64,000 nt of DNA from Catellatospora sp. TT07R-123 (GTDB lineage Bacteria > Actinomycetota > Actinomycetes > Mycobacteriales > Micromonosporaceae): NCBI RefSeq assembly GCF_018327705.1, contig NZ_BNEM01000001.1, forward strand, positions 3,534,001 through 3,598,000, written 5' to 3'. The first letter of the stretch is position 1; the number at the start of each line of letters is the position of its first letter. Under the pieces are notes generated by a model. The model saw only the letters and a program-made list of their open reading frames with translations. It did not search any database and was not told the origin of the DNA. Position numbers and translations under genes: made by a program. Shown here one piece after another: positions 1 through 64,000 of this stretch.

Positions 1-508
1 CCTGAACTCGCCGTACCCGGTGCTGCTGACCGGGGTCGGCAAGGTGCAGGCGGCGCTGTCGGTGACCCGGGCGCTGGCGGCGGGGCCGCGGCCCCGCGAG
101 ATCATCAATCTGGGTACGGCCGGCGCGCTGCACCCGGGCCTGACCGGCATCCACCTGGTCAGCCGGGTGGTGCAGCACGACTTCGACTCCAGCGGCATCA
201 CGGCGCTGACCGGGCACACGTTCGGCGCTCCGATCGACCTGGCCGGCCAGGGGCCCGTGCTGGCCACGGGGGACGTGTTCGTCTCCGACCCGCAGCTGCG
301 GGCCGCGCTCGCCCGCTCGGCGGCGCTGGTCGACATGGAGGGCTACGCCGTGGCCGCCGCCGCCTCGGCGTTCGGCGTGCCGGTGCGCCTGGTCAAGCAG
401 GTCAGTGACGAAGCAGACGGGCAGGCGTTCCGGAGCTGGAACGCGGCGGTGAGCGAGTGCTCGAAGGCGCTGGGCGCGTGGCTGGCGGGAGACGTCCGCG
501 CGGCCTAG
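1..508 (+). CDS. nucleosidase of the MTA/SAH phosphorylase superfamily, 5' truncated by window edge
   Basis: The frame is open from the first bases, so the true start lies outside the window and about 168 residues are seen. The translation has the family hallmarks of a purine nucleoside phosphorylase/MTA-SAH nucleosidase: an N-terminal TGVGKVQAA strand, a glycine-rich INLGTAGAL segment, and the active-site region VDMEGYAVA followed by VRLVKQVSDEAD, which in the family supplies the nucleobase-binding Glu and Asp. The expected reaction is hydrolysis of the glycosidic bond of 5'-methylthioadenosine, S-adenosylhomocysteine or a related nucleoside in purine salvage. Exact substrate cannot be set from this fragment. 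Its TAG stop overlaps the TAG stop of the convergent gene at 505-771. Confidence 0.8.
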   Translation, partial: LNSPYPVLLTGVGKVQAALSVTRALAAGPRPREIINLGTAGALHPGLTGIHLVSRVVQHDFDSSGITALTGHTFGAPIDLAGQGPVLATGDVFVSDPQLRAALARSAALVDMEGYAVAAAASAFGVPVRLVKQVSDEADGQAFRSWNAAVSECSKALGAWLAGDVRAA

Positions 509-771
509 GTCTCCCCGCCCAGGTCGATTCCGTATGCCTGGTAGAGCACGTCCGCGCTGTGCTGCCGGTATGCGACGAGCCGCTCGGCGAGCCGCTCCTC
601 AGTGCCGTGGTCCAGCGGGCGTGCCGACACCGCGTCGAGCAGGGCGCGCCGGTCGTCCTCCAGCGCCCGCACCCGGTGGACCAGGCGCGGAGCGTCCCTG
701 ACGACCTCGCCCAGCCCGTGTGCGGGCCCGAGCACGGCAGCTCTCATCTCGTCCAGTGGATCGGTGGCCAT
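505..771 (-). CDS. small hypothetical protein, 88 aa
   Basis: I do not recognise this protein. It is acidic to neutral, mostly helical in appearance, and has no signal peptide, membrane segment or cysteine motif. Support for a real gene comes from an ATG preceded by a GGGGGTGA ribosome binding site at good spacing, from actinobacterial codon use, and from the tight tail-to-tail fit with the nucleosidase (the two stop codons overlap). A TGAAC-N4-GTTCA palindrome lies about 85 bases upstream of the start, so it may be a regulated single gene. Alternative explanation: a fortuitous frame, but the ribosome binding site argues against that. Confidence 0.6.
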   Translation of the reverse strand: MATDPLDEMRAAVLGPAHGLGEVVRDAPRLVHRVRALEDDRRALLDAVSARPLDHGTEERLAERLVAYRQHSADVLYQAYGIDLGGET

Positions 772-853
772 GGCTCACCCCCGCCGACCGCGAAACGTCC
801 TTACGTTCGATGGTCACGCCGGTTCGCGGCGATGTCCACCCTTTGCCCATGTT

Positions 854-867
854 TGAACGAACGTTCA
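854..867. promoter_or_regulatory. TetR-type operator-like palindrome
   Basis: TGAACGAACGTTCA is an inverted repeat of TGAAC/GTTCA separated by four bases. This shape is typical of TetR-family operators. It lies in the promoter region of the minus-strand gene at 505-771 and next to the terminator of the ABC exporter. No TetR gene is in the window, so the assignment is inference. Confidence 0.4.
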
Positions 868-910
868 GCCACCTGCCCGGCCGGGCGCGCGGCACGGCCG
901 GACAGGTGGC
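868..910 (-). terminator. hairpin terminator after the ABC exporter operon
   Basis: GCCACCTG plus CCGGCC pair with GGCCGG plus CAGGTGGC, giving a stem of about 14 base pairs interrupted by one mismatch, eight bases beyond the permease stop. There is no T-run, as is common in high-GC actinobacteria. Confidence 0.6.
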
Positions 911-918
911 GGTGCGCG

Positions 919-1650
919 CTACTCCCAGCGGAAGAGCCGGATCGCCAGCAGCCAGGTGACCACGATGTATCCGGCCAGCACCGCCAGGTGCAGCGGCTGC
1001 GGCCAGTGGCCCACGGCGGCGTCGCCCATCGCCTGCACCCCGGCGCCCAGCGGCGTCAGGTCGCTGACGTGGCGCAGCCCCGGCGGCATCGCCTCGCGGG
1101 GCACCCACAGCCCGCCGAAGAACAGGATCGGGAAGAACAGCACCGAGCCGATACCCTGCGCCACCTTGACGCCCGGCACGGCGGACGCCACGAGCAGCCC
1201 GATCCCGAACAGCGCCGCCGCCGACAGCACCAGCGCCAGCACCCACGCCACCGGGTTGCCCGGCAGCGCCACCCCGAACACCAGCCGCCCCAGCACCAGC
1301 ACCGCCGCCGTCCCGAGCGCCATCAGCACCAGGTGCACCAGCAGCTGCGCCGCGAGCAGGTCGCGCGGCCGGGCCGGGGTGACCGACAGCCGCCGCAGCA
1401 CCCCGCGCTCGCGGTAGGTGACCAGCTGCGCGGGCAGCATCGTCAGCGCGATCGTGCCCAGCGCCATCGCGATGAGGATCGGCACGTACAGGTCGATCAC
1501 GCGGAGGCCGCCCAGGCCCGGGTCGGGCTGGCGGAAGCCGGGGACGCTGCCGAGGATCACCAGGATCAGCGGGGTCAGCAGGATGCCGAATATCACCGCG
1601 GCGGGGTCGCGCAGGAACAGGCGCGCCTCCATCCGGACCAGCTTGTTCAT
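919..1650 (-). CDS. ABC-2 type transporter permease
   Basis: This 243-residue integral membrane protein is the permease half of an ABC exporter. It shows the ABC-2 pattern: an N-terminal amphipathic stretch (MNKLVRMEARLFLRDP) leading into the first helix near residues 18-36, a second helix near 55-75, a cytosolic YRERGVLRRLSVTP coupling motif, three further helices and a last one near the C-terminus. The start overlaps the stop of the upstream ATPase gene by four bases, so the two are translationally coupled and form one complex in the cytoplasmic membrane. Related pairs export drugs, lipids or peptides, and nothing here fixes the cargo. A strong hairpin follows the gene. Confidence 0.88.
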   Translation of the reverse strand: MNKLVRMEARLFLRDPAAVIFGILLTPLILVILGSVPGFRQPDPGLGGLRVIDLYVPILIAMALGTIALTMLPAQLVTYRERGVLRRLSVTPARPRDLLAAQLLVHLVLMALGTAAVLVLGRLVFGVALPGNPVAWVLALVLSAAALFGIGLLVASAVPGVKVAQGIGSVLFFPILFFGGLWVPREAMPPGLRHVSDLTPLGAGVQAMGDAAVGHWPQPLHLAVLAGYIVVTWLLAIRLFRWE

Positions 1651-2552
1651 GCCGTCGCTTCCGTCAGTGCGATGAACGCGTCTTCCAGCCCGGCCTGCTC
1701 CACGCGCAGCTCGGTGGGGGTGATGCCCTGGCGGGCCAGTTCGGTGACCACGGCCAGCAGCACGTCGCGCCCGGCCACCACCAGTTCGCCGCCCTCGCGG
1801 GCCGCGGAGTCGACGCCGGGCAGGGCGGCCAGCGCCGCCGTGTCCACGGCCGACGGCGCGCGGAACAGCACCCGCTGCCCGGCCGCGACCCGGCCCACCA
1901 GCCCGTCAGGGGTGTCCACGGCGGCCACCCGGCCCTCGTGGATGACGGCGATGCGGTCGCACAGCCGCCGGGCCTCGTCCATGAAGTGGGTGACCAGCAC
2001 GATGGTCACCCCCCGGGCCCGCACCTGCTCGATCAGGGCCCAGGTGTCGCGGCGGGCCTGTGGGTCCAGGCCGGTGGTGAGCTCGTCCAGGATCGCGACG
2101 CGCGGCGAGCCGATCAGGGCCAGCGCGATCGACAGCCGCTGCTTCTGGCCGCCGGACAACTTGCCGTACGCGGTGCCGCGCGCCTGCTCCAGGCCGAGTT
2201 CGGCCAGCAGCCGGGCCGGGTCGGCCGGGTCCGGGTAGAACGAGGCGAACAGGTCCAGCGCCTCGGCGACGCGGATGCGCTCGGGCAGCGCCGCCTCCTG
2301 CAACTGCACGCCGAGCACCCGGCGCAGCCGCTCGCGGTCGGCGTCGCGGTGCGGGTCGAGGCCGTGCACCCGCACGGTGCCGCCGTCGGGGCGGCGCAGG
2401 CCGCTGACGCACTCGACCGTGGTGGTCTTGCCGGCGCCGTTGCGGCCCAGGATGCCGAAGATCTCGCCCTCGGCGACGGTGAAGCTCACCCCGTCCACGA
2501 CGGTACGGTCGCCGTACCGCTTGGTCAGGTCGGTTACTTCGATGACGGTCAT
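1647..2552 (-). CDS. ABC transporter ATP-binding protein (drug/lipid exporter class)
   Basis: This is a 301-residue ATPase of the DrrA/CcmA class. Starting at MTVIEV it shows Walker A GRNGAGKTT (about residues 37-45), the Q-loop VQLQEA, the signature LSGGQKQRL, Walker B VAILDELTTGLD and the switch histidine in VTHFMDEA. The C-terminal 80 residues form the extra domain usual for ABC-2 exporters. The ATG at 2550-2552 is chosen because family proteins start there; the open frame continues upstream without homology. It drives the permease encoded directly downstream with a four-base overlap. One oddity: the D-loop region reads DELTTG rather than the common DEPTTG. Confidence 0.9.
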   Translation of the reverse strand: MTVIEVTDLTKRYGDRTVVDGVSFTVAEGEIFGILGRNGAGKTTTVECVSGLRRPDGGTVRVHGLDPHRDADRERLRRVLGVQLQEAALPERIRVAEALDLFASFYPDPADPARLLAELGLEQARGTAYGKLSGGQKQRLSIALALIGSPRVAILDELTTGLDPQARRDTWALIEQVRARGVTIVLVTHFMDEARRLCDRIAVIHEGRVAAVDTPDGLVGRVAAGQRVLFRAPSAVDTAALAALPGVDSAAREGGELVVAGRDVLLAVVTELARQGITPTELRVEQAGLEDAFIALTEATA

Positions 2553-2688
2553 GGCGACGACGCTAGGTCCGGCGACCTGGCGCGGTAATGCGTCCGGCCC
2601 CACGATGGGGGTGGTGCCAGCCCCACCCCCATGGCGGGGCTCACGGGCACTGTGCGATCGGCGCGGCGGCCGCCAGACTGGCCCGGTG

Positions 2689-4662
2689 ATGAGACAGCGG
2701 GCAGCCGTACACGGCCTGGCGGTGCTGCGCGGCCTGCAACTGGTGGTCCTGGCGCTGGCCGGGCTGGTGGTCTTCGCCGGGCAGCTGGTCGCGATCGTGC
2801 CCGGCTTCGGGCTGGGCATGGTCTTCCTGCTGCCGGGGCCGCTGCTGCTGGCGCGGCACTTCACCGGGTACGCCCGGACCCGGCTCGACCGCTGGACCGG
2901 CATCCCCTCCCCCGCCGACTACGTGCCCGAGCCGCCGCCCCCGCAGCGGCAGCCCGACGGCCTCTACCGCCACGACCGGCAGCTCTACCGCGGGCCCCGG
3001 ATACCCCGGTTCATGGCCCGGCTGGAGTGGGTGCTCGGCGACACCGGCACCTGGCGCGACCTGCGCTGGCAGCTGCTGCACCCGGTCACCGGCGGCGCGC
3101 TGGCGCTGCTGCCCGCGGCCCTGCTCGTCATCGGCCCGCTGCTGCTGTGGCGCGGCCTGCCCGACTGGGCGGCGCTGCCCGGGGTGGACCGTGGCACGGC
3201 CGCGATCGTGCTCGGCTGCCTGGCGCTGCTGCTCGGCCCGCTGATCGCGCCCGGGGCGGTACGCGCCAGCGGCTACGTCAGCCGCGCCCTGCTCACCCGG
3301 GGCGGCCGCTGGCGGCGCGCGCTCGGCGACCTGCTCAAAGGCTGGTTCCAGCGGTACGGCCTGGCCTCGGTGCGGCTCCTGGCGCTGCTCGGGCTGACCC
3401 TGCTCGGCCTGCCGGTGCTGGTGCTCAGCACGCTCGGGCTGATCCTCGGGTACGGCCTGGGCCTGATCTTCGTGATCCCGCCCGCGCTGAGCGGGATGCG
3501 CTGGCTCGCCGACTGGCGGCGGCACCTGGCGGGGTCCTGGTCCGGGGTGCCCGTGCCGCGCCCCTACCTGCCCCGGCCGCCGCTGGAGCGCGGCCCCGAC
3601 GGGATGTACCGCGTCGGCAAGCACCTCTACCAGACCGAGCAGGTGGCCGCGTTCCACCAGCGGATGGAGTGGCTGTCGCGGGACCGGGCCACCTGGCGCG
3701 ACCTGCTGTGGCTGGAGACCGACCCGATCGCGGCGCTGCTCCTGCTGGTCCCGCCCGTGATCCTGGTGGTGTACGGCATCTGGGGCCTGGCCATGCCGCG
3801 TCTGTGGATGGACCTGCTGCCCATCCCGGAGTACGGCGACGACTGGTACGGCAAGCTGAACGGCTCCGCCACCGCGGCGATCCCGGTCGGCCTGCTGATG
3901 GCCGTGGTCGGCAGCCGCCTGGCCCCGCTGGTGCTGCGGCTGCACGGCCGCTGGACCGCGCTGCTGCTCGCCCCGACCAGGGGTGCGCTGCTGGCGCAGC
4001 GGGTGGCCAGCCTGACCCGGTCCCGCGCCGACGCCGTCGACGCGCAGGCCGCCGAGCTGCGCCGGATCGAGCGCGACCTGCACGACGGCGCCCAGGCCCG
4101 GCTGGTGGCGCTGGGCATGACCCTCGGCGCGGCCGAGCAGCTCGTGGACACCGATCCGGCGGCCGCGAAGGTGCTGCTGGCGCGGGGCCGGGACTCGGCC
4201 GCCACCGCGCTGCGGGAGCTGCGCGAGCTGGTCCGGGGCATCTACCCGCCGGTGCTGGCCGAACGCGGCCTGGCCGACGCCGTACGCGCGCTCGCGCTGG
4301 ACACTCCCCTGCCGGTGACCGTCACCGCCGACCTGCCGCACCGCCTGAGCGCCCCGCTGGAGTCGGCGGCGTACTTCGCCGTCGCGGAGGCGCTGACCAA
4401 CGCGGTCCGCCACGCCGGGGCCGGCTCGATCGCCGTGGCGATGTCCGCCGGCACCGTGCTGCGGATCACGGTCGCCGACGACGGCGCGGGCGGCGCCGAC
4501 CCGGGCCGGGGCAGCGGCCTGAGCGGCATCGAGCGCCGCCTGGGTATGTTCGACGGCGTCCTCACCGTCGACAGCCCGCCCGGCGGCCCCACCCGGCTCA
4601 CCATGGAGATCCCATGCGCGTCGTCCTCGCCGAGGACCTCTACCTCCTCCGAGAGGGTCTGA
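2689..4662 (+). CDS. NarL-type sensor histidine kinase with duplicated sensor module
   Basis: This 657-residue membrane kinase autophosphorylates and passes phosphate to the response regulator encoded next. An N-terminal helix pair (about 12-55) is followed by a soluble motif YVPEPPPPQRQPDGLYRHD (about 78-96), more helices, then a second copy of the module, RPYLPRPPLERGPDGMYRVG (about 291-310), and more helices. The cytosolic part has a HisKA_3 dimerisation domain with phosphoacceptor H465 in RIERDLHDGAQARL, then a HATPase domain with the N-box EALTNAVRHAG and G-box GSGLSGIERR. The start is ATG at 2689; a GTG directly before it is equally possible. The last 16 codons lie inside the response regulator gene, a 49-base overlap. 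The signal sensed is unknown. Confidence 0.9.
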   Translation: MRQRAAVHGLAVLRGLQLVVLALAGLVVFAGQLVAIVPGFGLGMVFLLPGPLLLARHFTGYARTRLDRWTGIPSPADYVPEPPPPQRQPDGLYRHDRQLYRGPRIPRFMARLEWVLGDTGTWRDLRWQLLHPVTGGALALLPAALLVIGPLLLWRGLPDWAALPGVDRGTAAIVLGCLALLLGPLIAPGAVRASGYVSRALLTRGGRWRRALGDLLKGWFQRYGLASVRLLALLGLTLLGLPVLVLSTLGLILGYGLGLIFVIPPALSGMRWLADWRRHLAGSWSGVPVPRPYLPRPPLERGPDGMYRVGKHLYQTEQVAAFHQRMEWLSRDRATWRDLLWLETDPIAALLLLVPPVILVVYGIWGLAMPRLWMDLLPIPEYGDDWYGKLNGSATAAIPVGLLMAVVGSRLAPLVLRLHGRWTALLLAPTRGALLAQRVASLTRSRADAVDAQAAELRRIERDLHDGAQARLVALGMTLGAAEQLVDTDPAAAKVLLARGRDSAATALRELRELVRGIYPPVLAERGLADAVRALALDTPLPVTVTADLPHRLSAPLESAAYFAVAEALTNAVRHAGAGSIAVAMSAGTVLRITVADDGAGGADPGRGSGLSGIERRLGMFDGVLTVDSPPGGPTRLTMEIPCASSSPRTSTSSERV

Positions 4663-5273
4663 TCCAGCTGCTCCAGGCGCACGGGGCGACCGTGGTCGCC
4701 GCCGTCGAGACCGGGCCGGAACTGCTGGCCGCGCTGATCACGCACCGGCCCGACGTCGCCGTCGTCGACGTACGGCTGCCGCCCACGCACACCGACGAGG
4801 GGCTGCGGGCGGCGCTGGCGGCCCGGCGCGAGATCCCGGGGCTGCCGGTGCTGGTCCTGTCGCAGCACGTGGAACAGCTGTACGCCCGCGAACTGCTGGC
4901 CGACGGCTCCGGCGGGATCGGATACCTGCTCAAGGACCGGGTGCTCAACGCCGGGCAGTTCCTCGACGCGGTGCGCCGCGTCGCCGCCGGGGGCACCGCG
5001 ATGGACCCCGACGTGATCGCGCGGCTGCTGTCCGGCGGACGCGCCAAGGCGCCGGTGGCGGCGCTGACCGCCCGCGAGCGCGAGGTGCTCGGGCTGATGG
5101 CCGAGGGCCGCTCCAACACCGCGATCGCCCGCACCCTGTACGTCTCCGAGGGCGCCGTCGGCAAGCACATCGCGAGCATCTTCACCAAGCTCGACCTGAC
5201 CCAGTCCGACGACGACAACCGCCGCGTCCTGGCCGTCCTCGCCCACCTCGCCGACGCCTCCCCCCACCCGTAG
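4614..5273 (+). CDS. NarL/LuxR-family response regulator
   Basis: This 219-residue regulator pairs with the overlapping kinase. The receiver domain occupies residues 1-125, with acidic residues E7-D8, the phosphoacceptor D52 in VAVVDVRLP, and a conserved lysine in YLLKDRV. A LuxR-type helix-turn-helix follows at about 150-205 (LTAREREVLGLMAEG, then SEGAVGKHIASIFTKL). It should bind DNA as a phosphorylated dimer. Candidate targets are the divergent ABC exporter at 919-2552, whose start is 137 bases from the kinase start; that arrangement is common for exporter/sensor pairs, but the link is inference. Confidence 0.93.
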   Translation: MRVVLAEDLYLLREGLIQLLQAHGATVVAAVETGPELLAALITHRPDVAVVDVRLPPTHTDEGLRAALAARREIPGLPVLVLSQHVEQLYARELLADGSGGIGYLLKDRVLNAGQFLDAVRRVAAGGTAMDPDVIARLLSGGRAKAPVAALTAREREVLGLMAEGRSNTAIARTLYVSEGAVGKHIASIFTKLDLTQSDDDNRRVLAVLAHLADASPHP

Positions 5274-5291
5274 CGGGGGCGGAAACGGCGA

Positions 5292-5325
5292 AGGCCGGTG
5301 CCCACCTGGTGGTGGGCACCGGCCT
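5292..5325. terminator. bidirectional hairpin terminator between response regulator and ssrA
   Basis: AGGCCGGTGCCCACC and GGTGGGCACCGGCCT form a perfect 15-bp stem with a four-base loop (TGGT). It lies 18 bases after the response regulator stop and four bases after the tmRNA 3' end, so it can serve both convergent units. Confidence 0.8.
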
Positions 5326-5329
5326 CGAC

Positions 5330-5701
5330 GGTGGAGGTGCCGGGAATCGAACCCGGGTCCATCGCCGCATCGCCAGGGCTTCTCCGAGCGCAGCTCACTA
5401 GGTCTCTACTCGGCCCCACCGATCACATGAGCAAGACGGTGTGACGGGCCCAGTCGCGATTGATCTCGCCTTGGCAGCCCCGCGACGGGGCCATCTCGGC
5501 CAGCCCATTAGCTGATGCCGGTGACCAGGCCATGGGCTCTCCTGGACCGACAGACTAGCTACTCGTCTCAGGCGACGAGAGCGTAGTCAGCGCGCTTAGC
5601 GTTGGCGCTTATACGTTTCCGACGACGATTTTCGAGACGACGTCGGCTTCCTCGGCTCGCTTCTCCTGCCTCAACGTACGATGTCGAAACCTGTCACCCC
5701 C
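5330..5701 (-). ncRNA. ssrA: transfer-messenger RNA (tmRNA)
   Basis: This RNA rescues stalled ribosomes together with SmpB. The 5' end reads GGGGGTGACAGGTTTCGAC, the usual tmRNA opening, and pairs as an acceptor stem with the 3' CACCTCC. The 3' end contains the T-arm GGGTTCGATTCCCGG followed by CACCTCCACC; the genome has CCG rather than CCA here, so the final A would be added enzymatically, as in other actinobacteria. The total length of about 372 bases is normal. A central open frame encodes the proteolysis tag. The partner smpB lies 2.2 kb away on the same strand. A GGTGCAC/GTGCACC palindrome (5722-5736) sits where the promoter should be. Confidence 0.95.
5568..5606 (-). other. tmRNA tag-peptide reading frame
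   Basis: Resuming at GCC, the frame encodes A-N-A-K-R-A-D-Y-A-L-V-A and then TGA. The length and the ...YAL.A end agree with actinobacterial tmRNA tags, which are recognised by ClpXP and related proteases. The penultimate residue is valine, where ALAA is the usual ending. The resume codon is assigned by homology, not measured. Confidence 0.85.
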
Positions 5702-5784
5702 GTGGGGATAACACACGGCGAGGTGCACCGTGCACCCCAAGCCTAACGCCCGCCCCGGGCGCTGTCATTCCGGTATCCGGAGTG

Positions 5785-6942
5785 TCAGCCGCGGACGCAG
5801 GCGAACCCGTTGATCGTGCAGCCCTTGGCCGACTGGCCGACCGCCAGCAGCGCCGGGAACCGGATCGAGAAGGTGACGCTGGCCCCGGGTGCCAGGCTGC
5901 GCGAGGCCGCCACCGGCACGATCGTCACCTGCGTGCCCGCCTGCGTCGACTGCACCTGGGTGGCCGACCGGTTCTCGACCGCGCGGTCACCCGGCATGGT
6001 CAGCACGACCGTCCACCCGTCCGCGGCGCGGTTGCCCGGGTTGCGGACGGTCACCTCGGTGTCGAACCCGCCCAGCCCGAGCAGCGCGATCGTCTTGTAC
6101 GTGGCGTTCACGGGCGCGTCCGGCCCGGCTGTGACGGTTATCTCCGGGATCGGGGTCGGGGTGCCGCCGGCCGCGACCGGGCTCGGCGACGCCGAGGTGC
6201 CGGTGCCGTTCGGCACGGTGCCGGGCGTCGCGGCGGGGCTGCCGGTGGTGGCGGCGTCCGAGCCGCCGGGCTGCACGCCGAGGCCCACGCCGTAGTGCTC
6301 CTCCCCGGCCGCGACCGGTTCGCCGCCGCCGCTGTTGCCGATCATCACGGCCACCGCCGAGCTGGCCAGCACGACCAGGATCGCGGCGCCGATCAGCGAG
6401 AGCAGCCGCATCCGCCGGTTGGGCGCGGGCTGCGCGGGCCGCGCGGCGGGCGGCAGCACGGCGGTGTCGCGGCGGCGCGGGATCACCGTGTGCAGGTCGG
6501 CCACGACGCCGCCGAGGTCGACCTCGCCCTCGGCGAGGCGGTCCAGCACGATGGGCAGCCGCTCGCCGAACAGCAGCTGGTACGACCGGCGCAGCTCGCG
6601 CCGCCGCCGGGTCCCGTCCACCCCGAAGAACCCGGCCTGCACCACCGTCAGCCGGCAGCCGCCGTCGGTCTCGGCCAGCGTCCACGTCATCTCGGTATGG
6701 GTGTGGTCGTCGCGCCAGTGCATGGCCAGCCGCTCGGCCTCGACCACCTCGACGACGTCGGCGTCGAAGGCGGATTCGAGCCCGGCCAGCCCCGGCGGCG
6801 GGAACGCACGATACGTGTTGCCGGGCACCGCGGCCAGGTCGGTGGGCATGAACCACTCGCCGAGCAGGCGCACGTCGGTGAGCGCCCGCCACACCCGAGA
6901 CCGCGGGTGCGCCAGGTCCACATCGATGCGCAGCTCAGTCAC
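5785..6942 (-). CDS. SRPBCC (AHSA1-like) domain fused through a membrane helix to a CBM2-like domain
   Basis: This 385-residue protein has an unusual domain order. Residues 1-155 look like a START/AHSA1 fold domain: RIDVDLAHPRSRVWRALTDV, then the WFMP and TEMTWTLAETDGGCRL motifs. A basic juxtamembrane DTAVLPP stretch leads to one membrane helix at about 178-202. A Ser/Thr/Pro/Gly-rich linker follows (about 205-265). The end resembles a family 2 carbohydrate-binding module: VTVRNPGN, DGWTVVL, LAPGASVTFS and a final CTINGFAC. The predicted topology is inside for SRPBCC and outside for the CBM-like part. The aromatic residues that bind cellulose are mostly absent, so sugar binding is doubtful. 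The start is GTG. It shares its architecture with the next gene. Confidence 0.75.
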   Translation of the reverse strand: MTELRIDVDLAHPRSRVWRALTDVRLLGEWFMPTDLAAVPGNTYRAFPPPGLAGLESAFDADVVEVVEAERLAMHWRDDHTHTEMTWTLAETDGGCRLTVVQAGFFGVDGTRRRRELRRSYQLLFGERLPIVLDRLAEGEVDLGGVVADLHTVIPRRRDTAVLPPAARPAQPAPNRRMRLLSLIGAAILVVLASSAVAVMIGNSGGGEPVAAGEEHYGVGLGVQPGGSDAATTGSPAATPGTVPNGTGTSASPSPVAAGGTPTPIPEITVTAGPDAPVNATYKTIALLGLGGFDTEVTVRNPGNRAADGWTVVLTMPGDRAVENRSATQVQSTQAGTQVTIVPVAASRSLAPGASVTFSIRFPALLAVGQSAKGCTINGFACVRG

Positions 6943-7060
6943 GCTCCGACTATAGGGCCGTCACTGTGGTCAACGCAGCCCCCGATCGGCGTCCGTCCGG
7001 CGCCCGATGGTCAACCGCAGGAAACCTCGTTCACGCTGCGGGGATCCGGGCGGCCGCGCG

Positions 7061-7831
7061 TCAGTTCGCGGCGCAGGTGCCGCCGTCCACGGTGCACGAG
7101 ACCACCGCGAAGTCGGTGCCGGTGCCGGTGCGCGTGCCCGTCATGCCGAACGACACCGACGCGCCCGGGGCGAGCTTGCCGCCGTTCTGCGGGGCGAACT
7201 CCCAGACGTTGTCCGGGCCGGCGCTGGGCACCGTCGACCAGACCGCCCAGATCGGGACGACGGCGTCGGCGGGCAGCTTGATCCGCACCCGCCAGTCGGC
7301 CGGGGCGCTGCCGGTGTTTCTGATCGTGACGGTGAGCTGGAACCCCTTCCACCACGGGCTCATCGCGTACGTCGCCGCCAGCGCGCCGCCCGTGCCGCCG
7401 CCGGCGGGCGGGGCGCCCACCGGGGAGCTGCCCGGCGACGCGCCCGCCGACGGCGAGCCGCCGAGGCTGGCGGCGACCGACGGGCTGGCCCCGGCGCTGG
7501 GCGAACCCGGCGGCGGGGCGGTGTGCGACGGCTGCGGTGGCGAGGTCGGCGCCGGGCTGGGCGTCATCACGCCGAACCCGTCGACGAACCCGGCGCCGCC
7601 CGAGGCGGACGGTCCGGTCATCGGGTATGACAGCTCCGGGGCGCCGGACGGCTTCACCAGCGCCCAGGCGCCCGCGCCGGAGACCAGCAGCGCGGCGGTG
7701 GCCAGCCCGATGATGATCGGCTGCCGGCCGGGCCGGGCCCGGTCCGGGCTGCGCTCACTGCGGGCCAGCTCCTCCACGGTGGGCGGCAGCAGCGCGGTGT
7801 CGTCGTCCTCGCGAAGGCGATGCTTGCTCAC
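7061..7831 (-). CDS. membrane-anchored protein with CBM2-like extracellular domain
   Basis: This protein of about 256 residues has a short charged cytosolic part containing DTALLPP (compare DTAVLPP in the downstream neighbour), one membrane helix at about 38-58, a long Pro/Ser/Ala/Gly-rich linker, and a CBM2-like C-terminal domain of about 105 residues with WWKGFQLTVTIRNTG, ADWRVRI, LAPGASVSFGM and a terminal cysteine pair. Several tryptophans remain, so carbohydrate or wall binding is more plausible here than in the neighbour. The GTG at 7829-7831 is preferred because the longer frame (to 7906) adds low-complexity sequence. Function is unknown. Confidence 0.65.
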   Translation of the reverse strand: MSKHRLREDDDTALLPPTVEELARSERSPDRARPGRQPIIIGLATAALLVSGAGAWALVKPSGAPELSYPMTGPSASGGAGFVDGFGVMTPSPAPTSPPQPSHTAPPPGSPSAGASPSVAASLGGSPSAGASPGSSPVGAPPAGGGTGGALAATYAMSPWWKGFQLTVTIRNTGSAPADWRVRIKLPADAVVPIWAVWSTVPSAGPDNVWEFAPQNGGKLAPGASVSFGMTGTRTGTGTDFAVVSCTVDGGTCAAN

Positions 7832-7950
7832 GTCCGGCGACGCTACCGCCCCGGCGCCAGCCCGACGATCAGCTATCCGACCCAATCCGGTCGGTCGGCA
7901 CGCCACCCGCTGGTAACCGGGCGGAAATCAGCCGCACTCAGCTGCGGCAC

Positions 7951-8427
7951 TCAGCTGCGGCCTTTGGCCCGGCGGCCGAGCTCCCGGCTGATCTCGCGGT
8001 TGGCGTCCCGCTTGGCGATGTCCTGGCGCTTGTCGTATTCCTTCTTACCGCGCGCCAGCCCCAGCTCGACCTTGGCCCAGCCGTCCTTGAAGTACATGGA
8101 CAGCGGCACCAGGGTCAGGCCGCCCTCGCGCGTCTTGGTGATCAGACGCACGATCTCCTTGTGGTTGAGCAGCAGCTTGCGGGTGCGCCGGGGGGCGTGG
8201 TTGGTCCAGGTGCCCATCACGTACTCGGGGATGTGCAGCTGGTGCAGGTACAGCTCGTTGTCGCGCTCCTGGCCGAACGCGTCGACCAGCGAGGCACGGC
8301 CCAGCCGCAGCGACTTCACCTCGGTGCCCATCAGCTGGATGCCCGCCTCGACGGTCTCGAGGATGGTGTAGTCGTGGTACGCCTTGCGGTTGGACGCGAT
8401 CACTTTGCGCCCCTGCTCCCGCGGCAT
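7951..8427 (-). CDS. smpB: SsrA-binding protein SmpB
   Basis: This 158-residue RNA-binding protein delivers alanyl-tmRNA to stalled ribosomes in trans-translation. It matches SmpB throughout: [19 protein letters not shown], then GTEVKSLR, then [11 protein letters not shown] and the C-terminal [14 protein letters not shown] tail, which enters the mRNA channel. The ATG start has a GAGAGGGGG ribosome binding site. It lies in the conserved prfB-ftsE-ftsX-smpB-ssrA neighbourhood. A 13-base duplication (CACTCAGCTGCGG twice) spans the stop codon without disturbing the core. Confidence 0.97.
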
Positions 8428-8539
8428 GACCGCCCCCTCTCACCGACATCGGGCAACCCGCCAACAATACCGATCACCCAAAGCACCCGCACCGGGATAT
8501 GCCCGGCCACCGGCGGCTTCCGTCCGCCCGGCCAGCAGC

Positions 8540-9799
8540 TCAGCAGAGGCAGCCGGGGAGCCAGCCCAGGGGTTGGATGGGGTCGCCGTCGCGGCGTACC
8601 TCGAAGTGCAGGTGGGTGCCGGTGGAGGCGCCGGTGGTGCCGACCCGGCCGATGAGCTGGCCGCCGCGCACCTTCTGCCCGACCGACACCAGGATCTTGG
8701 ACTGGTGGCCGTAGCAGGTGGAGATCACGTGCCCGTCCTTGCGGCCGTGGGTGATGCAGGTGTAGTTGCCGTAGCCGCCGTTCCAGCCCGCCGTGGCCAC
8801 CGTGCCGCCCGCCGCCGCGTAGATCGGCTGGCCGCCGTCGGCGGCGATGTCGACCCCGGCGTGCAGCTGCCACGTGCGGTAGTACGGATCGAACCGCATG
8901 CCGAAGTCGCTGGACTTCCAGCCCCGCGTCGGCATGAGCAGCTTGGCCCCGGCGTGCAGCACCGGCACGAACTGGCCGTACTGCTCCTGCCAGGCGCGCA
9001 GCTGGGCGGCGATCTCCTCGCTCTGCTGCTTGACCTCGTCGTAGCGGCGCTGCACGTCGGCCTTCTCCGCCTCGGCGGCCGCGACCGCCTTCTCCCGGCG
9101 CTTCGACAGGTCCCGCAGGTCGCGCTCGGCCTGCTCGGCCTCGGCACGGGCGTCCTGCGCCTCCTTCAGCGCGGCCCGCGCGACCTGGTTGGCCTCCTCC
9201 GCCGTACGCCGCCGCAGTTCGGCCTCGTTGGTGACCTGCTTGGCGTCGCGCCGGGCGACCATGTAGCCGTCGATCGCCTCCTTGCGCATCTGGCCGAGCT
9301 GGCGGATCAGGTCCCCGCGGATCAGGAACTCCTGCGGCCGGGTCGCCGCCAGCAGCAGGTTGAACTCGGCCACGTCGGCCCCGTGCATGGTCGCGACGGC
9401 GAACCGCGCCATCCGGTCGCGCCCGGCCGCCACCCCCTGCACCGCCGCCTGGTACCGCTGGTCGGTGGCCTGCCAGGCCGCGGTGGCGGCGTCGGCCTTG
9501 CGCTGCGCGGTGGCGGCCCTGGTATCGGCGACGACGACGGCCCCCTTGGCCGTGACGATGCGCTCCTGCGCGGCGGGCAGCGCGGCGTTGGTCTCGGCGA
9601 GCTGCCGCGCGGCGGTGCGCGCCTGCTCGGAGACCGACTCCAGCAGCGCGCTGGTCTTGGCCAGCTCCCTGTCGGCGCGCTTCATGTCGTCGCTCGGGTC
9701 GTCGGGCGCGGCCGTGGCCGGCAGCCCGGTCAGGACCACCGCGACGGCGCACAGCAGCACCGGTACGAGTCGACGCCAGCCCACGGCACCCTCCCGCAT
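8540..9799 (-). CDS. secreted M23-family peptidase with long coiled coil (EnvC-like)
   Basis: This 419-residue exported protein has a signal peptide (residues 1-31, ending ATAAP), two long Ala/Glu/Arg-rich coiled-coil stretches (about 35-130 and 165-275) and a C-terminal LytM/M23 domain. The zinc and catalytic residues are present: H313 and D317 in QLHAGVD, H365 in CYGH, and H396 and H398 in GTHLHFEV. It should cleave cell-wall peptide cross-links or activate an amidase. The coiled coil plus M23 layout and position next to ftsEX suggest control by FtsEX during division, as for EnvC in proteobacteria. That link is inference; mycobacterial FtsEX uses an NlpC/P60 enzyme instead. The ftsEX terminator separates the units. 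Confidence 0.88.
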   Translation of the reverse strand: MREGAVGWRRLVPVLLCAVAVVLTGLPATAAPDDPSDDMKRADRELAKTSALLESVSEQARTAARQLAETNAALPAAQERIVTAKGAVVVADTRAATAQRKADAATAAWQATDQRYQAAVQGVAAGRDRMARFAVATMHGADVAEFNLLLAATRPQEFLIRGDLIRQLGQMRKEAIDGYMVARRDAKQVTNEAELRRRTAEEANQVARAALKEAQDARAEAEQAERDLRDLSKRREKAVAAAEAEKADVQRRYDEVKQQSEEIAAQLRAWQEQYGQFVPVLHAGAKLLMPTRGWKSSDFGMRFDPYYRTWQLHAGVDIAADGGQPIYAAAGGTVATAGWNGGYGNYTCITHGRKDGHVISTCYGHQSKILVSVGQKVRGGQLIGRVGTTGASTGTHLHFEVRRDGDPIQPLGWLPGCLC

Positions 9800-9875
9800 C
9801 TCGACTGGGATTCACCCTACTGCGTCGATACGGGGCAATTCGCCACAAAAACGCACCATGAACGTACGGAGCGAC

Positions 9876-9920
9876 AAAAAACCGGCCCGCCGCGGGAGAA
9901 GACTCCCGGGGCGGGCCGGT
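9876..9920 (-). terminator. Rho-independent terminator after ftsX
   Basis: ACCGGCCCGCC (9881-9891) pairs with GGCGGGCCGGT (9910-9920), and the stem continues inward as CGGGAG/CTCCCG around an AAGA loop. On the minus strand it is followed by six T residues. It lies 18 bases beyond the ftsX stop. Confidence 0.9.
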
Positions 9921-9938
9921 CTGCGGTGCGGTCCGCGA

Positions 9939-10814
9939 CTAGACGCGGATGTAGAAGCGCAGGGTGACCCAGGCGGTGACGGCGCTGACGACCGACCCGA
10001 TACCGGCCAGGATCGGCAGCATCATGTTGACGTTGCCCCAGCTCACGGGCAGCAGCAGGTCCGTCAGTGCGGCCAGCTTGTGGTCGATGAGCACGACCTT
10101 GCCGACCACCAGCATCACGTAGGCCAGGAGCGAGCCGAGCACGGCGGCGAACACGGCCTCCAGCACGAACGGCGCCTGGATGAACCAGTTCGACGCGCCG
10201 ACCAGCTTCATGACGGCCACCTCGCGGCGCTTGCTGTACGCGGCGACCTGGATGGTGTTGGCCACCAGCAGCAGCGCGGCGATGCCCATCGCACCGGCGA
10301 CGACCAGCGACATGGTCTGGATCGAGCCGAGGATGTCGAAGATCTTCTGGAGCAGCTTCTGCTGGTCCACCACGTTGTCGACGCCTTCGAGGCCGCCGTA
10401 GGTGGTGTTGATCTTATCGAACTGCTGCGGGTCCTTCAGGCTGACGCGGAACGAGGCGGGCAGCTCCGTCGGACCGATCGCGGCGACCAGGTCGGGGGTG
10501 TCACGGAACTGCTGCTTGAAGTTCTCGTACGCCATCTCCTGGGTCTCGTAGATGACGCTCTTGACCAGGGGGTCGCTGTCGAGCTGGGTCTTGATCGCCG
10601 AGACCTTGTCCTCGGCGACGCCCTTGTCGAGGTAGATGGACACCTCGACCTGCTCGTAGTAGTGCCCCTTCATCTCGTCGACCTGCATGTACATGAGCAG
10701 GCTGGCGCCGAGCATGGTCAGCGACACGATCATGGTGATGATCATGGCGACCGTCATCGTGACGTTGCGCCACAGCCCGACCAGCACCTCGGCGAGGACA
10801 TACTTCGCACGCAT
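9939..10814 (-). CDS. ftsX: cell division ABC-like transmembrane protein FtsX
   Basis: This 291-residue partner of FtsE transmits ATP-driven signals across the membrane to wall hydrolases at the septum. It has the actinobacterial FtsX layout: the N-terminal MRAKYVLAEVLVGLWRNVTMT, helix 1 (about 20-42), an extracellular domain of about 125 residues containing VEVSIYLDKGV, and three C-terminal helices with the KRREVAVMKLVGASNWFI loop. The ATG start has a GGAGG ribosome binding site. It is co-directional with ftsE, with a 77-base gap. Confidence 0.97.
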   Translation of the reverse strand: MRAKYVLAEVLVGLWRNVTMTVAMIITMIVSLTMLGASLLMYMQVDEMKGHYYEQVEVSIYLDKGVAEDKVSAIKTQLDSDPLVKSVIYETQEMAYENFKQQFRDTPDLVAAIGPTELPASFRVSLKDPQQFDKINTTYGGLEGVDNVVDQQKLLQKIFDILGSIQTMSLVVAGAMGIAALLLVANTIQVAAYSKRREVAVMKLVGASNWFIQAPFVLEAVFAAVLGSLLAYVMLVVGKVVLIDHKLAALTDLLLPVSWGNVNMMLPILAGIGSVVSAVTAWVTLRFYIRV

Positions 10815-10891
10815 CGGGGGGATTCCTCCGGTATATACGGTCAGATCGTCAGGACAGGCAGCGGGCGGGCCGGGGGACGGCCCGCGGCCGA

Positions 10892-11572
10892 TCAGCCGTA
10901 GACGCCTCGGGCCTGGTCTCGAACGATCCGGCCGCCTTCGATCTCGATGACGCGGCGGCGCATCTGGTTCACGATGTTGGAGTCATGGGTGACCATGACG
11001 ACGGTGGTGCCGGTCCGGTTGATCCGGTCGAGCAACCGCATGATCTCGATGGACGTGTCCGGGTCGAGGTTACCGGTGGGCTCGTCGGCGAGCAGGATCA
11101 GCGGGCGGTTCACGAACGCCCGCGCGACCGCGACACGCTGCTGCTCGCCACCGGAGAGCTCGTGCGGGTAGCGGTGCTCCTTGCCGCCCAGGCCGACCAG
11201 TTCCAGCACCTCGGGCACGACCCGGCGCGCGACCGCCTTGGACTTGCCGATGACCTCCAGGGCGAACGCGACGTTCTCGTACGCCGTCTTGTTCGGCAGG
11301 AGGCGGAAGTCCTGGAACACACAGCCGATGGAGCGCCGGAAGCTGGGGATCTTCCAGGAGCGCATCGAGCTGATCTCTTTGCCGTTCACGAAGACCTTGC
11401 CCTTGTTGGGCTTGATCTCGTGCAGCATGAGTTTGACGATGCTTGATTTGCCGGAGCCGGACGGACCGATGAAGAAGACGAAGTCTCCCTTCTCGATCGA
11501 GACCGACACGTCGTCCAGTGATGGCCGGGACGCCTTCGGGTAGGTCTTGGTCACGTGCTCAAGTCGAATCAC
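10892..11572 (-). CDS. ftsE: cell division ATP-binding protein FtsE
   Basis: This 226-residue ABC ATPase works with FtsX at the division septum. All motifs are intact: Walker [10 protein letters not shown] (about 36-44), Q-loop FQDFRLL, signature LSGGEQQRV, Walker [13 protein letters not shown] and the switch histidine in MVTHDS. The start is GTG. It lies between prfB (upstream, same strand, 241-base gap) and ftsX. The gap with prfB probably holds the ftsEX promoter, as a hairpin follows prfB. Confidence 0.97.
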
Positions 11573-11766
11573 GGGCGAGAGTCTACGCGGTGTTGCGGCT
11601 TCGCCAAGTCCGGCGTGGCTCGCTTGACGGTATTGCCGTGAATGTTCCTGGAAAATTCCGTGATCGACTCGTGATCAACGCTTACGGTGCGTAGTCGAAC
11701 GACCCGTCTAGCCGATGGTGCGCACTAGTACGGGGTGTCGCCCGGACGGCGTACCCGCGACACGGC

Positions 11767-11797
11767 GAAGGCTGCCGTCGGATCGACGACAGCCTTC
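11767..11797 (-). terminator. hairpin after prfB
   Basis: GAAGGCTGCCGTCG and CGACGACAGCCTTC form a 14-bp stem with one weak pair and a short loop, 16 bases beyond the prfB stop. There is no T-run. Confidence 0.6.
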
Positions 11798-11813
11798 ACG
11801 GCGCTGGAACGGA

Positions 11814-12926
11814 TCAGGCGGTTTCGAGCTGGCGCTGCTTGCGCCAGCGGATGCCCGCCTCGACGAAGCTGTCGATCTCGCCGTCGAAGACGGCCGTCGG
11901 GTTGCCCGTCTCGAACTCGGTGCGCAGGTCCTTGACCATCTGGTACGGGTGCAGCACGTACGACCGCATCTGGTCGCCCCACGAGCCGGCCGCGTCGGTC
12001 TTCAGCCCGTCCAGCTTCGCCTGCTCCTCCTGGCGCTTGCGCTCCAGCAGCCGCGCCTGGAGGACCCGCAGCGCCGACGCCTTGTTCTGGAGCTGCGACT
12101 TCTCGTTCTGGCAGGTCACCACGATGCCGGTGGGGATGTGCGTGATGCGCACGGCCGAGTCGGTGGTGTTGACGCTCTGGCCGCCGGGGCCGCTGGAGCG
12201 GTACACGTCCACGCGGATCTCGTTCTCGGCGATGTCGACGTGGTCGGACTGCTCCACGACGGGCAGCACCTCGACCCCGGCGAAGCTGGTCTGGCGCCGC
12301 CCCTGGTTGTCGAACGGGCTGATGCGCACCAGCCGGTGCGTGCCCGACTCCACCGACAGCGTGCCGTACGCGTACGGCGCCTTGACCGCGAAGGTCGCCG
12401 ACTTCAGGCCCGCCTCCTCCGCGTACGAGGTGTCGTAGACCTCGGTCGGGAAGCCGTGGCGCTCGGCCCAGCGCAGGTACATGCGCAGCAGCATCTCGGC
12501 GAAGTCGGCCGCGTCCACGCCGCCCGCGCCGGCCCGGATCGCCACCAGCGCCTCGCGGGAGTCGTACTCCCCGGACAGCAGGGTGCGGACCTCCAGCTCC
12601 TCGACCGCCTTGGCCAGCGAGGCCAGTTCCGTGCCGACCTCGGCCAGCGAGCCGGCGTCGCTCTCGGCCTGCGCCAGCTCCAGCAGCACCCCGGCGTCGT
12701 CGATCCGGCCGCGCAGCCGCTCCAGCCGCCCGATCTCGCCGTTGACGTACGACAGCCGCGACGTGACCTCCTGCGCCTTGACCTGGTCGTCCCACAGATC
12801 GGGCGCCGAGGCGGCCTCCTCCAGCTGGTCCTTGTCCCGGCGCAGCCGGTTGATGTCGAGCACGGACTCGATGTTGCGCATGGTCGCGTCGAGGGACTTG
12901 AGCTGATCGGCGTAGTCGGCAGTCAC
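11814..12926 (-). CDS. prfB: peptide chain release factor 2
   Basis: This 370-residue factor recognises UGA and UAA stop codons and triggers peptide release. The SPF tripeptide (residues 203-205) that reads the stop codon and the catalytic GGQ loop (248-250, in [10 protein letters not shown]) are intact. The coding frame is continuous, so the programmed frameshift that autoregulates prfB in many bacteria is absent. The GTG start overlaps the stop codon of the TnpB gene by four bases and has no ribosome binding site. A TAGTCT element seven bases upstream of GTG could act as a -10 box for a leaderless transcript. Confidence 0.97.
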
Positions 12927-14185
12927 AGCACAAGACTAGTAGGGACCGCCACCGTTGACTTCCTCCCCCGCCCTTGGGCGGAGACTCCCTTGGTCACCCT
13001 CGGGGTTTCCTGCTTCGCTGCCGACCGCCCCGCACGGGAGGAGTCCCGTTGAGGTCTTACACCGGCTCCACAGGCCGACACCGCCAGCCCGGCGGCCAGG
13101 ATGTTCTTCGCGGCGTTAACGTCACGATCATGGGTCGTGCCGCAACGGCACGTCCAAATCCGCACCTCGAGTGGCATCCGGTCGGCGAGGACACCGCATG
13201 CCGAGCACAGCTTCGAACTAGGGAACCAGCGGTCGACCACAATGAGGTTCCGTCCGTACCACACCGCCTTGCACTCCAGCATCATGCGCAACTGCCGCCA
13301 GGCCACGTCCGAGATCGCTCGCGCCAGGCTGTGATTCTTGACCATGTTGCGCACTTGCAGATCCTCGATCACGAGCGTTTGATTTTCGCGCACGAGTCGA
13401 GTGGTTAGTTGGTGCAGGTGGTCGCGGCGCCGGTCGCTGATGCGGGCGTACGCCCGGGCGACCCTGACCCGAGCCTTGGCCCGATTAGCGCCCTCACCCG
13501 GGGCCTTTCGGGCGAGTTTTCGTTGTGCGCGAGCGAGCCGCTTGCGGTCGCGTTGCTCATGCCTAGGGTTGGTGATCTTCTCACCGGTCGACAGGACGAG
13601 GAGGTGCTCGATCCCGGCGTCGATGCCCACCGCCCGATCGATGACAGGCAGCGGCCGGACCGTGGGGTCGTCGCACAGCAGCGACACCCACCAGCGCCCC
13701 GCCGGGTCCTGGCTGATCGTCACCGTCGACGGCCGTACGCCTTCAGGTATGGGACGTGACCAGACGATGTTCAGCGGCTCGGACATCTTTGCCAGCGTCA
13801 GCCGTCCGTCACGATAGCGAAACGCACTGGCCGTGTACTCAGCGCTGCGGCGGGACCTGCGCTTGGACTTGAACCGCGGGTAGCGGGCGCGCTTGGCGAA
13901 GAAATTGTCGAACGCGGTCTGCAGGTGCCGCAGTGTCTGCTGCAGCGGCACCGCCGACACCTCGTTGAGGTAAGCCATCTCCTCGGTGGCTTTCCAGGCG
14001 GTCAGCATCGCCGAAGTCGCACCGTACCCGACCTGCTCGCGACGATCGGCCCAGGCCTCGGACCGGGCCGCCAGGGCCAGGTTGTAAACCTTGCGCACGC
14101 ATCCGAACGTGCGCGACAGCAGCGCCGCCTGCGCATCCGTTGGATAGAAGCGGTACCGAAACGCTCGCTTCACCCGTGCGGTCAC
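12923..14185 (-). CDS. tnpB: TnpB RNA-guided endonuclease (IS605 OrfB family)
   Basis: This 420-residue protein is a full-length TnpB. The N-terminal part ([14 protein letters not shown]) precedes a RuvC nuclease domain with catalytic D189 (AVGIDAGI), E274 (LVIEDL) and D355 ([10 protein letters not shown]), and a zinc ribbon with C327, C330, C346 and C348. All catalytic residues are present, so it may be active in RNA-guided DNA cleavage, which in this family favours element retention. The start is GTG. The reading frame has no stop before the right end of the element: the last ten or so codons run through host DNA, and the TGA lies inside the prfB start region. Confidence 0.92.
12938..13070 (-). 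ncRNA. candidate omega RNA (reRNA) of the TnpB element
   Basis: TnpB nucleases use an RNA made from the 3' end of their own transcript. Here the right end reads, on the minus strand, a CCGCCC-AA-GGGCGG hairpin (12968-12981) followed by GGGAGGAAGTCAAC ending at 12954, an ending that resembles other actinobacterial TnpB elements. The guide would be the next 16 or so bases (12953-12938), GGTGGCGGTCCCTACT, which are host DNA just before prfB. The 5' limit is a guess. Confidence 0.45.
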
Positions 14186-14196
14186 GGCCGCAAGCT
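12954..14196 (-). mobile_element. IS200/IS605-group element carrying only tnpB
   Basis: The element holds a single tnpB gene and no tnpA transposase. The right end is placed at the GTCAAC (12954-12959) that closes the putative omega RNA. The left end is placed after a TTGAT (14201-14197 on the minus strand) because TTGAT is the target motif of ISDra2-type elements. The left boundary is tentative, since it leaves only 11 bases before the tnpB start. Without tnpA the element needs help from elsewhere to move. Confidence 0.5.
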
Positions 14197-14295
14197 ATCA
14201 ACACCCTCCGACACTCCATACCCGCCCGCAGATGCCGCCGCGCCACGCGCCTGGGACCGCGCTTGACAACCCGGCAGGCAACCAAGATAGTAAAG

Positions 14296-14306
14296 TTGGT
14301 TGCCAA
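14296..14306. promoter_or_regulatory. short inverted repeat upstream of ROK regulator
   Basis: TTGG-TTG-CCAA lies in an unusually AT-rich stretch (14288-14325) about 60 bases before the ROK start. ROK repressors bind AT-rich inverted repeats, so this may be an autoregulatory site. Support is weak. Confidence 0.25.
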
Positions 14307-14366
14307 TTGCGAACGTTCTTTCAACGAGCGATGAACTCGACGATCAATGAACCCAGGGGGCGGGTT

Positions 14367-15560
14367 GTGTCACGGCTGGCTGGATCATCCAAGCTGCTGC
14401 GCGCCATGAACGAGAGTGCCACGCTGGCGCTGCTGCTCGACCGCGGCACCCTCACCCGGGGTGAATTGCGGGAACTGACCGGTCTGTCCAAGCCGACCAC
14501 CTCCGACGTGCTGCGCACGCTGACCGAGGCCGGGCTCGCGCTGGTCGTCGGGCACACCAGCGGTGGCCCGGGGCCCAACGCCGAGGTGTACGCGATCAAC
14601 CCCGGCGCCGCCGTCGTCGCGGCCGTCTCGGTGCGCGACACCACCGAGACCGCCCACGCGCCGTACGACGCGGCGCTGTGCGACCTGACCGGGGCGGTGC
14701 TGGCCCAGGCCGAGTACCCGCAGGAGCGGTTCGCGGCGGCCGCCGACGACCCGGTGGCCACCGTCCGGCTGATCCTGGCCGACCTGTGCGCCGCCGCCGG
14801 GCTGGCCCCCGACCGGCTCACCCACCTCCAGCTGGGCGTGCCGGGGTCGTACCACCCGGGCACCGACACCATCCGGCACATCGACCTGACCGGCTGGCAG
14901 CGGCCGGGCCTGGTCGGCGACCTCGCCGCCGCGCTCGAACTGACCGTGGCCGCCGAGAACGACGTCAACCTGGCCGCCATCGCCGAGCGCCACCGCGGCG
15001 CGGGCAAGGGCACCGACAGCTTCGTGCTGCTGTGGTTCGGGGCGGGCCTGGGCTGCGCCATCGACCTCGGGCCGTCGCTGCTGCGCGGCGCGACTGGCGG
15101 CGCGGGCGAGATCGGCTACGTCCCGGTCGGCCTGGGCGGCCAGCCCCGCGACATGCAGGAGCTGGTCGGCGGCCCGACCGTGCTCGCGCTGGCGGCGACG
15201 TACGGCCTGGCCGGGCCGACCGCCGAGGACGCCGTCGCCGCCGCCGTGGCCGACGCCGGGCCCGAGTCCGCGCGGTTCCTGCGCGACCTGGCCGACCGGA
15301 TCGCGGTGGCGCTGGCCGCCGTGGCCGCCCTGCTCGACCCGCCGCTGGTGGTGCTCGCCGGCGAGGTGGCCCAGGCCGGCGGCGACGCGCTGCGCGAGCT
15401 GGTGGTGGAGGCGTTCCACCGCGACACCCCGCTGCGCACCCCGGTGGCGGTGACCGCGCTGCCCGACGACGCGGTGCTGCTGGGCGCCATGGACGCCGGG
15501 CTGCGCGCGGTGCGCGAAGCCCTCATCGACTCGCTGCGCTACGCGCTGACCCCGGCCTGA
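14367..15560 (+). CDS. ROK-family transcriptional regulator
   Basis: This regulator of about 397 residues joins an N-terminal winged helix-turn-helix (TRGELRELTGLSKPTTSDVLRT) to a ROK sugar-kinase-like domain that binds sugars. Recognisable ROK segments are AENDVNLAAIAERHRGAG, WFGAGLGCAIDLG and GGAGEIGYVPVG. The cysteine-rich zinc motif of NagC/Mlc is missing. The GTG at 14367 is chosen because AGGGGG stands seven bases upstream; an ATG at 14331 is possible. It precedes a GH4 glycosidase and a sugar kinase on the same strand (27-base gap) and probably represses them until its sugar is present. Confidence 0.87.
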   Translation: MSRLAGSSKLLRAMNESATLALLLDRGTLTRGELRELTGLSKPTTSDVLRTLTEAGLALVVGHTSGGPGPNAEVYAINPGAAVVAAVSVRDTTETAHAPYDAALCDLTGAVLAQAEYPQERFAAAADDPVATVRLILADLCAAAGLAPDRLTHLQLGVPGSYHPGTDTIRHIDLTGWQRPGLVGDLAAALELTVAAENDVNLAAIAERHRGAGKGTDSFVLLWFGAGLGCAIDLGPSLLRGATGGAGEIGYVPVGLGGQPRDMQELVGGPTVLALAATYGLAGPTAEDAVAAAVADAGPESARFLRDLADRIAVALAAVAALLDPPLVVLAGEVAQAGGDALRELVVEAFHRDTPLRTPVAVTALPDDAVLLGAMDAGLRAVREALIDSLRYALTPA

Positions 15561-15586
15561 CCGCACCACACCCTCACGGAGACCAC

Positions 15587-16846
15587 ATGAAGATCGCAGT
15601 CGTGGGTGGAGGCTCCACCTACACCCCCGAGCTGGTCGACGGGTTCGCCCGGCTCGCCGGCAGTCTGAACGTCACCGAACTGGCACTGGTCGACCCGGCC
15701 GCCGACCGGCTCGACGTGATCGGGCCGTACGCCCGGCGGCTGATGGCCCACCACGGCCACCCCGGCACGCTGACCTGGACCACCGATCTGGACGCCGGCC
15801 TGTCCGGCGCCGACGTCGTGGTCGTGCAGCTGCGCATCGGCGGCCAGGCCGCCCGGATCAGCGACGAGACGTTCCCGCTGGACTGCGGCTGCGTCGGGCA
15901 GGAGACCACCGGCGCGGGCGGCCTGGCCAAGGCGCTGCGCACGGTGCCGGTCGTGCTCGACGTGGCCGAGCGCGCGGCCCGGCTGGCCAACCCGGGCGCC
16001 TGGATCGTGGACTTCACCAACCCGGTCGGCATCGTCACCCGGGCGCTGCTCGACGCCGGGCACAAGGCGATCGGCCTGTGCAACGTCGCGATCGGCTTCC
16101 AGCGGCGCTTCGCGGCGCTGCTGGGCGTCGACCCGGGCCAGGTCACCCTGGACCACGTCGGCCTCAACCACCTGACCTGGGAGCGCGCCGCGTACGTCAA
16201 CGGCGTCGACCGGCTGCCCGAGCTGCTGACCGGGCACCTGGCCGCGCTGGCGGACCAGGTCCAGCTGCCGGCCGACCTGCTGACCCGCCTGGGCAGCGTC
16301 CCGTCGTACTACCTGCGCTACTTCTACGCCCACGACCTGGTGGTCCGCGAGGAGCGCGGGGCGCCGACCCGGGGCGAGAAGGTGGCCGCGATCGAGTCGC
16401 AGCTGCTCACCATGTACGCCGACCCGGCCCTTTCCACCAAGCCCGACCTGCTGTCGCAGCGCGGCGGGGCGTTCTACTCCGAGGCGGCGGTGGGCCTGAT
16501 CACCTCGCTGGTCAGCGGCGACGGCGCCGTGCACGCGGTCAACCTGCGCAACAACGGCCACCTGCCCTTCCTGCCGGACGAGGCCGTGATCGAGGTGAGT
16601 GCCCGGGTCGACGGCGACGGCGCGACGGCCCTGGCCGCCCCGCCGGTCTCCCCGCTGATGTCGGGCCTGATCTCCGGCGTCGCGGCGTACGAGGAGCTGG
16701 CGGTGCGCGCGGCGGTGCACGGCGGCCGCGACCGGGTCTACGACGCGCTGCTGGCCCACCCGCTGGTCGGCCAGTACGAGCAGGCCGAGGCGCTCACCGG
16801 CAAGCTGCTGGCCGCCAACTCCGCACACCTGGCGTGGGCCCGATGA
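15587..16846 (+). CDS. family 4 glycoside hydrolase (6-phospho-beta-glucosidase type)
   Basis: This 419-residue cytosolic enzyme hydrolyses glycosides by the NAD- and divalent-metal-dependent oxidation-elimination route of family GH4. Visible marks are the NAD-binding VVGGGSTYTPELVDG at the N-terminus, GQETTGAGG (about 104-112), DFTNPVG (about 142-148), metal ligand C165 in GLCNVAIGF and H195 in GLNHLTW. The sequence pattern is closest to 6-phospho-beta-glucosidases. It overlaps the next gene by four bases, suggesting that one pathway phosphorylates and cleaves the same imported sugar. The exact sugar cannot be read from sequence. Confidence 0.9.
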   Translation: MKIAVVGGGSTYTPELVDGFARLAGSLNVTELALVDPAADRLDVIGPYARRLMAHHGHPGTLTWTTDLDAGLSGADVVVVQLRIGGQAARISDETFPLDCGCVGQETTGAGGLAKALRTVPVVLDVAERAARLANPGAWIVDFTNPVGIVTRALLDAGHKAIGLCNVAIGFQRRFAALLGVDPGQVTLDHVGLNHLTWERAAYVNGVDRLPELLTGHLAALADQVQLPADLLTRLGSVPSYYLRYFYAHDLVVREERGAPTRGEKVAAIESQLLTMYADPALSTKPDLLSQRGGAFYSEAAVGLITSLVSGDGAVHAVNLRNNGHLPFLPDEAVIEVSARVDGDGATALAAPPVSPLMSGLISGVAAYEELAVRAAVHGGRDRVYDALLAHPLVGQYEQAEALTGKLLAANSAHLAWAR

Positions 16847-17841
16847 ACTCCACCGAGCTGTTCCTGGCCGTCGACGGCGGCAACTCCAAGACCGACGTGG
16901 TGCTGGCCGACACCGACGGCCGGGTGCACGGCTTCGTCCGCGGCCCCGGCTCGTCCCCGCAGACCCTCGGGGTCGAGGCGGCCGTCAAGCTGGTCGACGG
17001 GCTGGTCGCGGCGGCGCTGCGGGCGGCGGAGATGCCGCCGACGGTGCCGGTGGCGCGGGCCGAGGTCTACCTGTCCGGCGTCGACCTGCCGCTGGAGGTC
17101 GAGGTGGCCGCGGCGGCGATCGCGGCGACGGGCTGGGCGCAGTCGTACCGGGTGGACAACGACACGTTCGCGCTGATGCGCGCGGGCACCGACAGCCCGG
17201 ACGCGGTCGCGGTGGTGTGCGGCGCGGGGATCAACTGCGTCGGCCGCGCCGCCGACGGGCGCACGGCGCGCTTCCCCGCGCTCGGCATGATCGCCGGGGA
17301 CTGGGGCGGCGGCCAGCACCTGGCGTCATTGGCGATGTGGCACGCCGCCCGCGGCGAGGACGGCCGCGGACCCGCGACCGCCCTGGTGGAGGCGGTGGCG
17401 GCCCACTTCGGCCGGGACACGGTGCTGGAGGTGATCTCCGGGGTGCACCTGGGTGAGCTGCCCGCCGCCCGGCTGGACAGCCTGAGCGAGGTGCTGTTCG
17501 CGGTGGCCGCCGCCGGTGACGCGGTGGCCCGGCGGGTGGTGGCCCGGCAGGCGTCGGAGATCACGGCCATGGCTACCGTGGCCGCGGACCGGCTCGGCCT
17601 GCGCGACCTGCCGTACGAGGTGGTCCTCGGCGGCGGGGTGCTGCGGGCCGGCCACGCGCTGCTCAACGACGCGATCTACGAAGGGGTGAAGGCCCACTCG
17701 TCGGCTGCTCGGCTTGCCGTCGTGGCTGCGCCGCCGGTGGTGGGAGCGGGCCTCTTCGCCCTGGATGCGCTGGGTGCGACGTCTGCCGCCGCGGCCGGGC
17801 TGCGTGCGGCGCTGGCGACGGCGCGGCCTCAGCTCACTTAG
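16843..17841 (+). CDS. BadF/BadG/BcrA/BcrD-type ATPase, probable N-acetylglucosamine kinase
   Basis: This 332-residue protein of the actin-like ATPase fold has the phosphate-1 motif VDGGNSKTDVVL near the N-terminus, an adenosine-binding GAGINCVGR and a GDWGGGQ loop near residue 150, as in the GlcNAc kinase group. It would phosphorylate an amino sugar or glucose unit at position 6 and hand it to general metabolism, or prepare substrate for the GH4 enzyme. Translation is coupled to the GH4 gene by an ATGA overlap. Its end overlaps the convergent PadR gene by eight bases. Confidence 0.83.
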   Translation: MNSTELFLAVDGGNSKTDVVLADTDGRVHGFVRGPGSSPQTLGVEAAVKLVDGLVAAALRAAEMPPTVPVARAEVYLSGVDLPLEVEVAAAAIAATGWAQSYRVDNDTFALMRAGTDSPDAVAVVCGAGINCVGRAADGRTARFPALGMIAGDWGGGQHLASLAMWHAARGEDGRGPATALVEAVAAHFGRDTVLEVISGVHLGELPAARLDSLSEVLFAVAAAGDAVARRVVARQASEITAMATVAADRLGLRDLPYEVVLGGGVLRAGHALLNDAIYEGVKAHSSAARLAVVAAPPVVGAGLFALDALGATSAAAAGLRAALATARPQLT

Positions 17842-18349
17842 CGATAGCGCTCTTGAGCCAGTTCAGCGCCGCCTTGTGGTAGGCGACGGCGAACTCCAGC
17901 CCCGCTGCGGTGAACTCGTCGCCTTCCTTCTTCGCCTCCTTGGCCTGCTCGCGGGCTTCCGCCAGGGCCTCGGTGTGGTGGGTGTTCGCGCTGTTGAGCA
18001 GCGAGTCGAACTGGTTGGTCGCGTGCGTGGATCCGAATGCGACACGCAGCGCGTACGGGTTGCGCACCAGCTCGCGGCCGGGTTCCTCGTTCAGCCAGCG
18101 GGCGAAGGCCCGCTTGCCCGCCGCGGTGATCGCGTAGGGCTGGCTGGCCCGGGGACCGGGCTTGCCGAGCTTGACGTAACCGAGCTCGGCGAGGACCGGC
18201 AGCTCGCGGTAGACCTGGGACCGCGTCATGGACCAGTACGGGCTGAGCCTGCGTTCTGCGGCGGCCATGAGCTGACCACCGGTCATCGGGCCATCATGCA
18301 GCAGACCGAGCACGGCCGCCGCAGTAGCGTTGATTCCTACCTCTGCCAT
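17834..18349 (-). CDS. PadR-family transcriptional regulator
   Basis: This 171-residue regulator has the PadR winged helix at residues 8-85 (AVLGLLHDGPMTGGQLMAAAE, then SQVYRELPVLAELGYV) and a C-terminal helical dimerisation region with an Ala/Glu/Lys-rich coiled coil (about 125-170). PadR proteins repress genes until a small ligand or stress signal appears. Two palindromes sharing ACTGT/ACAGT half-sites stand 55-105 bases upstream of the start, so autoregulation is likely. No other obvious target is adjacent, as the neighbours are convergent or more than 280 bases away. Confidence 0.9.
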   Translation of the reverse strand: MAEVGINATAAAVLGLLHDGPMTGGQLMAAAERRLSPYWSMTRSQVYRELPVLAELGYVKLGKPGPRASQPYAITAAGKRAFARWLNEEPGRELVRNPYALRVAFGSTHATNQFDSLLNSANTHHTEALAEAREQAKEAKKEGDEFTAAGLEFAVAYHKAALNWLKSAIAK

Positions 18350-18404
18350 GCTTCAACGCTGCCACTTCCGCAGCCTTCTGTCCAGGATATCGCTCATACA
18401 CTGT

Positions 18405-18452
18405 GGACTGTTCGCGCCGGACAGTCCAGCTTCGACTGTCTGATCAGACAGT
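18405..18452. promoter_or_regulatory. pair of palindromic operators upstream of padR-type gene
   Basis: GGACTGT (18405-18411) and ACAGTCC (18421-18427) form one inverted repeat with a nine-base spacer. ACTGTCTGATCAGACAGT (18435-18452) is a perfect 18-base palindrome. Both use the same ACTGT/ACAGT half-site, as expected for two dimers of one regulator. The remaining stretch to 18629 shows no gene or further motif that I can support. Confidence 0.6.
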
Positions 18453-18629
18453 AATATGTCCGTTTAATGCCTCGGACTGCCGACCCTGGCGCGATCACCC
18501 AAAAGCCGCATATTCCTTCGGCGTGTCGATCTTGTCGGACTCCGGACGCTTGCCATGATCTTCCATGATTCGCGCGCGCCACATCCGACCAACCGGACAA
18601 ATTCTCGCACGTACGGTGTTCGCCCTGCT

Positions 18630-19502
18630 TCACAGGGTGGCGCGCAGCGCCCAGAGGTCCGGATAGAACCTGAGATCAAGTCGTGATCTGAGATAGGGCG
18701 CCCCGGCCGACCCTCCGGTGCCCGGTTTGGTGCCGATCTGGCGTTCTGCCATGAGCACGTGCCGCGCCCGCCACAGCGCCCACGCCTGGTCGTGCGCGAG
18801 CAGCGCCTCGGCGAGGTCCCACAGCGCGCCGTAGCGCTCCCGGTCGTGCGCGACGGCGGCCAGCGACGCCAGCCGGTGCTCGGGCGTGTCCACCGCGAAG
18901 CCGTACGCGGTCAGGACCGTCAGGAACCCGTCCCACAGGCTCGGCTCGGCCAACCGGGCGCGCAGCCGCCGCAGCTGCTCGGGCTCCAGATTGCGCAGGC
19001 GCTCGACGAAGCCGGGGTCCTTCAGGCCGGACAGGAACTCGATCTCCCGGAACTGGACCGACTGGAACCCCGACGCGGGCGCGAGGTTGGTCCGGAACTC
19101 CAGAAAGTCCTGCGGGGTCATCGTGTCGATGACGTCCACCTGCTGCATCAGCAGCCGCTCGATCACCTGGCAGCGCTCCAGGCGCACCCGGGGCAGGTAG
19201 GTCTCGCCCGCCAGCAGGTGGTCGCGGGCGTCGGCCAGCTCGTGCAGGAGCAGCTTGAACCAGAGCTCGTACACCTGGTGGATGGTGATGAACAGCAGCT
19301 CGTCGTGGGCCGGCGGCCGCGATTCGGGCCGCTGCTGCGCCAGCAGCTCCGGGATGCGCAGGTACCGCCCGTAGGTGAGCCGGCCGCCCTGCTCGCCGAA
19401 ATCGCGGCCCGGCTCCTGCCCACCGGTCCTGGGTGAGCCGGCGCGACCGCGGGGGTCTCCCGCGTGCTCACCGGCCCGGTCACCTGACGGGTGGTAGGTC
19501 AC
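18630..19502 (-). CDS. kynA: tryptophan 2,3-dioxygenase
   Basis: This 290-residue heme enzyme opens the indole ring of tryptophan to N-formylkynurenine, the first step of the kynurenine pathway. Family residues are in place: H75 in DELLFITIHQVYELWFK for substrate, the proximal heme ligand H248 in RARHVLMAERQIG, and the GTKPGTGGSAG loop. The first 40 residues are a variable Gly/Arg-rich extension. The start is GTG with no ribosome binding site, and only 79 bases separate it from the upstream pruA stop, which is followed by a strong hairpin. No kynureninase or formamidase gene is nearby, so the rest of the pathway lies elsewhere. Confidence 0.95.
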   Translation of the reverse strand: MTYHPSGDRAGEHAGDPRGRAGSPRTGGQEPGRDFGEQGGRLTYGRYLRIPELLAQQRPESRPPAHDELLFITIHQVYELWFKLLLHELADARDHLLAGETYLPRVRLERCQVIERLLMQQVDVIDTMTPQDFLEFRTNLAPASGFQSVQFREIEFLSGLKDPGFVERLRNLEPEQLRRLRARLAEPSLWDGFLTVLTAYGFAVDTPEHRLASLAAVAHDRERYGALWDLAEALLAHDQAWALWRARHVLMAERQIGTKPGTGGSAGAPYLRSRLDLRFYPDLWALRATL

Positions 19503-19538
19503 CGACCAACCGTAACGTTCACCCGTTTTGCGCGCATT

Positions 19539-19572
19539 GCACCACGCCGCACCCGGAGGTGCGGCGTGGTGC
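19539..19572 (-). terminator. hairpin terminator after pruA
   Basis: GCACCACGCCGCACC and GGTGCGGCGTGGTGC form a perfect 15-bp stem with a four-base loop, ten bases beyond the pruA stop. There is no T-run. The hairpin lies directly ahead of the tryptophan dioxygenase start and should insulate it. Confidence 0.75.
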
Positions 19573-19581
19573 GGCGGCCGG

Positions 19582-21228
<1,647 letters not shown>

Positions 21229-21264
21229 CGATGGCTCCTTCGATCGGAAGGGGTGTCAACTTCT

Positions 21265-21284
21265 TTTGCATACTCGCATGCAAA
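21265..21284. promoter_or_regulatory. operator-like inverted repeat upstream of pruA
   Basis: TTTGCAT-N6-ATGCAAA is a 7+7 inverted repeat in an otherwise GC-rich leader. It is placed to overlap the pruA promoter. The regulator is unknown; the rest of 21229-21505 shows nothing else I can support. Confidence 0.5.
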
Positions 21285-21505
21285 GCACGCCCGTGACATC
21301 GGGCAGGCGCCGCCATGTGATCCGTTCCACGTGGCCGGGACAGCCCTCCCGGTCCACGATACCCATCCCTCCGGCATGGCTAGGCTAGGTCGCCAGAGCA
21401 CCCCGACCCCCTCGCCTGCCGTCCCAGGCCCTTGCGACCAGGGCTCGCCGCGGCGGCGTGCACCATGGCCGCGACCGGCCCACCGCCGCCCGTCAGGAGA
21501 CCAAG

Positions 21506-22474
21506 ATGACCGAGCCAGCGATCGCCACGTCTGAGCCCGTCGACACCCCCGCCCCAGCGCAGCGGGGCAAGCCGGCCCCGCCCGCCCCGACGGCGGCGGC
21601 ACCGACCGCGCCGAGCTGGCTCGCGTTCTCCGCGCTGGCCTGGCTGCTGCTGTCGCTGCTGGTCAACCGGACCGCGTTCACCCCCGGCAGCGCCGACTTC
21701 AATCTCGCCCTGGCCGCCGTCGCCCTGCCCGGCCTGGTCCAGGCCAGCCTGGTCGCGGGCGTGGCCGTCTCGCTGTTCACCACCGGCTGGCTCGACGCCC
21801 GCGGCAACGCCCCGGCCACCGGCGTACGGTTCGCCGCCGGCATCGGCGCGGGCCTGTTCGCCGGCGCCGTCGCCACCTCCGCCGCGCTGCTGGTGTTCGG
21901 GGTCCCCGCCGGTGCGGGCGGCGTGCTCGCGCTCACGGTCGGCCTCGCGGGCGCCCTCGGCGGCGCGCTCGGCGCGTTCAGCGTCCGGCCGCTGCTGCGC
22001 ACCGGCGTCATCGCCGCCCTGTCGGTCATGGTCCTGGCGTTCGTCGCGCACCGGTTCTCCGACCAGCTGCTGCGCCTGTTCGGCGACGACGGCACCCCCG
22101 CCGGGCGGTACGCCGCCAACGGCTGGGTCGCGTTCACGCTGTCCGTGGTCTCCGGCGTGACCGCCGGGCTGCTGGCGTTCTGGCGGCTGCGGGCGCTGTC
22201 GCGCCAGGTCGGGCAGACCCCGCGCTGGCCGCTGTACCTGCTCGCGGGCGGCGCGGCCGGGCTGATGCTGGCCGTGGCCGAGCTGTTCACCCGGCTCGGC
22301 GCGCCGTGGCTGCTCAGCATGGCCAGCACCGACGTCACCGGTGACCAGCTGTTCGAGAGCATCGCCGCCGACTCGCGACTGAACACCAGCCTGGTCGTGT
22401 TCTTCGTCGGCGCGATCACGGCACTGGTCGCGTTCGGCCGCACCCTGCCGAAGGCGACCGCCGACCCGGCCTGA
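21506..22474 (+). CDS. multi-pass membrane protein of unknown function
   Basis: I cannot assign this 322-residue protein to a named family. After a Pro/Ala-rich cytosolic N-terminus (1-36) it has about eight hydrophobic helices (near 37-55, 65-85, 95-120, 125-150, 160-180, 200-222, 238-258 and 290-310). There are no catalytic motifs, cysteines or transporter signatures. The ATG at 21506 is preferred over an earlier start because AGGAGA precedes it by five bases. It appears monocistronic, with the long palindrome at 22521 just after it. Confidence 0.75.
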   Translation: MTEPAIATSEPVDTPAPAQRGKPAPPAPTAAAPTAPSWLAFSALAWLLLSLLVNRTAFTPGSADFNLALAAVALPGLVQASLVAGVAVSLFTTGWLDARGNAPATGVRFAAGIGAGLFAGAVATSAALLVFGVPAGAGGVLALTVGLAGALGGALGAFSVRPLLRTGVIAALSVMVLAFVAHRFSDQLLRLFGDDGTPAGRYAANGWVAFTLSVVSGVTAGLLAFWRLRALSRQVGQTPRWPLYLLAGGAAGLMLAVAELFTRLGAPWLLSMASTDVTGDQLFESIAADSRLNTSLVVFFVGAITALVAFGRTLPKATADPA

Positions 22475-22520
22475 CCCCCGGCACAGCGCCGCGCTCGCTG
22501 TCCACCGGGCCCGCACCGCG

Positions 22521-22607
22521 CCCCGTTTTTCATAAACGTTGGCCTATCTCATCGAGTTCGATCTACTCGGAATCGATGAGATAGGCCAACGTCGTTCAAA
22601 GACGGGG
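22521..22607. repeat. long dispersed palindrome, copy 1 (20-17-20 hairpin)
   Basis: ACGTTGGCCTATCTCATCGA (22536-22555) pairs perfectly with its complement at 22573-22592 around a 17-base loop. Flanks CCCCGTTTTTCATAA and TCGTTCAAAGACGGGG extend the structure imperfectly. A second copy at 60285-60374 has the same core, geometry and flanks but a different inner stem. It sits between convergent genes, 32 bases beyond the stop of the minus-strand gene. A role as terminator, mRNA-end element or mobile hairpin is open. Confidence 0.9.
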
Positions 22608-22639
22608 TGGGGGGAGGTGCTCGGAGTACGGCTGGCGGG

Positions 22640-23152
22640 TCAGGAGGCGAGCAGGTCGGACAGTTCTTCCGGGGCGTACCAGAGGAGGTCCAGGTCCTCG
22701 GCGGAGTCCACGGTGAACTGGGCGTCCGGGTCTCCCCCGGCGGCCCGCTCGACCACCTCGGCGGCCGCGGCGACCACCGGCCCGGCGTCCGGCTCGTCGA
22801 CGTGGAAGCTCGCGATCGCGGCCCGGCGGACCGGGTCGCGCAGCTTCACCGCGCTGGTGCCGAGCTCCCGGCTGTCCGCGGTGATCTGGTCGGCGGGCAC
22901 GTCGACGGAGACCACCACCCGGCGGCGCGGGGCGCTCGGGTCCTCGCGCAGCAGGCGCAGGGCGTCCTGGGCGGCGCGCAGGAAGGCGACGAACTCCAGC
23001 TCCTCCTCGTCGCCCTCGGCGTACCACTCGCGCAGGGCGGGGGTGACGGCGTGGGCGGCGACGGGCGCGCGGCCCAGCTCACCTGATTCGTGCAGGGCCG
23101 CGACCAGCGGCACGGTCGCGGGTAGGTAGACGCGTACGAGTTCCGCCGCCAC
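22640..23152 (-). CDS. DUF6912-like conserved actinobacterial protein
   Basis: This protein of about 170 residues, rich in Glu, Asp and Ala, begins with [12 protein letters not shown], the typical opening of a conserved actinobacterial family (DUF6912). No function is known to me and no catalytic motif is visible. The GTG at 23150-23152 is chosen because GGAGG stands eight bases upstream; the frame stays open further upstream without conservation. The family is usually found near secA, as here. Confidence 0.7.
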
Positions 23153-23235
23153 CTCGGTCACCTCCGGCTCGCACAGGCTGTCGGGGACAGTCTCGCATGT
23201 CCGCCACCGCGCACACCGCAGGCCGCCATCCGATG

Positions 23236-23257
23236 GCAAACTAAAGCAAGTTGAAGC
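23236..23257. promoter_or_regulatory. tandem 10-bp direct repeats upstream of BldC-like gene
   Basis: GCAAACTAAA and GCAAGTTGAA follow each other head to tail with a 10-base period, ending in GC, 27 bases before the HTH gene start. The same pattern recurs before the next gene at 23576. AT-rich direct repeats with this period fit the head-to-tail binding of BldC/MerR-like small HTH proteins. Confidence 0.5.
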
Positions 23258-23284
23258 ATCACGCCCCTCTCAGGAGACCCCGCC

Positions 23285-23518
23285 ATGAACCAGCCGCAGC
23301 CGCGCTTCCTCACCCTGGAGCAGGTCGCCGAGGAGCTGAGCACGTCGGTGGCACAGATCTACGCCCTGGTGCGCCGCGGCGAGCTGCCCGCCATCCGGCT
23401 CGGCGGCCGAGGTCAGTGGCGCGTCGAGCGCGGCCGGCTGGAGGAGTTCATCGAGCGGCTGTACGGCGAGACGCAGCAGTACGTCCGGGACAACCCGCTG
23501 TCCGGCAGCGAGGACTGA
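23285..23518 (+). CDS. small HTH_17 (BldC/excisionase-like) DNA-binding protein
   Basis: This 77-residue protein is essentially one winged helix-turn-helix: LTLEQVAEELSTSVAQIYALVRRGELPAIRLGG, then GQWRVERGRLEEFIERLY. The second half matches the wing and C-terminal helix of MerR-like small regulators such as BldC. It probably binds DNA cooperatively as an array of monomers. It is followed by a 95-base gap and an Rv3235-family gene on the same strand, and both genes carry the same tandem repeats upstream, which suggests that it controls itself and its neighbour. The ATG start has AGGAGA at good spacing. Confidence 0.85.
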   Translation: MNQPQPRFLTLEQVAEELSTSVAQIYALVRRGELPAIRLGGRGQWRVERGRLEEFIERLYGETQQYVRDNPLSGSED

Positions 23519-23575
23519 GAGTTATCCACAGGCATTGACCGCGTCCCATCCATAGCCAGAGAATTTCAAACGGAG

Positions 23576-23596
23576 GCAAACTCAAGCAAACTCAAG
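23576..23596. promoter_or_regulatory. perfect tandem 10-bp direct repeats upstream of Rv3235-family gene
   Basis: GCAAACTCAA occurs twice in direct succession, followed by G, 18 bases before the ATG at 23614. The repeats match those before the HTH gene at 8 of 10 positions or better in the first unit. A consensus DnaA-box-like TTATCCACA lies upstream at 23522-23530. Confidence 0.55.
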
Positions 23597-23613
23597 ATCT
23601 AGGTGGTGAACCC

Positions 23614-24132
23614 ATGACGGTGCTCGCGTCGCCGCCCGCCGTTGCGCCGGGCTCGGTCCGCATCCACCGCGCGCCGCTGCTCGACCCGCCGTTCGACGAC
23701 GAACTGCGCCCCACCACCTACCGGCCGGTCCGGCCCGAGCCGCGCGAGGTGATCCCGCCCGAGGCGATCGCCGGGGCGTCACCGGAGTGCCACACGACCG
23801 CGCTGCGCTTCCTGAACCTGTGCCTGGAGCTGTTCAACGGCTTCCGCTCCCCCAGCCAGCTGCGGCCGCTGCTGCGCGTCACCGAGGCCAACGACGTGCT
23901 CGACGAGCTGACCCGGGCGCTGCGCCGCCTGGCCAAGATGCGCCTGTCCCGGCGCAACGCGACGGCCCGCACCCCGGTGCGCCGCCGCCAGCTGCGCACC
24001 TGCGAGCCCCGCCCCGGCGTCGCCGAGGTCGCCGCCGTGCTCAGCGACGGCCACAGCACCTGGTCCATCGCATACCGGCTGGAGCGCGACGGCACCACCT
24101 GGCGCTGCACCGCGCTCACCGTGCTGCTGTAG
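23614..24132 (+). CDS. Rv3235-family protein
   Basis: This 172-residue protein matches the actinobacterial Rv3235 family (about residues 60-172: a helical stretch, then a core ending RTCEPRPGVAEVAAVLSDGHSTWSIAYRLERDGTTWRCTAL). The function is not established. In mycobacteria the gene also lies near secA1, as here. The N-terminal 55 residues are Pro-rich and variable. The start is the ATG preceded by AGGTGG. Two small hairpins follow the stop. Confidence 0.8.
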   Translation: MTVLASPPAVAPGSVRIHRAPLLDPPFDDELRPTTYRPVRPEPREVIPPEAIAGASPECHTTALRFLNLCLELFNGFRSPSQLRPLLRVTEANDVLDELTRALRRLAKMRLSRRNATARTPVRRRQLRTCEPRPGVAEVAAVLSDGHSTWSIAYRLERDGTTWRCTALTVLL

Positions 24133-24137
24133 CGCCA

Positions 24138-24176
24138 CTGGGCGGGAGCCCAGAGAACCACTGGGCGAGAGCCCGA
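24138..24176 (+). terminator. tandem GNRA-loop hairpins after Rv3235-family gene
   Basis: CTGGGC-GGGA-GCCCAG (24138-24153) and CTGGGC-GAGA-GCCCG (24161-24175) are two near-identical hairpins spaced seven bases apart, each with a GNRA-type tetraloop. They follow the stop by five bases. They may end the transcript or stabilise its 3' end. The stretch to 24285 holds nothing else that I can identify. Confidence 0.5.
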
Positions 24177-24285
24177 CAGACCCCCGGGGCGGCCGTCTGC
24201 ACTCGGCACCGCGGCGGCCGTTCCGGGCCGTACCGCCACTGATGGGGAGGTGCGTGCGCATGGCAGGGGCAGCCAGGGCGCCGCA

Positions 24286-24325
24286 CAAAAGGACGGGAGG
24301 ACCGCCATCCAGGCGGTCCTCCCGT
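24286..24325 (-). terminator. Rho-independent terminator after secA
   Basis: ACGGGAGGACCGCC (24293-24306) pairs perfectly with GGCGGTCCTCCCGT (24312-24325) around a five-base loop. On the minus strand it is followed by TTTT. It lies 14 bases beyond the secA stop. Confidence 0.88.
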
Positions 24326-24339
24326 TCTGCGTTACGTGC

Positions 24340-27183
<2,844 letters not shown>

Positions 27184-27363
27184 GGGTGTTCAACGCTCCC
27201 TAGACAGTCTGCCGACCCATCGTAGGCGCACCGGACGGGCAATCGTCACCCCTGGGGACACGAGCAGCCCGAATCGGCACCCGACGGGGGCGCATATCAT
27301 GATCATCAGCTATGGCTGACAAGATCACCGGGCGGTCTGATCCGGCTGGTGACGTGCTGAAAC

Positions 27364-27501
27364 TCAGCGCGAGGCGACCAGCGCCGCGATCACGGCGACG
27401 ACGGCGAGAACATTGAAAATCATGATGGTGGAAAACCCGGACGATTTCACTTTTCCGGGGGCGCCGAGCGCACCGCGGGCGAAGGTGAACGTCGGGGCCA
27501 T
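27364..27501 (-). CDS. small single-helix membrane protein, 45 aa
   Basis: On the minus strand an ATG opens a 45-codon frame ending in TGA. It encodes MAPTFTFARGALGAPGKV followed by a serine/glycine turn, then a hydrophobic helix at about residues 26-43 (IMIFNVLAVVAVIAALVA) and a final Ser-Arg. The frame has the third-position bias of real genes and a clean Nin-Cout or reverse single-span design. The ribosome binding site is weak. No function is known. It lies 180 bases upstream of secA and is co-directional with it. It could be a spurious frame, but the composition makes that less likely. Confidence 0.5.
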   Translation of the reverse strand: MAPTFTFARGALGAPGKVKSSGFSTIMIFNVLAVVAVIAALVASR

Positions 27502-28075
27502 GTACTCGACTTTTTCTGTTCGACCGGGCTGGGTGGCGATCTTGGTCTTGGCGCGGCCGGCGCGGCGCGGGAAGCGTACGGGACCATGCCACGCCGCGAT
27601 CTAGCGCTGCCTGACGGGCTACCGGGGGTCGGCGAAGCCAAGTGCCACGACAAGTCGACGGGGTTGACGAGTTGCGACGGCTTAACACATCCGTTGGTCT
27701 GCTCACGACCAGCCCGCTGCCGTATTGGTTTTACTCTCGGCCGTGGGCCTTTACCAACGAGTTGGCGGGCGTGGCCGCTGTACGCGCGGTCGACCCGGAC
27801 GAATTATACGGCATTTCAGAATAAGAGGATCCAGTACCGGATAGACGAAATCGGGAAGGGCCTTCCTGCCAGGGGTTCCTCCTTCGAATATCGTCGAAAA
27901 TCCTTATCGATTCAAGGCCTTCTCCGCAGTACGCGTCAATCGATCTACGCTCTGGGTAGCGATTTGGCCGACCTGAACCGCAACGAAGTAGCCGTAATCT
28001 CGAACTATCAGCCCGTTCCCGCCAACCCGGGCAACAACAAAGACGACAGGAACCGTGAAACGGTCACACACTCCC
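27502..28075. other. gene-poor, lower-GC stretch next to the toxin locus
   Basis: This stretch has clearly more A and T than its surroundings, especially after 27800, and no frame with convincing start, ribosome binding site and codon bias. Open frames on both strands are short and look random. Low GC next to a polymorphic toxin and immunity gene suggests decayed or recombined toxin-tip or immunity fragments, but I cannot identify any. Confidence 0.4.
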
Positions 28076-28112
28076 GCCTCCGCGAAGGCACTGTCAGTAC
28101 CTTCGCGGAGGC
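28076..28112. terminator. hairpin after the immunity gene
   Basis: GCCTCCGCGAAGG (28076-28088) and CCTTCGCGGAGGC (28100-28112) form a perfect 13-bp stem with an 11-base loop, 25 bases beyond the immunity gene stop. No T-run is present. Confidence 0.65.
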
Positions 28113-28137
28113 TCCGGTGTTCACACTTCGGCACAGC

Positions 28138-28422
28138 TTATGAAGCACGACCTAGACGGGAAACATAGACATAATCGGCGCCAACCAGCCTGCAAAATGT
28201 GGTGAGCCGCTGGAATATTTCGTCATCAATCGCCATCTCGTTTTCGCACAACTGCTCGCATAGCGTCTCGAATCCCAAGATCGACTCGTTCGCCGCGACC
28301 ATCTCGCGAAAGCTATCAAGATCTACGGGAGCGACCTCAATTGCGCTGCTCGAGCCAACTCGGTCCCGCAGGAGGCCGATTAGGAGATCGGCCTCCTGGT
28401 CGATTTTCTTGTGAATGTTCAT
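28138..28422 (-). CDS. MafI-like immunity protein for the EndoU toxin
   Basis: This 94-residue acidic protein has the pattern of MafI-family immunity proteins: two N-terminal helices, then ESILGFETLCEQLCENEMAI and DDEIFQRLTTFCRLVGAD. MafI proteins neutralise MafB toxins, some of which carry EndoU nuclease tips, matching the toxin encoded upstream. Its ATG overlaps the stop codon of the RHS gene by four bases, so toxin and antidote are made together. GC content is low, like the toxin tip, as expected for an exchangeable cassette. The family name rests on pattern recognition only. Confidence 0.65.
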   Translation of the reverse strand: MNIHKKIDQEADLLIGLLRDRVGSSSAIEVAPVDLDSFREMVAANESILGFETLCEQLCENEMAIDDEIFQRLTTFCRLVGADYVYVSRLGRAS

Positions 28423-31400
28423 CTGGGAGGGAATGCCGTCTTCAACAGATTGTCAAACGGCTGATAGATCACACGAATGTTGACGTTCCACCTCGTAGCG
28501 TGCGTGATCCACTTGGCCGGGTCCAAAGCTCTCGTAAGAAGTGATCCTTGAGTGCCTGTCTGGTTACTCCATGCAGTCGCGGGATCAGTCACGATATCAG
28601 AGACCGCGTGCATGATCTTGTCACCCGACCAGTGCCAGGGGAACAAGCTTTTACCCGCGTTTCCAGGCCACAGATGTCCACCAGAGGTAGCCGAGTCTCC
28701 CTGAAGCACGTGCCGAGTCGCCTCCTTCGAGAAGATGTTGACATATCCGCCCGCCGGCTTGGTGAAGGAACTCACGAGTTGCTGGATGGGTCGAACAGCA
28801 GTGCCAAGCGCCGACCGACCAGCGCCCTTGAGGCCGGACATCGCGGCTTGTCCCAAGCCCAGCGCACCAGACCCCAGGCTCCTGGCGCCACCAAGAATAT
28901 TGGCTCCTTCGGCGCGGAAGGCACCGCCGAACTTGCTGACTGCTCCGCTGAGTCCCTCCGCCAGGGCGTTCTTCATCCCGCCGCCGACGACCGCCTTCAG
29001 CCCAGAGCCCACCATCGATCCGAGGCCGCCGAGGGCGGCGCCGGTGACGGTGCCGAAGGCGATATCGCCGACCAGTTCCCAGCCGGTGTGGCCCTTCATG
29101 GTTCCGGTGACCGCTGATCCGACCGCACCAGCGAGCGCCCCGCAGCCGACGGCACCGATACCGGTCCAGCCGATCGCGGCGCCGCAGACCGCGCCCACGA
29201 CCACACCGGCGACCACGCCCGCGATCTCTGCCTTGTGCGCCTCGACCCACTTCTCGGTCGCCTTGTACGCATCCTTGATCGCGTTGCCGGCCTTGCGGAC
29301 GTTCCGCTCAACCTGTGCCCTTACCGCGTGCCCGGCCTGCTTGGCCTTGTTATACGCAGCCTTCGCCTGCTGCTTGTGTGCGGCCGCCTTGTTGGCGGTG
29401 TACTTGCGGCCGGAGTCAGCCCACTTCTTGACGCCCTTCAAACCCAAGCTGTCGGCGGCGTTACTGAGATCGCCCAGCGCTCGGTTGGCGACCCCGTAGC
29501 CCCACGACACAGTCGAGTGGTACGCGGTGGAGACGCTGTTGTTGACGAACTGGCCGACCGAGGAGTTGTTCCACTTCTGGACCGCGCTGCTGGCGACCTT
29601 CTTGGCCCCACAGACGACGTCGTACCAGGAACAGTGGCCGGACTCATCGGTCGCGATCAGCGGGATGCCGTCGCCGTACTGGTAGCGGTTGGCGCCGATG
29701 GAGGCCGGGACCGGGTTGTTCGAGACCGTGTCACGGGAGTCGAACTGGCCGGTGTCCGGGTTGTACCACCGGGCGTGCATGTTGACACGGCTGGTGAGGT
29801 TGTCGGTCCACTCGGACTGGTAGCCCAGGTTGCCGATCATGCCGGTCGCCTGGAGCACCTTGCCCAGCGGGTCGTACGCGGTGGATCCGTCGAGCACCGT
29901 GCCAGTGGCCGTGAACTGGCCCACGACGTCGGTGTGCGCATCGGTGAACGCGTACCGCTTGGCCGCGCCCGCGACTTCGCCGACCAGCTCGCCCGCGGTG
30001 CCGCGGACGTAGGTCGCCGTGCCGTCACCGGCGAGGTCGTTGCCGACGCCGGTGTACGAGAACCCGGGGCGGATCGCCCGTCCCAGGCCGTCGTACTCGT
30101 ACGTCTGCGTACCGCCGGCCGCCTGCTGCGACGCGACCATGTCGAACGCGTCGGACAGGGTGGCGAACGTGCCGCTGCCGTCCGACACCTGGGACAGGGT
30201 GCCCCGGGGGGTGTAGGAGTAGTTCGCCCCGGCGCCCGTGATCAGGCGGTTGCGCTCGTCGTACGTGAACGTCTTCGCGCCGTTCTGCACCCGGTTGCCG
30301 GACTTGTCGTACGCGTAAACCGTGATGTTGGTGCCGTCGTTCCACGAGGTCAGGCGGTTGGCCTGGTCGTAGTCGTACGTGTTCGTGCCGGACTTGGCGA
30401 ACCCGGTGGTCGTCTTGGTGCGCTCGTTGCCGTTCAGGTCGTAGGTGTAGTCGACCTTCGCGACCGTCGTCGGGGTGGCCCCCGTCGTCTTGAGCTCGTC
30501 CAGGTTCATCCGGTGCAGGTCGTCGTACCCGATGGTCCGGACCCGGGTCCCGCTGTACGTGATCTTGTTGACCTGGGACAGGTTGTTGTACTCGTACGTC
30601 GCCTGGACGGCGGTGCCGTTGGTCACCGTCGCCAGCCGGCCGGTGGCCGCGTCGTACCCGTAGACCGTGTCGCCCGCGGCGTCCGACCGCTTGGTCATGC
30701 CGCCGTCGGCGTTGTACTGGAACGACGAGTTGCCCGACGGGCCGGTGACCGAGGTCGGCAGGCCGCGGTCGTCGTACACGAGCGTGTTGGTCCCGCCCGA
30801 GCCAGACAGCGTGGTCATGCGGCCCGCGTGGTCGTAGCCGAAGACGCGGTCCGCGGTCACGACCTCGGCGCCGGTGCCGGACTGGCTGGTCAGGCGGCCC
30901 ATCTCGTCGTAGTCGAAGGTGATCGACACACCGCCGGGCTGGGTCTGCGACACGGTCCGGCCCGCCGCGTCGTACGCGGTGGTGTAGGTGTAGTCAGCCG
31001 CGTTCGGGTGGGTCGCCGTCGCCGGTTCGATGACCGACTCGGGCAGGCCCATCGTGTTGAACGTGGTCCAGAACGGGTTGCCACGCCCGTCGGTGAACCG
31101 GGTGCGGTTACCGGCGAGGTCGTAGCCGAACGAGGTGAGGATCGAGTCCGAACCCGAGATCGGCTGCCGGTACGAGGCGAGCAGGCCGGTCGCGTCGTAC
31201 GCGAAGGTGGTCTTGTAGCCCAGAGCGTCGGTGCTGCTCAGCACGTTGCTGTTGGCGTCGTACTCGGTCGACTCGGTCTTGAGCAGCGTGTTGCCCGACT
31301 TGTAGGCCGAGCTCGACACAGCCCGGTCCGCCAGGTCGTACCCGGTCTTGGTGTACGAGCCGTCGGGCAGGGTCGTCTGCTCCAGGCGGCCGCCGCCGTC

Positions 31401-34400
31401 GTAGCCGTAGTTGGTGACCTTGTTGGCGCTGTCCGTGGAGGTCAGCGTCTGCCCGGCCGTGTTGTAGGTCTTGCCGGTGTGCACGCCGCCGGGCGACGTC
31501 ACGTCCGACACCCAGCCGCCGAAGCCGTAGGTGTACTTCGTCTCCAGCGTCTGGCTGGTCTGGCGGACGTACTCCCGGGTCTTGTCCGTGCGGCCCAGGT
31601 AGTCGTACACCGTCTCGCTGACGGCGCCCTCCGGGTCGGTCACGGTCAGGACGTCACCCGTGTTGTTGTAGGTGTACTTGGTCACGCCGCCGTCGGGAGC
31701 GGTCTTGCGCCACACCCGGCCGAGCTGGTCGTAGTCGTAGCTGCTGACCTCGCCCATCGGGTCGGTGACGGTCTTGACCTGGCCGAGGTCGTCGTAGGTC
31801 GACGTGGTCTCGGGCGTGATCGGCGTCGACGAGCCCGGCGGGGTGTACGAAGGCATCCGCACCTTCACCACGTGACCGGCCGCGTCGTACTCGGTGCGGG
31901 TCCAGTTGCCCAGGGCGTCCTGGGAGTCGCTGACCCCGCCGAACGTGTCGTAACCCGCCCACGAGACGGCGTTGGCCTGGACCGGCGCCTGCCCGTAGGT
32001 CTCAGTCGTGACCTGCGGGGTGGTCGTCTTGACCATCCGCCCGGCCTCGTCGACCTCGTAGGTCGTCGTGTTGCCCATGGCGTCGGTGACAGCCTTGACC
32101 GCACCGTCCACGTCGAGCTGCGACGACGACCGGATGACCTTCGCGTCGGCCGCCGGAACCGTGCCGCCGACGATGCCGCTGATCTCCGAAGTGCTCAGGG
32201 CCTTCTGGTAGAGCTGCACATCGTCGATCTCGCCCTTCCAGTAGTTACCTCGCGATCCGTTGAACATGCCCGCGCCGATGACCAGGGGACCGACGGTGCT
32301 GAAGGGGGTCGAGACGGTGTCGGTGCCCTCCTGAACGCCGTTGACGTACAGACGCATCGTCTTCGTGGTCGCGTCGAAGACACCTGCCAGGTGGGTCCAC
32401 GTGTTGACGGCCGGTGTCGAGGTCGACGCGGGGCCCACGAAGCCCGCGTCGGCGACGTCGCCGTTCTTCATCGTGAACTTCCACGCGCCCGTGCTGTCGT
32501 ACCGCAGATCGAACGGGTTCTGCTGATCCCCCGAGGTGCCGAGGATCTTGCGGGTCTGCGTGTTGTCCGCGAGCCGTACCCAGGCCGCGACCGTGAAGCT
32601 CCGCTTGCTGTCGACGGCGGTGCCGGTCGTGGTCAGGTAGGTCGCGCCGCCGAAGGACGCGGACGTCCCGTGCTCGGTCGACCAGCTGAGGTTCGTGCCC
32701 TTGGCCGGGTTGTTGCCAGCCGCGTCCGCCGCCGTGGTGCCTGCGGTCTCGTCGAGCTTCCACCGGCCGACCGGGGTCGGGCTGGTGGCGGACAGGTACG
32801 TGGTCGCGGCGACCTCGCGGCCCATCGGGTCGTAGATCGACTCGTTGTAGCCGTAGACCTTGCCGGTGCCGTCCTTGTCCGTGGTCGAGATGACACGGTC
32901 GTCGGCGTCCAGGGCCTGGGTGGTGGTGCGGTTGAGGCCCGCCGGGTCGAGCGTCGACTCGTACTGCCGGTTCGCGGCGTCGTACTTGTACGTCATCGTC
33001 GTGGCGCCGTTGTTGGTGACCTGCTGGGTCAGGTTGCCCGCGGCGTCGTAGGTGTTCTGCTCGACGGTGAAGGAGCTGGTGCCCTTCTTGCGCACGACCT
33101 TCGCGACCAGGCCGTTGTCGGTGTAGGTGTACTCGCTGGTGACACCCTCGGCGTCGGTCTCGGAGGCCAGGCGGCCCGCCGCGTAGTACGCCTTCGACGT
33201 CAACACCAGGTCGATACCGGGGGCCGGCAGCGGGTTGGCCGGGTCGCCCCGCCAGCCCTTGACGGTGGTGGTCGTCAGGTTGCCCGTCTCGTCGTAGGTC
33301 GAGAGGGTCTCGTCGCCGTTCTGCTCGACCTCGCGGACCACGCGGCCGAAGTTGTCGTAGTAGAGGGTCGTCGTCTTGCCGGCCTCGTCGGTCGAGGTCA
33401 GCACCTGGTTGTACTGGTTGTAGGTGCTGGACTTCGTCCGCGGCGCGTCACCGCCGACGAGGGTGTCCGCGGTCGTCTCGGACAGGACGTTGCCGTCGTA
33501 GTCGTAGACCGTGGTGGTGATCGCGGTGTGCTGCGCACCCGTGATCCGGTTGGTGATCGTCGGATCGGTCTGCGTCTCGACCCGGTTGGCCTTGTCGTAC
33601 TTGTACGACGTGGTGACACCGGCCGGGTAGCTCTTGTTGATCTCGGTCTCGGAGGTCCGGCGGCCCAGGTCGTCGTAGACGTAGGTGGTGACCAGGCCGC
33701 CCGGGTCGGTGACCTTGGCGACGTCGCCGTTGGGGTAGTACTCGACGGTCTGCACCGCGCCGCCGGGCGTGGTGGTGGTGCGCGGCAGGCCCGCCGGAAC
33801 CGTGGCGTTGTACGCCTCGACGTCGTAGATCCGCGTCGAGGTGCTGCCGTCCTGCGCCGGGACGAGCACCGAGATCTTCAGGTACTTGGCCGCCACCGGC
33901 GCGGGCAGCGTGTGCTTGCTGACCGCCGACGTGTTCCCGCGGACCTGGAGCTGCGTGGTCCACGCGGTGCCGTCGTTCGAGGTGAGGATGTCGAAGTCCT
34001 TGGTGTTGAGGCTCGCGGCCTCACCACCGGCCTCCGCGTGCCGCACCGTGACCGTGGTGAACGTCTGCGCCGTCGGCCACTGCGCCTGGAGCCACGCCGA
34101 GGCGACGTTGGAGCAGAACTTGGACCCGGTGCCGGTGTTGAGGTCGAACGCCTTGTCCGGTGTCTCGCTCGCGCTGCACGTGGTGCTGCCGGTCAGCGTC
34201 GGCGCGTCGGTGTAGACCGTGCTGGTGACGCGGCCGAGCGGGTCGACGACCGCGGTCCGGTTGCCGCGGGTGTCGTACTGGTAGGTCGTCCGGTAGGTGT
34301 TGTCGGTGCCGCTGGCCGAACGGCCGTCGCGCATCTCGGTCATGACGTCGTTGCGCGGGTCCGGGGTGAGCACCCGCGTCACGGCGTCCGGGTAGAAGCT

Positions 34401-37400
34401 GTAGTAGACCGTCGAGCACTTGTTCGTCGAGTAGTCCTGGCAGGTCGTCGACGAGACCGTGTTGCCGCGCACGTCGTGCTCGGTGATCGTGACGTTGCCG
34501 TCCGGGTCGGTGACGGTGCGCAGGAACCCGGCGACGTCGTAGCCGTAGCGGGTCGTCTTGCCGCGTGCGTCGGTCTCGGCGATCTTGCGACCCGTGTTCA
34601 GGTCGGTGATCGTGATCTGCGACTTGTTGTCCGGGTCGGTAGTGGTGATCGACTCGCCCTGGGTTCCGTTGACCTTGTCCCGGGCGGTGAACTGCGCCGC
34701 GACCTGCGAGGCGCTGAGCGCCTGGCGGAAGGTGGCGAACTCGGCGATGCCGCCGTCCCAGTACCCGACGCTGTATTCCGAGCCGATGTTGCCGTTGCCA
34801 CCCGAGTTGTTCAGCGGGACGGGCGACGTCAGCGAAGCCACCTGCGCACCGTTGACGTACAGCTTGACGGCGTTGGTCGTGGTGTCCGCCGTCACGGCCA
34901 GGTGGGTCCACTCACCGATCTTGACCAGGTTGGCCGGCGACGGCAGATCCCACCATGCCTGGGTGCTGTCGGTCTTCGTGCCCTTGCCGATGACGCGCCA
35001 GCGGTCGCCCGCCTTGTCGTAATAGATCTTGAAGGCGCTGCCGATGGCCCCGCCGATCACCGTGACGTACTGGTCGGCGTCCTTGTCATCCATCTTGACC
35101 CAGGCCGACACCGAGAACGGCTTGGACGTGTCCAAGGTCGCGGGCGTGGCCACGTACGAGGTGGTGCCGTTGAAGTCGGCCACGGTGCTGTCGGCGAACG
35201 GGCCGTTGGCGGCACCCAGCGTCACGTTGTTGTACGTGGCGACGTTGCCGTTGATCTGGTTGATCGTGGTGCTCGTGCCGGTCTCGGCGAAGCGGTAGTA
35301 GTCCACGGGCAGTGCCGCGAGCACGGTGCTCTGGTAGACCAGGCTGGTGCCCTGGACGACGGGCGCGTTGAGCTTCCAGACGCCGCCGTTCTCGTCGGTG
35401 ACGTCCGAGACCATGCCGCTCACCCGGTCGTAGTTGACCGACGCGGCGATCTTGGTGCCCGACGGGCGCTTGACGGTCTTGAGCAGCTCGGTGGAGCGCT
35501 TGGCGTCGAAGAGCGCCTTGGCGTCGTCTGCCGTGAGCGCGCGGTCGAAGAACGCCGCCTCCGCCAGGGAGCCGTTGAAGTAGTCACGCGTGCCGGTGTT
35601 CTTGTTGGCGTCGGCGTGGCTCTGGTTGGGCCAGTTGCCGCCGAGGTAGCCCAGGCCGAGGTAGGTGGACTTCTCCTCGATGCCCCGCACGAACAGGCCG
35701 GACTGCGACGCCTTCTCGACGCCGTCCACGTAGATCTTCTGCTGGTCGCCGAAGGCGGACAGCACCGCGTGGTGCCAGTTGCCGTCGGCGTAGGAGGCCG
35801 TCGTCGCCATCGGCGCGTGCAGGCGGCTGTGCCAGGCCTGGTTGAGCTTGGGCACCGGTCCGCAGCTCCACAGCTGCAGGAACGTGCCGTTCGCGACGCC
35901 GTTCTGCTCGACGTCGACGCACTTGCCGGACTGCTGGCCGACGATGCGGCCGTCGGCCAGGAGGGTCCATTTCTGGTTGATGCCGGTGCTGCAGCTGTAG
36001 ACGATGAGGTCGGTGCCGTCCGCGGTCGACGAGCCGTTGGCGTCGAGGCACTTGGTGACGCCGTTGGACGTCACCGCGAGCCGGGACGAGGAGTCCAGGG
36101 TCCACTTCTGGTGGGCCCCGCCGTTGCAGTCCCAGATGTAGGCCCGGTCCGCGTTGTTCAGCGGGATGCCGGCCTCCATGCACCTGCCCGCGCCGGTGCC
36201 GACGATGCTGTCCAGGGCGCCGGTGGCCGGGGCGGTCGGGAAGCCGCCCATGAGCTTGCCGTCGGAGCCGAGGTAGAGGGTCGGCTGGTAGGCGCCGTTG
36301 GAGGTCGCGGCCGTGGCGGGATCGTCCCAGGACTGGCTCAGCAGGACGTTGTCACCGGTGCCCGAGGCGGCCTTGAACCACATGCTGACGGACCGGTAGC
36401 TGGCGTTCGAGGCCAGGTTCGACGGGACCTTGACCGAGGACGCGGTGCCGTTGAAGCTGACGGCCTTGCCCGTCCCGCCCGACAGCGGACCGGTCTGGTT
36501 GTAGGTGAGGGCGGTCGCGGTGCCGTTGTCGACCCCGGCGTTGTCGGTCACCGCGCTCTTGGCGGGGCCGGCCGCGGTCTCGTTCAGCCGCCAGTAGGAG
36601 CGCGGGCCGTAGTTGAGCACGACGCTCTGGTAGACCGAGTTGGTCTCGTAGGTGTAGGCCGTGCAGTGCGCCCAGTCGTTGGGCGGGCAGACCGAGGTCA
36701 GCTTGTCCCCGGTGTAGTTGTACTGCCAGGTCTGCACCGAACTCGCGTCGGCCGGGTCGGCCTGCTGGCCGTAGACCGTCGCCACGTGGAACGCGGTCGC
36801 GCCGCTCGGCTGCGACCAGGTGAAGTACAGCTTCCGGCCGGAGGCCGCGATCATCTTCGACAGACGGTTGCTCGCGTCGTACTCGAAGGTCTCGGTGCGG
36901 CCCTGCGCGTCGGCGGCGGAGCTGATCGCGTACGCGCCGGTGGCGATGTTCTTGGCGAAGACGTACCTGGTGCCGTCCTTGTCCACCAGCTCGTAGCCGC
37001 CGCCGGTGACCGATTTGAAGGTGGCGAAGCGCCCGCTCGGCGGGCTGAACGTGGTCGCCGGGGCGGCGTCCTTGCCGAACGCGACGTCCTGGCCGTTGGG
37101 GTAGGTCACCAGGACCGTCTGCAGCGCGCCGGTGGCGTCGGTGCGCTCGACCGCCCGGGAGTCGGCGATGCCGGCCCAGCCGAAGCCGAACGCGCCGTTG
37201 CGCGGGTCGACGCTGTTGTACGAGCGCTGCACCGACAGCGACGGGCCGACCGTGCTGACCGTGGCGTCCGTCGCGGCGGTGGTGTAGTTGCCGGAGGTCG
37301 GGTCGAAGCCCTTGTCGCCGTTCTGCGACAGGCCGGAGGTGATCGTCGGCTGCGGCACCGGCGTGCTCAGCATGTTGAACTTCTGCGACGTGCTCGGAAG

Positions 37401-39305
37401 CTGGCCGTCGTTGGCGATCACGGTCCACAGGTAGTTCTCGCCCCAGGCGAGCTTGCCCGAGGGCACGACCCAGCGGCGGTCCGTGCTGGGGGTCGACTCG
37501 GCGATCAGCGTGGTGGCCGTCTTGTCCCAGACCTGGAACTTGTACGTGAGCGTCTTCGGGAAGGAGTCCGGGTCCTGCCCGTAGGCGAGCAGCTCCGGCG
37601 TCAGCGTGGGCGACTGGTAGCCGTGCGGCGGGTACTGCGTGTCCACCTGCGGCGGCACGTTGAGCGCGTAGGTCAGCGACAGCATCGGCTTGTGCGCGCC
37701 GCTGCTGTAGTTGGCCGCGGTGAACCGCTTCCAGCCCTTGGGGTCGGTCTCCGACGCGGTCAGCGCCAGGCCGTAGTTCGGGCCGCCGATGGACCAGTCG
37801 TTGAAGGTGCCCGGGTTCAGCAGGACGGTCTGGTTCTTGCCGATATTGCGGTCGGCGCCGGTATTGGTGCAGGCCGGGTAGTTGTCGGCGATGGTCAGGG
37901 TGCCGATCGCGCTGCTGCGCGTCGGACCCGGCAGCGTGCTGGTGGCCAGGTTGGCCACCGACCACGACTGGAGCACCTTGTGCACGTAGACCGGCAGGTG
38001 CGAGGTGCAGTCCCAGGACCAGGTGTGGAACACGGTCAGCGACGCCGCGGTGATGCGCTTGCCGATGAACCCGTTGTCGTCGAACTGGTCGAAGGCGATG
38101 AAGCTGCGCGCCGGGGACTCGTTGTCGTAGCCGACCGCGAGCGAGGTGCCGTTCTGCGTCGACGAGTCGGTGCTGGTGTCGTTGTCGACGAAGACGTCGG
38201 CGGTGGTGCCGGTGTTCGCGGTCGCGGTCGGGTCGACCCGCACCGGGTACACGCGGGCGGGGTCGCGCAGCCAGGCGTCGTCGGCGGTCACCCGCAGCGC
38301 GGTGCCGTCCGCCGTCTTCACCAGCTCGAAGACGACCTTGTCCGAGGAGATGCGCTCACCGGTGCGCTGGTCGACGCGCGAGTCCTCCATCCGGCCGCGC
38401 GGGAACGACGCGACGGCCTTGCCGGCGGCGTCGAGCAGGGCGATGGAGCCGTCTTCCTCGACCCGGGGGGTGAGCCCGTCCAGGTGCAGCGGGTAGAGCC
38501 AGGAGTGCGGCGCGTCCGGCGAGGCCAGGACCAGCGTCTCCTCGACGCCGGTCTCGAAGGTGCGCAGTTCGAGGTCGGTCTGGGGCAGGACCTGCCGGTA
38601 CGTCGCCAGCGAGCCGTCCACCACCGGCGCCACGTCCGCGGCGTCGGCCAGGTCGTAGCCGAGCGTCTGGCCGCCCGGCAGCGCCATCGACACCAGCGCG
38701 TCGGCCGCGCGGGCGGCCTTGCGGCTGCTGCCGCCCAGCGAGACGTCCAGCGAGTTGGCCTTCATGCGCAGCCGGCCGTTGCCCTGGCGCTGCAGGTCGG
38801 TCTCGATGGGCTGCCAGGTGCCGTCCGCGGCCCGGTAGTTGACCGGCCCGGGGTGCAGCTGGCGGGTCAGCGTGCCGTCGGCGTTCTGGAAGACGTCCGC
38901 GGTGCGGGTCGACCGGTCGGCGAGCCGCCTGCTGGTCGCCGGGTCGAACTTTCCGCTGGTCAGCGGGGTGGTCGACGGCTTGCCCCTCTGGTCCGGCAGG
39001 TCGTACGCGGGGAGCGCGCCCGGCGCGTGGCCGGGAGCGCGGCCGTTGCCGCCGTGGGCGCGGTTGTCCGCGGCCGACGCGTCGTGGCCGAGGCCGGCGG
39101 CGCCGTTGAGCTCGTGGCCGGAGGGGCCGAGCAGCATGTCACCCGCCCAGGCGCCGCGCTGCGGCACCCACGAGTACAGCCAGGCGAGCGGGAACCCGCC
39201 GTCAGCCGGCACCACCCCTGCCGGCACCGCGAATGTCAGTCCGAACAGGACCGCGGTGATGAACGCGATCCGGTGCGAAAAACGCCTGGTCGAACGACCG
39301 CCCAT
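28419..39305 (-). CDS. giant secreted RHS-repeat polymorphic toxin with EndoU-type nuclease tip
   Basis: This 3,628-residue protein starts at the ATG preceded by GGAGGAG and has a signal peptide (about 1-36). In order I see a DNRLRE-type adhesion domain (about 395-585), a DUF6531-like start of the RHS shell (about 680), a LamG-like domain interrupted by a ricin-type QxW lectin (about 1040-1170), a second LamG domain (1345-1540), a discoidin-like domain (1700-1840), a third LamG domain (2180-2370), dozens of YD repeats, and the RHS core (about 3140-3220, DTGQFDSRD). After an Ala/Gly-rich hydrophobic stretch (about 3310-3420) the tip (3520-3628) has EndoU features: H3532 in HVLQGD, H3544 in GGH, K3552, FPWHWSGD and a terminal LKTAFP. 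It probably kills competitors by cutting RNA. The immunity gene overlaps its end. Confidence 0.9.
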   Translation of the reverse strand: MGGRSTRRFSHRIAFITAVLFGLTFAVPAGVVPADGGFPLAWLYSWVPQRGAWAGDMLLGPSGHELNGAAGLGHDASAADNRAHGGNGRAPGHAPGALPAYDLPDQRGKPSTTPLTSGKFDPATSRRLADRSTRTADVFQNADGTLTRQLHPGPVNYRAADGTWQPIETDLQRQGNGRLRMKANSLDVSLGGSSRKAARAADALVSMALPGGQTLGYDLADAADVAPVVDGSLATYRQVLPQTDLELRTFETGVEETLVLASPDAPHSWLYPLHLDGLTPRVEEDGSIALLDAAGKAVASFPRGRMEDSRVDQRTGERISSDKVVFELVKTADGTALRVTADDAWLRDPARVYPVRVDPTATANTGTTADVFVDNDTSTDSSTQNGTSLAVGYDNESPARSFIAFDQFDDNGFIGKRITAASLTVFHTWSWDCTSHLPVYVHKVLQSWSVANLATSTLPGPTRSSAIGTLTIADNYPACTNTGADRNIGKNQTVLLNPGTFNDWSIGGPNYGLALTASETDPKGWKRFTAANYSSGAHKPMLSLTYALNVPPQVDTQYPPHGYQSPTLTPELLAYGQDPDSFPKTLTYKFQVWDKTATTLIAESTPSTDRRWVVPSGKLAWGENYLWTVIANDGQLPSTSQKFNMLSTPVPQPTITSGLSQNGDKGFDPTSGNYTTAATDATVSTVGPSLSVQRSYNSVDPRNGAFGFGWAGIADSRAVERTDATGALQTVLVTYPNGQDVAFGKDAAPATTFSPPSGRFATFKSVTGGGYELVDKDGTRYVFAKNIATGAYAISSAADAQGRTETFEYDASNRLSKMIAASGRKLYFTWSQPSGATAFHVATVYGQQADPADASSVQTWQYNYTGDKLTSVCPPNDWAHCTAYTYETNSVYQSVVLNYGPRSYWRLNETAAGPAKSAVTDNAGVDNGTATALTYNQTGPLSGGTGKAVSFNGTASSVKVPSNLASNASYRSVSMWFKAASGTGDNVLLSQSWDDPATAATSNGAYQPTLYLGSDGKLMGGFPTAPATGALDSIVGTGAGRCMEAGIPLNNADRAYIWDCNGGAHQKWTLDSSSRLAVTSNGVTKCLDANGSSTADGTDLIVYSCSTGINQKWTLLADGRIVGQQSGKCVDVEQNGVANGTFLQLWSCGPVPKLNQAWHSRLHAPMATTASYADGNWHHAVLSAFGDQQKIYVDGVEKASQSGLFVRGIEEKSTYLGLGYLGGNWPNQSHADANKNTGTRDYFNGSLAEAAFFDRALTADDAKALFDAKRSTELLKTVKRPSGTKIAASVNYDRVSGMVSDVTDENGGVWKLNAPVVQGTSLVYQSTVLAALPVDYYRFAETGTSTTINQINGNVATYNNVTLGAANGPFADSTVADFNGTTSYVATPATLDTSKPFSVSAWVKMDDKDADQYVTVIGGAIGSAFKIYYDKAGDRWRVIGKGTKTDSTQAWWDLPSPANLVKIGEWTHLAVTADTTTNAVKLYVNGAQVASLTSPVPLNNSGGNGNIGSEYSVGYWDGGIAEFATFRQALSASQVAAQFTARDKVNGTQGESITTTDPDNKSQITITDLNTGRKIAETDARGKTTRYGYDVAGFLRTVTDPDGNVTITEHDVRGNTVSSTTCQDYSTNKCSTVYYSFYPDAVTRVLTPDPRNDVMTEMRDGRSASGTDNTYRTTYQYDTRGNRTAVVDPLGRVTSTVYTDAPTLTGSTTCSASETPDKAFDLNTGTGSKFCSNVASAWLQAQWPTAQTFTTVTVRHAEAGGEAASLNTKDFDILTSNDGTAWTTQLQVRGNTSAVSKHTLPAPVAAKYLKISVLVPAQDGSTSTRIYDVEAYNATVPAGLPRTTTTPGGAVQTVEYYPNGDVAKVTDPGGLVTTYVYDDLGRRTSETEINKSYPAGVTTSYKYDKANRVETQTDPTITNRITGAQHTAITTTVYDYDGNVLSETTADTLVGGDAPRTKSSTYNQYNQVLTSTDEAGKTTTLYYDNFGRVVREVEQNGDETLSTYDETGNLTTTTVKGWRGDPANPLPAPGIDLVLTSKAYYAAGRLASETDAEGVTSEYTYTDNGLVAKVVRKKGTSSFTVEQNTYDAAGNLTQQVTNNGATTMTYKYDAANRQYESTLDPAGLNRTTTQALDADDRVISTTDKDGTGKVYGYNESIYDPMGREVAATTYLSATSPTPVGRWKLDETAGTTAADAAGNNPAKGTNLSWSTEHGTSASFGGATYLTTTGTAVDSKRSFTVAAWVRLADNTQTRKILGTSGDQQNPFDLRYDSTGAWKFTMKNGDVADAGFVGPASTSTPAVNTWTHLAGVFDATTKTMRLYVNGVQEGTDTVSTPFSTVGPLVIGAGMFNGSRGNYWKGEIDDVQLYQKALSTSEISGIVGGTVPAADAKVIRSSSQLDVDGAVKAVTDAMGNTTTYEVDEAGRMVKTTTPQVTTETYGQAPVQANAVSWAGYDTFGGVSDSQDALGNWTRTEYDAAGHVVKVRMPSYTPPGSSTPITPETTSTYDDLGQVKTVTDPMGEVSSYDYDQLGRVWRKTAPDGGVTKYTYNNTGDVLTVTDPEGAVSETVYDYLGRTDKTREYVRQTSQTLETKYTYGFGGWVSDVTSPGGVHTGKTYNTAGQTLTSTDSANKVTNYGYDGGGRLEQTTLPDGSYTKTGYDLADRAVSSSAYKSGNTLLKTESTEYDANSNVLSSTDALGYKTTFAYDATGLLASYRQPISGSDSILTSFGYDLAGNRTRFTDGRGNPFWTTFNTMGLPESVIEPATATHPNAADYTYTTAYDAAGRTVSQTQPGGVSITFDYDEMGRLTSQSGTGAEVVTADRVFGYDHAGRMTTLSGSGGTNTLVYDDRGLPTSVTGPSGNSSFQYNADGGMTKRSDAAGDTVYGYDAATGRLATVTNGTAVQATYEYNNLSQVNKITYSGTRVRTIGYDDLHRMNLDELKTTGATPTTVAKVDYTYDLNGNERTKTTTGFAKSGTNTYDYDQANRLTSWNDGTNITVYAYDKSGNRVQNGAKTFTYDERNRLITGAGANYSYTPRGTLSQVSDGSGTFATLSDAFDMVASQQAAGGTQTYEYDGLGRAIRPGFSYTGVGNDLAGDGTATYVRGTAGELVGEVAGAAKRYAFTDAHTDVVGQFTATGTVLDGSTAYDPLGKVLQATGMIGNLGYQSEWTDNLTSRVNMHARWYNPDTGQFDSRDTVSNNPVPASIGANRYQYGDGIPLIATDESGHCSWYDVVCGAKKVASSAVQKWNNSSVGQFVNNSVSTAYHSTVSWGYGVANRALGDLSNAADSLGLKGVKKWADSGRKYTANKAAAHKQQAKAAYNKAKQAGHAVRAQVERNVRKAGNAIKDAYKATEKWVEAHKAEIAGVVAGVVVGAVCGAAIGWTGIGAVGCGALAGAVGSAVTGTMKGHTGWELVGDIAFGTVTGAALGGLGSMVGSGLKAVVGGGMKNALAEGLSGAVSKFGGAFRAEGANILGGARSLGSGALGLGQAAMSGLKGAGRSALGTAVRPIQQLVSSFTKPAGGYVNIFSKEATRHVLQGDSATSGGHLWPGNAGKSLFPWHWSGDKIMHAVSDIVTDPATAWSNQTGTQGSLLTRALDPAKWITHATRWNVNIRVIYQPFDNLLKTAFPPR

Positions 39306-39380
39306 GGGCTGGGCTCCTCCCCGTGATGAAAACGGGGGAGATCTTGGAGCCTGCCAGCACAAACGTCAAGCTAAGACCTG

Positions 39381-39866
39381 TTACCGCAGGTCAGAGCCCA
39401 TTTCATCAACCAGGACATCGTGTACGTCACCACGCGAAGACTTCATAACGGACAAATTCTTCGGGGCCCCGTTGATCATGTCTCCGAACAGCACAAACAT
39501 AACTCCAGGATGGACCGGAGCGGCCTCCCGCACCGCCGCACCGGGGGCCTCGCCCACCGCCAGAACCATCGAGCACCGGCTCTGGATCTGGCTGTTGAGC
39601 AGACCCCGGGCGTTCTCCACGGTCTGCGCGCCGTCGACCGTGAGGTACTGCACCCGCGCCAGGGTCTCCAGCGAGGCGTCCTGCATGCCGGACCACACCT
39701 CGGCCGCCTGCGCGCCCCGCAGGCCCTGGTCGTCGGTGAGCAGGCACGCGACGGCCTCGCGGTACTGGCGGGACCGCGGCTCCTCCCCCGGCCACAACGC
39801 CCAGGTCAGCACCCCGGCCAGGGTCAGCACCACCGCGCCGAGGGCAGATAACCGTGTGCGGGTCAT
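39381..39866 (-). CDS. membrane-anchored or secreted BMP-like protein
   Basis: This protein of about 161 residues has an uncleaved or signal helix near its start (SALGAVVLTLAGVLTWALW, about 5-23). The outer part resembles the first half of BMP/basic-membrane-protein type periplasmic binding folds found in actinobacteria: ACLLTDDQGLRG, VWSGMQDASLETLARVQYL, a cysteine in SRCSMVLAVGEAP, and HPGVMFVLFG. It is too short for a complete binding protein, so its role is unclear. The ATG at 39864-39866 is preferred to a frame reaching 39998 because the signal helix then begins near the N-terminus. The gene is divergent from the acetyltransferase operon. Confidence 0.65.
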   Translation of the reverse strand: MTRTRLSALGAVVLTLAGVLTWALWPGEEPRSRQYREAVACLLTDDQGLRGAQAAEVWSGMQDASLETLARVQYLTVDGAQTVENARGLLNSQIQSRCSMVLAVGEAPGAAVREAAPVHPGVMFVLFGDMINGAPKNLSVMKSSRGDVHDVLVDEMGSDLR

Positions 39867-39890
39867 CCCACGGTGTGCCAGGGTGGCCGC

Positions 39891-40460
39891 ATGGCCACTC
39901 CTTACGACAGCCCTCAGCCTGTTCTTAACGCCACTACGAGTCACGGCGAGCACCTTACGTTGCGACCGGCCGAGGCGCGAGACGCGGATGCGATCCAAAA
40001 GGCCTGCTCAGACCCCGAGACGGTCCGCTGGACCACGGTCCCGCTCGGCTACGACGCCGAGATGGCCGCCGGGTTCGTCACCGAGTACGCGCCGGGCTGG
40101 TGGCAGCGGCGCCAGGGCGCCTGCTGGGTCGTCGCCGACGCCGAGGGGTCGTACGTCGGGCAGCTCGACCTGCGTGTGGGCAAGGACCCCGAGGTCGCCG
40201 ACGTGGGCTTCATCACGGCACCGTACGCTCGCGGGCGCGGTTACATGCCCGCCGCCCTGCGCGCTGCCGCCGAGTACGGTCTGCGCGAGCTGGGCCTGGC
40301 CCGGGTCGAGTGGAAGGCCCACGTCGGCAACGACGGCTCCCGCCGCGTCGCGGAGAAGGCGGGCTTCGTGTTCGAAGGGGTGCAGCGCGGCGGGTGCGCG
40401 CACCGGGGCGAGCGGCGCGACTGCTGGATCGCGGCGCTGATACAGGAGGACCTGGCATGA
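39891..40460 (+). CDS. GNAT acetyltransferase (RimJ/RimL type)
   Basis: This 189-residue protein is a single GNAT domain of the RimJ/RimL group, which acetylates protein N-termini or small amines with acetyl-CoA. The opening LTLRPAEARDADAIQKACSDPETVRW and the acetyl-CoA loop ITAPYARGRGYMPAAL are typical, as is VGNDGSRRVAEKAGFVFEG at the end. The ATG at 39891 has GGGTGG before it. The following gene overlaps by four bases and carries two more GNAT domains. Substrate unknown. Confidence 0.88.
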   Translation: MATPYDSPQPVLNATTSHGEHLTLRPAEARDADAIQKACSDPETVRWTTVPLGYDAEMAAGFVTEYAPGWWQRRQGACWVVADAEGSYVGQLDLRVGKDPEVADVGFITAPYARGRGYMPAALRAAAEYGLRELGLARVEWKAHVGNDGSRRVAEKAGFVFEGVQRGGCAHRGERRDCWIAALIQEDLA

Positions 40461-41566
40461 ACGAGACGATCGTCGACGGCGGTGCGGTGCGGCTGCGCCC
40501 GTGGGCAGAGCGTGACGTCGAAGAGGTTTCCCGGGCGTGCGGCGACCCGGAGATCGCCCGGTACCTGCCGCTGCTGCCCTCGCCGTACACGGCCGGGGAC
40601 GCGCGCTGGTGGATCACGACCGGCGCCCCGGCGGCGTGGCAGGCCGACGGCGCCGCGTGGGCCGTCGTCGACCCGGCCACCGACCGGGTGCTGGGCGGCG
40701 CCGGGATGTCGCACGTCGTGGCCGGCCGTGGCCAGGCCGAGGTGGGCTACTGGGTCGCGCCGTGGGCCCGCCGCCAGGGTGTCGCCACCGCGGCGGCGCG
40801 GGCCGTGGCCGGCTGGGCCTTCCGGGAGCGCGGCCTGGTCCGGCTGGAGCTGCTCACCGCCGCCACGAACGAGGCCAGCCAGCGGGTGGCGCTGGCGGCG
40901 GGCTTCACCCGCGAGGGGGTACGCCGCGGCGCCGGCACCGACCGGTTCGGCGAGCGCGTCGACCTGACCGCGTTCGTCCGGCTCGCCGCGGACTCGGGCG
41001 ACCGGGTCGCGCCCGGCCTGCCCGACTTCCCCGGCGGGCAGCTGACCGACGGCAACGCGACCATCCGCCCGATCACCGTCGCCGACGCCGACGACCTGCT
41101 CGCGCTCCACGCGCTGCCCGAGGTGGCCAAGACGAACCTGGGCCCGCGCGGCACCGCCGAGTTCATGCGCCTGCGCTGCGAGTCGACCGGCGCGGACTGG
41201 CTGGCCGGCGCCCGGGCCAACTGCGTCATCCTCGACGCCGCCACGGGGGCGTTCGCGGGTGACATCGGACTGTTCTACCAGGAGCCGTTCACCCGGCAGG
41301 CCCTGATCGGATACGGCCTGCGACCCGAGTTCCGCGGCCGGGGCCTGGCCACCAGCGCGGCCCGGCTGATCAGCGACTGGGCCCTGGAGCACGCCGGGGT
41401 GATCCGGGTGTGCGCGGGGACGTTCCCCTACAACGAGGCGTCGCGGGCGGTGCTGCGCCGGGCCGGGTTCGAGCAGGAGGCCTACATGAAGGCGAAGCTG
41501 CCGGGACCCGACGGCACCCGGATCGACGACATCCAGTTCGTCCGCATCGCCGAGCGTTTCCGCTGA
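40457..41566 (+). CDS. tandem two-domain GNAT acetyltransferase
   Basis: This 369-residue protein contains two complete GNAT domains. Domain 1 (about 1-180) has VRLRPWAERDVEEVSRACGDPE and the CoA loop WVAPWARRQGVATAAARAV. Domain 2 (about 195-365) has TIRPITVADADDLLALH and the loop GLRPEFRGRGLATSAARLI, ending NEASRAVLRRAGFEQE. Together with the upstream gene, three related domains lie in a row, which suggests duplication and fusion. A terminator follows at once. No target can be read from the sequence. Confidence 0.88.
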   Translation: MNETIVDGGAVRLRPWAERDVEEVSRACGDPEIARYLPLLPSPYTAGDARWWITTGAPAAWQADGAAWAVVDPATDRVLGGAGMSHVVAGRGQAEVGYWVAPWARRQGVATAAARAVAGWAFRERGLVRLELLTAATNEASQRVALAAGFTREGVRRGAGTDRFGERVDLTAFVRLAADSGDRVAPGLPDFPGGQLTDGNATIRPITVADADDLLALHALPEVAKTNLGPRGTAEFMRLRCESTGADWLAGARANCVILDAATGAFAGDIGLFYQEPFTRQALIGYGLRPEFRGRGLATSAARLISDWALEHAGVIRVCAGTFPYNEASRAVLRRAGFEQEAYMKAKLPGPDGTRIDDIQFVRIAERFR

Positions 41567-41585
41567 CCCGGACGGTGCGAAAGGG

Positions 41586-41643
41586 ACGGTGACCCGGCCG
41601 CCCCGGCGGTGTGAGACCGCTGGAGCCGCCGGGTCACCGTTTT
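41586..41643 (+). terminator. Rho-independent terminator after the GNAT operon
   Basis: ACGGTGACCCGGC (41586-41598) pairs with GCCGGGTCACCGT (41628-41640), followed by a run of four T. The loop region can form a smaller inner hairpin. It also lies 25 bases beyond the convergent hpf stop. Confidence 0.85.
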
Positions 41644-41668
41644 CAGAGGAGGGTGACCACGAGCGACG

Positions 41669-42286
41669 TCACCAGGCGAGGGTGAGCAGGCCGTAGTCGT
41701 AGGCCCGACGGCGGTAGACCACGCAGGGCCGGCCGCTGTCCTTGTCGTGGAACAGGTAGAAGTCGTGCCCGACGAGCTCCATCTGGTAGAGCGCGTCGTC
41801 GATCGTCATCGGCTCGCCCGAGAACTCCTTCTCCCGGACGATGTGCCAGGGCTGCTCCTCGTCGTCCATCGTTCCGACGGAGCCGTTGGAACGGGACAGC
41901 GAAGCGGTGAGGTCACCGGGGGGTTCGAAGAGCGGAAGCCCTGCGGTCGCGGCGGCGACGGAGATCGGCGCGCGGCGGCCGCGGTGCACCCGGCGGCGGT
42001 CTGCCGCCTTGCGCATCTGGCGGTCGAGACGTTCGATGGCCTGGTCGAGTGCGCTGTAGAAGTCACCGGCGGCGCCGACGGCGCGGATCACGGGACCGCG
42101 GGTGACACAGGTGATCTCAACGTGCTGGCAGGAGTCAACTTGTCGCGGGTTGCGCTCGTGGATTAGCTCGACGTCGATTTCAATGATCTTCTGGTCGTAA
42201 CGCTCGATCTTCTGCAGCTTGTCGGCCACGTGCACCTTGTAGTGCTCGGGCACTTCGACATTACGACCCTTGACCTCGATGTCCAC
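41669..42286 (-). CDS. hpf: long-form ribosome hibernation promoting factor
   Basis: This 205-residue protein pairs inactive 70S ribosomes into 100S dimers under stress. The N-terminal S30AE/HPF domain (about 1-105) begins DIEVKGRNVEVPEHYKVHV. A linker leads to the C-terminal dimerisation domain (about 145-205, EFSGEPMTIDDALYQMELVGHDFYLFHD, then YRRRAYDYGLL). The two-domain form is the long type usual in Gram-positives. The GTG at 42284-42286 has GGGAGG six bases upstream. The 271-base gap upstream probably holds a stress-responsive promoter that I cannot define. Confidence 0.95.
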   Translation of the reverse strand: MDIEVKGRNVEVPEHYKVHVADKLQKIERYDQKIIEIDVELIHERNPRQVDSCQHVEITCVTRGPVIRAVGAAGDFYSALDQAIERLDRQMRKAADRRRVHRGRRAPISVAAATAGLPLFEPPGDLTASLSRSNGSVGTMDDEEQPWHIVREKEFSGEPMTIDDALYQMELVGHDFYLFHDKDSGRPCVVYRRRAYDYGLLTLAW

Positions 42287-42557
42287 GCCTGACCTCCCAC
42301 GGTCTGTCCGAAATTCCGGACGCCCCGGCGATCTGCTCCGGGGCGCACTTGCGTAAGCCCCTTCCGACGCTCGTGCCACCGTTCACCAGTGGCCCTCATC
42401 AGGTGGTTGGCTTCTGACGCTAGCCGCTGGACAGCTTCTCGTCATCCCTTGTACCAAGACTGTTTTGACGAGATTCGCCCTTTCGGTACCGCACGTCACC
42501 GAGCCGTCACCGGCAGCCGATCCCCCATTATCCGGAAATTTCGCGCACAATTCGCGG

Positions 42558-43298
42558 TCAGGGACGAGTCCGGCGTGTCGCGGCGAGGGTGACGCATACC
42601 TCCACCCGTACCCCCGCACGCGCCAAACATGCCGCCGCGGCCGACAAAGTTGCGCCCGTGGTGACGATGTCGTCCAGCAGCACCACCACCGACCCGGCGG
42701 CGGCCCGCCGCGCCGCGGCCACCTGGCCCGGCGCCGTGGTGAACCCGCCCAGCGCGGCCAGCGCCCGCTGCGCCGAGGTCAGCTGGGCCGAGTCCGCCTT
42801 GGGCAGGGCGCGCAGCGGCTGGGCCTGCCCGACCGGACGGCCCGCCTCCCGCAGCCGGGCGGCCGTGCCGCGCGCCAGCAGCAGCATGTGGTCGCCGTGC
42901 CGGGCCCGCGCCGCCGCGGCCGTGTCGGGCACGTGCACCAGCAGCACCGGCGACCGCGGCACCACGGCGGCGACCGCCTCGGCCAGCAGGGCGCCCAGCG
43001 GCCGGGCCAGCCGGTGCCGCCCCCGCTCCTTGTACGCCAGGATCAGCTCGCGCAGCCGCCCGTCGTAGTCGCCCAGCGTCACGCACTCGGGCAGGCCGTC
43101 CGGGGCGGGCTGCGGCCGGGTGGGCAGGGCCCGCAGCCGATCCAGCTCGACCGTGCAGCCGTCGCAGACCTCGAACCGCAGGGGCAGCCCCTCGTGCCCG
43201 CAGCCCGCGCAGGCGGCAGGCAGCACCAGGTCGCTCAGCGCGCCCCACAGGGCGGTCGCGGCGGCGCCCGCCCGTGCCCGGCGGCCCCCCGGCGGCAC
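42558..43298 (-). CDS. ComF-family phosphoribosyltransferase-like protein
   Basis: This 246-residue protein has a zinc ribbon with C30, C33, C45 and C48, and a phosphoribosyltransferase-type domain with the PRPP loop VVVLLDDIVTTGATL near residues 205-219. ComF proteins serve DNA uptake in competent bacteria, but in actinobacteria the role is unproven. The GTG start lies three bases after the lpqB stop, so it is the last gene of the mtrA-mtrB-lpqB unit. Confidence 0.9.
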   Translation of the reverse strand: MPPGGRRARAGAAATALWGALSDLVLPAACAGCGHEGLPLRFEVCDGCTVELDRLRALPTRPQPAPDGLPECVTLGDYDGRLRELILAYKERGRHRLARPLGALLAEAVAAVVPRSPVLLVHVPDTAAAARARHGDHMLLLARGTAARLREAGRPVGQAQPLRALPKADSAQLTSAQRALAALGGFTTAPGQVAAARRAAAGSVVVLLDDIVTTGATLSAAAACLARAGVRVEVCVTLAATRRTRP

Positions 43299-43301
43299 GG
43301 C

Positions 43302-45158
43302 TCAGCCCTCGAAGCAGGCGGCGGAGACGGTCGGCACCACCGGAGGGCTCGGCGAGGTCGTGGGCGAGACCGGCGTGGCCGAGGCCGCGGGCGTCGGCTC
43401 CGACGACGACACCAGGAACTGGCTCAGCGGCTCCGGGTCGCGGATGGTGTTGCCGAACACCTGGAACGCCGAGCCGTCAATGTCGAGCAGCAGGTTCAGG
43501 CCCGCCCCGGTGATCGGGTTGTCGACGTACGCCACCAGGTTCGAGATCTCGGTGTGCAGCCGGGCCGGGCTCAGCTGGGCCGAGCGCAGCACGCCGTCGA
43601 CGGTGATCTCGAAGAGCAGCACCTCCTGCTCTTCGCCGAGCCCCGCGATGACCAGGTGGTCCTCCTTGGTGAAGGCCACCCCCTGCAGGTCGCTGAGCCC
43701 GGTCGGCACCAGCCTCGGCTGGCCGATCGAGAACGAGCTGAGCCGGTTGCCGTCGCGGATCAGGGCGGCGACGTACAGCTTGCCGCCGATGACCAGCGCC
43801 ATCCGGCGGCCGTCGGGGGCCACCGACATCGCGGTGACCCGGCCGGGCAGCCGCTCGTCGTGCACGGGCGCGTGCGCGCCCGCGCCCTCGCCTTCCACGG
43901 CGTGGATCTTCCCGTCGACGATCACCAGGAGCTTCGACTTGCCGCGGTCCAGCCAGGTGGGCGCCGACATGCTGTCGCCCTCGAGCCCGCTGTACACGAT
44001 CCGGTCGGCCGTGCCGATCCACAGCTGGTGTCGCCCGTACCGCTTGCGCACCAGCGCGACCGCCTCGGCCCGGCGGGACACCGCGGCGACCACGACGTTC
44101 TGGTTGACGTTGCCCAGCGCCAGCGGCGGCGCGGTGGCCGGGCCCGACGGCACCCGGCGCAGGCTGCCGTCGACCACCGCGTAGCGGCGGGGGCCGTCCT
44201 GGCCCGTGCTCTCCAGCACGGCGGCGTTCTTCGACAGGTAGGCCGTGCTGGTGGTGACCGGCACGCTCTCGGTGCGCAGCTGCAGCCCGCGGTTGGAGCG
44301 GTCCGGCCGCAGCGTCCACCACAGCTGCGCGGCCAGGTTGTCCAGCGCGGTCGCGTCGGAGACGCTGGCGGTCAGGTTGACCGTCACGTTGTCAGTGCTC
44401 AGCGTGATGTTGCCCCGCCGCGCGGTGCCCTCGGGCAGACGCGCCACCGCCCGGTCCAGCCACGACGACGGCCCGTTGACCAGCCATTCCAGCAGCCGGT
44501 TGCCCTGCTGCTCCGGCGGCACCGCGCGCGGCAGGTAGCGCAGGTCGGGCACGAGCGTCGAGGCGTCGCCGCTGCTGAGGAAGTAGACGGGCCGCACGTC
44601 GTAGTACCTCGGCACCGCCGTGTCGATGAGCAGCAGGTCGTTGGGCGGCTTGGTGATGACCAGGCCACCGGGGCTGGTGGTCGACTTGTCCACGTAGACC
44701 GTGTACGTCTTCTGGGTCAGCCGGGGCGGCTCGACCCGGCCGTCCGGGGTGAGCACGCCCAGGTGCTGCACGGAGAAGTTGACGCCGTTGGGCCCGTTGC
44801 GGGTCGGCTGCGAGGTGAACCGGACCAGGTTGACCTCGGTGCCCGGGCTCCACTCCTCGATCGCCCTGGGGCTGAGGTAGCTCTTGAGCACCTCCATCAC
44901 CTGCGCGTGCGACGCCTGCGAGCCGTGGTCGCCGGCCGCTGCCTGGAGGAACTGCTTCACCAGGTCGCCGTGCACCTCGGTGGCGGTGCGCTTGGGCGGG
45001 GTGGCCAGGGTCGCCGGCGCCACGCCCGGTCCGGCCGTGGGGCCCAGCCGGTCGCGGACCACCTCGTCGCCGGGCCCGATGCTGCACGCGCCCAGCGCGA
45101 GCGCGGCACCCGCGCCCGTGAACAGGCCCAGCAGGCGGCGGCGGTCGAGCCCGGTCAC
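43302..45158 (-). CDS. lpqB: lipoprotein LpqB
   Basis: This 618-residue lipoprotein has a Tat-like or Sec signal (RRRLLGLFTGAGAALALGAC) with lipidated C25. A GerMN domain sits near residues 65-290 and a beta-propeller-like region at 320-560. The C-terminal tail is Ser/Thr/Pro-rich. LpqB binds the outer part of MtrB and modulates MtrA phosphorylation, linking wall state to cell division. Its GTG overlaps the mtrB stop by four bases, the conserved mtrA-mtrB-lpqB order. Confidence 0.95.
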   Translation of the reverse strand: MTGLDRRRLLGLFTGAGAALALGACSIGPGDEVVRDRLGPTAGPGVAPATLATPPKRTATEVHGDLVKQFLQAAAGDHGSQASHAQVMEVLKSYLSPRAIEEWSPGTEVNLVRFTSQPTRNGPNGVNFSVQHLGVLTPDGRVEPPRLTQKTYTVYVDKSTTSPGGLVITKPPNDLLLIDTAVPRYYDVRPVYFLSSGDASTLVPDLRYLPRAVPPEQQGNRLLEWLVNGPSSWLDRAVARLPEGTARRGNITLSTDNVTVNLTASVSDATALDNLAAQLWWTLRPDRSNRGLQLRTESVPVTTSTAYLSKNAAVLESTGQDGPRRYAVVDGSLRRVPSGPATAPPLALGNVNQNVVVAAVSRRAEAVALVRKRYGRHQLWIGTADRIVYSGLEGDSMSAPTWLDRGKSKLLVIVDGKIHAVEGEGAGAHAPVHDERLPGRVTAMSVAPDGRRMALVIGGKLYVAALIRDGNRLSSFSIGQPRLVPTGLSDLQGVAFTKEDHLVIAGLGEEQEVLLFEITVDGVLRSAQLSPARLHTEISNLVAYVDNPITGAGLNLLLDIDGSAFQVFGNTIRDPEPLSQFLVSSSEPTPAASATPVSPTTSPSPPVVPTVSAACFEG

Positions 45159-46945
45159 GCCGCGGCTCCCTGCTGGCGGACCCGGTCCTCGGCACCGTCG
45201 CGCGGGGCGGGCAGGTCGGTGGGCACCAGCGGCAGCGGCGAGCCGGCGAGGCGGCCGCCGGCGCGGACCGGCAGGGTCAGCCGGAACTGGGCACCCCGGC
45301 CGGGCGCGCCCCAGGCCTCCAGCCAGCCACCGTGCAGGCGCGCGTCCTCCAGGCTGATGGACAGGCCGAGGCCGGTGCCGCCGGTCTGCCTGGCCCGCGA
45401 CGGGTCGGCCCGCCAGAACCGGTTGAACACGAGCTTGTCCTCCCCCGCCTTCAGGCCCACGCCGAAGTCGCGGACGGTGATCGCGACGGCCCGGTTGTCC
45501 ACCCCGAGCGTCACCACCACCGGCCTGCCCTCGGCATGGTCGAGCGCGTTGCCGACCAGGTTGCGCAGGATGCGCTCGACCCGGCGGCCGTCGATCTCGG
45601 CGATCACCGGCGGGTCGGGCGCGACCAGTTCCAGCGAGACGTTCAGGCGCTCGGCGACCGGTTCCAGCCGCTCGGTCACCCGGCGCACCACGGTGACCAG
45701 GTCCGTCGGCTCGGCGTCGAGCATGGCGAAGCCGGCGTCGAAGCGGCTGATCTCCAGCAGGTCGGTCAGCAGCTCCTCAAACCGGTCCAGCTCGCCCAGC
45801 AGCAGCTCGGCGCTGCGGGCCACGGCCGGTTCGAAGCTGTCGCGCTCGGAGTGGATCAGGTCGGCCGCCATCCGGACGGTGGTCAGCGGCGTACGCAGCT
45901 CGTGCGAGACGTCGGAGGTGAACCGGCGCTGGAGCCGCGACATCTCCTCCAGCCGCACGATCTGCCGTTGCAGGTTGGCCGCCATCTGGTTGAACGCGTC
46001 GGCCAGCAGGGCCAGCTCGTCCTCGCCCTTGACGGTCATCCGCTGGTCGAGCAGTCCGGCCGACAGGCGCTGGGCGGTGCGCGCCGCCACGCGGACCGGG
46101 CTGACCGTCGCGCGGGTGACCAGCGCGGTCACGACGCCGAGCAGCAGGACCAGCGCCGCGCCGATGTAATTGATGGTCGAGCGGATGTCGTCGGCGATGG
46201 CCATCTGGCTGTCGACCGGGAAGAGGTAGTAGAGCTGCACCGAGCCGTGCTTCCAGCGGGTCGGCACGGGTGAGCCGTACACGAGGTAGGTGCTCTGGCC
46301 GTCGTCGCCGCCGAGGTCGGCGGTGACGTACTGATGGCTGGACCCGCCCGCCATCACGTCGTCCTCGAGTTCCTTCGTGACGGCCTTGCCGACGTCGTGG
46401 CCCACCGGCCACACCAGGCCCTCGCTGGGCAGCGTCCGCGCGGGCTCGTCCTTGAAGCGCATCGCCACCACCACGCCGCTGGCGTCCGCGCGCTGCCCCG
46501 CCAGCGAGCTGAGCAGCAGGGTGATGTCTTGCTGGATCTTGGGGTCTTCCGCGGTCAGCATGATGTTCAGCTGCTCGGTCGCGTCGACGACGCCGTTGTC
46601 GAACCGCTGCTCGGCCTCGTGCTCGGCGCCCCGCAGCAGCGCGTCGTTGCTGCGCTTGGCCACCAGGTAGCCGAAGCCGCCGACCAGCACGCTGGAGGAC
46701 AGCAGGGTGATGGTGACCATGCGCAGTTGCAGCGAGCGGCGCCAGGTGCGCCGCCCCTGCCGCAGCACGGGCGCCAGCTTGCGCGCGGCCGGGCGCAGCG
46801 CGGGCACCCGGGCCGCCCGGCGGACCAGGCGGCTCAGGCCGAGCACCAGCTGCCGGGCGCGGGCGCCGCGCGCGGCCGAACGGCCGTCCCCGCCGCCCTC
46901 GGCGGTGTCGGACAGCAGGTCGGGGCGGGGGGTGGGGGTGGTCAC
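45155..46945 (-). CDS. mtrB: sensor histidine kinase MtrB
   Basis: This 596-residue kinase has a long basic cytosolic N-terminus (1-74), helix 1 at about 76-96, an extracellular sensor of about 160 residues, helix 2 at about 258-280, a HAMP domain, the HisKA domain with H348 in FTSDVSHELRTPL, and a HATPase domain with RNLVGNALDHAEG and GTGLGLSI. It controls MtrA, which regulates wall hydrolases, replication timing and, in Streptomyces, development. The start is GTG, 13 bases after the mtrA stop. The gene overlaps lpqB. Confidence 0.96.
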   Translation of the reverse strand: MTTPTPRPDLLSDTAEGGGDGRSAARGARARQLVLGLSRLVRRAARVPALRPAARKLAPVLRQGRRTWRRSLQLRMVTITLLSSSVLVGGFGYLVAKRSNDALLRGAEHEAEQRFDNGVVDATEQLNIMLTAEDPKIQQDITLLLSSLAGQRADASGVVVAMRFKDEPARTLPSEGLVWPVGHDVGKAVTKELEDDVMAGGSSHQYVTADLGGDDGQSTYLVYGSPVPTRWKHGSVQLYYLFPVDSQMAIADDIRSTINYIGAALVLLLGVVTALVTRATVSPVRVAARTAQRLSAGLLDQRMTVKGEDELALLADAFNQMAANLQRQIVRLEEMSRLQRRFTSDVSHELRTPLTTVRMAADLIHSERDSFEPAVARSAELLLGELDRFEELLTDLLEISRFDAGFAMLDAEPTDLVTVVRRVTERLEPVAERLNVSLELVAPDPPVIAEIDGRRVERILRNLVGNALDHAEGRPVVVTLGVDNRAVAITVRDFGVGLKAGEDKLVFNRFWRADPSRARQTGGTGLGLSISLEDARLHGGWLEAWGAPGRGAQFRLTLPVRAGGRLAGSPLPLVPTDLPAPRDGAEDRVRQQGAAA

Positions 46946-46958
46946 AGTGGGGACAAGA

Positions 46959-47648
46959 TTAGCTGGTACCGGCCTTGTAGCCCACCCCGCGCACGGTCAA
47001 GATGATCTCCGGCCGCTCCGGGTCCGGCTCGATCTTGGCGCGCAGGCGCTGCACGTGCACGTTCACCAGCCGGGTGTCGGCCGAGTGGCGGTAGCCCCAG
47101 ACCTGCTCCAGCAGCACCTCGCGCGTGAACACCTGGCGCGGCTTGCGGGCCAGCGCCACCAGCAGGTCGAACTCCAGCGGCGTCAGCTTCACCTCTTCGC
47201 CGTTGCGGGTCACGGTGTGCGCGGGCACGTCGATGACGATCTGGTTGTTCGGCGGCCCGATCGTGAGCAGTTCGGGGGTGACGTCCTCGCCGCGGCGCAG
47301 CCGGGCCCGCACCCGGGCCACCAGCTCCTTGGGCTTGAACGGCTTGACCACGTAGTCGTCGGCGCCGGACTCCAGCCCGAGCACCACGTCCACGGTGTCG
47401 CTCTTCGCGGTCAGCATCACGATCGGCACGCCGGACTCGGCGCGGATCGCGCGGCACACATCCAGGCCGCTCATGCCGGGCAGCATCAGGTCCAGCAGCA
47501 CGACGTCCGGCCGCGCCTCGCGGAACGCGGCCAGCGCCCGCTCGCCGTCGGCGACGAAGGCCGGCACGAACCCCTCACTGCGCAGCACGATGCCGAGCAT
47601 CTCCGCCAGGGCGGGATCGTCGTCCACAACGAGGACTCGGGCCCTCAT
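46959..47648 (-). CDS. mtrA: DNA-binding response regulator MtrA
   Basis: This 229-residue OmpR-type regulator has a receiver domain with D10, D11 and phosphoacceptor D53 (VVLLDLMLPGMSG) and a C-terminal winged helix (EEVKLTPLEFDLLVALARKPRQVF, then VNVHVQRLRAKIE). The near-identity to known MtrA across the linker and DNA-binding domain makes the call firm. The ATG at 47646-47648 fits the family start. It leads the mtrA-mtrB-lpqB-comF operon and is divergent from the DUF4129 cluster. Confidence 0.97.
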   Translation of the reverse strand: MRARVLVVDDDPALAEMLGIVLRSEGFVPAFVADGERALAAFREARPDVVLLDLMLPGMSGLDVCRAIRAESGVPIVMLTAKSDTVDVVLGLESGADDYVVKPFKPKELVARVRARLRRGEDVTPELLTIGPPNNQIVIDVPAHTVTRNGEEVKLTPLEFDLLVALARKPRQVFTREVLLEQVWGYRHSADTRLVNVHVQRLRAKIEPDPERPEIILTVRGVGYKAGTS

Positions 47649-47865
47649 CCAGTCGCTCCAGGCAGCATCGGCTCGTTCATGCCGTCCAATATTCCATCCC
47701 ATCCCGCAAGACACGAACCGGCTTCGCGGATCTCGTCCGATCGGCCAGGGTAGGCACCCCGCGACCGGCTACGCCGGACGAGGGTGGGGACCACGCGACT
47801 GGCCCCGGCGTGCCAGGATGGCGGGCGCTGCCCCACCCCCACCCCCACACCCCCCGGAGCACCCC

Positions 47866-48717
47866 TTGGACCGCGCCGCGCCGGTCGCGCACCAGCCGCC
47901 GCACGAGCGAGCCGTGCCGCTGCGCCCGCTCACCCTCGGCGAGCTGCTGGACGCGGCGATGCAGCTGGTGCACCGCAACGCGCGCACGCTGCTGACGGCG
48001 GCCGCGGTGCTGGCCGTGCTGGAGCAGGCGGTGCTGTACCCGTCCCGGCTCGCCCTGGACTACCACCTCGCCTCCGGCCCGCCCGACCTGTTCTCCGACT
48101 ACTGGCCGGTCTTCGCGCTCGGCATGGGCCTCGAAGCGATGATCATCGTGGCGCTCGGCCTGGTCACGGGCCGGGCCGTCGTCGCCGACGTCACCGGGGT
48201 GCCGGCCCGCGCGCTGGGCCGCCTCCGCGCCTCGATGATCGCCAAGACCGCGCTGGTGGCCCTGCTCGCGGGCGCCCCGGCCCTGTTCGGCGCGTTCCTG
48301 GGCCCGGTGTGGCTGGTCGGCTACCCCCTGTTCGGGCTGGCCGCCGTGGCGCTGTACGTCGAGCGGCGCAGCCCCGCCGGGGCGCTGGGCCGGGCCGCGG
48401 CCCTGGCGTTCCGGGGCGGCCTGCGCGTCACCGGCGTACGCCTGCTGGGCTGGGTGGCCTGGGCGCTGCTGCGGTTCGGCTTCTTCCTCGGCGTCATCGC
48501 CGGGGAGGACTTCCTCCCGCTGGACCACGCGGGCTACGACTGGGTGCTGCTGCCCGCGCTGGTGCTGGCCAACGCGCTGGCGTACGCCAGCCTGGCCGCG
48601 CTCGACGCCGCCCTGCTGGTCGAGTCCCGGGCCCGGGTCGAGGGCCTCGACATCTGGCTCAACCGCGCCGCGCTGCGCCGCCCGCTGACCGCCGACGCCC
48701 TGGTGGTGACGCGATGA
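47866..48717 (+). CDS. membrane protein heading the DUF4129/MoxR cluster
   Basis: This protein of about 283 residues has roughly six membrane helices (near 45-65, 80-105, 125-150, 155-175, 185-210 and 220-245) after a cytosolic start with VPLRPLTLGELLDAAMQLVHRNARTL. That opening recurs in actinobacterial membrane proteins related to the glycerophosphodiesterase membrane domain. The start is uncertain: TTG at 47866 has GGAG six bases before it; ATG at 47818 would add a proline-rich tail without a ribosome binding site. It overlaps the next gene by four bases. Function unknown. Confidence 0.75.
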   Translation: MDRAAPVAHQPPHERAVPLRPLTLGELLDAAMQLVHRNARTLLTAAAVLAVLEQAVLYPSRLALDYHLASGPPDLFSDYWPVFALGMGLEAMIIVALGLVTGRAVVADVTGVPARALGRLRASMIAKTALVALLAGAPALFGAFLGPVWLVGYPLFGLAAVALYVERRSPAGALGRAAALAFRGGLRVTGVRLLGWVAWALLRFGFFLGVIAGEDFLPLDHAGYDWVLLPALVLANALAYASLAALDAALLVESRARVEGLDIWLNRAALRRPLTADALVVTR

Positions 48718-49289
48718 GGTGGTGGGACGAAGCGGTCGCCGCCTGGAGCGACCACATGTCGCTCGGCCTGACCCTGCTGTGCCTGATCGTGCTGGCCGGG
48801 GTGGTCGGCCTGCTCTGGCTGACCTGGCCGGCCTGGCTGCCGAACAGGTGGAACCTGACGAAGGGCTGGGGCCGGCGGCACAAGCGGCCCAAGCGCGCGG
48901 AGCAGGCCGTCGTGGTGACCGAGGAGGAGATCGCCGCGGTCGAGGCGGCCCCGGACGAGCTGCCCGACGTCGCCCCCGCCGTCTTCGCCACGCTGGCCGA
49001 CCGGCTCGCGGCCCAGGGCCGCTACGCCGAGGCGGTCCGGGAGCGGCTGCGCGCCATCGTCCGCGAGCTGGTCGACCGCGACGTGGTCGGCGCCCAGCCC
49101 GGCCTGACCGTGGCCGAACTGGCGCGCGCCGCGGGCGCGGCCCGGCCCGAACTGGCCCCGGCGGTGACGACCGCGACCGAGACCTTCTCCACCATCTGGT
49201 ACGGCAGGCGCCCCGCCACCGCCGACCACGACGCGACGGTCAAGGACTGCCTCGACCGCGTCCACGAGCAGCTGCGAGGCCGGGCATGA
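48714..49289 (+). CDS. DUF4129 domain membrane protein
   Basis: This 191-residue protein has one membrane helix (about 17-38) and a cytosolic helical domain with GRYAEAVRERLRAIVRELVDRD and GLTVAELARAAG, which marks the DUF4129 family. In other bacteria DUF4129 occurs with transglutaminase-like proteins and MoxR/DUF58 partners. Start and stop are each shared as four-base ATGA overlaps with the neighbours, so it is part of a tightly coupled operon. Confidence 0.83.
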   Translation: MRWWDEAVAAWSDHMSLGLTLLCLIVLAGVVGLLWLTWPAWLPNRWNLTKGWGRRHKRPKRAEQAVVVTEEEIAAVEAAPDELPDVAPAVFATLADRLAAQGRYAEAVRERLRAIVRELVDRDVVGAQPGLTVAELARAAGAARPELAPAVTTATETFSTIWYGRRPATADHDATVKDCLDRVHEQLRGRA

Positions 49290-50593
49290 CGCCTGCGAAG
49301 AAGCGCCGCGCGCTGCGGCTGGTCCTGCCGTTCGTGCCGGTGGTGGCGCTGATCGCGGTCACGCTGACCGCGCACGCGGTCGAGCAGACCGACCCGGCCG
49401 AGCCGGCGTACCTCGCGCCGACCTCGCCCGGTGCGACGGGCGGCCGCGACCTGGCCGAGCTGCTGCGCCAGCGCGGCGTCGCGGTCCTCACCGAGACCCG
49501 CACCGGCGACGCGCTGCGGCACATGGACCGGATCGGCAGCGACGTCACGCTGTTCGTCCCGGCCCCGCGCTACGTGCACCCCGACTACCGCAAGGTCGTC
49601 GACCTGGCGCCGGACGGGGCCACCGTGGTCCTGGTCGAGCCGGGTTCGGAGCTGGCCGACTTCGTGCCGCCGCTCGGCGTGCTCGACCGCCGCTGGGCCA
49701 CCGCGGTGACCGGGCCGGGTCCGGGCTGCACGCTGACCTCGGCCGGACCGGCGGCGGTGACGCGCACCCGGTTCCTCAAGCACAAGTACAGCCGCGAGGA
49801 GCCGGTGTTCTGCTACGACGACGGCCTGGCCCAGCTGCGCTACAACGACGTCGAGTTCATCGCCGTGGGCAGCGACGAGCCGTTCCGGGCCGACCGGCTG
49901 GCCGAGCACGACAACAGCCGCCTGGCCGCCGACCTGCTCAGCCGCCACAAGACGCTGATCTGGCTCGACCTGCACGCCCCCGAGGCCGCGCCGCCGGACG
50001 AGCCCGTCGTGGTGGTGACGGCCAGCCCGGCGCCCGGAGCCTCCCCAGCGCCGCCCGGCACCGTGTACCAGCGCCCGAACGACGAGCCCGGCGCCGAGGC
50101 TGACGACGACGGCGACCCGGACCCGGGCTCGTTGCCGGACATTCCGCCGCCGCCCAGCCCGTTCCCCGACTGGACGTTCTGGACCGTGCTGCTGCTCCTG
50201 CTCGCCGGGCTGCTGCTGGCGCTGGCCAAGGGCCGGCGGCTGGGCGCCCCGGCGGTCGAACCGCTGCCGGTCGAGGTGCGCGGCGCCGAGACGGCGCTCG
50301 GCCGAGGCCGCCTCTACCAGCGCGCCCGCGCCCGCGGCCCGGCGCTGGAGACGCTGCGCACCGGCGCCCGCACCCGGCTGCGCGCCGCACTGGGCCTGCC
50401 CCCGACCGCCGACCGGGAGCAGCTGGCCGACGCGCTGGAGGCGCGCCTGCCCGGCCGCCGCGCCCAGCTCGACGACCTGCTGTACGGCCCCGAACCGAGC
50501 TCCGACGCCGAGCTGCACGCCCGCGCCGCCGAACTGAAGACGCTGGTCGACACCGTGACCGGCACCCGCATCAACGAAGGAGAGCACCGGTGA
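49286..50593 (+). CDS. DUF4350 domain membrane protein
   Basis: This 435-residue protein has an N-terminal helix (about 11-31), an extracellular domain of about 240 residues with SPGATGGRDLAELLRQRGV (the DUF4350 pattern, related to glutamine-amidotransferase-like folds), a Pro/Asp-rich spacer, a second helix near 297-314 and a cytosolic tail. It overlaps DUF4129 upstream and MoxR downstream by four bases each. It is probably a membrane partner of the MoxR ATPase; the biochemical role is unknown. Confidence 0.83.
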   Translation: MTPAKKRRALRLVLPFVPVVALIAVTLTAHAVEQTDPAEPAYLAPTSPGATGGRDLAELLRQRGVAVLTETRTGDALRHMDRIGSDVTLFVPAPRYVHPDYRKVVDLAPDGATVVLVEPGSELADFVPPLGVLDRRWATAVTGPGPGCTLTSAGPAAVTRTRFLKHKYSREEPVFCYDDGLAQLRYNDVEFIAVGSDEPFRADRLAEHDNSRLAADLLSRHKTLIWLDLHAPEAAPPDEPVVVVTASPAPGASPAPPGTVYQRPNDEPGAEADDDGDPDPGSLPDIPPPPSPFPDWTFWTVLLLLLAGLLLALAKGRRLGAPAVEPLPVEVRGAETALGRGRLYQRARARGPALETLRTGARTRLRAALGLPPTADREQLADALEARLPGRRAQLDDLLYGPEPSSDAELHARAAELKTLVDTVTGTRINEGEHR

Positions 50594-51567
50594 CCGAGCC
50601 GCTGACGTTCGAACCCGCCGACCCGGCCCGCGAGGCGCTCGGCCGCCTGCGCACCGAGGTCGCCAAGGCCGTGGTGGGCCAGGACGGCGTGGTGGCCGGG
50701 CTGGTCATCGCCCTGCTGTGCCGGGGGCACGTGCTGCTGGAGGGCCCGCCCGGCGTGGCCAAGACGCTGCTCGTGCGCACCCTGGCCGCGTCGCTGAAGC
50801 TGGACATGAAGCGGGTCCAGTTCACCCCCGACCTGATGCCCGGCGACGTCACCGGGTCGGTCATCTACGACCCGCGGACCACCGAGTTCCAGTTCCGGCC
50901 GGGCCCGGTCTTCACGAACCTGCTGCTGGCCGACGAGATCAACCGTACGCCGCCGAAGACCCAGTCGTCGCTGCTGGAGGTCATGGAGGAGCGCCAGGTC
51001 TCCGCCGACGGCGTGACCCGGCCGCTGCCCGACCCGTTCCTGGTCGCCGCGACCCAGAACCCGGTCGAGCACGAGGGCACCTACCCGCTGCCCGAGGCGC
51101 AGGTGGACCGGTTCCTGCTGAAGCTGACCGTGCCGCTGCCCACCCGCGACGAGGAGCTGGGCGTGCTGCGCGCCCACCACGGCGGATTCGACCCGCGCGA
51201 CCTGAAGGCGGTCGGCGTCCAGGCCGTGGCCGGGGCCGCCGAGCTGGCCGCCGCCCGCGAGGCGGTCGGCCGCATCACCGTCGCCGACGGCGTCATGGCG
51301 TACATCGTGGACGTCTGCCGGGCGACGCGGGCCATGCCCTCGGTCGAGCTCGGCGCCTCCCCGCGCGGGGCCACCTCGCTGCTGGCCACGTCGAAGGCGT
51401 GGGCGTGGCTGGCCGGGCGCGACCACGTCACGCCCGACGACGTGAAGATCATGGCGCGGCCGACGCTGCGGCACCGGCTGCGGCTGACCCCGGAGGCGGA
51501 GCTGGAGGGCGTCACCGCCGACGCGGTGCTCGACTCCGTGCTGGCGACCGTCCCGACGCCCCGCTGA
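50590..51567 (+). CDS. MoxR-family AAA+ ATPase
   Basis: This 325-residue cytosolic ATPase has Walker A GPPGVAKT (about 52-59), Walker B LLLADEINR, sensor 1 VAATQNP and an arginine-rich C-terminal lid. MoxR proteins act as chaperones that insert cofactors or activate partner complexes, usually with the von Willebrand-like DUF58 protein encoded next. The GTG start overlaps the DUF4350 stop (GTGA), and its stop overlaps the DUF58 start by one base. Confidence 0.95.
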   Translation: MTEPLTFEPADPAREALGRLRTEVAKAVVGQDGVVAGLVIALLCRGHVLLEGPPGVAKTLLVRTLAASLKLDMKRVQFTPDLMPGDVTGSVIYDPRTTEFQFRPGPVFTNLLLADEINRTPPKTQSSLLEVMEERQVSADGVTRPLPDPFLVAATQNPVEHEGTYPLPEAQVDRFLLKLTVPLPTRDEELGVLRAHHGGFDPRDLKAVGVQAVAGAAELAAAREAVGRITVADGVMAYIVDVCRATRAMPSVELGASPRGATSLLATSKAWAWLAGRDHVTPDDVKIMARPTLRHRLRLTPEAELEGVTADAVLDSVLATVPTPR

Positions 51568-52874
51568 TGCCCACCGCACGCACCGCCGCACTGGCGGCCG
51601 CGGGCTGCGTCGCGGTCATCGCCGGGTCGATCCTGGGCGTGTACCCGCAGGCCGTGTTCGGCGCGGTGGTGGCCCTGCTCGCCGCGCTGGTGGCCGTCGA
51701 CCGGTCCCGGGCCGTGGACCCGAGGCGGCTGACCCTGGCCCGCAGCGGCGCGCGCACCGTCCGGCTCGGCGAGTCCACCCAGGTCGCGCTGTCGGTGCGC
51801 AACCCGACCGGCACCGGCGGGCGGCTGCGGGTCCGCGACGCGTGGACGCCCTCGGCGGGCGCCGCGGACGAGCCGTACGAGCTGAGCCTGCCCGCAGGCG
51901 CCACGGCCCTGCTGCCCACGGTGCTCACCCCCACCCGGCGCGGCGACCGGCCCGCCGGGCGGGTGACCGTCCGCAGCCTCGGCCCGTGGGGGCTGGCGTT
52001 CCGGCAGGCCGATCACGACGTGGCGTGGACGCTGCGGGTGCTGCCCCGGTTCGCCTCGCGCAAGCACCTGCCGGAGAAGCTGTCGCGCCTGCGCACCGTC
52101 GAGGGCAGCACCGCGATCCGGGGCCGGGGCCAGGGCAGCGAGTTCGACGTGCTGCGCGAGTACGTCCCCGGCGACGACGTCCGCTCCATCGACTGGCGGG
52201 CCACCGCCCGCCGCGGCGACGTCATGCTGCGCACCTGGCGCCCCGAGCGGTCGCGCCGGGTGGTCTGCGTGCTCGACACCGGCCGCACCAGCGCGGTGCG
52301 CGTCGGCGACGAGCCGCGCCTGGACGCGGCGATGGACGCGGCGCTGCTGCTGGCCGCCGTGGCCCGCGAAGCCGGTGACCAGGTCGACCTCATCGCCGCC
52401 GACCACCGGGTCCGCACCGTGGTCACCGCCGTGCAGGGCCGGTCGCTGCTGCCGCGCCTGATCGAGGCCGTCGCGCCGCTTCATCCCGCGATGGTCGAGA
52501 CCGACTTCGAGCTGATCACCAGCGAGGTGCTGCGCCGCGAGCGCAAGCGCAGCCTGGTGGTGGTGTTCACCGCGCTGGAGCCGGGAGCGCTGGGCGAGGG
52601 CCTGCTCCCGGTGCTGCCGAGGCTCGCGGCCCGGCACCGGGTGCTGGTCGCGGCCGTGCACGACCATGCGCTCACCGAACTGGCCGCCCGGCCGCTGGAC
52701 GTGCCCAACGACGTCTACACCGCGGCCGCCGGGGCGCGGGCGCTGGCCGACCGCGAGCGCATCGCGGGCGCGCTCAGCCGCAACGGCGTCACCGTGCTGG
52801 ACTTCCCGGCCGACGTGTTCGCCAGCCGGGTCACCGACGCCTACCTCGACCTCAAGGCCTCAGGAAAGCTCTGA
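51567..52874 (+). CDS. DUF58 domain-containing membrane protein
   Basis: This 435-residue protein has two N-terminal helices (about 7-24 and 28-47), an extracytosolic or cytosolic beta-rich region, and the DUF58 signature GRGQGSEFDVLREYVPGDDVRSIDWRATAR (read in two parts, about 188-216) followed by a von Willebrand-A-like fold (VVCVLDTGRTS). DUF58 proteins work with MoxR ATPases. It ends the five-gene coupled operon, and its last 15 bases overlap the convergent SpoIIM-like gene. Confidence 0.92.
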   Translation: MPTARTAALAAAGCVAVIAGSILGVYPQAVFGAVVALLAALVAVDRSRAVDPRRLTLARSGARTVRLGESTQVALSVRNPTGTGGRLRVRDAWTPSAGAADEPYELSLPAGATALLPTVLTPTRRGDRPAGRVTVRSLGPWGLAFRQADHDVAWTLRVLPRFASRKHLPEKLSRLRTVEGSTAIRGRGQGSEFDVLREYVPGDDVRSIDWRATARRGDVMLRTWRPERSRRVVCVLDTGRTSAVRVGDEPRLDAAMDAALLLAAVAREAGDQVDLIAADHRVRTVVTAVQGRSLLPRLIEAVAPLHPAMVETDFELITSEVLRRERKRSLVVVFTALEPGALGEGLLPVLPRLAARHRVLVAAVHDHALTELAARPLDVPNDVYTAAAGARALADRERIAGALSRNGVTVLDFPADVFASRVTDAYLDLKASGKL

Positions 52875-53837
52875 CCGCTCGGGTGCGGCGGCCTCGCGCC
52901 GCTGCGCCCGGGCGCCGAGGACGAAGACGTACGCCAGGAACGCCAGCCACACCGTGAGGCCGATCGCGTCGCGCACCAGCAGCGGCAGCGCGGACGGGGT
53001 CACGAACGACTCCAGGAACCCGGCCACCGCGAGCAGGCCGACCAGCCCCACCGCGCCGACCATGCTCTGGACCGCGGTGACCGCCAGCGACTGCGCCCGG
53101 CCCATCCCCGGCAGCGGCACGATCCACGACCAGCCCAGCCGCAGCCCGATCCCGGCCGAGACGAAGATGCAGGTCAGCTCCAGCAGGCCGTGCGGGGCGA
53201 TCAGCCCGAAGAACTGCCCGGCGCCGCCGTGGCCGATCATGAGCCCGCCGGTGAGGCCGAGGTTGAGCGCGTTCTGCCACAGCAGGTAGAAGACCGGCAG
53301 GATGGTTATCCCCGAGACCAGGCACTGCACCGAGATCCAGGCGTTGTTCGTCCACACCAGGGCGCCGAAGACATGCGAGTCGTACTCGCTGTAGTAGTCG
53401 GCGAACTCGTGGTCGACCAGGGCCCGGATGTCGCTGTCGCTCAGCCCGAACGCCCCGGCCACGCCGGGGTCCTCGATGACCCAGACGGCCAGCACCGCCG
53501 AGACGGCCAGGAAGACCAGCGCGGACGTGATCCACCAGCGGCGGGCGACGTACAGGCTCAGCGGGAGGCTGTGGGTGAAGAAGCGGGGGACGCTGCGCCA
53601 GTCGAACGCGGCGGGCCCGGTGATCGCCGCACGGGCCGCCAGGGTCAGCCGGGACAGCTCGGCCACCAGGGAGGGGTCCGGAGTGCGGCTGCGCACCACG
53701 GACAGGTGCGTGGCGACCCGCTGGTACAGCACGACCAGTTCGTCGGCCTCGGCGGCGCTCAGCCGCCTGCGGCGGCTCAGCGTGTCCAGCCGGCGCCACT
53801 CGCCCCGGTGCTCGGCGACGTACGCGTCCAGGTCCAC
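52860..53837 (-). CDS. stage II sporulation protein M-like membrane protein
   Basis: This 325-residue protein has a cytosolic helical N-terminus (1-95: MDLDAYVAEHRGEWRRLDTL) and about six helices. Family marks are FGALVWTNNAWISVQCLVSGITILP and APHGLLELTCIFVSAG. SpoIIM proteins take part in forespore engulfment in Bacillus; the actinobacterial homologues always travel with RDD, MoxR and DUF58 genes and their role is unknown. The start is GTG. It is divergent from the RDD gene, sharing an 86-base promoter region. Confidence 0.9.
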   Translation of the reverse strand: MDLDAYVAEHRGEWRRLDTLSRRRRLSAAEADELVVLYQRVATHLSVVRSRTPDPSLVAELSRLTLAARAAITGPAAFDWRSVPRFFTHSLPLSLYVARRWWITSALVFLAVSAVLAVWVIEDPGVAGAFGLSDSDIRALVDHEFADYYSEYDSHVFGALVWTNNAWISVQCLVSGITILPVFYLLWQNALNLGLTGGLMIGHGGAGQFFGLIAPHGLLELTCIFVSAGIGLRLGWSWIVPLPGMGRAQSLAVTAVQSMVGAVGLVGLLAVAGFLESFVTPSALPLLVRDAIGLTVWLAFLAYVFVLGARAQRREAAAPERSELS

Positions 53838-53923
53838 TGCTCGTCCCTCCCCGGCGCGGGAGGGGTCCGCGCCGACCGGCAGCCTAGCGGGGACAGCCCA
53901 CCCGGGTGTGCCTGTGATTCACT

Positions 53924-54859
53924 GTGCCCGTGGCAGAGCGCGGGGACGGTACGTCGGCACAGCTGGTCAGCGGCGAGGCGGTGCACCTGGAGGTGCGGCT
54001 GGCCCGCGCCGGTTCGCGCGTGCTCGCGCTCATGCTCGACATGATCGTGATGGTTTTCGCGCTGATGATCGTGGCGACGGTGCTCACGCTGGCGCTGGCG
54101 CTGGCCGGGTTCGGCGGCCCCTCCGCCCCCATCGCGTACGTCGTGTCCTCGGTGCTGGTGCTGGTGGTCTACCCGGCCGTGCTGATGGTGCTCACCCGCG
54201 GCCGGTCGCTGGGCAAGCTGGCGATGGGCCTGCGGGTGGTGCGCGACGACGGCGGCCCGGTGACCCTGCGCCACGCCCTCATCCGCGCCCTGGTCGGCAC
54301 GGTGCTGGAGTGGCCGGGCATCCTGCTGCCGGTGAACTGGGCGACGAGCCTGGCCGTGCTCATCGGCTCGGGGCGGTCCAAGCGCCTGGCCGACCTGGCC
54401 GCGGGCACCATCGTCATCCACGACCGCACCCCGCAGAGCTGGGGCTGGGTGCCCACCACCCCGCCGTACCTCCAGGAGTGGGCCTCGACCCTGGACCTGA
54501 CCGGGCTCGACGACGAGCTGGCGCTGGCGGCGCGCCACTTCCTGTCCCGCAGCCGCAGCCTGCGCGAGCCGTACCGCACGCGCCTGGGCCAGGCCCTGGC
54601 CGCCGAGATCCTGGCCGTCACCACCCCGCAGCCGCCGCCGAACACGCCCGGCTGGGTATACCTGGCCGCCATCGTCGGCGAGCGCCACCGCCGCTCGGCG
54701 CTGCGCCTGGCCCGCAACCGGGCGAGCCACGCCGCGCTGTGGCCGCAGCTGTTCCCGCAGCTCCCGACGCAGCCCACGGCCGCACCGGCGACCGGCGCAC
54801 CCGCGACCCTCGCGCCGGCGGCCGACACGTCGCTGCGCGCCGCCGCGCCGGTGGCCTGA
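53924..54859 (+). CDS. RDD-family membrane protein
   Basis: This 311-residue protein has the RDD domain in its first 165 residues: RLARAGSRVLALMLDMIVM with the conserved R and D, a second helix near 65-85, GRSLGKLAMGLRVVRDDGG, and a third helix region ending with RLADLAAGTIVIHD. A cytosolic tail of about 150 residues follows. RDD proteins are thought to transport ions or small solutes. It may start at GTG 53924 or GTG 53930, and neither has a good ribosome binding site, so the mRNA may be leaderless. Confidence 0.9.
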   Translation: MPVAERGDGTSAQLVSGEAVHLEVRLARAGSRVLALMLDMIVMVFALMIVATVLTLALALAGFGGPSAPIAYVVSSVLVLVVYPAVLMVLTRGRSLGKLAMGLRVVRDDGGPVTLRHALIRALVGTVLEWPGILLPVNWATSLAVLIGSGRSKRLADLAAGTIVIHDRTPQSWGWVPTTPPYLQEWASTLDLTGLDDELALAARHFLSRSRSLREPYRTRLGQALAAEILAVTTPQPPPNTPGWVYLAAIVGERHRRSALRLARNRASHAALWPQLFPQLPTQPTAAPATGAPATLAPAADTSLRAAAPVA

Positions 54860-54874
54860 GCCCCGCTGAAACGC

Positions 54875-54929
54875 CGGACGCCGCCTCGGTCCCGACCGGG
54901 GCGGGTCGGGTCCGAGGCGGCGCCGTCCG
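54875..54929. terminator. bidirectional terminator between RDD gene and efeB
   Basis: CGGAC and CCGCCTCGG pair with CCGAGGCGG and GTCCG, and the inner arms CCCGACC/GGTCGGG continue the stem. The hairpin lies 15 bases after the RDD stop and 12 bases after the efeB stop. Confidence 0.75.
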
Positions 54930-54941
54930 AGCGGGCACCGC

Positions 54942-56201
54942 TCAGCTGAAGAGGCCGGCCCCCCAGAAGTCGCCTTCCTTGGCGACGCCGGGCGGGCAGG
55001 CCCACAGGGCACTGGACGTGTGCCGGATGTACTCGTTGAGCGTGTCGTGGCGGGCCAGGTTGCGCTGCACCGGCACGAACTGCTTGCGCGGGTCGCGCTG
55101 GTACGCCATGAAGAACAGGCCCGCGTCCAGCCGCCCGAGGCCGTCGGAGCCGTCGACGAAGTTGTAGCCGCGCCGCAGCAGGTGCGCGTCGCTGTTCTGC
55201 GCCGGGTGCGCCAGCCGGACGTGGGCGTCCATCGCGATCGCCGGGGAGCCGTCGGCGCCCTTGGCCGCGAAGTCCGGCTCGTCGAACTCCTTCTGCCTGC
55301 CCAGCGGCGCGCCCTCGCCCTTGTCCCGGCCGAAGATCGCCTCCTGCTCGGTCAGCGAGGTGCGGTCCCAGGTCTCGATCAGCATCCGGATGCGGCGGGT
55401 CACCAGGTAGCTGCCCCCGGCCATCCACGCGGCGCCGTCGTCGGCGTGCGCCCACAGCTGCTCGTCGAGCAGCTTGCCGTCCTCCAGCTTGAGGTTGCGG
55501 GTGCCGTCCTTGAAGCCCATCAGGTTGCGCGGGGTGGCCTGCGCGCGCGAGGTGCTGGAGGTGCGCCCGAAGCCCAGCTGCGAGTAGCGCACGCTGACCA
55601 CGCCGAAGCCGATCCGGGCCAGGTTGCGCACCGCGTGTACGGCCACCTGCGGGTCGTTGGAGCAGGCCTGGACGCAGATGTCGCCGCCGCTGATCTCCGG
55701 CTTGATCGCGTCGCCGGGGAAGTGCGGCAGGTCCTCCAACGCGGCCGGGCGCTTGTCGGCGATGCCGAACCGGTCGACGCCGTCCGCGTCGCGGAACAGC
55801 GACGGGCCGAAGCCGACGGTCAGCGTGAGGCCGGAGGCGGGCAGGCCCAGCGCCTCGCCGGTGTCGTCCGGCGGCGCCTCGGGCTGGCCGCCGACGGCGC
55901 CGAGCAGCCCGGCGTCACGGCCCGCGGTCATCCGCGCCGCGGCGGCGGTCCACTCCCGCAGCATCTCGACCAGCCGGGCCCGGTCCTTCGTGATCACGTC
56001 GAAGGCGACGAAGTGCAGTCGGTCCTGCGCCGGGGTCACGATCCCCGCCTGGTGGGCCCCGAAGAAGGGCACCGGGGCGCCTGGCGACGCGGCGGCCGGG
56101 TCGGGGGCGTCGTTCATCATGACCGAGCCGACCGCGGCGGCTCCGGCTACGCCGGCGATACCGACGCCGGCGGCGGTGAGGGCGGTGCGTCGCGATACCA
56201 C
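54942..56201 (-). CDS. efeB: EfeB, Tat-exported DyP-type heme peroxidase
   Basis: This 419-residue enzyme is the deferrochelatase/peroxidase of the EfeUOB iron system. It has a twin-arginine signal (SRRTALTAAGVGIAGVAG), the DyP motif near GFKDGTRN with catalytic Asp and Arg, a heme-ligand histidine in AMDAHVRLAHP, and the C-terminal LFFMAYQRDPRKQFVPVQ. It probably oxidises Fe(II) or strips iron from heme outside the cell membrane. The GTG at 56199-56201 is chosen because it starts the Tat signal. The efeO gene lies 68 bases upstream, with a strong hairpin between. Confidence 0.93.
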   Translation of the reverse strand: MVSRRTALTAAGVGIAGVAGAAAVGSVMMNDAPDPAAASPGAPVPFFGAHQAGIVTPAQDRLHFVAFDVITKDRARLVEMLREWTAAAARMTAGRDAGLLGAVGGQPEAPPDDTGEALGLPASGLTLTVGFGPSLFRDADGVDRFGIADKRPAALEDLPHFPGDAIKPEISGGDICVQACSNDPQVAVHAVRNLARIGFGVVSVRYSQLGFGRTSSTSRAQATPRNLMGFKDGTRNLKLEDGKLLDEQLWAHADDGAAWMAGGSYLVTRRIRMLIETWDRTSLTEQEAIFGRDKGEGAPLGRQKEFDEPDFAAKGADGSPAIAMDAHVRLAHPAQNSDAHLLRRGYNFVDGSDGLGRLDAGLFFMAYQRDPRKQFVPVQRNLARHDTLNEYIRHTSSALWACPPGVAKEGDFWGAGLFS

Positions 56202-56231
56202 GTGGTCACATCCGTTCGTGGGGGGCGGGGA

Positions 56232-56263
56232 GGCCCCGCGGCGCCGGTCGGCGCCGCGGGGCC
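56232..56263 (-). other. intercistronic hairpin between efeO and efeB
   Basis: GGCCCCGCGGCGCC and GGCGCCGCGGGGCC form a perfect 14-bp stem with a GGTC loop, six bases beyond the efeO stop and about 30 bases before the efeB start. It may lower efeB expression or protect the upstream mRNA. Confidence 0.65.
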
Positions 56264-56269
56264 CGGGGT

Positions 56270-57397
56270 TCACTTGGAGATGACCGCCGCGATCTTGCTG
56301 ATCGGCTCGGCCAGCGCGTTGATCACGTTGGTGAGCTCCTTCAGGTCGGCCTGGCTCAGCGCGGTGTGCAGCTTCCAGCCGTCGCCGTCGCGGTGCTTGC
56401 CCAGGGTGTCGTCGACGTTCTTGAACGCGGCGTCCAGGCTGGCCACCAGTTCGGGGGCACGCTCCTCCAGGGTCGGGCGCAGCGCCTGCACGGCGGCCTT
56501 GGAGCCCTCGACGTTGGCGGCGAAGTCCCACAGGTCGGTGTGCGAGTAGCGGTCCTCCTCGCCGGTGATCTTGCCGCTGGCGACCTCGTCGAGCAGCTCC
56601 TTGGCACCGTTGGCCAGCTGGAGCGGGGACAGCTTCTCGGCGTCGGCCTTCGCCACGATCTCCTTCACGTCGACCAGCAGCTGGTCGGCGATCGGGCCCG
56701 ACTTCGAGATGTCGTTCTTCTCCCACAGGTCCTGCTCCAGGCGGTGGAAACCGGTGAAGGCCATGCCCTCCTCGATCACCTCGGCCCGGCCGTCGATCTT
56801 CGGGTCCAGGTCGCCGAAGATCTCGGCCACCGGCTCGATGCGCTCCCAGTACGTACGCACCACCGGGAACAGCGCCTTGGCCTTGGCCACGTCGCCGGCC
56901 TTGACCGCCGCGACGAACTCCTCGGTCTTGGGCAGCAGCGCCGCGGTCTGGCTCTGCACGTAGCGCTGGTAGCTGGCGGTCGCCTCGGCCAGCTTGGCGT
57001 CGGCGGTCAGCGGCGCGGCCGAACCGGTCGCCTTGAACGCGCCCCGGATGCCCTTGCCGGTCATGCCCGGCTTGCAGGCGGTCTCGTACGTCCCGGCGGC
57101 CAGCTCGACCTTCAGCTCGCGGGTCAGGCCGGGCGCGATGTTCTCGATCTCGCCCATGACCCGGTCGCCGGCGGCGTACACGTAGAACTCGGTCACCTTG
57201 GCGCCGGAGTTGGTGACATTGAAGGTCACCGTGCCCGCGGCGTTCTCGACTCGGCCGACCTCGCAGGCGGTGTCGGTCGCCTTGACCGCGATCGGACCGG
57301 TGGTGGCGCCGGGGGCGGCCGGCTCCGGGTCGGTGGTGCACGCGGTCAGGCCCAGGCCGAGGACGGCCACGGCGGTCAGGGCGGGAAGCTTGCGCAT
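56270..57397 (-). CDS. efeO: EfeO, periplasmic-type iron-binding lipoprotein with M75 domain
   Basis: This 375-residue protein has a lipoprotein signal ending LGLTAC (lipidated Cys at about 20), a cupredoxin-like N-terminal domain (about 35-125), and the C-terminal M75 peptidase-like domain with the HxxE motif in GFHRLEQDLW, which binds metal. It is thought to deliver iron to the EfeU permease. The ATG start has AGGAG at suitable spacing. It lies between efeU (85-base gap) and efeB. Confidence 0.95.
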   Translation of the reverse strand: MRKLPALTAVAVLGLGLTACTTDPEPAAPGATTGPIAVKATDTACEVGRVENAAGTVTFNVTNSGAKVTEFYVYAAGDRVMGEIENIAPGLTRELKVELAAGTYETACKPGMTGKGIRGAFKATGSAAPLTADAKLAEATASYQRYVQSQTAALLPKTEEFVAAVKAGDVAKAKALFPVVRTYWERIEPVAEIFGDLDPKIDGRAEVIEEGMAFTGFHRLEQDLWEKNDISKSGPIADQLLVDVKEIVAKADAEKLSPLQLANGAKELLDEVASGKITGEEDRYSHTDLWDFAANVEGSKAAVQALRPTLEERAPELVASLDAAFKNVDDTLGKHRDGDGWKLHTALSQADLKELTNVINALAEPISKIAAVISK

Positions 57398-57482
57398 CGG
57401 TCAGGCTCCTGTGTTCCGAGGTGGGGATCAGTTGGTTCCGAGGTTCGGGGCGGACGCCGGTCGGCGCGCGGCCCGGCGCGGG

Positions 57483-58373
57483 TCAGGCGGGCTGGGACGA
57501 GCCGCCGTCGCCGACCGGGGCCGGGGGCGCGACGGTCGCGGGGGTGGTGCGCGCAGCGGGCGACGGCGGCCGCCGGAACAGGAAGAGCACGAGGACGGGC
57601 ACGGCGTACCCGACCCAGGCGACGGTCTCCAGCACGGTCGGTGCCGGGGTGATGTTGAACATGCCGCGCAGCAGCTCGGCGTACCAGGTGGTGGGGTCGA
57701 GCGTGCCGGTGATGTCGAAGGCCGACGTGGTCAGGCCGGGCAGGATGCCGGCCTCCTGCAGGTCGTGCACGCCGTACTTGAGGATGCCGGCGGCGACCAG
57801 GACCAGCAGCACGCCGGTCCAGGTGAAGAACCTGGTCAGGTTGATTCTGAGGGCGCTGCGGTACATCAGGAAGCCCAGCAGGATCGAGGTGGCGATGCCG
57901 CTGACGATGGCGACGACCGACCAGCCGGAGGCGGCGCCCTGGACCGTCGCGAAGAAGATCAGCGCGGTCTCCAGGCCCTCGCGTGCCACGGCCAGGAACG
58001 CGGTCAGCACGACGGCCAGCGGTCCGAGCTGGATCGCGGCGCCGAGCCTGGCGCGCAGGTCACCCGCGATCGAGCGGGCCGCGCGGCGCATCCAGAAGAT
58101 CATCCAGGTGACGAAGACGACGGCGACGATCGAGGTGACCGCCTCGAACAGCTCCTGGCGCTGGAACTCCAGGTTGGCGCTGGTGAACTGGAGCAGCGCG
58201 GCGAAGCCGACCGACAGCGCCGCGGCGACGCCGACGCCGGACCAGACGTACGGCAGGCGGCTGCGCAGGTCCGACTTGACCAGGAAGGCGACGAGGATGG
58301 TCACCACCAGGGTCGCCTCTAGCCCCTCGCGCAGACCGATCAGGTAGGTCGCGAGGAAGACGTTGCCGTTCAT
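57483..58373 (-). CDS. efeU: EfeU, FTR1-family iron permease
   Basis: This 296-residue membrane protein imports iron. Seven helices are visible and both signature REGLE motifs are present, at residues 15-19 (GLREGLEATL) and again near 130 (AREGLETAL), where the glutamates bind iron. The ATG at 58371-58373 gives the usual N-terminus directly before the first REGLE helix. It leads the efeUOB operon, and an iron box lies 40 bases upstream, so the operon should be repressed when iron is plentiful. Confidence 0.95.
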   Translation of the reverse strand: MNGNVFLATYLIGLREGLEATLVVTILVAFLVKSDLRSRLPYVWSGVGVAAALSVGFAALLQFTSANLEFQRQELFEAVTSIVAVVFVTWMIFWMRRAARSIAGDLRARLGAAIQLGPLAVVLTAFLAVAREGLETALIFFATVQGAASGWSVVAIVSGIATSILLGFLMYRSALRINLTRFFTWTGVLLVLVAAGILKYGVHDLQEAGILPGLTTSAFDITGTLDPTTWYAELLRGMFNITPAPTVLETVAWVGYAVPVLVLFLFRRPPSPAARTTPATVAPPAPVGDGGSSQPA

Positions 58374-58412
58374 CGGTGCTCCCGGGGGTGTCAGAGCCAA
58401 GCCTTGCCTTAA

Positions 58413-58431
58413 TAAGGCGAGGCACACCTTA
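58413..58431. promoter_or_regulatory. IdeR/DmdR-type iron box before efeU
   Basis: The minus-strand 19-mer TAAGGTGTGCCTCGCCTTA matches the IdeR/DmdR consensus (TWAGGTWAGSCTWACCTWA) at 15 of 19 positions, with both outer half-sites intact. An adjoining inverted repeat, GCCTTAATAAGGC (58406-58418), overlaps it and may allow a second dimer. Confidence 0.75.
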
Positions 58432-58464
58432 GCGTAGGCTTCCCTGACACCATAAGTCGACCGG

Positions 58465-58501
58465 GGTCACTTCACTGGAACGGCTCCAGAAAGCAGTGAC
58501 C
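58465..58501 (-). terminator. hairpin after ahcY
   Basis: GGTCACT and AGTGACC form the outer stem, and CTGGA/TCCAG the inner stem, 12 bases beyond the ahcY stop. It separates ahcY from the efe promoter. Confidence 0.5.
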
Positions 58502-58513
58502 TGCGGTGGGACG

Positions 58514-59965
<1,452 letters not shown>

Positions 59966-60284
59966 CGGAGTGCTCCTGTCGGTTCGGCCGGGTCGGCACG
60001 GGGGCCGAGTGGGCCGAGCGGGCATACGTGTGGCCCGGCCCCCGGGCGGACCCTCCGCTCCAGGGACCGGGCCACACTCCCCCCGGTTTGGTTCCCCCGC
60101 GCGTGGCTCGGATGAATGATCCCGATAACGCTGCGTGGTTAAAGGGTCACACTCTGTCGAGTCGCTGTCAAGCAGATCGGTCAAGATTCGACACGCGGCG
60201 TGTCCGGCGCATCACCACAGCGTAATCACGACACCATCGCATCAGACAAACCCCACCCAACCGCCCTCCGCGCGCCCGCGCCCG
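59966..60284 (-). promoter_or_regulatory. structured 5' leader and promoter region of ahcY
   Basis: This non-coding stretch contains a strong nested hairpin at 60028-60077: GTGTGGCCCGG pairs with CCGGGCCACAC, enclosing a GCGGA/TCCGC inner hairpin. The hairpin lies about 60 bases before the ahcY start in the mRNA sense. A TTGACA element on the minus strand near 60165-60170 may be a -35 box. It could be a cis-acting RNA; it does not match the SAH riboswitch core as I know it. Confidence 0.45.
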
Positions 60285-60374
60285 CCCCGTTCTTCAATAG
60301 ACGTTGGCCTATTACGTGGACTGAGAAGAGATCATCTTCCACGTAATAGGCCAACGTCTATGGAAAAGCCGGGG
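60285..60374. repeat. long dispersed palindrome, copy 2 (20-17-20 hairpin)
   Basis: ACGTTGGCCTATTACGTGGA (60301-60320) pairs perfectly with its complement at 60338-60357, and the stem extends four more pairs outward (ATAG/CTAT). The loop has 17 bases. Flanks CCCCGTTCTTCA and GGAAAAGCCGGGG match copy 1 in kind. It lies 38 bases beyond the manA stop on the minus strand, the same position relative to its gene as copy 1. Confidence 0.9.
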
Positions 60375-60412
60375 TGTGGCGCCGGGTGGGCGCGGGGGTG
60401 GGGCCGGGGTGC

Positions 60413-61582
60413 TCAGAGGGAGCCGGTGTACGCCTCGCCCGCGCCACTGAAGGTCAGGGAGCCGCCCGCGGGCAGCCCGTACGCCGCCTCGCCGCCGCGC
60501 AGCGTCACCGACCCGCTCTCGTCGCCCACCGTCACCGTCCCGGCCGCGCAGAACACCGTCCGCGGCCCGTCCAGCGCCACCCGGGCCTCGCCGACCTCGT
60601 CGTCCAGCCGCACCCGATGCAGCCGGAAGTCGGGCACCGGCACGCTCCAGGTGACCACGCCGGGCGCGACCGGCTCGGGGTCGCGTACGGGCTCGTGCAG
60701 CGGCTCGAAGCGCAGCACACGCAGCAGCTCCGGCACGTTGACGTGCTTCGGGGTGAGACCGCCGCGCAGCACGTTGTCGCTGGCCGCCATGATCTCGATC
60801 CCGGCGCCGCGCAGGTAGCCGTGCAGGTTGCCCGCCGGCATCCAGATGCCCTGGCCGGGCTCCAGCAGCAGGTGGTTGAGCAGCAGCGACACGACGACGC
60901 CGACGTCACCCGGGTATTCCTGCGCCAGGCGGCGGACCAGCCCGCGCGGGCCGCCGCCGACCTCGCCGGACGGCAGCTTGCCGGCGTTGGCGGTGACCTG
61001 CTCCAGCAGGTCGGCCCGGTCCGCGGCGGGCCAGCTCAGCAGGGTCTGCACCGCTTCGCGCAGGTCGCCCGCCGCCAGGGCGCCGACGACGCGCTTGAGC
61101 CCGGTGACCGACAGCGCGTCGACGAGCTCGGCGGAGGCGGCCGGGGCGCGGAAGCCGCACAGCGCCTCGAACGGCGTATACGCCACGAGCAGCTCGGGCT
61201 TGTGGTTGCCGTCGACGTAGCTGCGGTGCGGGGCGGTGCGGGGCACGCCCGCCCGCTCCTCGGCGGCGAAGCCGTCGGCGGCCTGCCGCGCGTCGGGGTG
61301 GGCCTGCAACGACAGCGAGCGCTCCGCCGCCAGCAGCTTCATCAGATACGGCAGGCGCGCCCCGTACGCGGTGTGCGCGTCGGCGCCGAGCAGTTCGCCC
61401 GGCGCCGACGCGATGGCCTCGGCCAGTGACCGGCCGTCGATCGTGGAGGGGCTGTCGGGGTGCGCGCCGATCCACAGTTCCGCTTCGGGTCCCGCACTGG
61501 GCACCGGCCGCCCCTGGACCTGCGCGATGATCTCGCGCGATCCCCAGGCATACGGCCGGATCGGGTTCTGGAGTCGGCGCAC
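60413..61582 (-). CDS. manA: mannose-6-phosphate isomerase, class I
   Basis: This 389-residue zinc enzyme interconverts fructose 6-phosphate and mannose 6-phosphate for GDP-mannose and glycan synthesis. The type I pattern is clear: NPIRPYAWGSRE at the start, LSLQAHPD with zinc ligands, the HKPELLVA motif and the catalytic NLHGYLRGAGIEIMAASDNVLRGGLTPKH region (read as family consensus near 255-283). The GTG start follows the cation efflux gene by five bases. It joins the SIS-domain isomerase upstream in one sugar-phosphate operon. Confidence 0.95.
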   Translation of the reverse strand: MRRLQNPIRPYAWGSREIIAQVQGRPVPSAGPEAELWIGAHPDSPSTIDGRSLAEAIASAPGELLGADAHTAYGARLPYLMKLLAAERSLSLQAHPDARQAADGFAAEERAGVPRTAPHRSYVDGNHKPELLVAYTPFEALCGFRAPAASAELVDALSVTGLKRVVGALAAGDLREAVQTLLSWPAADRADLLEQVTANAGKLPSGEVGGGPRGLVRRLAQEYPGDVGVVVSLLLNHLLLEPGQGIWMPAGNLHGYLRGAGIEIMAASDNVLRGGLTPKHVNVPELLRVLRFEPLHEPVRDPEPVAPGVVTWSVPVPDFRLHRVRLDDEVGEARVALDGPRTVFCAAGTVTVGDESGSVTLRGGEAAYGLPAGGSLTFSGAGEAYTGSL

Positions 61583-61587
61583 GGGGG

Positions 61588-62508
61588 TCAGCCCTTCGCG
61601 TAGTCGATGTCCGGTTCGAGGTAGATTACCCGGGCGATGGGCACGGCGGCCCTGATCCGCGCCTCAGCGGCGTCGATGCCGCGCGCGATCTCGTCGGCCT
61701 TCTCATCGTGACGTACCGCGATCTTCGCGGCGACGAGCAGCTCCTCCGGGCCCAGGTGCATCGTGCGCATGTGGATCACGCGCTCGACCTCGGGGCCGTC
61801 GACGATGGCGGCCGCGATGGCGAGGACGTGCTCCTCCGTGGCCGACTCGCCCAGCAGCAGGCTCTTGGTCTCGACCGCGAGCACCACGGCGATGGACACC
61901 AGCAGCAGGCCGATCATGGCGGTGCCGGCCGCGTCCCAGCGGCCCTTGCCCGTGATCAGCGTCATACCGACGCCGATCAGCGCGAAGACCAGGCCCACCA
62001 GCGCGCCGAAGTCCTCCAGCAGGATCACCGGAAGCTCCGGCGCCTTGGCGCGCCGGATGAAGTTCTTCCAGGACACGCCGTTGCGGATCTGGTTCGACTC
62101 CTTGATCGCCGTCCGGAAGGACAGCGACTCCAGGATGATCGCCATTACCAGCACCGCCACCGGGACCCACTGCCACTCGGTGATCGGCTCGGGGTGCTCC
62201 CACTTGTGGTAAGCCTCGTACAGCGCGAACAGGCCACCCACGCTGAACAGCACGATCGACACGATGAACGCGTAGATGTAGCGCTCCCGGCCGTACCCGA
62301 ACGGGTGCAGTGCCGTCGCCTCGCGCTTGGACCGCCGCCCGCCGAGCAGCAGCAACAGCTGGTTGCCCGAGTCCGCCACCGAGTGGATCCCCTCGGCCAG
62401 CATCGACGACGACCCGGTCAGCCCCCAGGCCACGAACTTCGTCACCGCGATGCCGAGGTTGGCGGCCAACGCCGCCACGATCGCCTTGGTGCCGCCCTCG
62501 GCACTCAT
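61588..62508 (-). CDS. cation diffusion facilitator family transporter
   Basis: This 306-residue membrane transporter exports divalent metals such as zinc or manganese in exchange for protons. The family metal site is visible as H42 and D46 in AEGIHSVADSGNQ, with a second site (LLEDFGALVGLVFALIGVG) in helix 5. About six helices are present, with a loop containing FGYGRERYIYAF. The cytosolic C-terminal dimerisation domain (about 215-300) ends in RVIYLEPDIDY. It is inserted between manA and the SIS gene and is co-transcribed with them. Confidence 0.93.
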   Translation of the reverse strand: MSAEGGTKAIVAALAANLGIAVTKFVAWGLTGSSSMLAEGIHSVADSGNQLLLLLGGRRSKREATALHPFGYGRERYIYAFIVSIVLFSVGGLFALYEAYHKWEHPEPITEWQWVPVAVLVMAIILESLSFRTAIKESNQIRNGVSWKNFIRRAKAPELPVILLEDFGALVGLVFALIGVGMTLITGKGRWDAAGTAMIGLLLVSIAVVLAVETKSLLLGESATEEHVLAIAAAIVDGPEVERVIHMRTMHLGPEELLVAAKIAVRHDEKADEIARGIDAAEARIRAAVPIARVIYLEPDIDYAKG

Positions 62509-62548
62509 GCGTCCACCCCGACCGTCGACATCCCGCAGATCCCATACT

Positions 62549-63754
62549 TCACTTGCGCAACTGCTCCTTCAGCTCCGTGACGGCCGGCACCGCCATCGGG
62601 TCCAGGCCATGCCCGAGCCCGAGGTACACCGAGGCGAAGTCGGTCGCCGCCACGAGCGAGGCGAAGCGCTCCAGCGCCGAGCCTCCCTCAGCGGTGAGCA
62701 CGTCCACCTCGATACCCCGCCTCGCGGCGATGTCCTGCACGACCTCGGCCCGCCGGTCCGTCGTCTGCGCCGCACTGTTCTCGTCGGCGAGACCACCGTC
62801 GCACAGCAGCACCACTTTCAGACGCGGAGGGTCGGCCGAAGGCCCGTCGACCTCCGGATCAGCGAAGATGTCCTTCTCCAGCGCGGCCAGCGCACCGAAG
62901 ACGCCGTCGAGCAGGCCGACCCGCCCGCGGCCGGCCTCGCCGAGCGCGTCGGTGACGACCGGGTAGCGGGCGTTGGCCGACAGCATGTCGCCGTAGCGCA
63001 CCGCCGCGACCGCCGCCAGCGGCGAGTCGCCCCAGATGACCGGCACCGAACCGGCCAGGTTCAGCGCGAGGGTCTTGGCCCGGTTGACGAAGGTCTCCGC
63101 GGTCGGCCGGCAGCGGTCGGCCTCCAGGTCCAGCCGGGTCGCGGTCTCGGCCAGGTCGGCCTCGTTGACCTTGACCAGGCCGAGCGACCGTGCGGTGAGC
63201 AGCACCGGCACGGCCAGGCCCCACAGGTTCGCCCGCGCCGCGCCGCGGCGGGGCACCGGGATGAACGGGGCCCGGTAGCGCTCGGCCACCGACTGGAGCG
63301 GCGAGCCGGGGGCACCGATCCCGACCAGCCGCGCCCCGCGGCGCCCGGCCGCCTCCGCGACCGCCAGCGCCTCCGGCGAGCGGCCGGAGGCCGACACCGC
63401 GATCACCACGTCGGCCGCGCCGATCCAGGCGGGCACCTCGACACTGCGGTGGGTCAGCACGGGCACCAGGCAGCGGGGCCCGGCGATGGTGGTGAGGATG
63501 TCACCGGTACGGGCTGCCGTACCGGCACCCACCACCACGATCGCCCGGGGGCGCCCCTCGTCAGCCAGGTGGGTCAGGTCCACCTCGGCGGTGAGGGTCG
63601 TCGCCTCGCGCACCTGCGCGCCCGCCGAGGCGATGGCGCGCAGCATCCCGCCCGGGTCCCGGGCGGCCAGGCCCGGGGCATCGTCGAGCAGCGCCTCGTC
63701 GAACCACCGGTTGCCGCGTACGCCCGCGGCGCCTTCCAGCGGCGGGATGGCCAT
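62549..63754 (-). CDS. SIS-domain sugar isomerase, phosphoglucose/phosphomannose isomerase-like
   Basis: This 401-residue protein has SIS-fold features in two lobes: VVVGAGTAARTGDIL and VIAVSASGRSPEALAVAEAAGRRGARLVGIG (the SIS sugar-phosphate loop), then VPVIWGDSPLAAVAAVRYGDMLSANA. It matches the actinobacterial bifunctional phosphoglucose/phosphomannose isomerase group next to manA. Compared with catalytic members, some active-site residues seem changed, so the enzyme may be divergent. The ATG at 63752-63754 overlaps the Trm112-like gene by one base. Confidence 0.85.
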   Translation of the reverse strand: MAIPPLEGAAGVRGNRWFDEALLDDAPGLAARDPGGMLRAIASAGAQVREATTLTAEVDLTHLADEGRPRAIVVVGAGTAARTGDILTTIAGPRCLVPVLTHRSVEVPAWIGAADVVIAVSASGRSPEALAVAEAAGRRGARLVGIGAPGSPLQSVAERYRAPFIPVPRRGAARANLWGLAVPVLLTARSLGLVKVNEADLAETATRLDLEADRCRPTAETFVNRAKTLALNLAGSVPVIWGDSPLAAVAAVRYGDMLSANARYPVVTDALGEAGRGRVGLLDGVFGALAALEKDIFADPEVDGPSADPPRLKVVLLCDGGLADENSAAQTTDRRAEVVQDIAARRGIEVDVLTAEGGSALERFASLVAATDFASVYLGLGHGLDPMAVPAVTELKEQLRK

Positions 63755-63936
63755 CAGGCACCCGCCTTGCCGGTCAGCACCTCGTCGAGCAGCAGCACCG
63801 GCAGCCCATCGCGCACCGGGTACACCCGGCCGCACGAGGTGCAGGTCAGCGTCTGCGCCTCGGGGTCGTGGCGCAGCGGAGCGTGATCCTCCGCCGGGCA
63901 GGCGAGAATCTCGAGCAGTTGCGGGTCGAGCGACAC
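63754..63936 (-). CDS. Trm112-family zinc-ribbon protein
   Basis: This 60-residue protein matches the bacterial Trm112-like family: LDPQLLEILACPAEDHAPL, CTSCGRVYPVRDGLPVLLLDE. In eukaryotes Trm112 activates methyltransferases; the bacterial role is mostly unknown. The GTG start has AAGGAG six bases upstream. It is the first gene of a four-gene operon with the SIS isomerase, the cation exporter and manA. Cysteines at C13, C32 and C35 leave the zinc site one short of the usual four. Confidence 0.88.
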   Translation of the reverse strand: MSLDPQLLEILACPAEDHAPLRHDPEAQTLTCTSCGRVYPVRDGLPVLLLDEVLTGKAGA

Positions 63937-64000
63937 GTCGGCTCCTTGAAGTAACAGCCGCAACATGGCACGGCAGGCTAACGACTGATCTTCACACGGC

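Follow-up and report, generated by a model that had tools for sequence, protein, structure and literature searches.

Gene-end hairpin cassettes of Catellatospora: one family, shared slots and switched types

Gene ends are known to carry short palindromic repeats. Two long palindromes in a stretch of 64,000 nucleotides of Catellatospora sp. TT07R-123 (the window) raise the question of how such repeats spread without a RAYT transposase and whether they live as parasites or serve as functional transcript ends. Both belong to a dispersed family of fixed geometry that lies at gene ends, has covarying stems and occupies slots that are shared between species and often carry different types. The two palindromes and their neighbours in the window are as follows.

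21458..22474, plus strand: gene for a 338-aa protein without a Pfam match, ending 46 bases before copy 1
22521..22607, no strand: copy 1, whole hairpin with outer CCCCG/CGGGG flanks, between convergent genes
22532..22596, loop orientation minus: copy 1, conserved unit of type A, 65 bp with 24-base arms and a 17-base loop
22540-22588: copy 1, core TGGCCTAT...ATAGGCCA, inner arm CTCATCGA
22640..23161, minus strand: DUF6912 gene, stop 32 bases past copy 1 on its other side
58514..59965, minus strand: S-adenosylhomocysteine hydrolase (AdoHcyase) gene, downstream of copy 2
60285..60374, no strand: copy 2, whole hairpin with outer flanks, in a tandem gene gap
60297..60361, loop orientation plus: copy 2, conserved unit of 65 bp, placed in type A among the copies of this genome
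60305-60353: copy 2, core, inner arm TACGTGGA
60413..61582, minus strand: phosphomannose isomerase type I gene, its stop followed by 38 bases up to copy 2

Both palindromes named in a preliminary description of the window were confirmed. Copy 1 has a perfect stem of 20 bp (ACGTTGGCCTATCTCATCGA) and a loop of 17 bases, with CCCCG from 22521 and CGGGG up to 22607, and copy 2 has a perfect stem of 24 bp (ATAGACGTTGGCCTATTACGTGGA) around a loop of the same size. The window has two matches to the pattern GGCCTAT-N20..50-ATAGGCC where 0.01 would be expected, and 0 of 100 shuffles have two or more; the two copies are also the two longest inverted repeats listed for the window (arms at most 80 bases apart). 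Folded as RNA from either strand, they reach -54 to -64 kcal/mol (z = -9.6 to -12.3). The copies had been said to share one orientation, but their loops, judged by the off-centre GATC, face in opposite directions. That each lies 32-38 bases past the stop of a minus-strand gene is correct, but copy 1 also follows the plus-strand gene at 21458-22474.

The preliminary description did not recognise a known family, and we can add none. An Rfam scan of the window at the gathering score gave no match at the hairpins and returned only a tmRNA gene (RF00023, 5329-5701, minus strand); sub-threshold matches at the copies were mostly to microRNA models (14 of 14 in one scan, 6 of 9 in another). We found no paper on this hairpin family in the open-access literature, and in the text available from open-access papers that name Catellatospora, words with 'palindrom' refer to CRISPR only.

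Number, geometry, fold and position of the family

In the genome that contains the window (G000; 9.17 Mb in two contigs) there are 118 exact palindromes TGGCCTAT-N-ATAGGCCA when the gap is left free from 20 to 50, and 0 in the reversed-pattern control, which bears out the idea of a dispersed family. The gap is 33 or 34 in the 50 G000 copies listed, and the core ends are 49 bp apart in 281 of 288 copies from 11 genomes. Of the fixed 20-17-20 geometry first proposed, the fixed spacing therefore stands and the arm length does not: the usual paired arm of the family is 24 bp, as in copy 2. Contig 1 has no exact copy between 0 and 1.38 Mb, a stretch in which about 18 were expected; one mismatched copy lies there at 143.6 kb.

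We examined 113 G000 copies, namely 103 of the 118 exact ones (the other 15 were left out) and 10 with mismatches. A simple rule separated them into 89 of type A, with an inner arm like NNCRTCGA and usually an off-centre GATC in the loop, and 24 of type B, with an inner arm like CYAGAGGAC. In a profile of 110 of the 113 copies, the conserved stretch extends from position -7 to the mirrored position on the other side, spans 65 bp and includes ATNGACGYTGGCCTAT and a GA at the loop end. Positions between the conserved stretches of this unit are variable and mostly paired, and the outer CCCCGTTTTT...AAAAACGGGG forms a weaker consensus than the unit itself.

The covariation reported from two copies was seen again when 73 copies of 49 bp, drawn at random from nine species, were aligned without gaps. 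In the main 24-pair helix 95.1% of the pairs are standard; 7 are invariant and 11 changed on both sides, while the outer 10 pairs are paired in only 56.0% of cells. The covariation score for all 34 pairs was 0.277, versus 0.143 for shuffled (0 of 500 as high) and 0.046-0.106 for slid alignments, a score that relatedness of the sequences alone can push above shuffles. Of the 269 two-sided changes, 157 fall in the six inner pairs (positions 9-14). Pairing is thus kept, by whatever process, and much of the signal stems from types A, B and C. The earlier step from two differing copies to selection on the fold does not hold, since the two may be copies of different variants. G-U pairs did not significantly exceed A-C pairs on the sense strand (33 v 23, p 0.23), and selection on an RNA strand, as it might be seen through such a bias, was rejected.

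The location at gene ends applies to the whole family. With genes called by a coding model trained on G000 itself, 66 of the 112 G000 copies with genes on both sides lie between convergent, 40 between tandem and 6 between divergent genes; 1 of the 113 lacks a gene on one side and is unclassed. The same loci contain 113 further gaps that measure at least 110 bp, of which 7 are convergent, 55 tandem and 51 divergent (convergent excess at copies, 66/112 vs 7/113, Fisher p 1.4e-18). Copies in tandem gaps (39 of 40 used) lie at a median of 51 nt past the stop and 132 nt ahead of the next start, with the upstream stop the closer of the two for 32 of 39. The direction of the loop is independent of that of the genes (sense in 17 of 40 tandem copies, p 0.43). 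This combination of gene-end placement and random loop direction fits a two-way 3'-end element, and it also fits a mobile hairpin that has been removed from promoters by purging. Taken as a class, long hairpins are mostly intergenic (206 of 224 in 1.5 Mb).

The exact core pattern is present in 11 of 11 Catellatospora genomes, with 1 to 132 copies each, and in 0 of 50 genomes of the same family or order outside the genus. G000 has 118 exact copies, G009 has 132, G002 and G008 have 1 each, and G005 has 56, a number that may include sites counted twice because the G005 assembly contains a duplicated stretch. A scan of species genomes gave at least 120 matching stretches, all of them Catellatospora among the matches listed. 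The covariance model that had been suggested was built and matched 10 of 121 genomes of the family, 8 of these Catellatospora, among them G002 with 15 and G008 with 12 matches (both strands summed); with at most 35 candidates scored per genome, these counts are lower bounds. Outside the genus the model matched 2 of 113 genomes; the two belong to a single other genus and gave 1 and 2 matches, which were weaker. The proposed searches of the genome and its relatives thus turned up further copies as well as conserved pairing. Exact pattern matches in viral contigs and matches to copy 2 among plasmids and phages both numbered 0, and carriage by viruses or plasmids was rejected for this reason.

A second family of similar architecture, TTGCCNGGCA-N-TGCCNGGCAA, has 145 copies in G000 and 14-138 in seven other genus members sampled; outside the genus 2 of 113 genomes gave one match each. 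In the examined loci 35 of 36 copies have one length (53 bp), and the gap is tandem or convergent for 33 of 36; examples are found at L184:6794-6859, L151:15334-15395 and L173:6408-6468. Its inner positions 11-13 are variable and paired in 54-74%, a figure that stands without a shuffle control, and by eye its outer arms differ between lineages. Further families of long hairpins at gene ends occur in the sister-species regions L131-L205 (GATCGCTGTTTCGTGTC, GCAGTTTCGGGGAAA, ATCCGTTTTTGTGGACGC, AAGGGCACCTT and GCCGCAACTCTTAAAG), and several hairpins of the last kind lie in divergent gaps. By eye, the loops of the first and second families have an AAGAT-like stretch in common (AAGATCG and CAAGATACG), which may be the mark of a common reader or a product of chance.

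Slots shared between species and their switched types

We compared seven syntenic regions of about 20 kb each from ten sister species. In a tree of 47 genes G000 groups with (G005, G009) at a coding distance of 0.074-0.075, with G002/G008 beside these three and the remaining six species together. Cross-species typing added a type C, with the inner stem CTGGATGA. Type A dominates in G004 (16/16) and G006 (29/29), type B in G005 (16/16) and G009 (30/36), and type C in G010 (12/13); G001 is mixed (27 A, 14 C), and G000 has 87 A, 26 B and 2 unclassed (n=115). The samples from species other than G000 are minimum counts or come from chosen regions. When the arms of 288 copies were typed separately, both were assigned in 229, one in 48 and none in 11, and 0 of the 288 had arms assigned to two different types. 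By nearest consensus the arms of the 288 agree in 262, tie in 24 and differ in 2 (L009, L231).

Orthologous slots often differ in type. Among 180 slot pairs the type differs in 101, is the same in 71 and is unclassed in 8; when an extra G001 copy is set aside, the numbers are 95, 69 and 8. Type A in one genome corresponds to type B in the other at 10 of 12 slots for G000-G005 and 15 of 24 for G000-G009, and to type C at 4 of 4 for G004-G010 and 5 of 5 for G004-G007, genome pairs with a coding divergence of 4.6-7.5%. Both window slots are filled in G005 and G009, with type B in place of A. The similarity of G000 inner arms at shared slots is 0.86 to G004 (4 pairs), 0.43 to G005 (12) and 0.55 to G009 (24). 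Since the G000 arms are closer to those of the distant G004 than to those of G005 and G009, type A is probably the older at these slots and B probably replaced it in the G005/G009 line.

The anchors beside the two window slots are 38.7 kb apart in G000 and about 26 kb apart in G005 and G009. The window also contains, at 28419-39305 on the minus strand, a gene for an RHS-repeat protein of 3628 aa with lectin-like domains and a weak C-terminal match to an EndoU nuclease, and because of the different anchor spacing the stretch with this gene may be an addition in G000.

Other slots are empty in some relatives. One example is the q8 11093 slot, which lies between murD and an FtsW-like gene that scores below its family cut-off: six species have the element there and five do not, and the intergenic length is 161-218 bp with it versus 70-81 bp without it (a difference of about 90-110 bp). 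As the empty slots here and at q4 8595 hold no other long hairpin, the element is not essential at these two places. At the copy-2 slot eight other species have a diverged hairpin of nearly equal length, as judged by eye in the alignment, and G001, G006 and G007 retain one half core there within two mismatches. At some other slots a hairpin of a different family occupies the gap.

Copying between slots and the replacement of types

Three pairs of copies have identical 33 inner bases at unrelated places within one genome, and such near-identical copies show that cassette sequence has been copied between slots. In 368 close same-genome pairs (at most 5 mismatches in the 33 inner bases, both orientations) flanks are at background: identity exceeds it strongly at positions 9-10, slightly at 0 and -4, and not at all from -5 outward. 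The copied tract thus measures some 59 bp or slightly less and lies within the 65-bp conserved unit. The preliminary description had offered a 3' element or a mobile hairpin; both remain in play, and they are not exclusive, since slots after genes are common to several species and sequence is copied between these slots.

Do the flanks stay when the type changes? The 30-base flanks of switched slots scored 14.8 v 11.3 in the control (n=36) and 12.7 v 10.8 (n=25), with 0 of 60 control sets as high in each case. Single switched pairs exceed the 95th percentile of the control in only 6 of 36 and 1 of 25 cases, and same-type pairs in 13 of 37 and 4 of 18. The flank score of close same-genome copies is slightly raised too (13.9 v 12.1, 0 of 60 control sets). 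The switched classes of the inner-box and flank tests, and the A/C class, comprise only pairs in which both copies could be classed; the comparisons of inner boxes, loops and same-type loops were confined to 49-bp copies. Wholly vertical evolution of each slot was rejected, because the inner box of switched orthologues is no more alike than that of control pairs.

Same-type orthologues retain loop similarity. Across the switch between G000 and G005/G009 the similarity of the loops is 0.23 v 0.23 in the control, and at A/C-switched slots, with orientation left free, it is 0.55 v 0.53 (67 of 500 controls as high); inheritance of the loop through A/C switches was rejected, as it is not significant once the orientation of the control is freed as well. 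Loop orientation was kept at 9 and flipped at 2 A/C-switched slots. Inversion of the loop was flagged in 3 same-type pairs, two of which involve the extra G001 copy, leaving one clean case (G010-G007), and it was also seen in 2 A/C pairs.

We give even weight for and against the reading that these are bidirectional transcript-end hairpin cassettes, mostly overwritten in place by other copies until one dialect dominates the genome. Dispersed just past stop codons and mostly between convergent genes, the cassettes would give RNA arriving from either side a very stable 3'-end hairpin. Position and fold suggest this role in RNA 3'-end formation, where the hairpin may terminate transcription or protect Rho-terminated transcripts from 3' exonuclease. 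Points against the reading are the missing U-tract after the stem, the poorly paired outer helix, the non-significant G-U excess and the slots that are empty in some relatives. A copy would overwrite the resident cassette of an existing slot, with the near-invariant core of both arms (GACGYTGGCCTAT / ATAGGCCARCGTC) providing homology or recognition, through short-tract conversion or template switching, and repeated overwriting would let one version, or dialect, prevail throughout a genome. Units of gene conversion are expected to be longer than about 60 bp.

The chief alternative is a REPIN- or MITE-like mobile hairpin with a putative transposase that favours gene 3' ends: the subfamily particular to each lineage would insert at the same kind of site, in many cases next to an older copy that later disappears. 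We keep this as a possible account, though one we would not bet on, and raise overwriting no higher than even, because few single switched pairs retain their flanks and the boundary of the copied part is blurred. Clear retention in only 7 of 61 such pairs speaks for insertion, and the slightly raised flanks of close same-genome copies fit an element that moves with some of its flank; the average retention at switched slots speaks against it. The existence of types, the range of 1 to 132 copies per species and the presence or absence of about 90-110 bp at q8 11093 resemble transposition. At one G001 slot (L152:2552-2709) a C-type and an A-type cassette lie about 95 bp apart, as expected of insertion beside an older copy; this double cassette is possibly a replacement intermediate. 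Only 6 of 233 copies, however, have another half-core within 250 bp. Exact half-cores in 2.5 Mb of loci are paired in 325 cases and single in 1, and no longer element or transposon with these exact ends was seen in the examined loci. The single case, at L250:6204, is itself a shortened hairpin with a smaller loop, which suggests an internal deletion. Half-cores with 2 mismatches were unpaired in 75 of 183 cases (1.48 Mb), by eye mostly in coding stretches. No target duplication was recognised by eye between occupied and empty slots, whose flanks are too diverged to show one clearly. Also against a mobile hairpin, a search for the Y1_Tnp family, the one transposase family searched, found no gene in G000, G005 or G009, the genomes with 118, 56 and 132 copies.

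A bolder version of the overwriting account is more speculative. A homing-like system would include candidate machinery that repeatedly overwrites, in place, the cassettes residing at some 100 slots; the slots would persist and whole genomes would change dialect. This machinery might work through hairpin single-stranded DNA, reverse-transcribed RNA or a core-reading recombinase. At least one further Catellatospora hairpin family may follow the same principle. We regard this version as tentative.

It is improbable, in our view, that selection alone made the dialects, with a trans-acting protein or RNA that reads the core and inner stem and whose shift in specificity is followed by point mutations and compensatory changes at every site. 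Such a reader would account for a core that is near-invariant across species while the adjoining intergenic DNA diverges, for the genome-wide coherence of the types and for the 9 to 2 excess of kept loop orientation, but the identical inner hairpins at unrelated places point to copying, and across the switch between G000 and G005/G009 the loops are no more alike than in the control. Ordinary intrinsic terminators under compensatory mutation, with a common core by convergence, are very improbable: 3'-end location, covariation and the other hairpin families at gene ends, sometimes in the same slots, would suit them, but convergence would not be expected to give a long near-invariant arm segment in more than 100 copies, a 49-bp spacing in 281 of 288, genome-wide types or copied inner hairpins, and no U-tract follows the stem at copies 1 and 2 or at the G000 copies, or was reported at the copies by scans. 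Outside the genus the exact core occurs in 0 of 50 genomes, and the model gave weak matches in 2 of 113.

Relation to known repeats and meaning for the family

REP/REPIN elements are dispersed extragenic palindromes associated with RAYT transposases (PMC3116915, PMC3733652), and the Catellatospora hairpins resemble them in being dispersed, extragenic, palindromic, numerous and lineage-specific, in forming a hairpin from an inverted pair and in lying mostly after genes or between convergent genes. REP sequences have an unpaired GTAG or CGTC tag and stems of 5-13 or 8-9 bp (PMC3116915, PMC3733652). The CGTC of the Catellatospora arm, in contrast, is inside the paired arm (base-paired in 69 to 73 of the 73 aligned copies at its four positions), and exact half-units practically never stand alone. 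A profile search for PF01797 (Y1/RAYT transposase) gave 0 in G000. The profile is present in 6 of 11 genus genomes and absent from G000, G002, G005, G007 and G009; RAYT-driven REP was rejected for G000 on this ground, and copy number in the genus does not track PF01797. Type switching at conserved slots is not described for REP/REPIN in the available parts of PMC3116915 and PMC3733652. The family is one of REP-like dispersed gene-end palindromes without the REP tag, the single half-unit or the RAYT link.

Untagged stem-loop repeats are named for M. tuberculosis and D. radiodurans (PMC3733652). Such REP-like families share with ours the lack of a terminal tag or known transposase, and as far as the text seen of PMC3733652 and PMC2267715 goes, they have no described 24-17-24 unit, species types or copying between slots. 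The dialects of the DNA uptake sequence of Neisseriaceae are likewise genome-wide motifs with a conserved core that differ between species, and they frequently form inverted pairs tied to terminators (PMC3630211). These are often intragenic (PMC3630211), whereas 325 of 326 exact half-cores in Catellatospora are paired. Intrinsic terminators of Bacillus cereus evolve by compensatory mutation (PMC5381666) and resemble the family as gene-end hairpins with covarying stems; the Catellatospora hairpins differ from them by their common core, fixed geometry and copying between loci, and by the missing U-tract.

With about 100 slots, a fixed geometry and close species that have slots in common but use different dialects, the family is a test bed for the questions asked at the outset. 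The core would offer a handle for isolating a candidate factor. If overwriting in place is true, the cassettes would evolve in concert as units of some 60 bp, and 3'-end elements would be rewritable across a whole genome.
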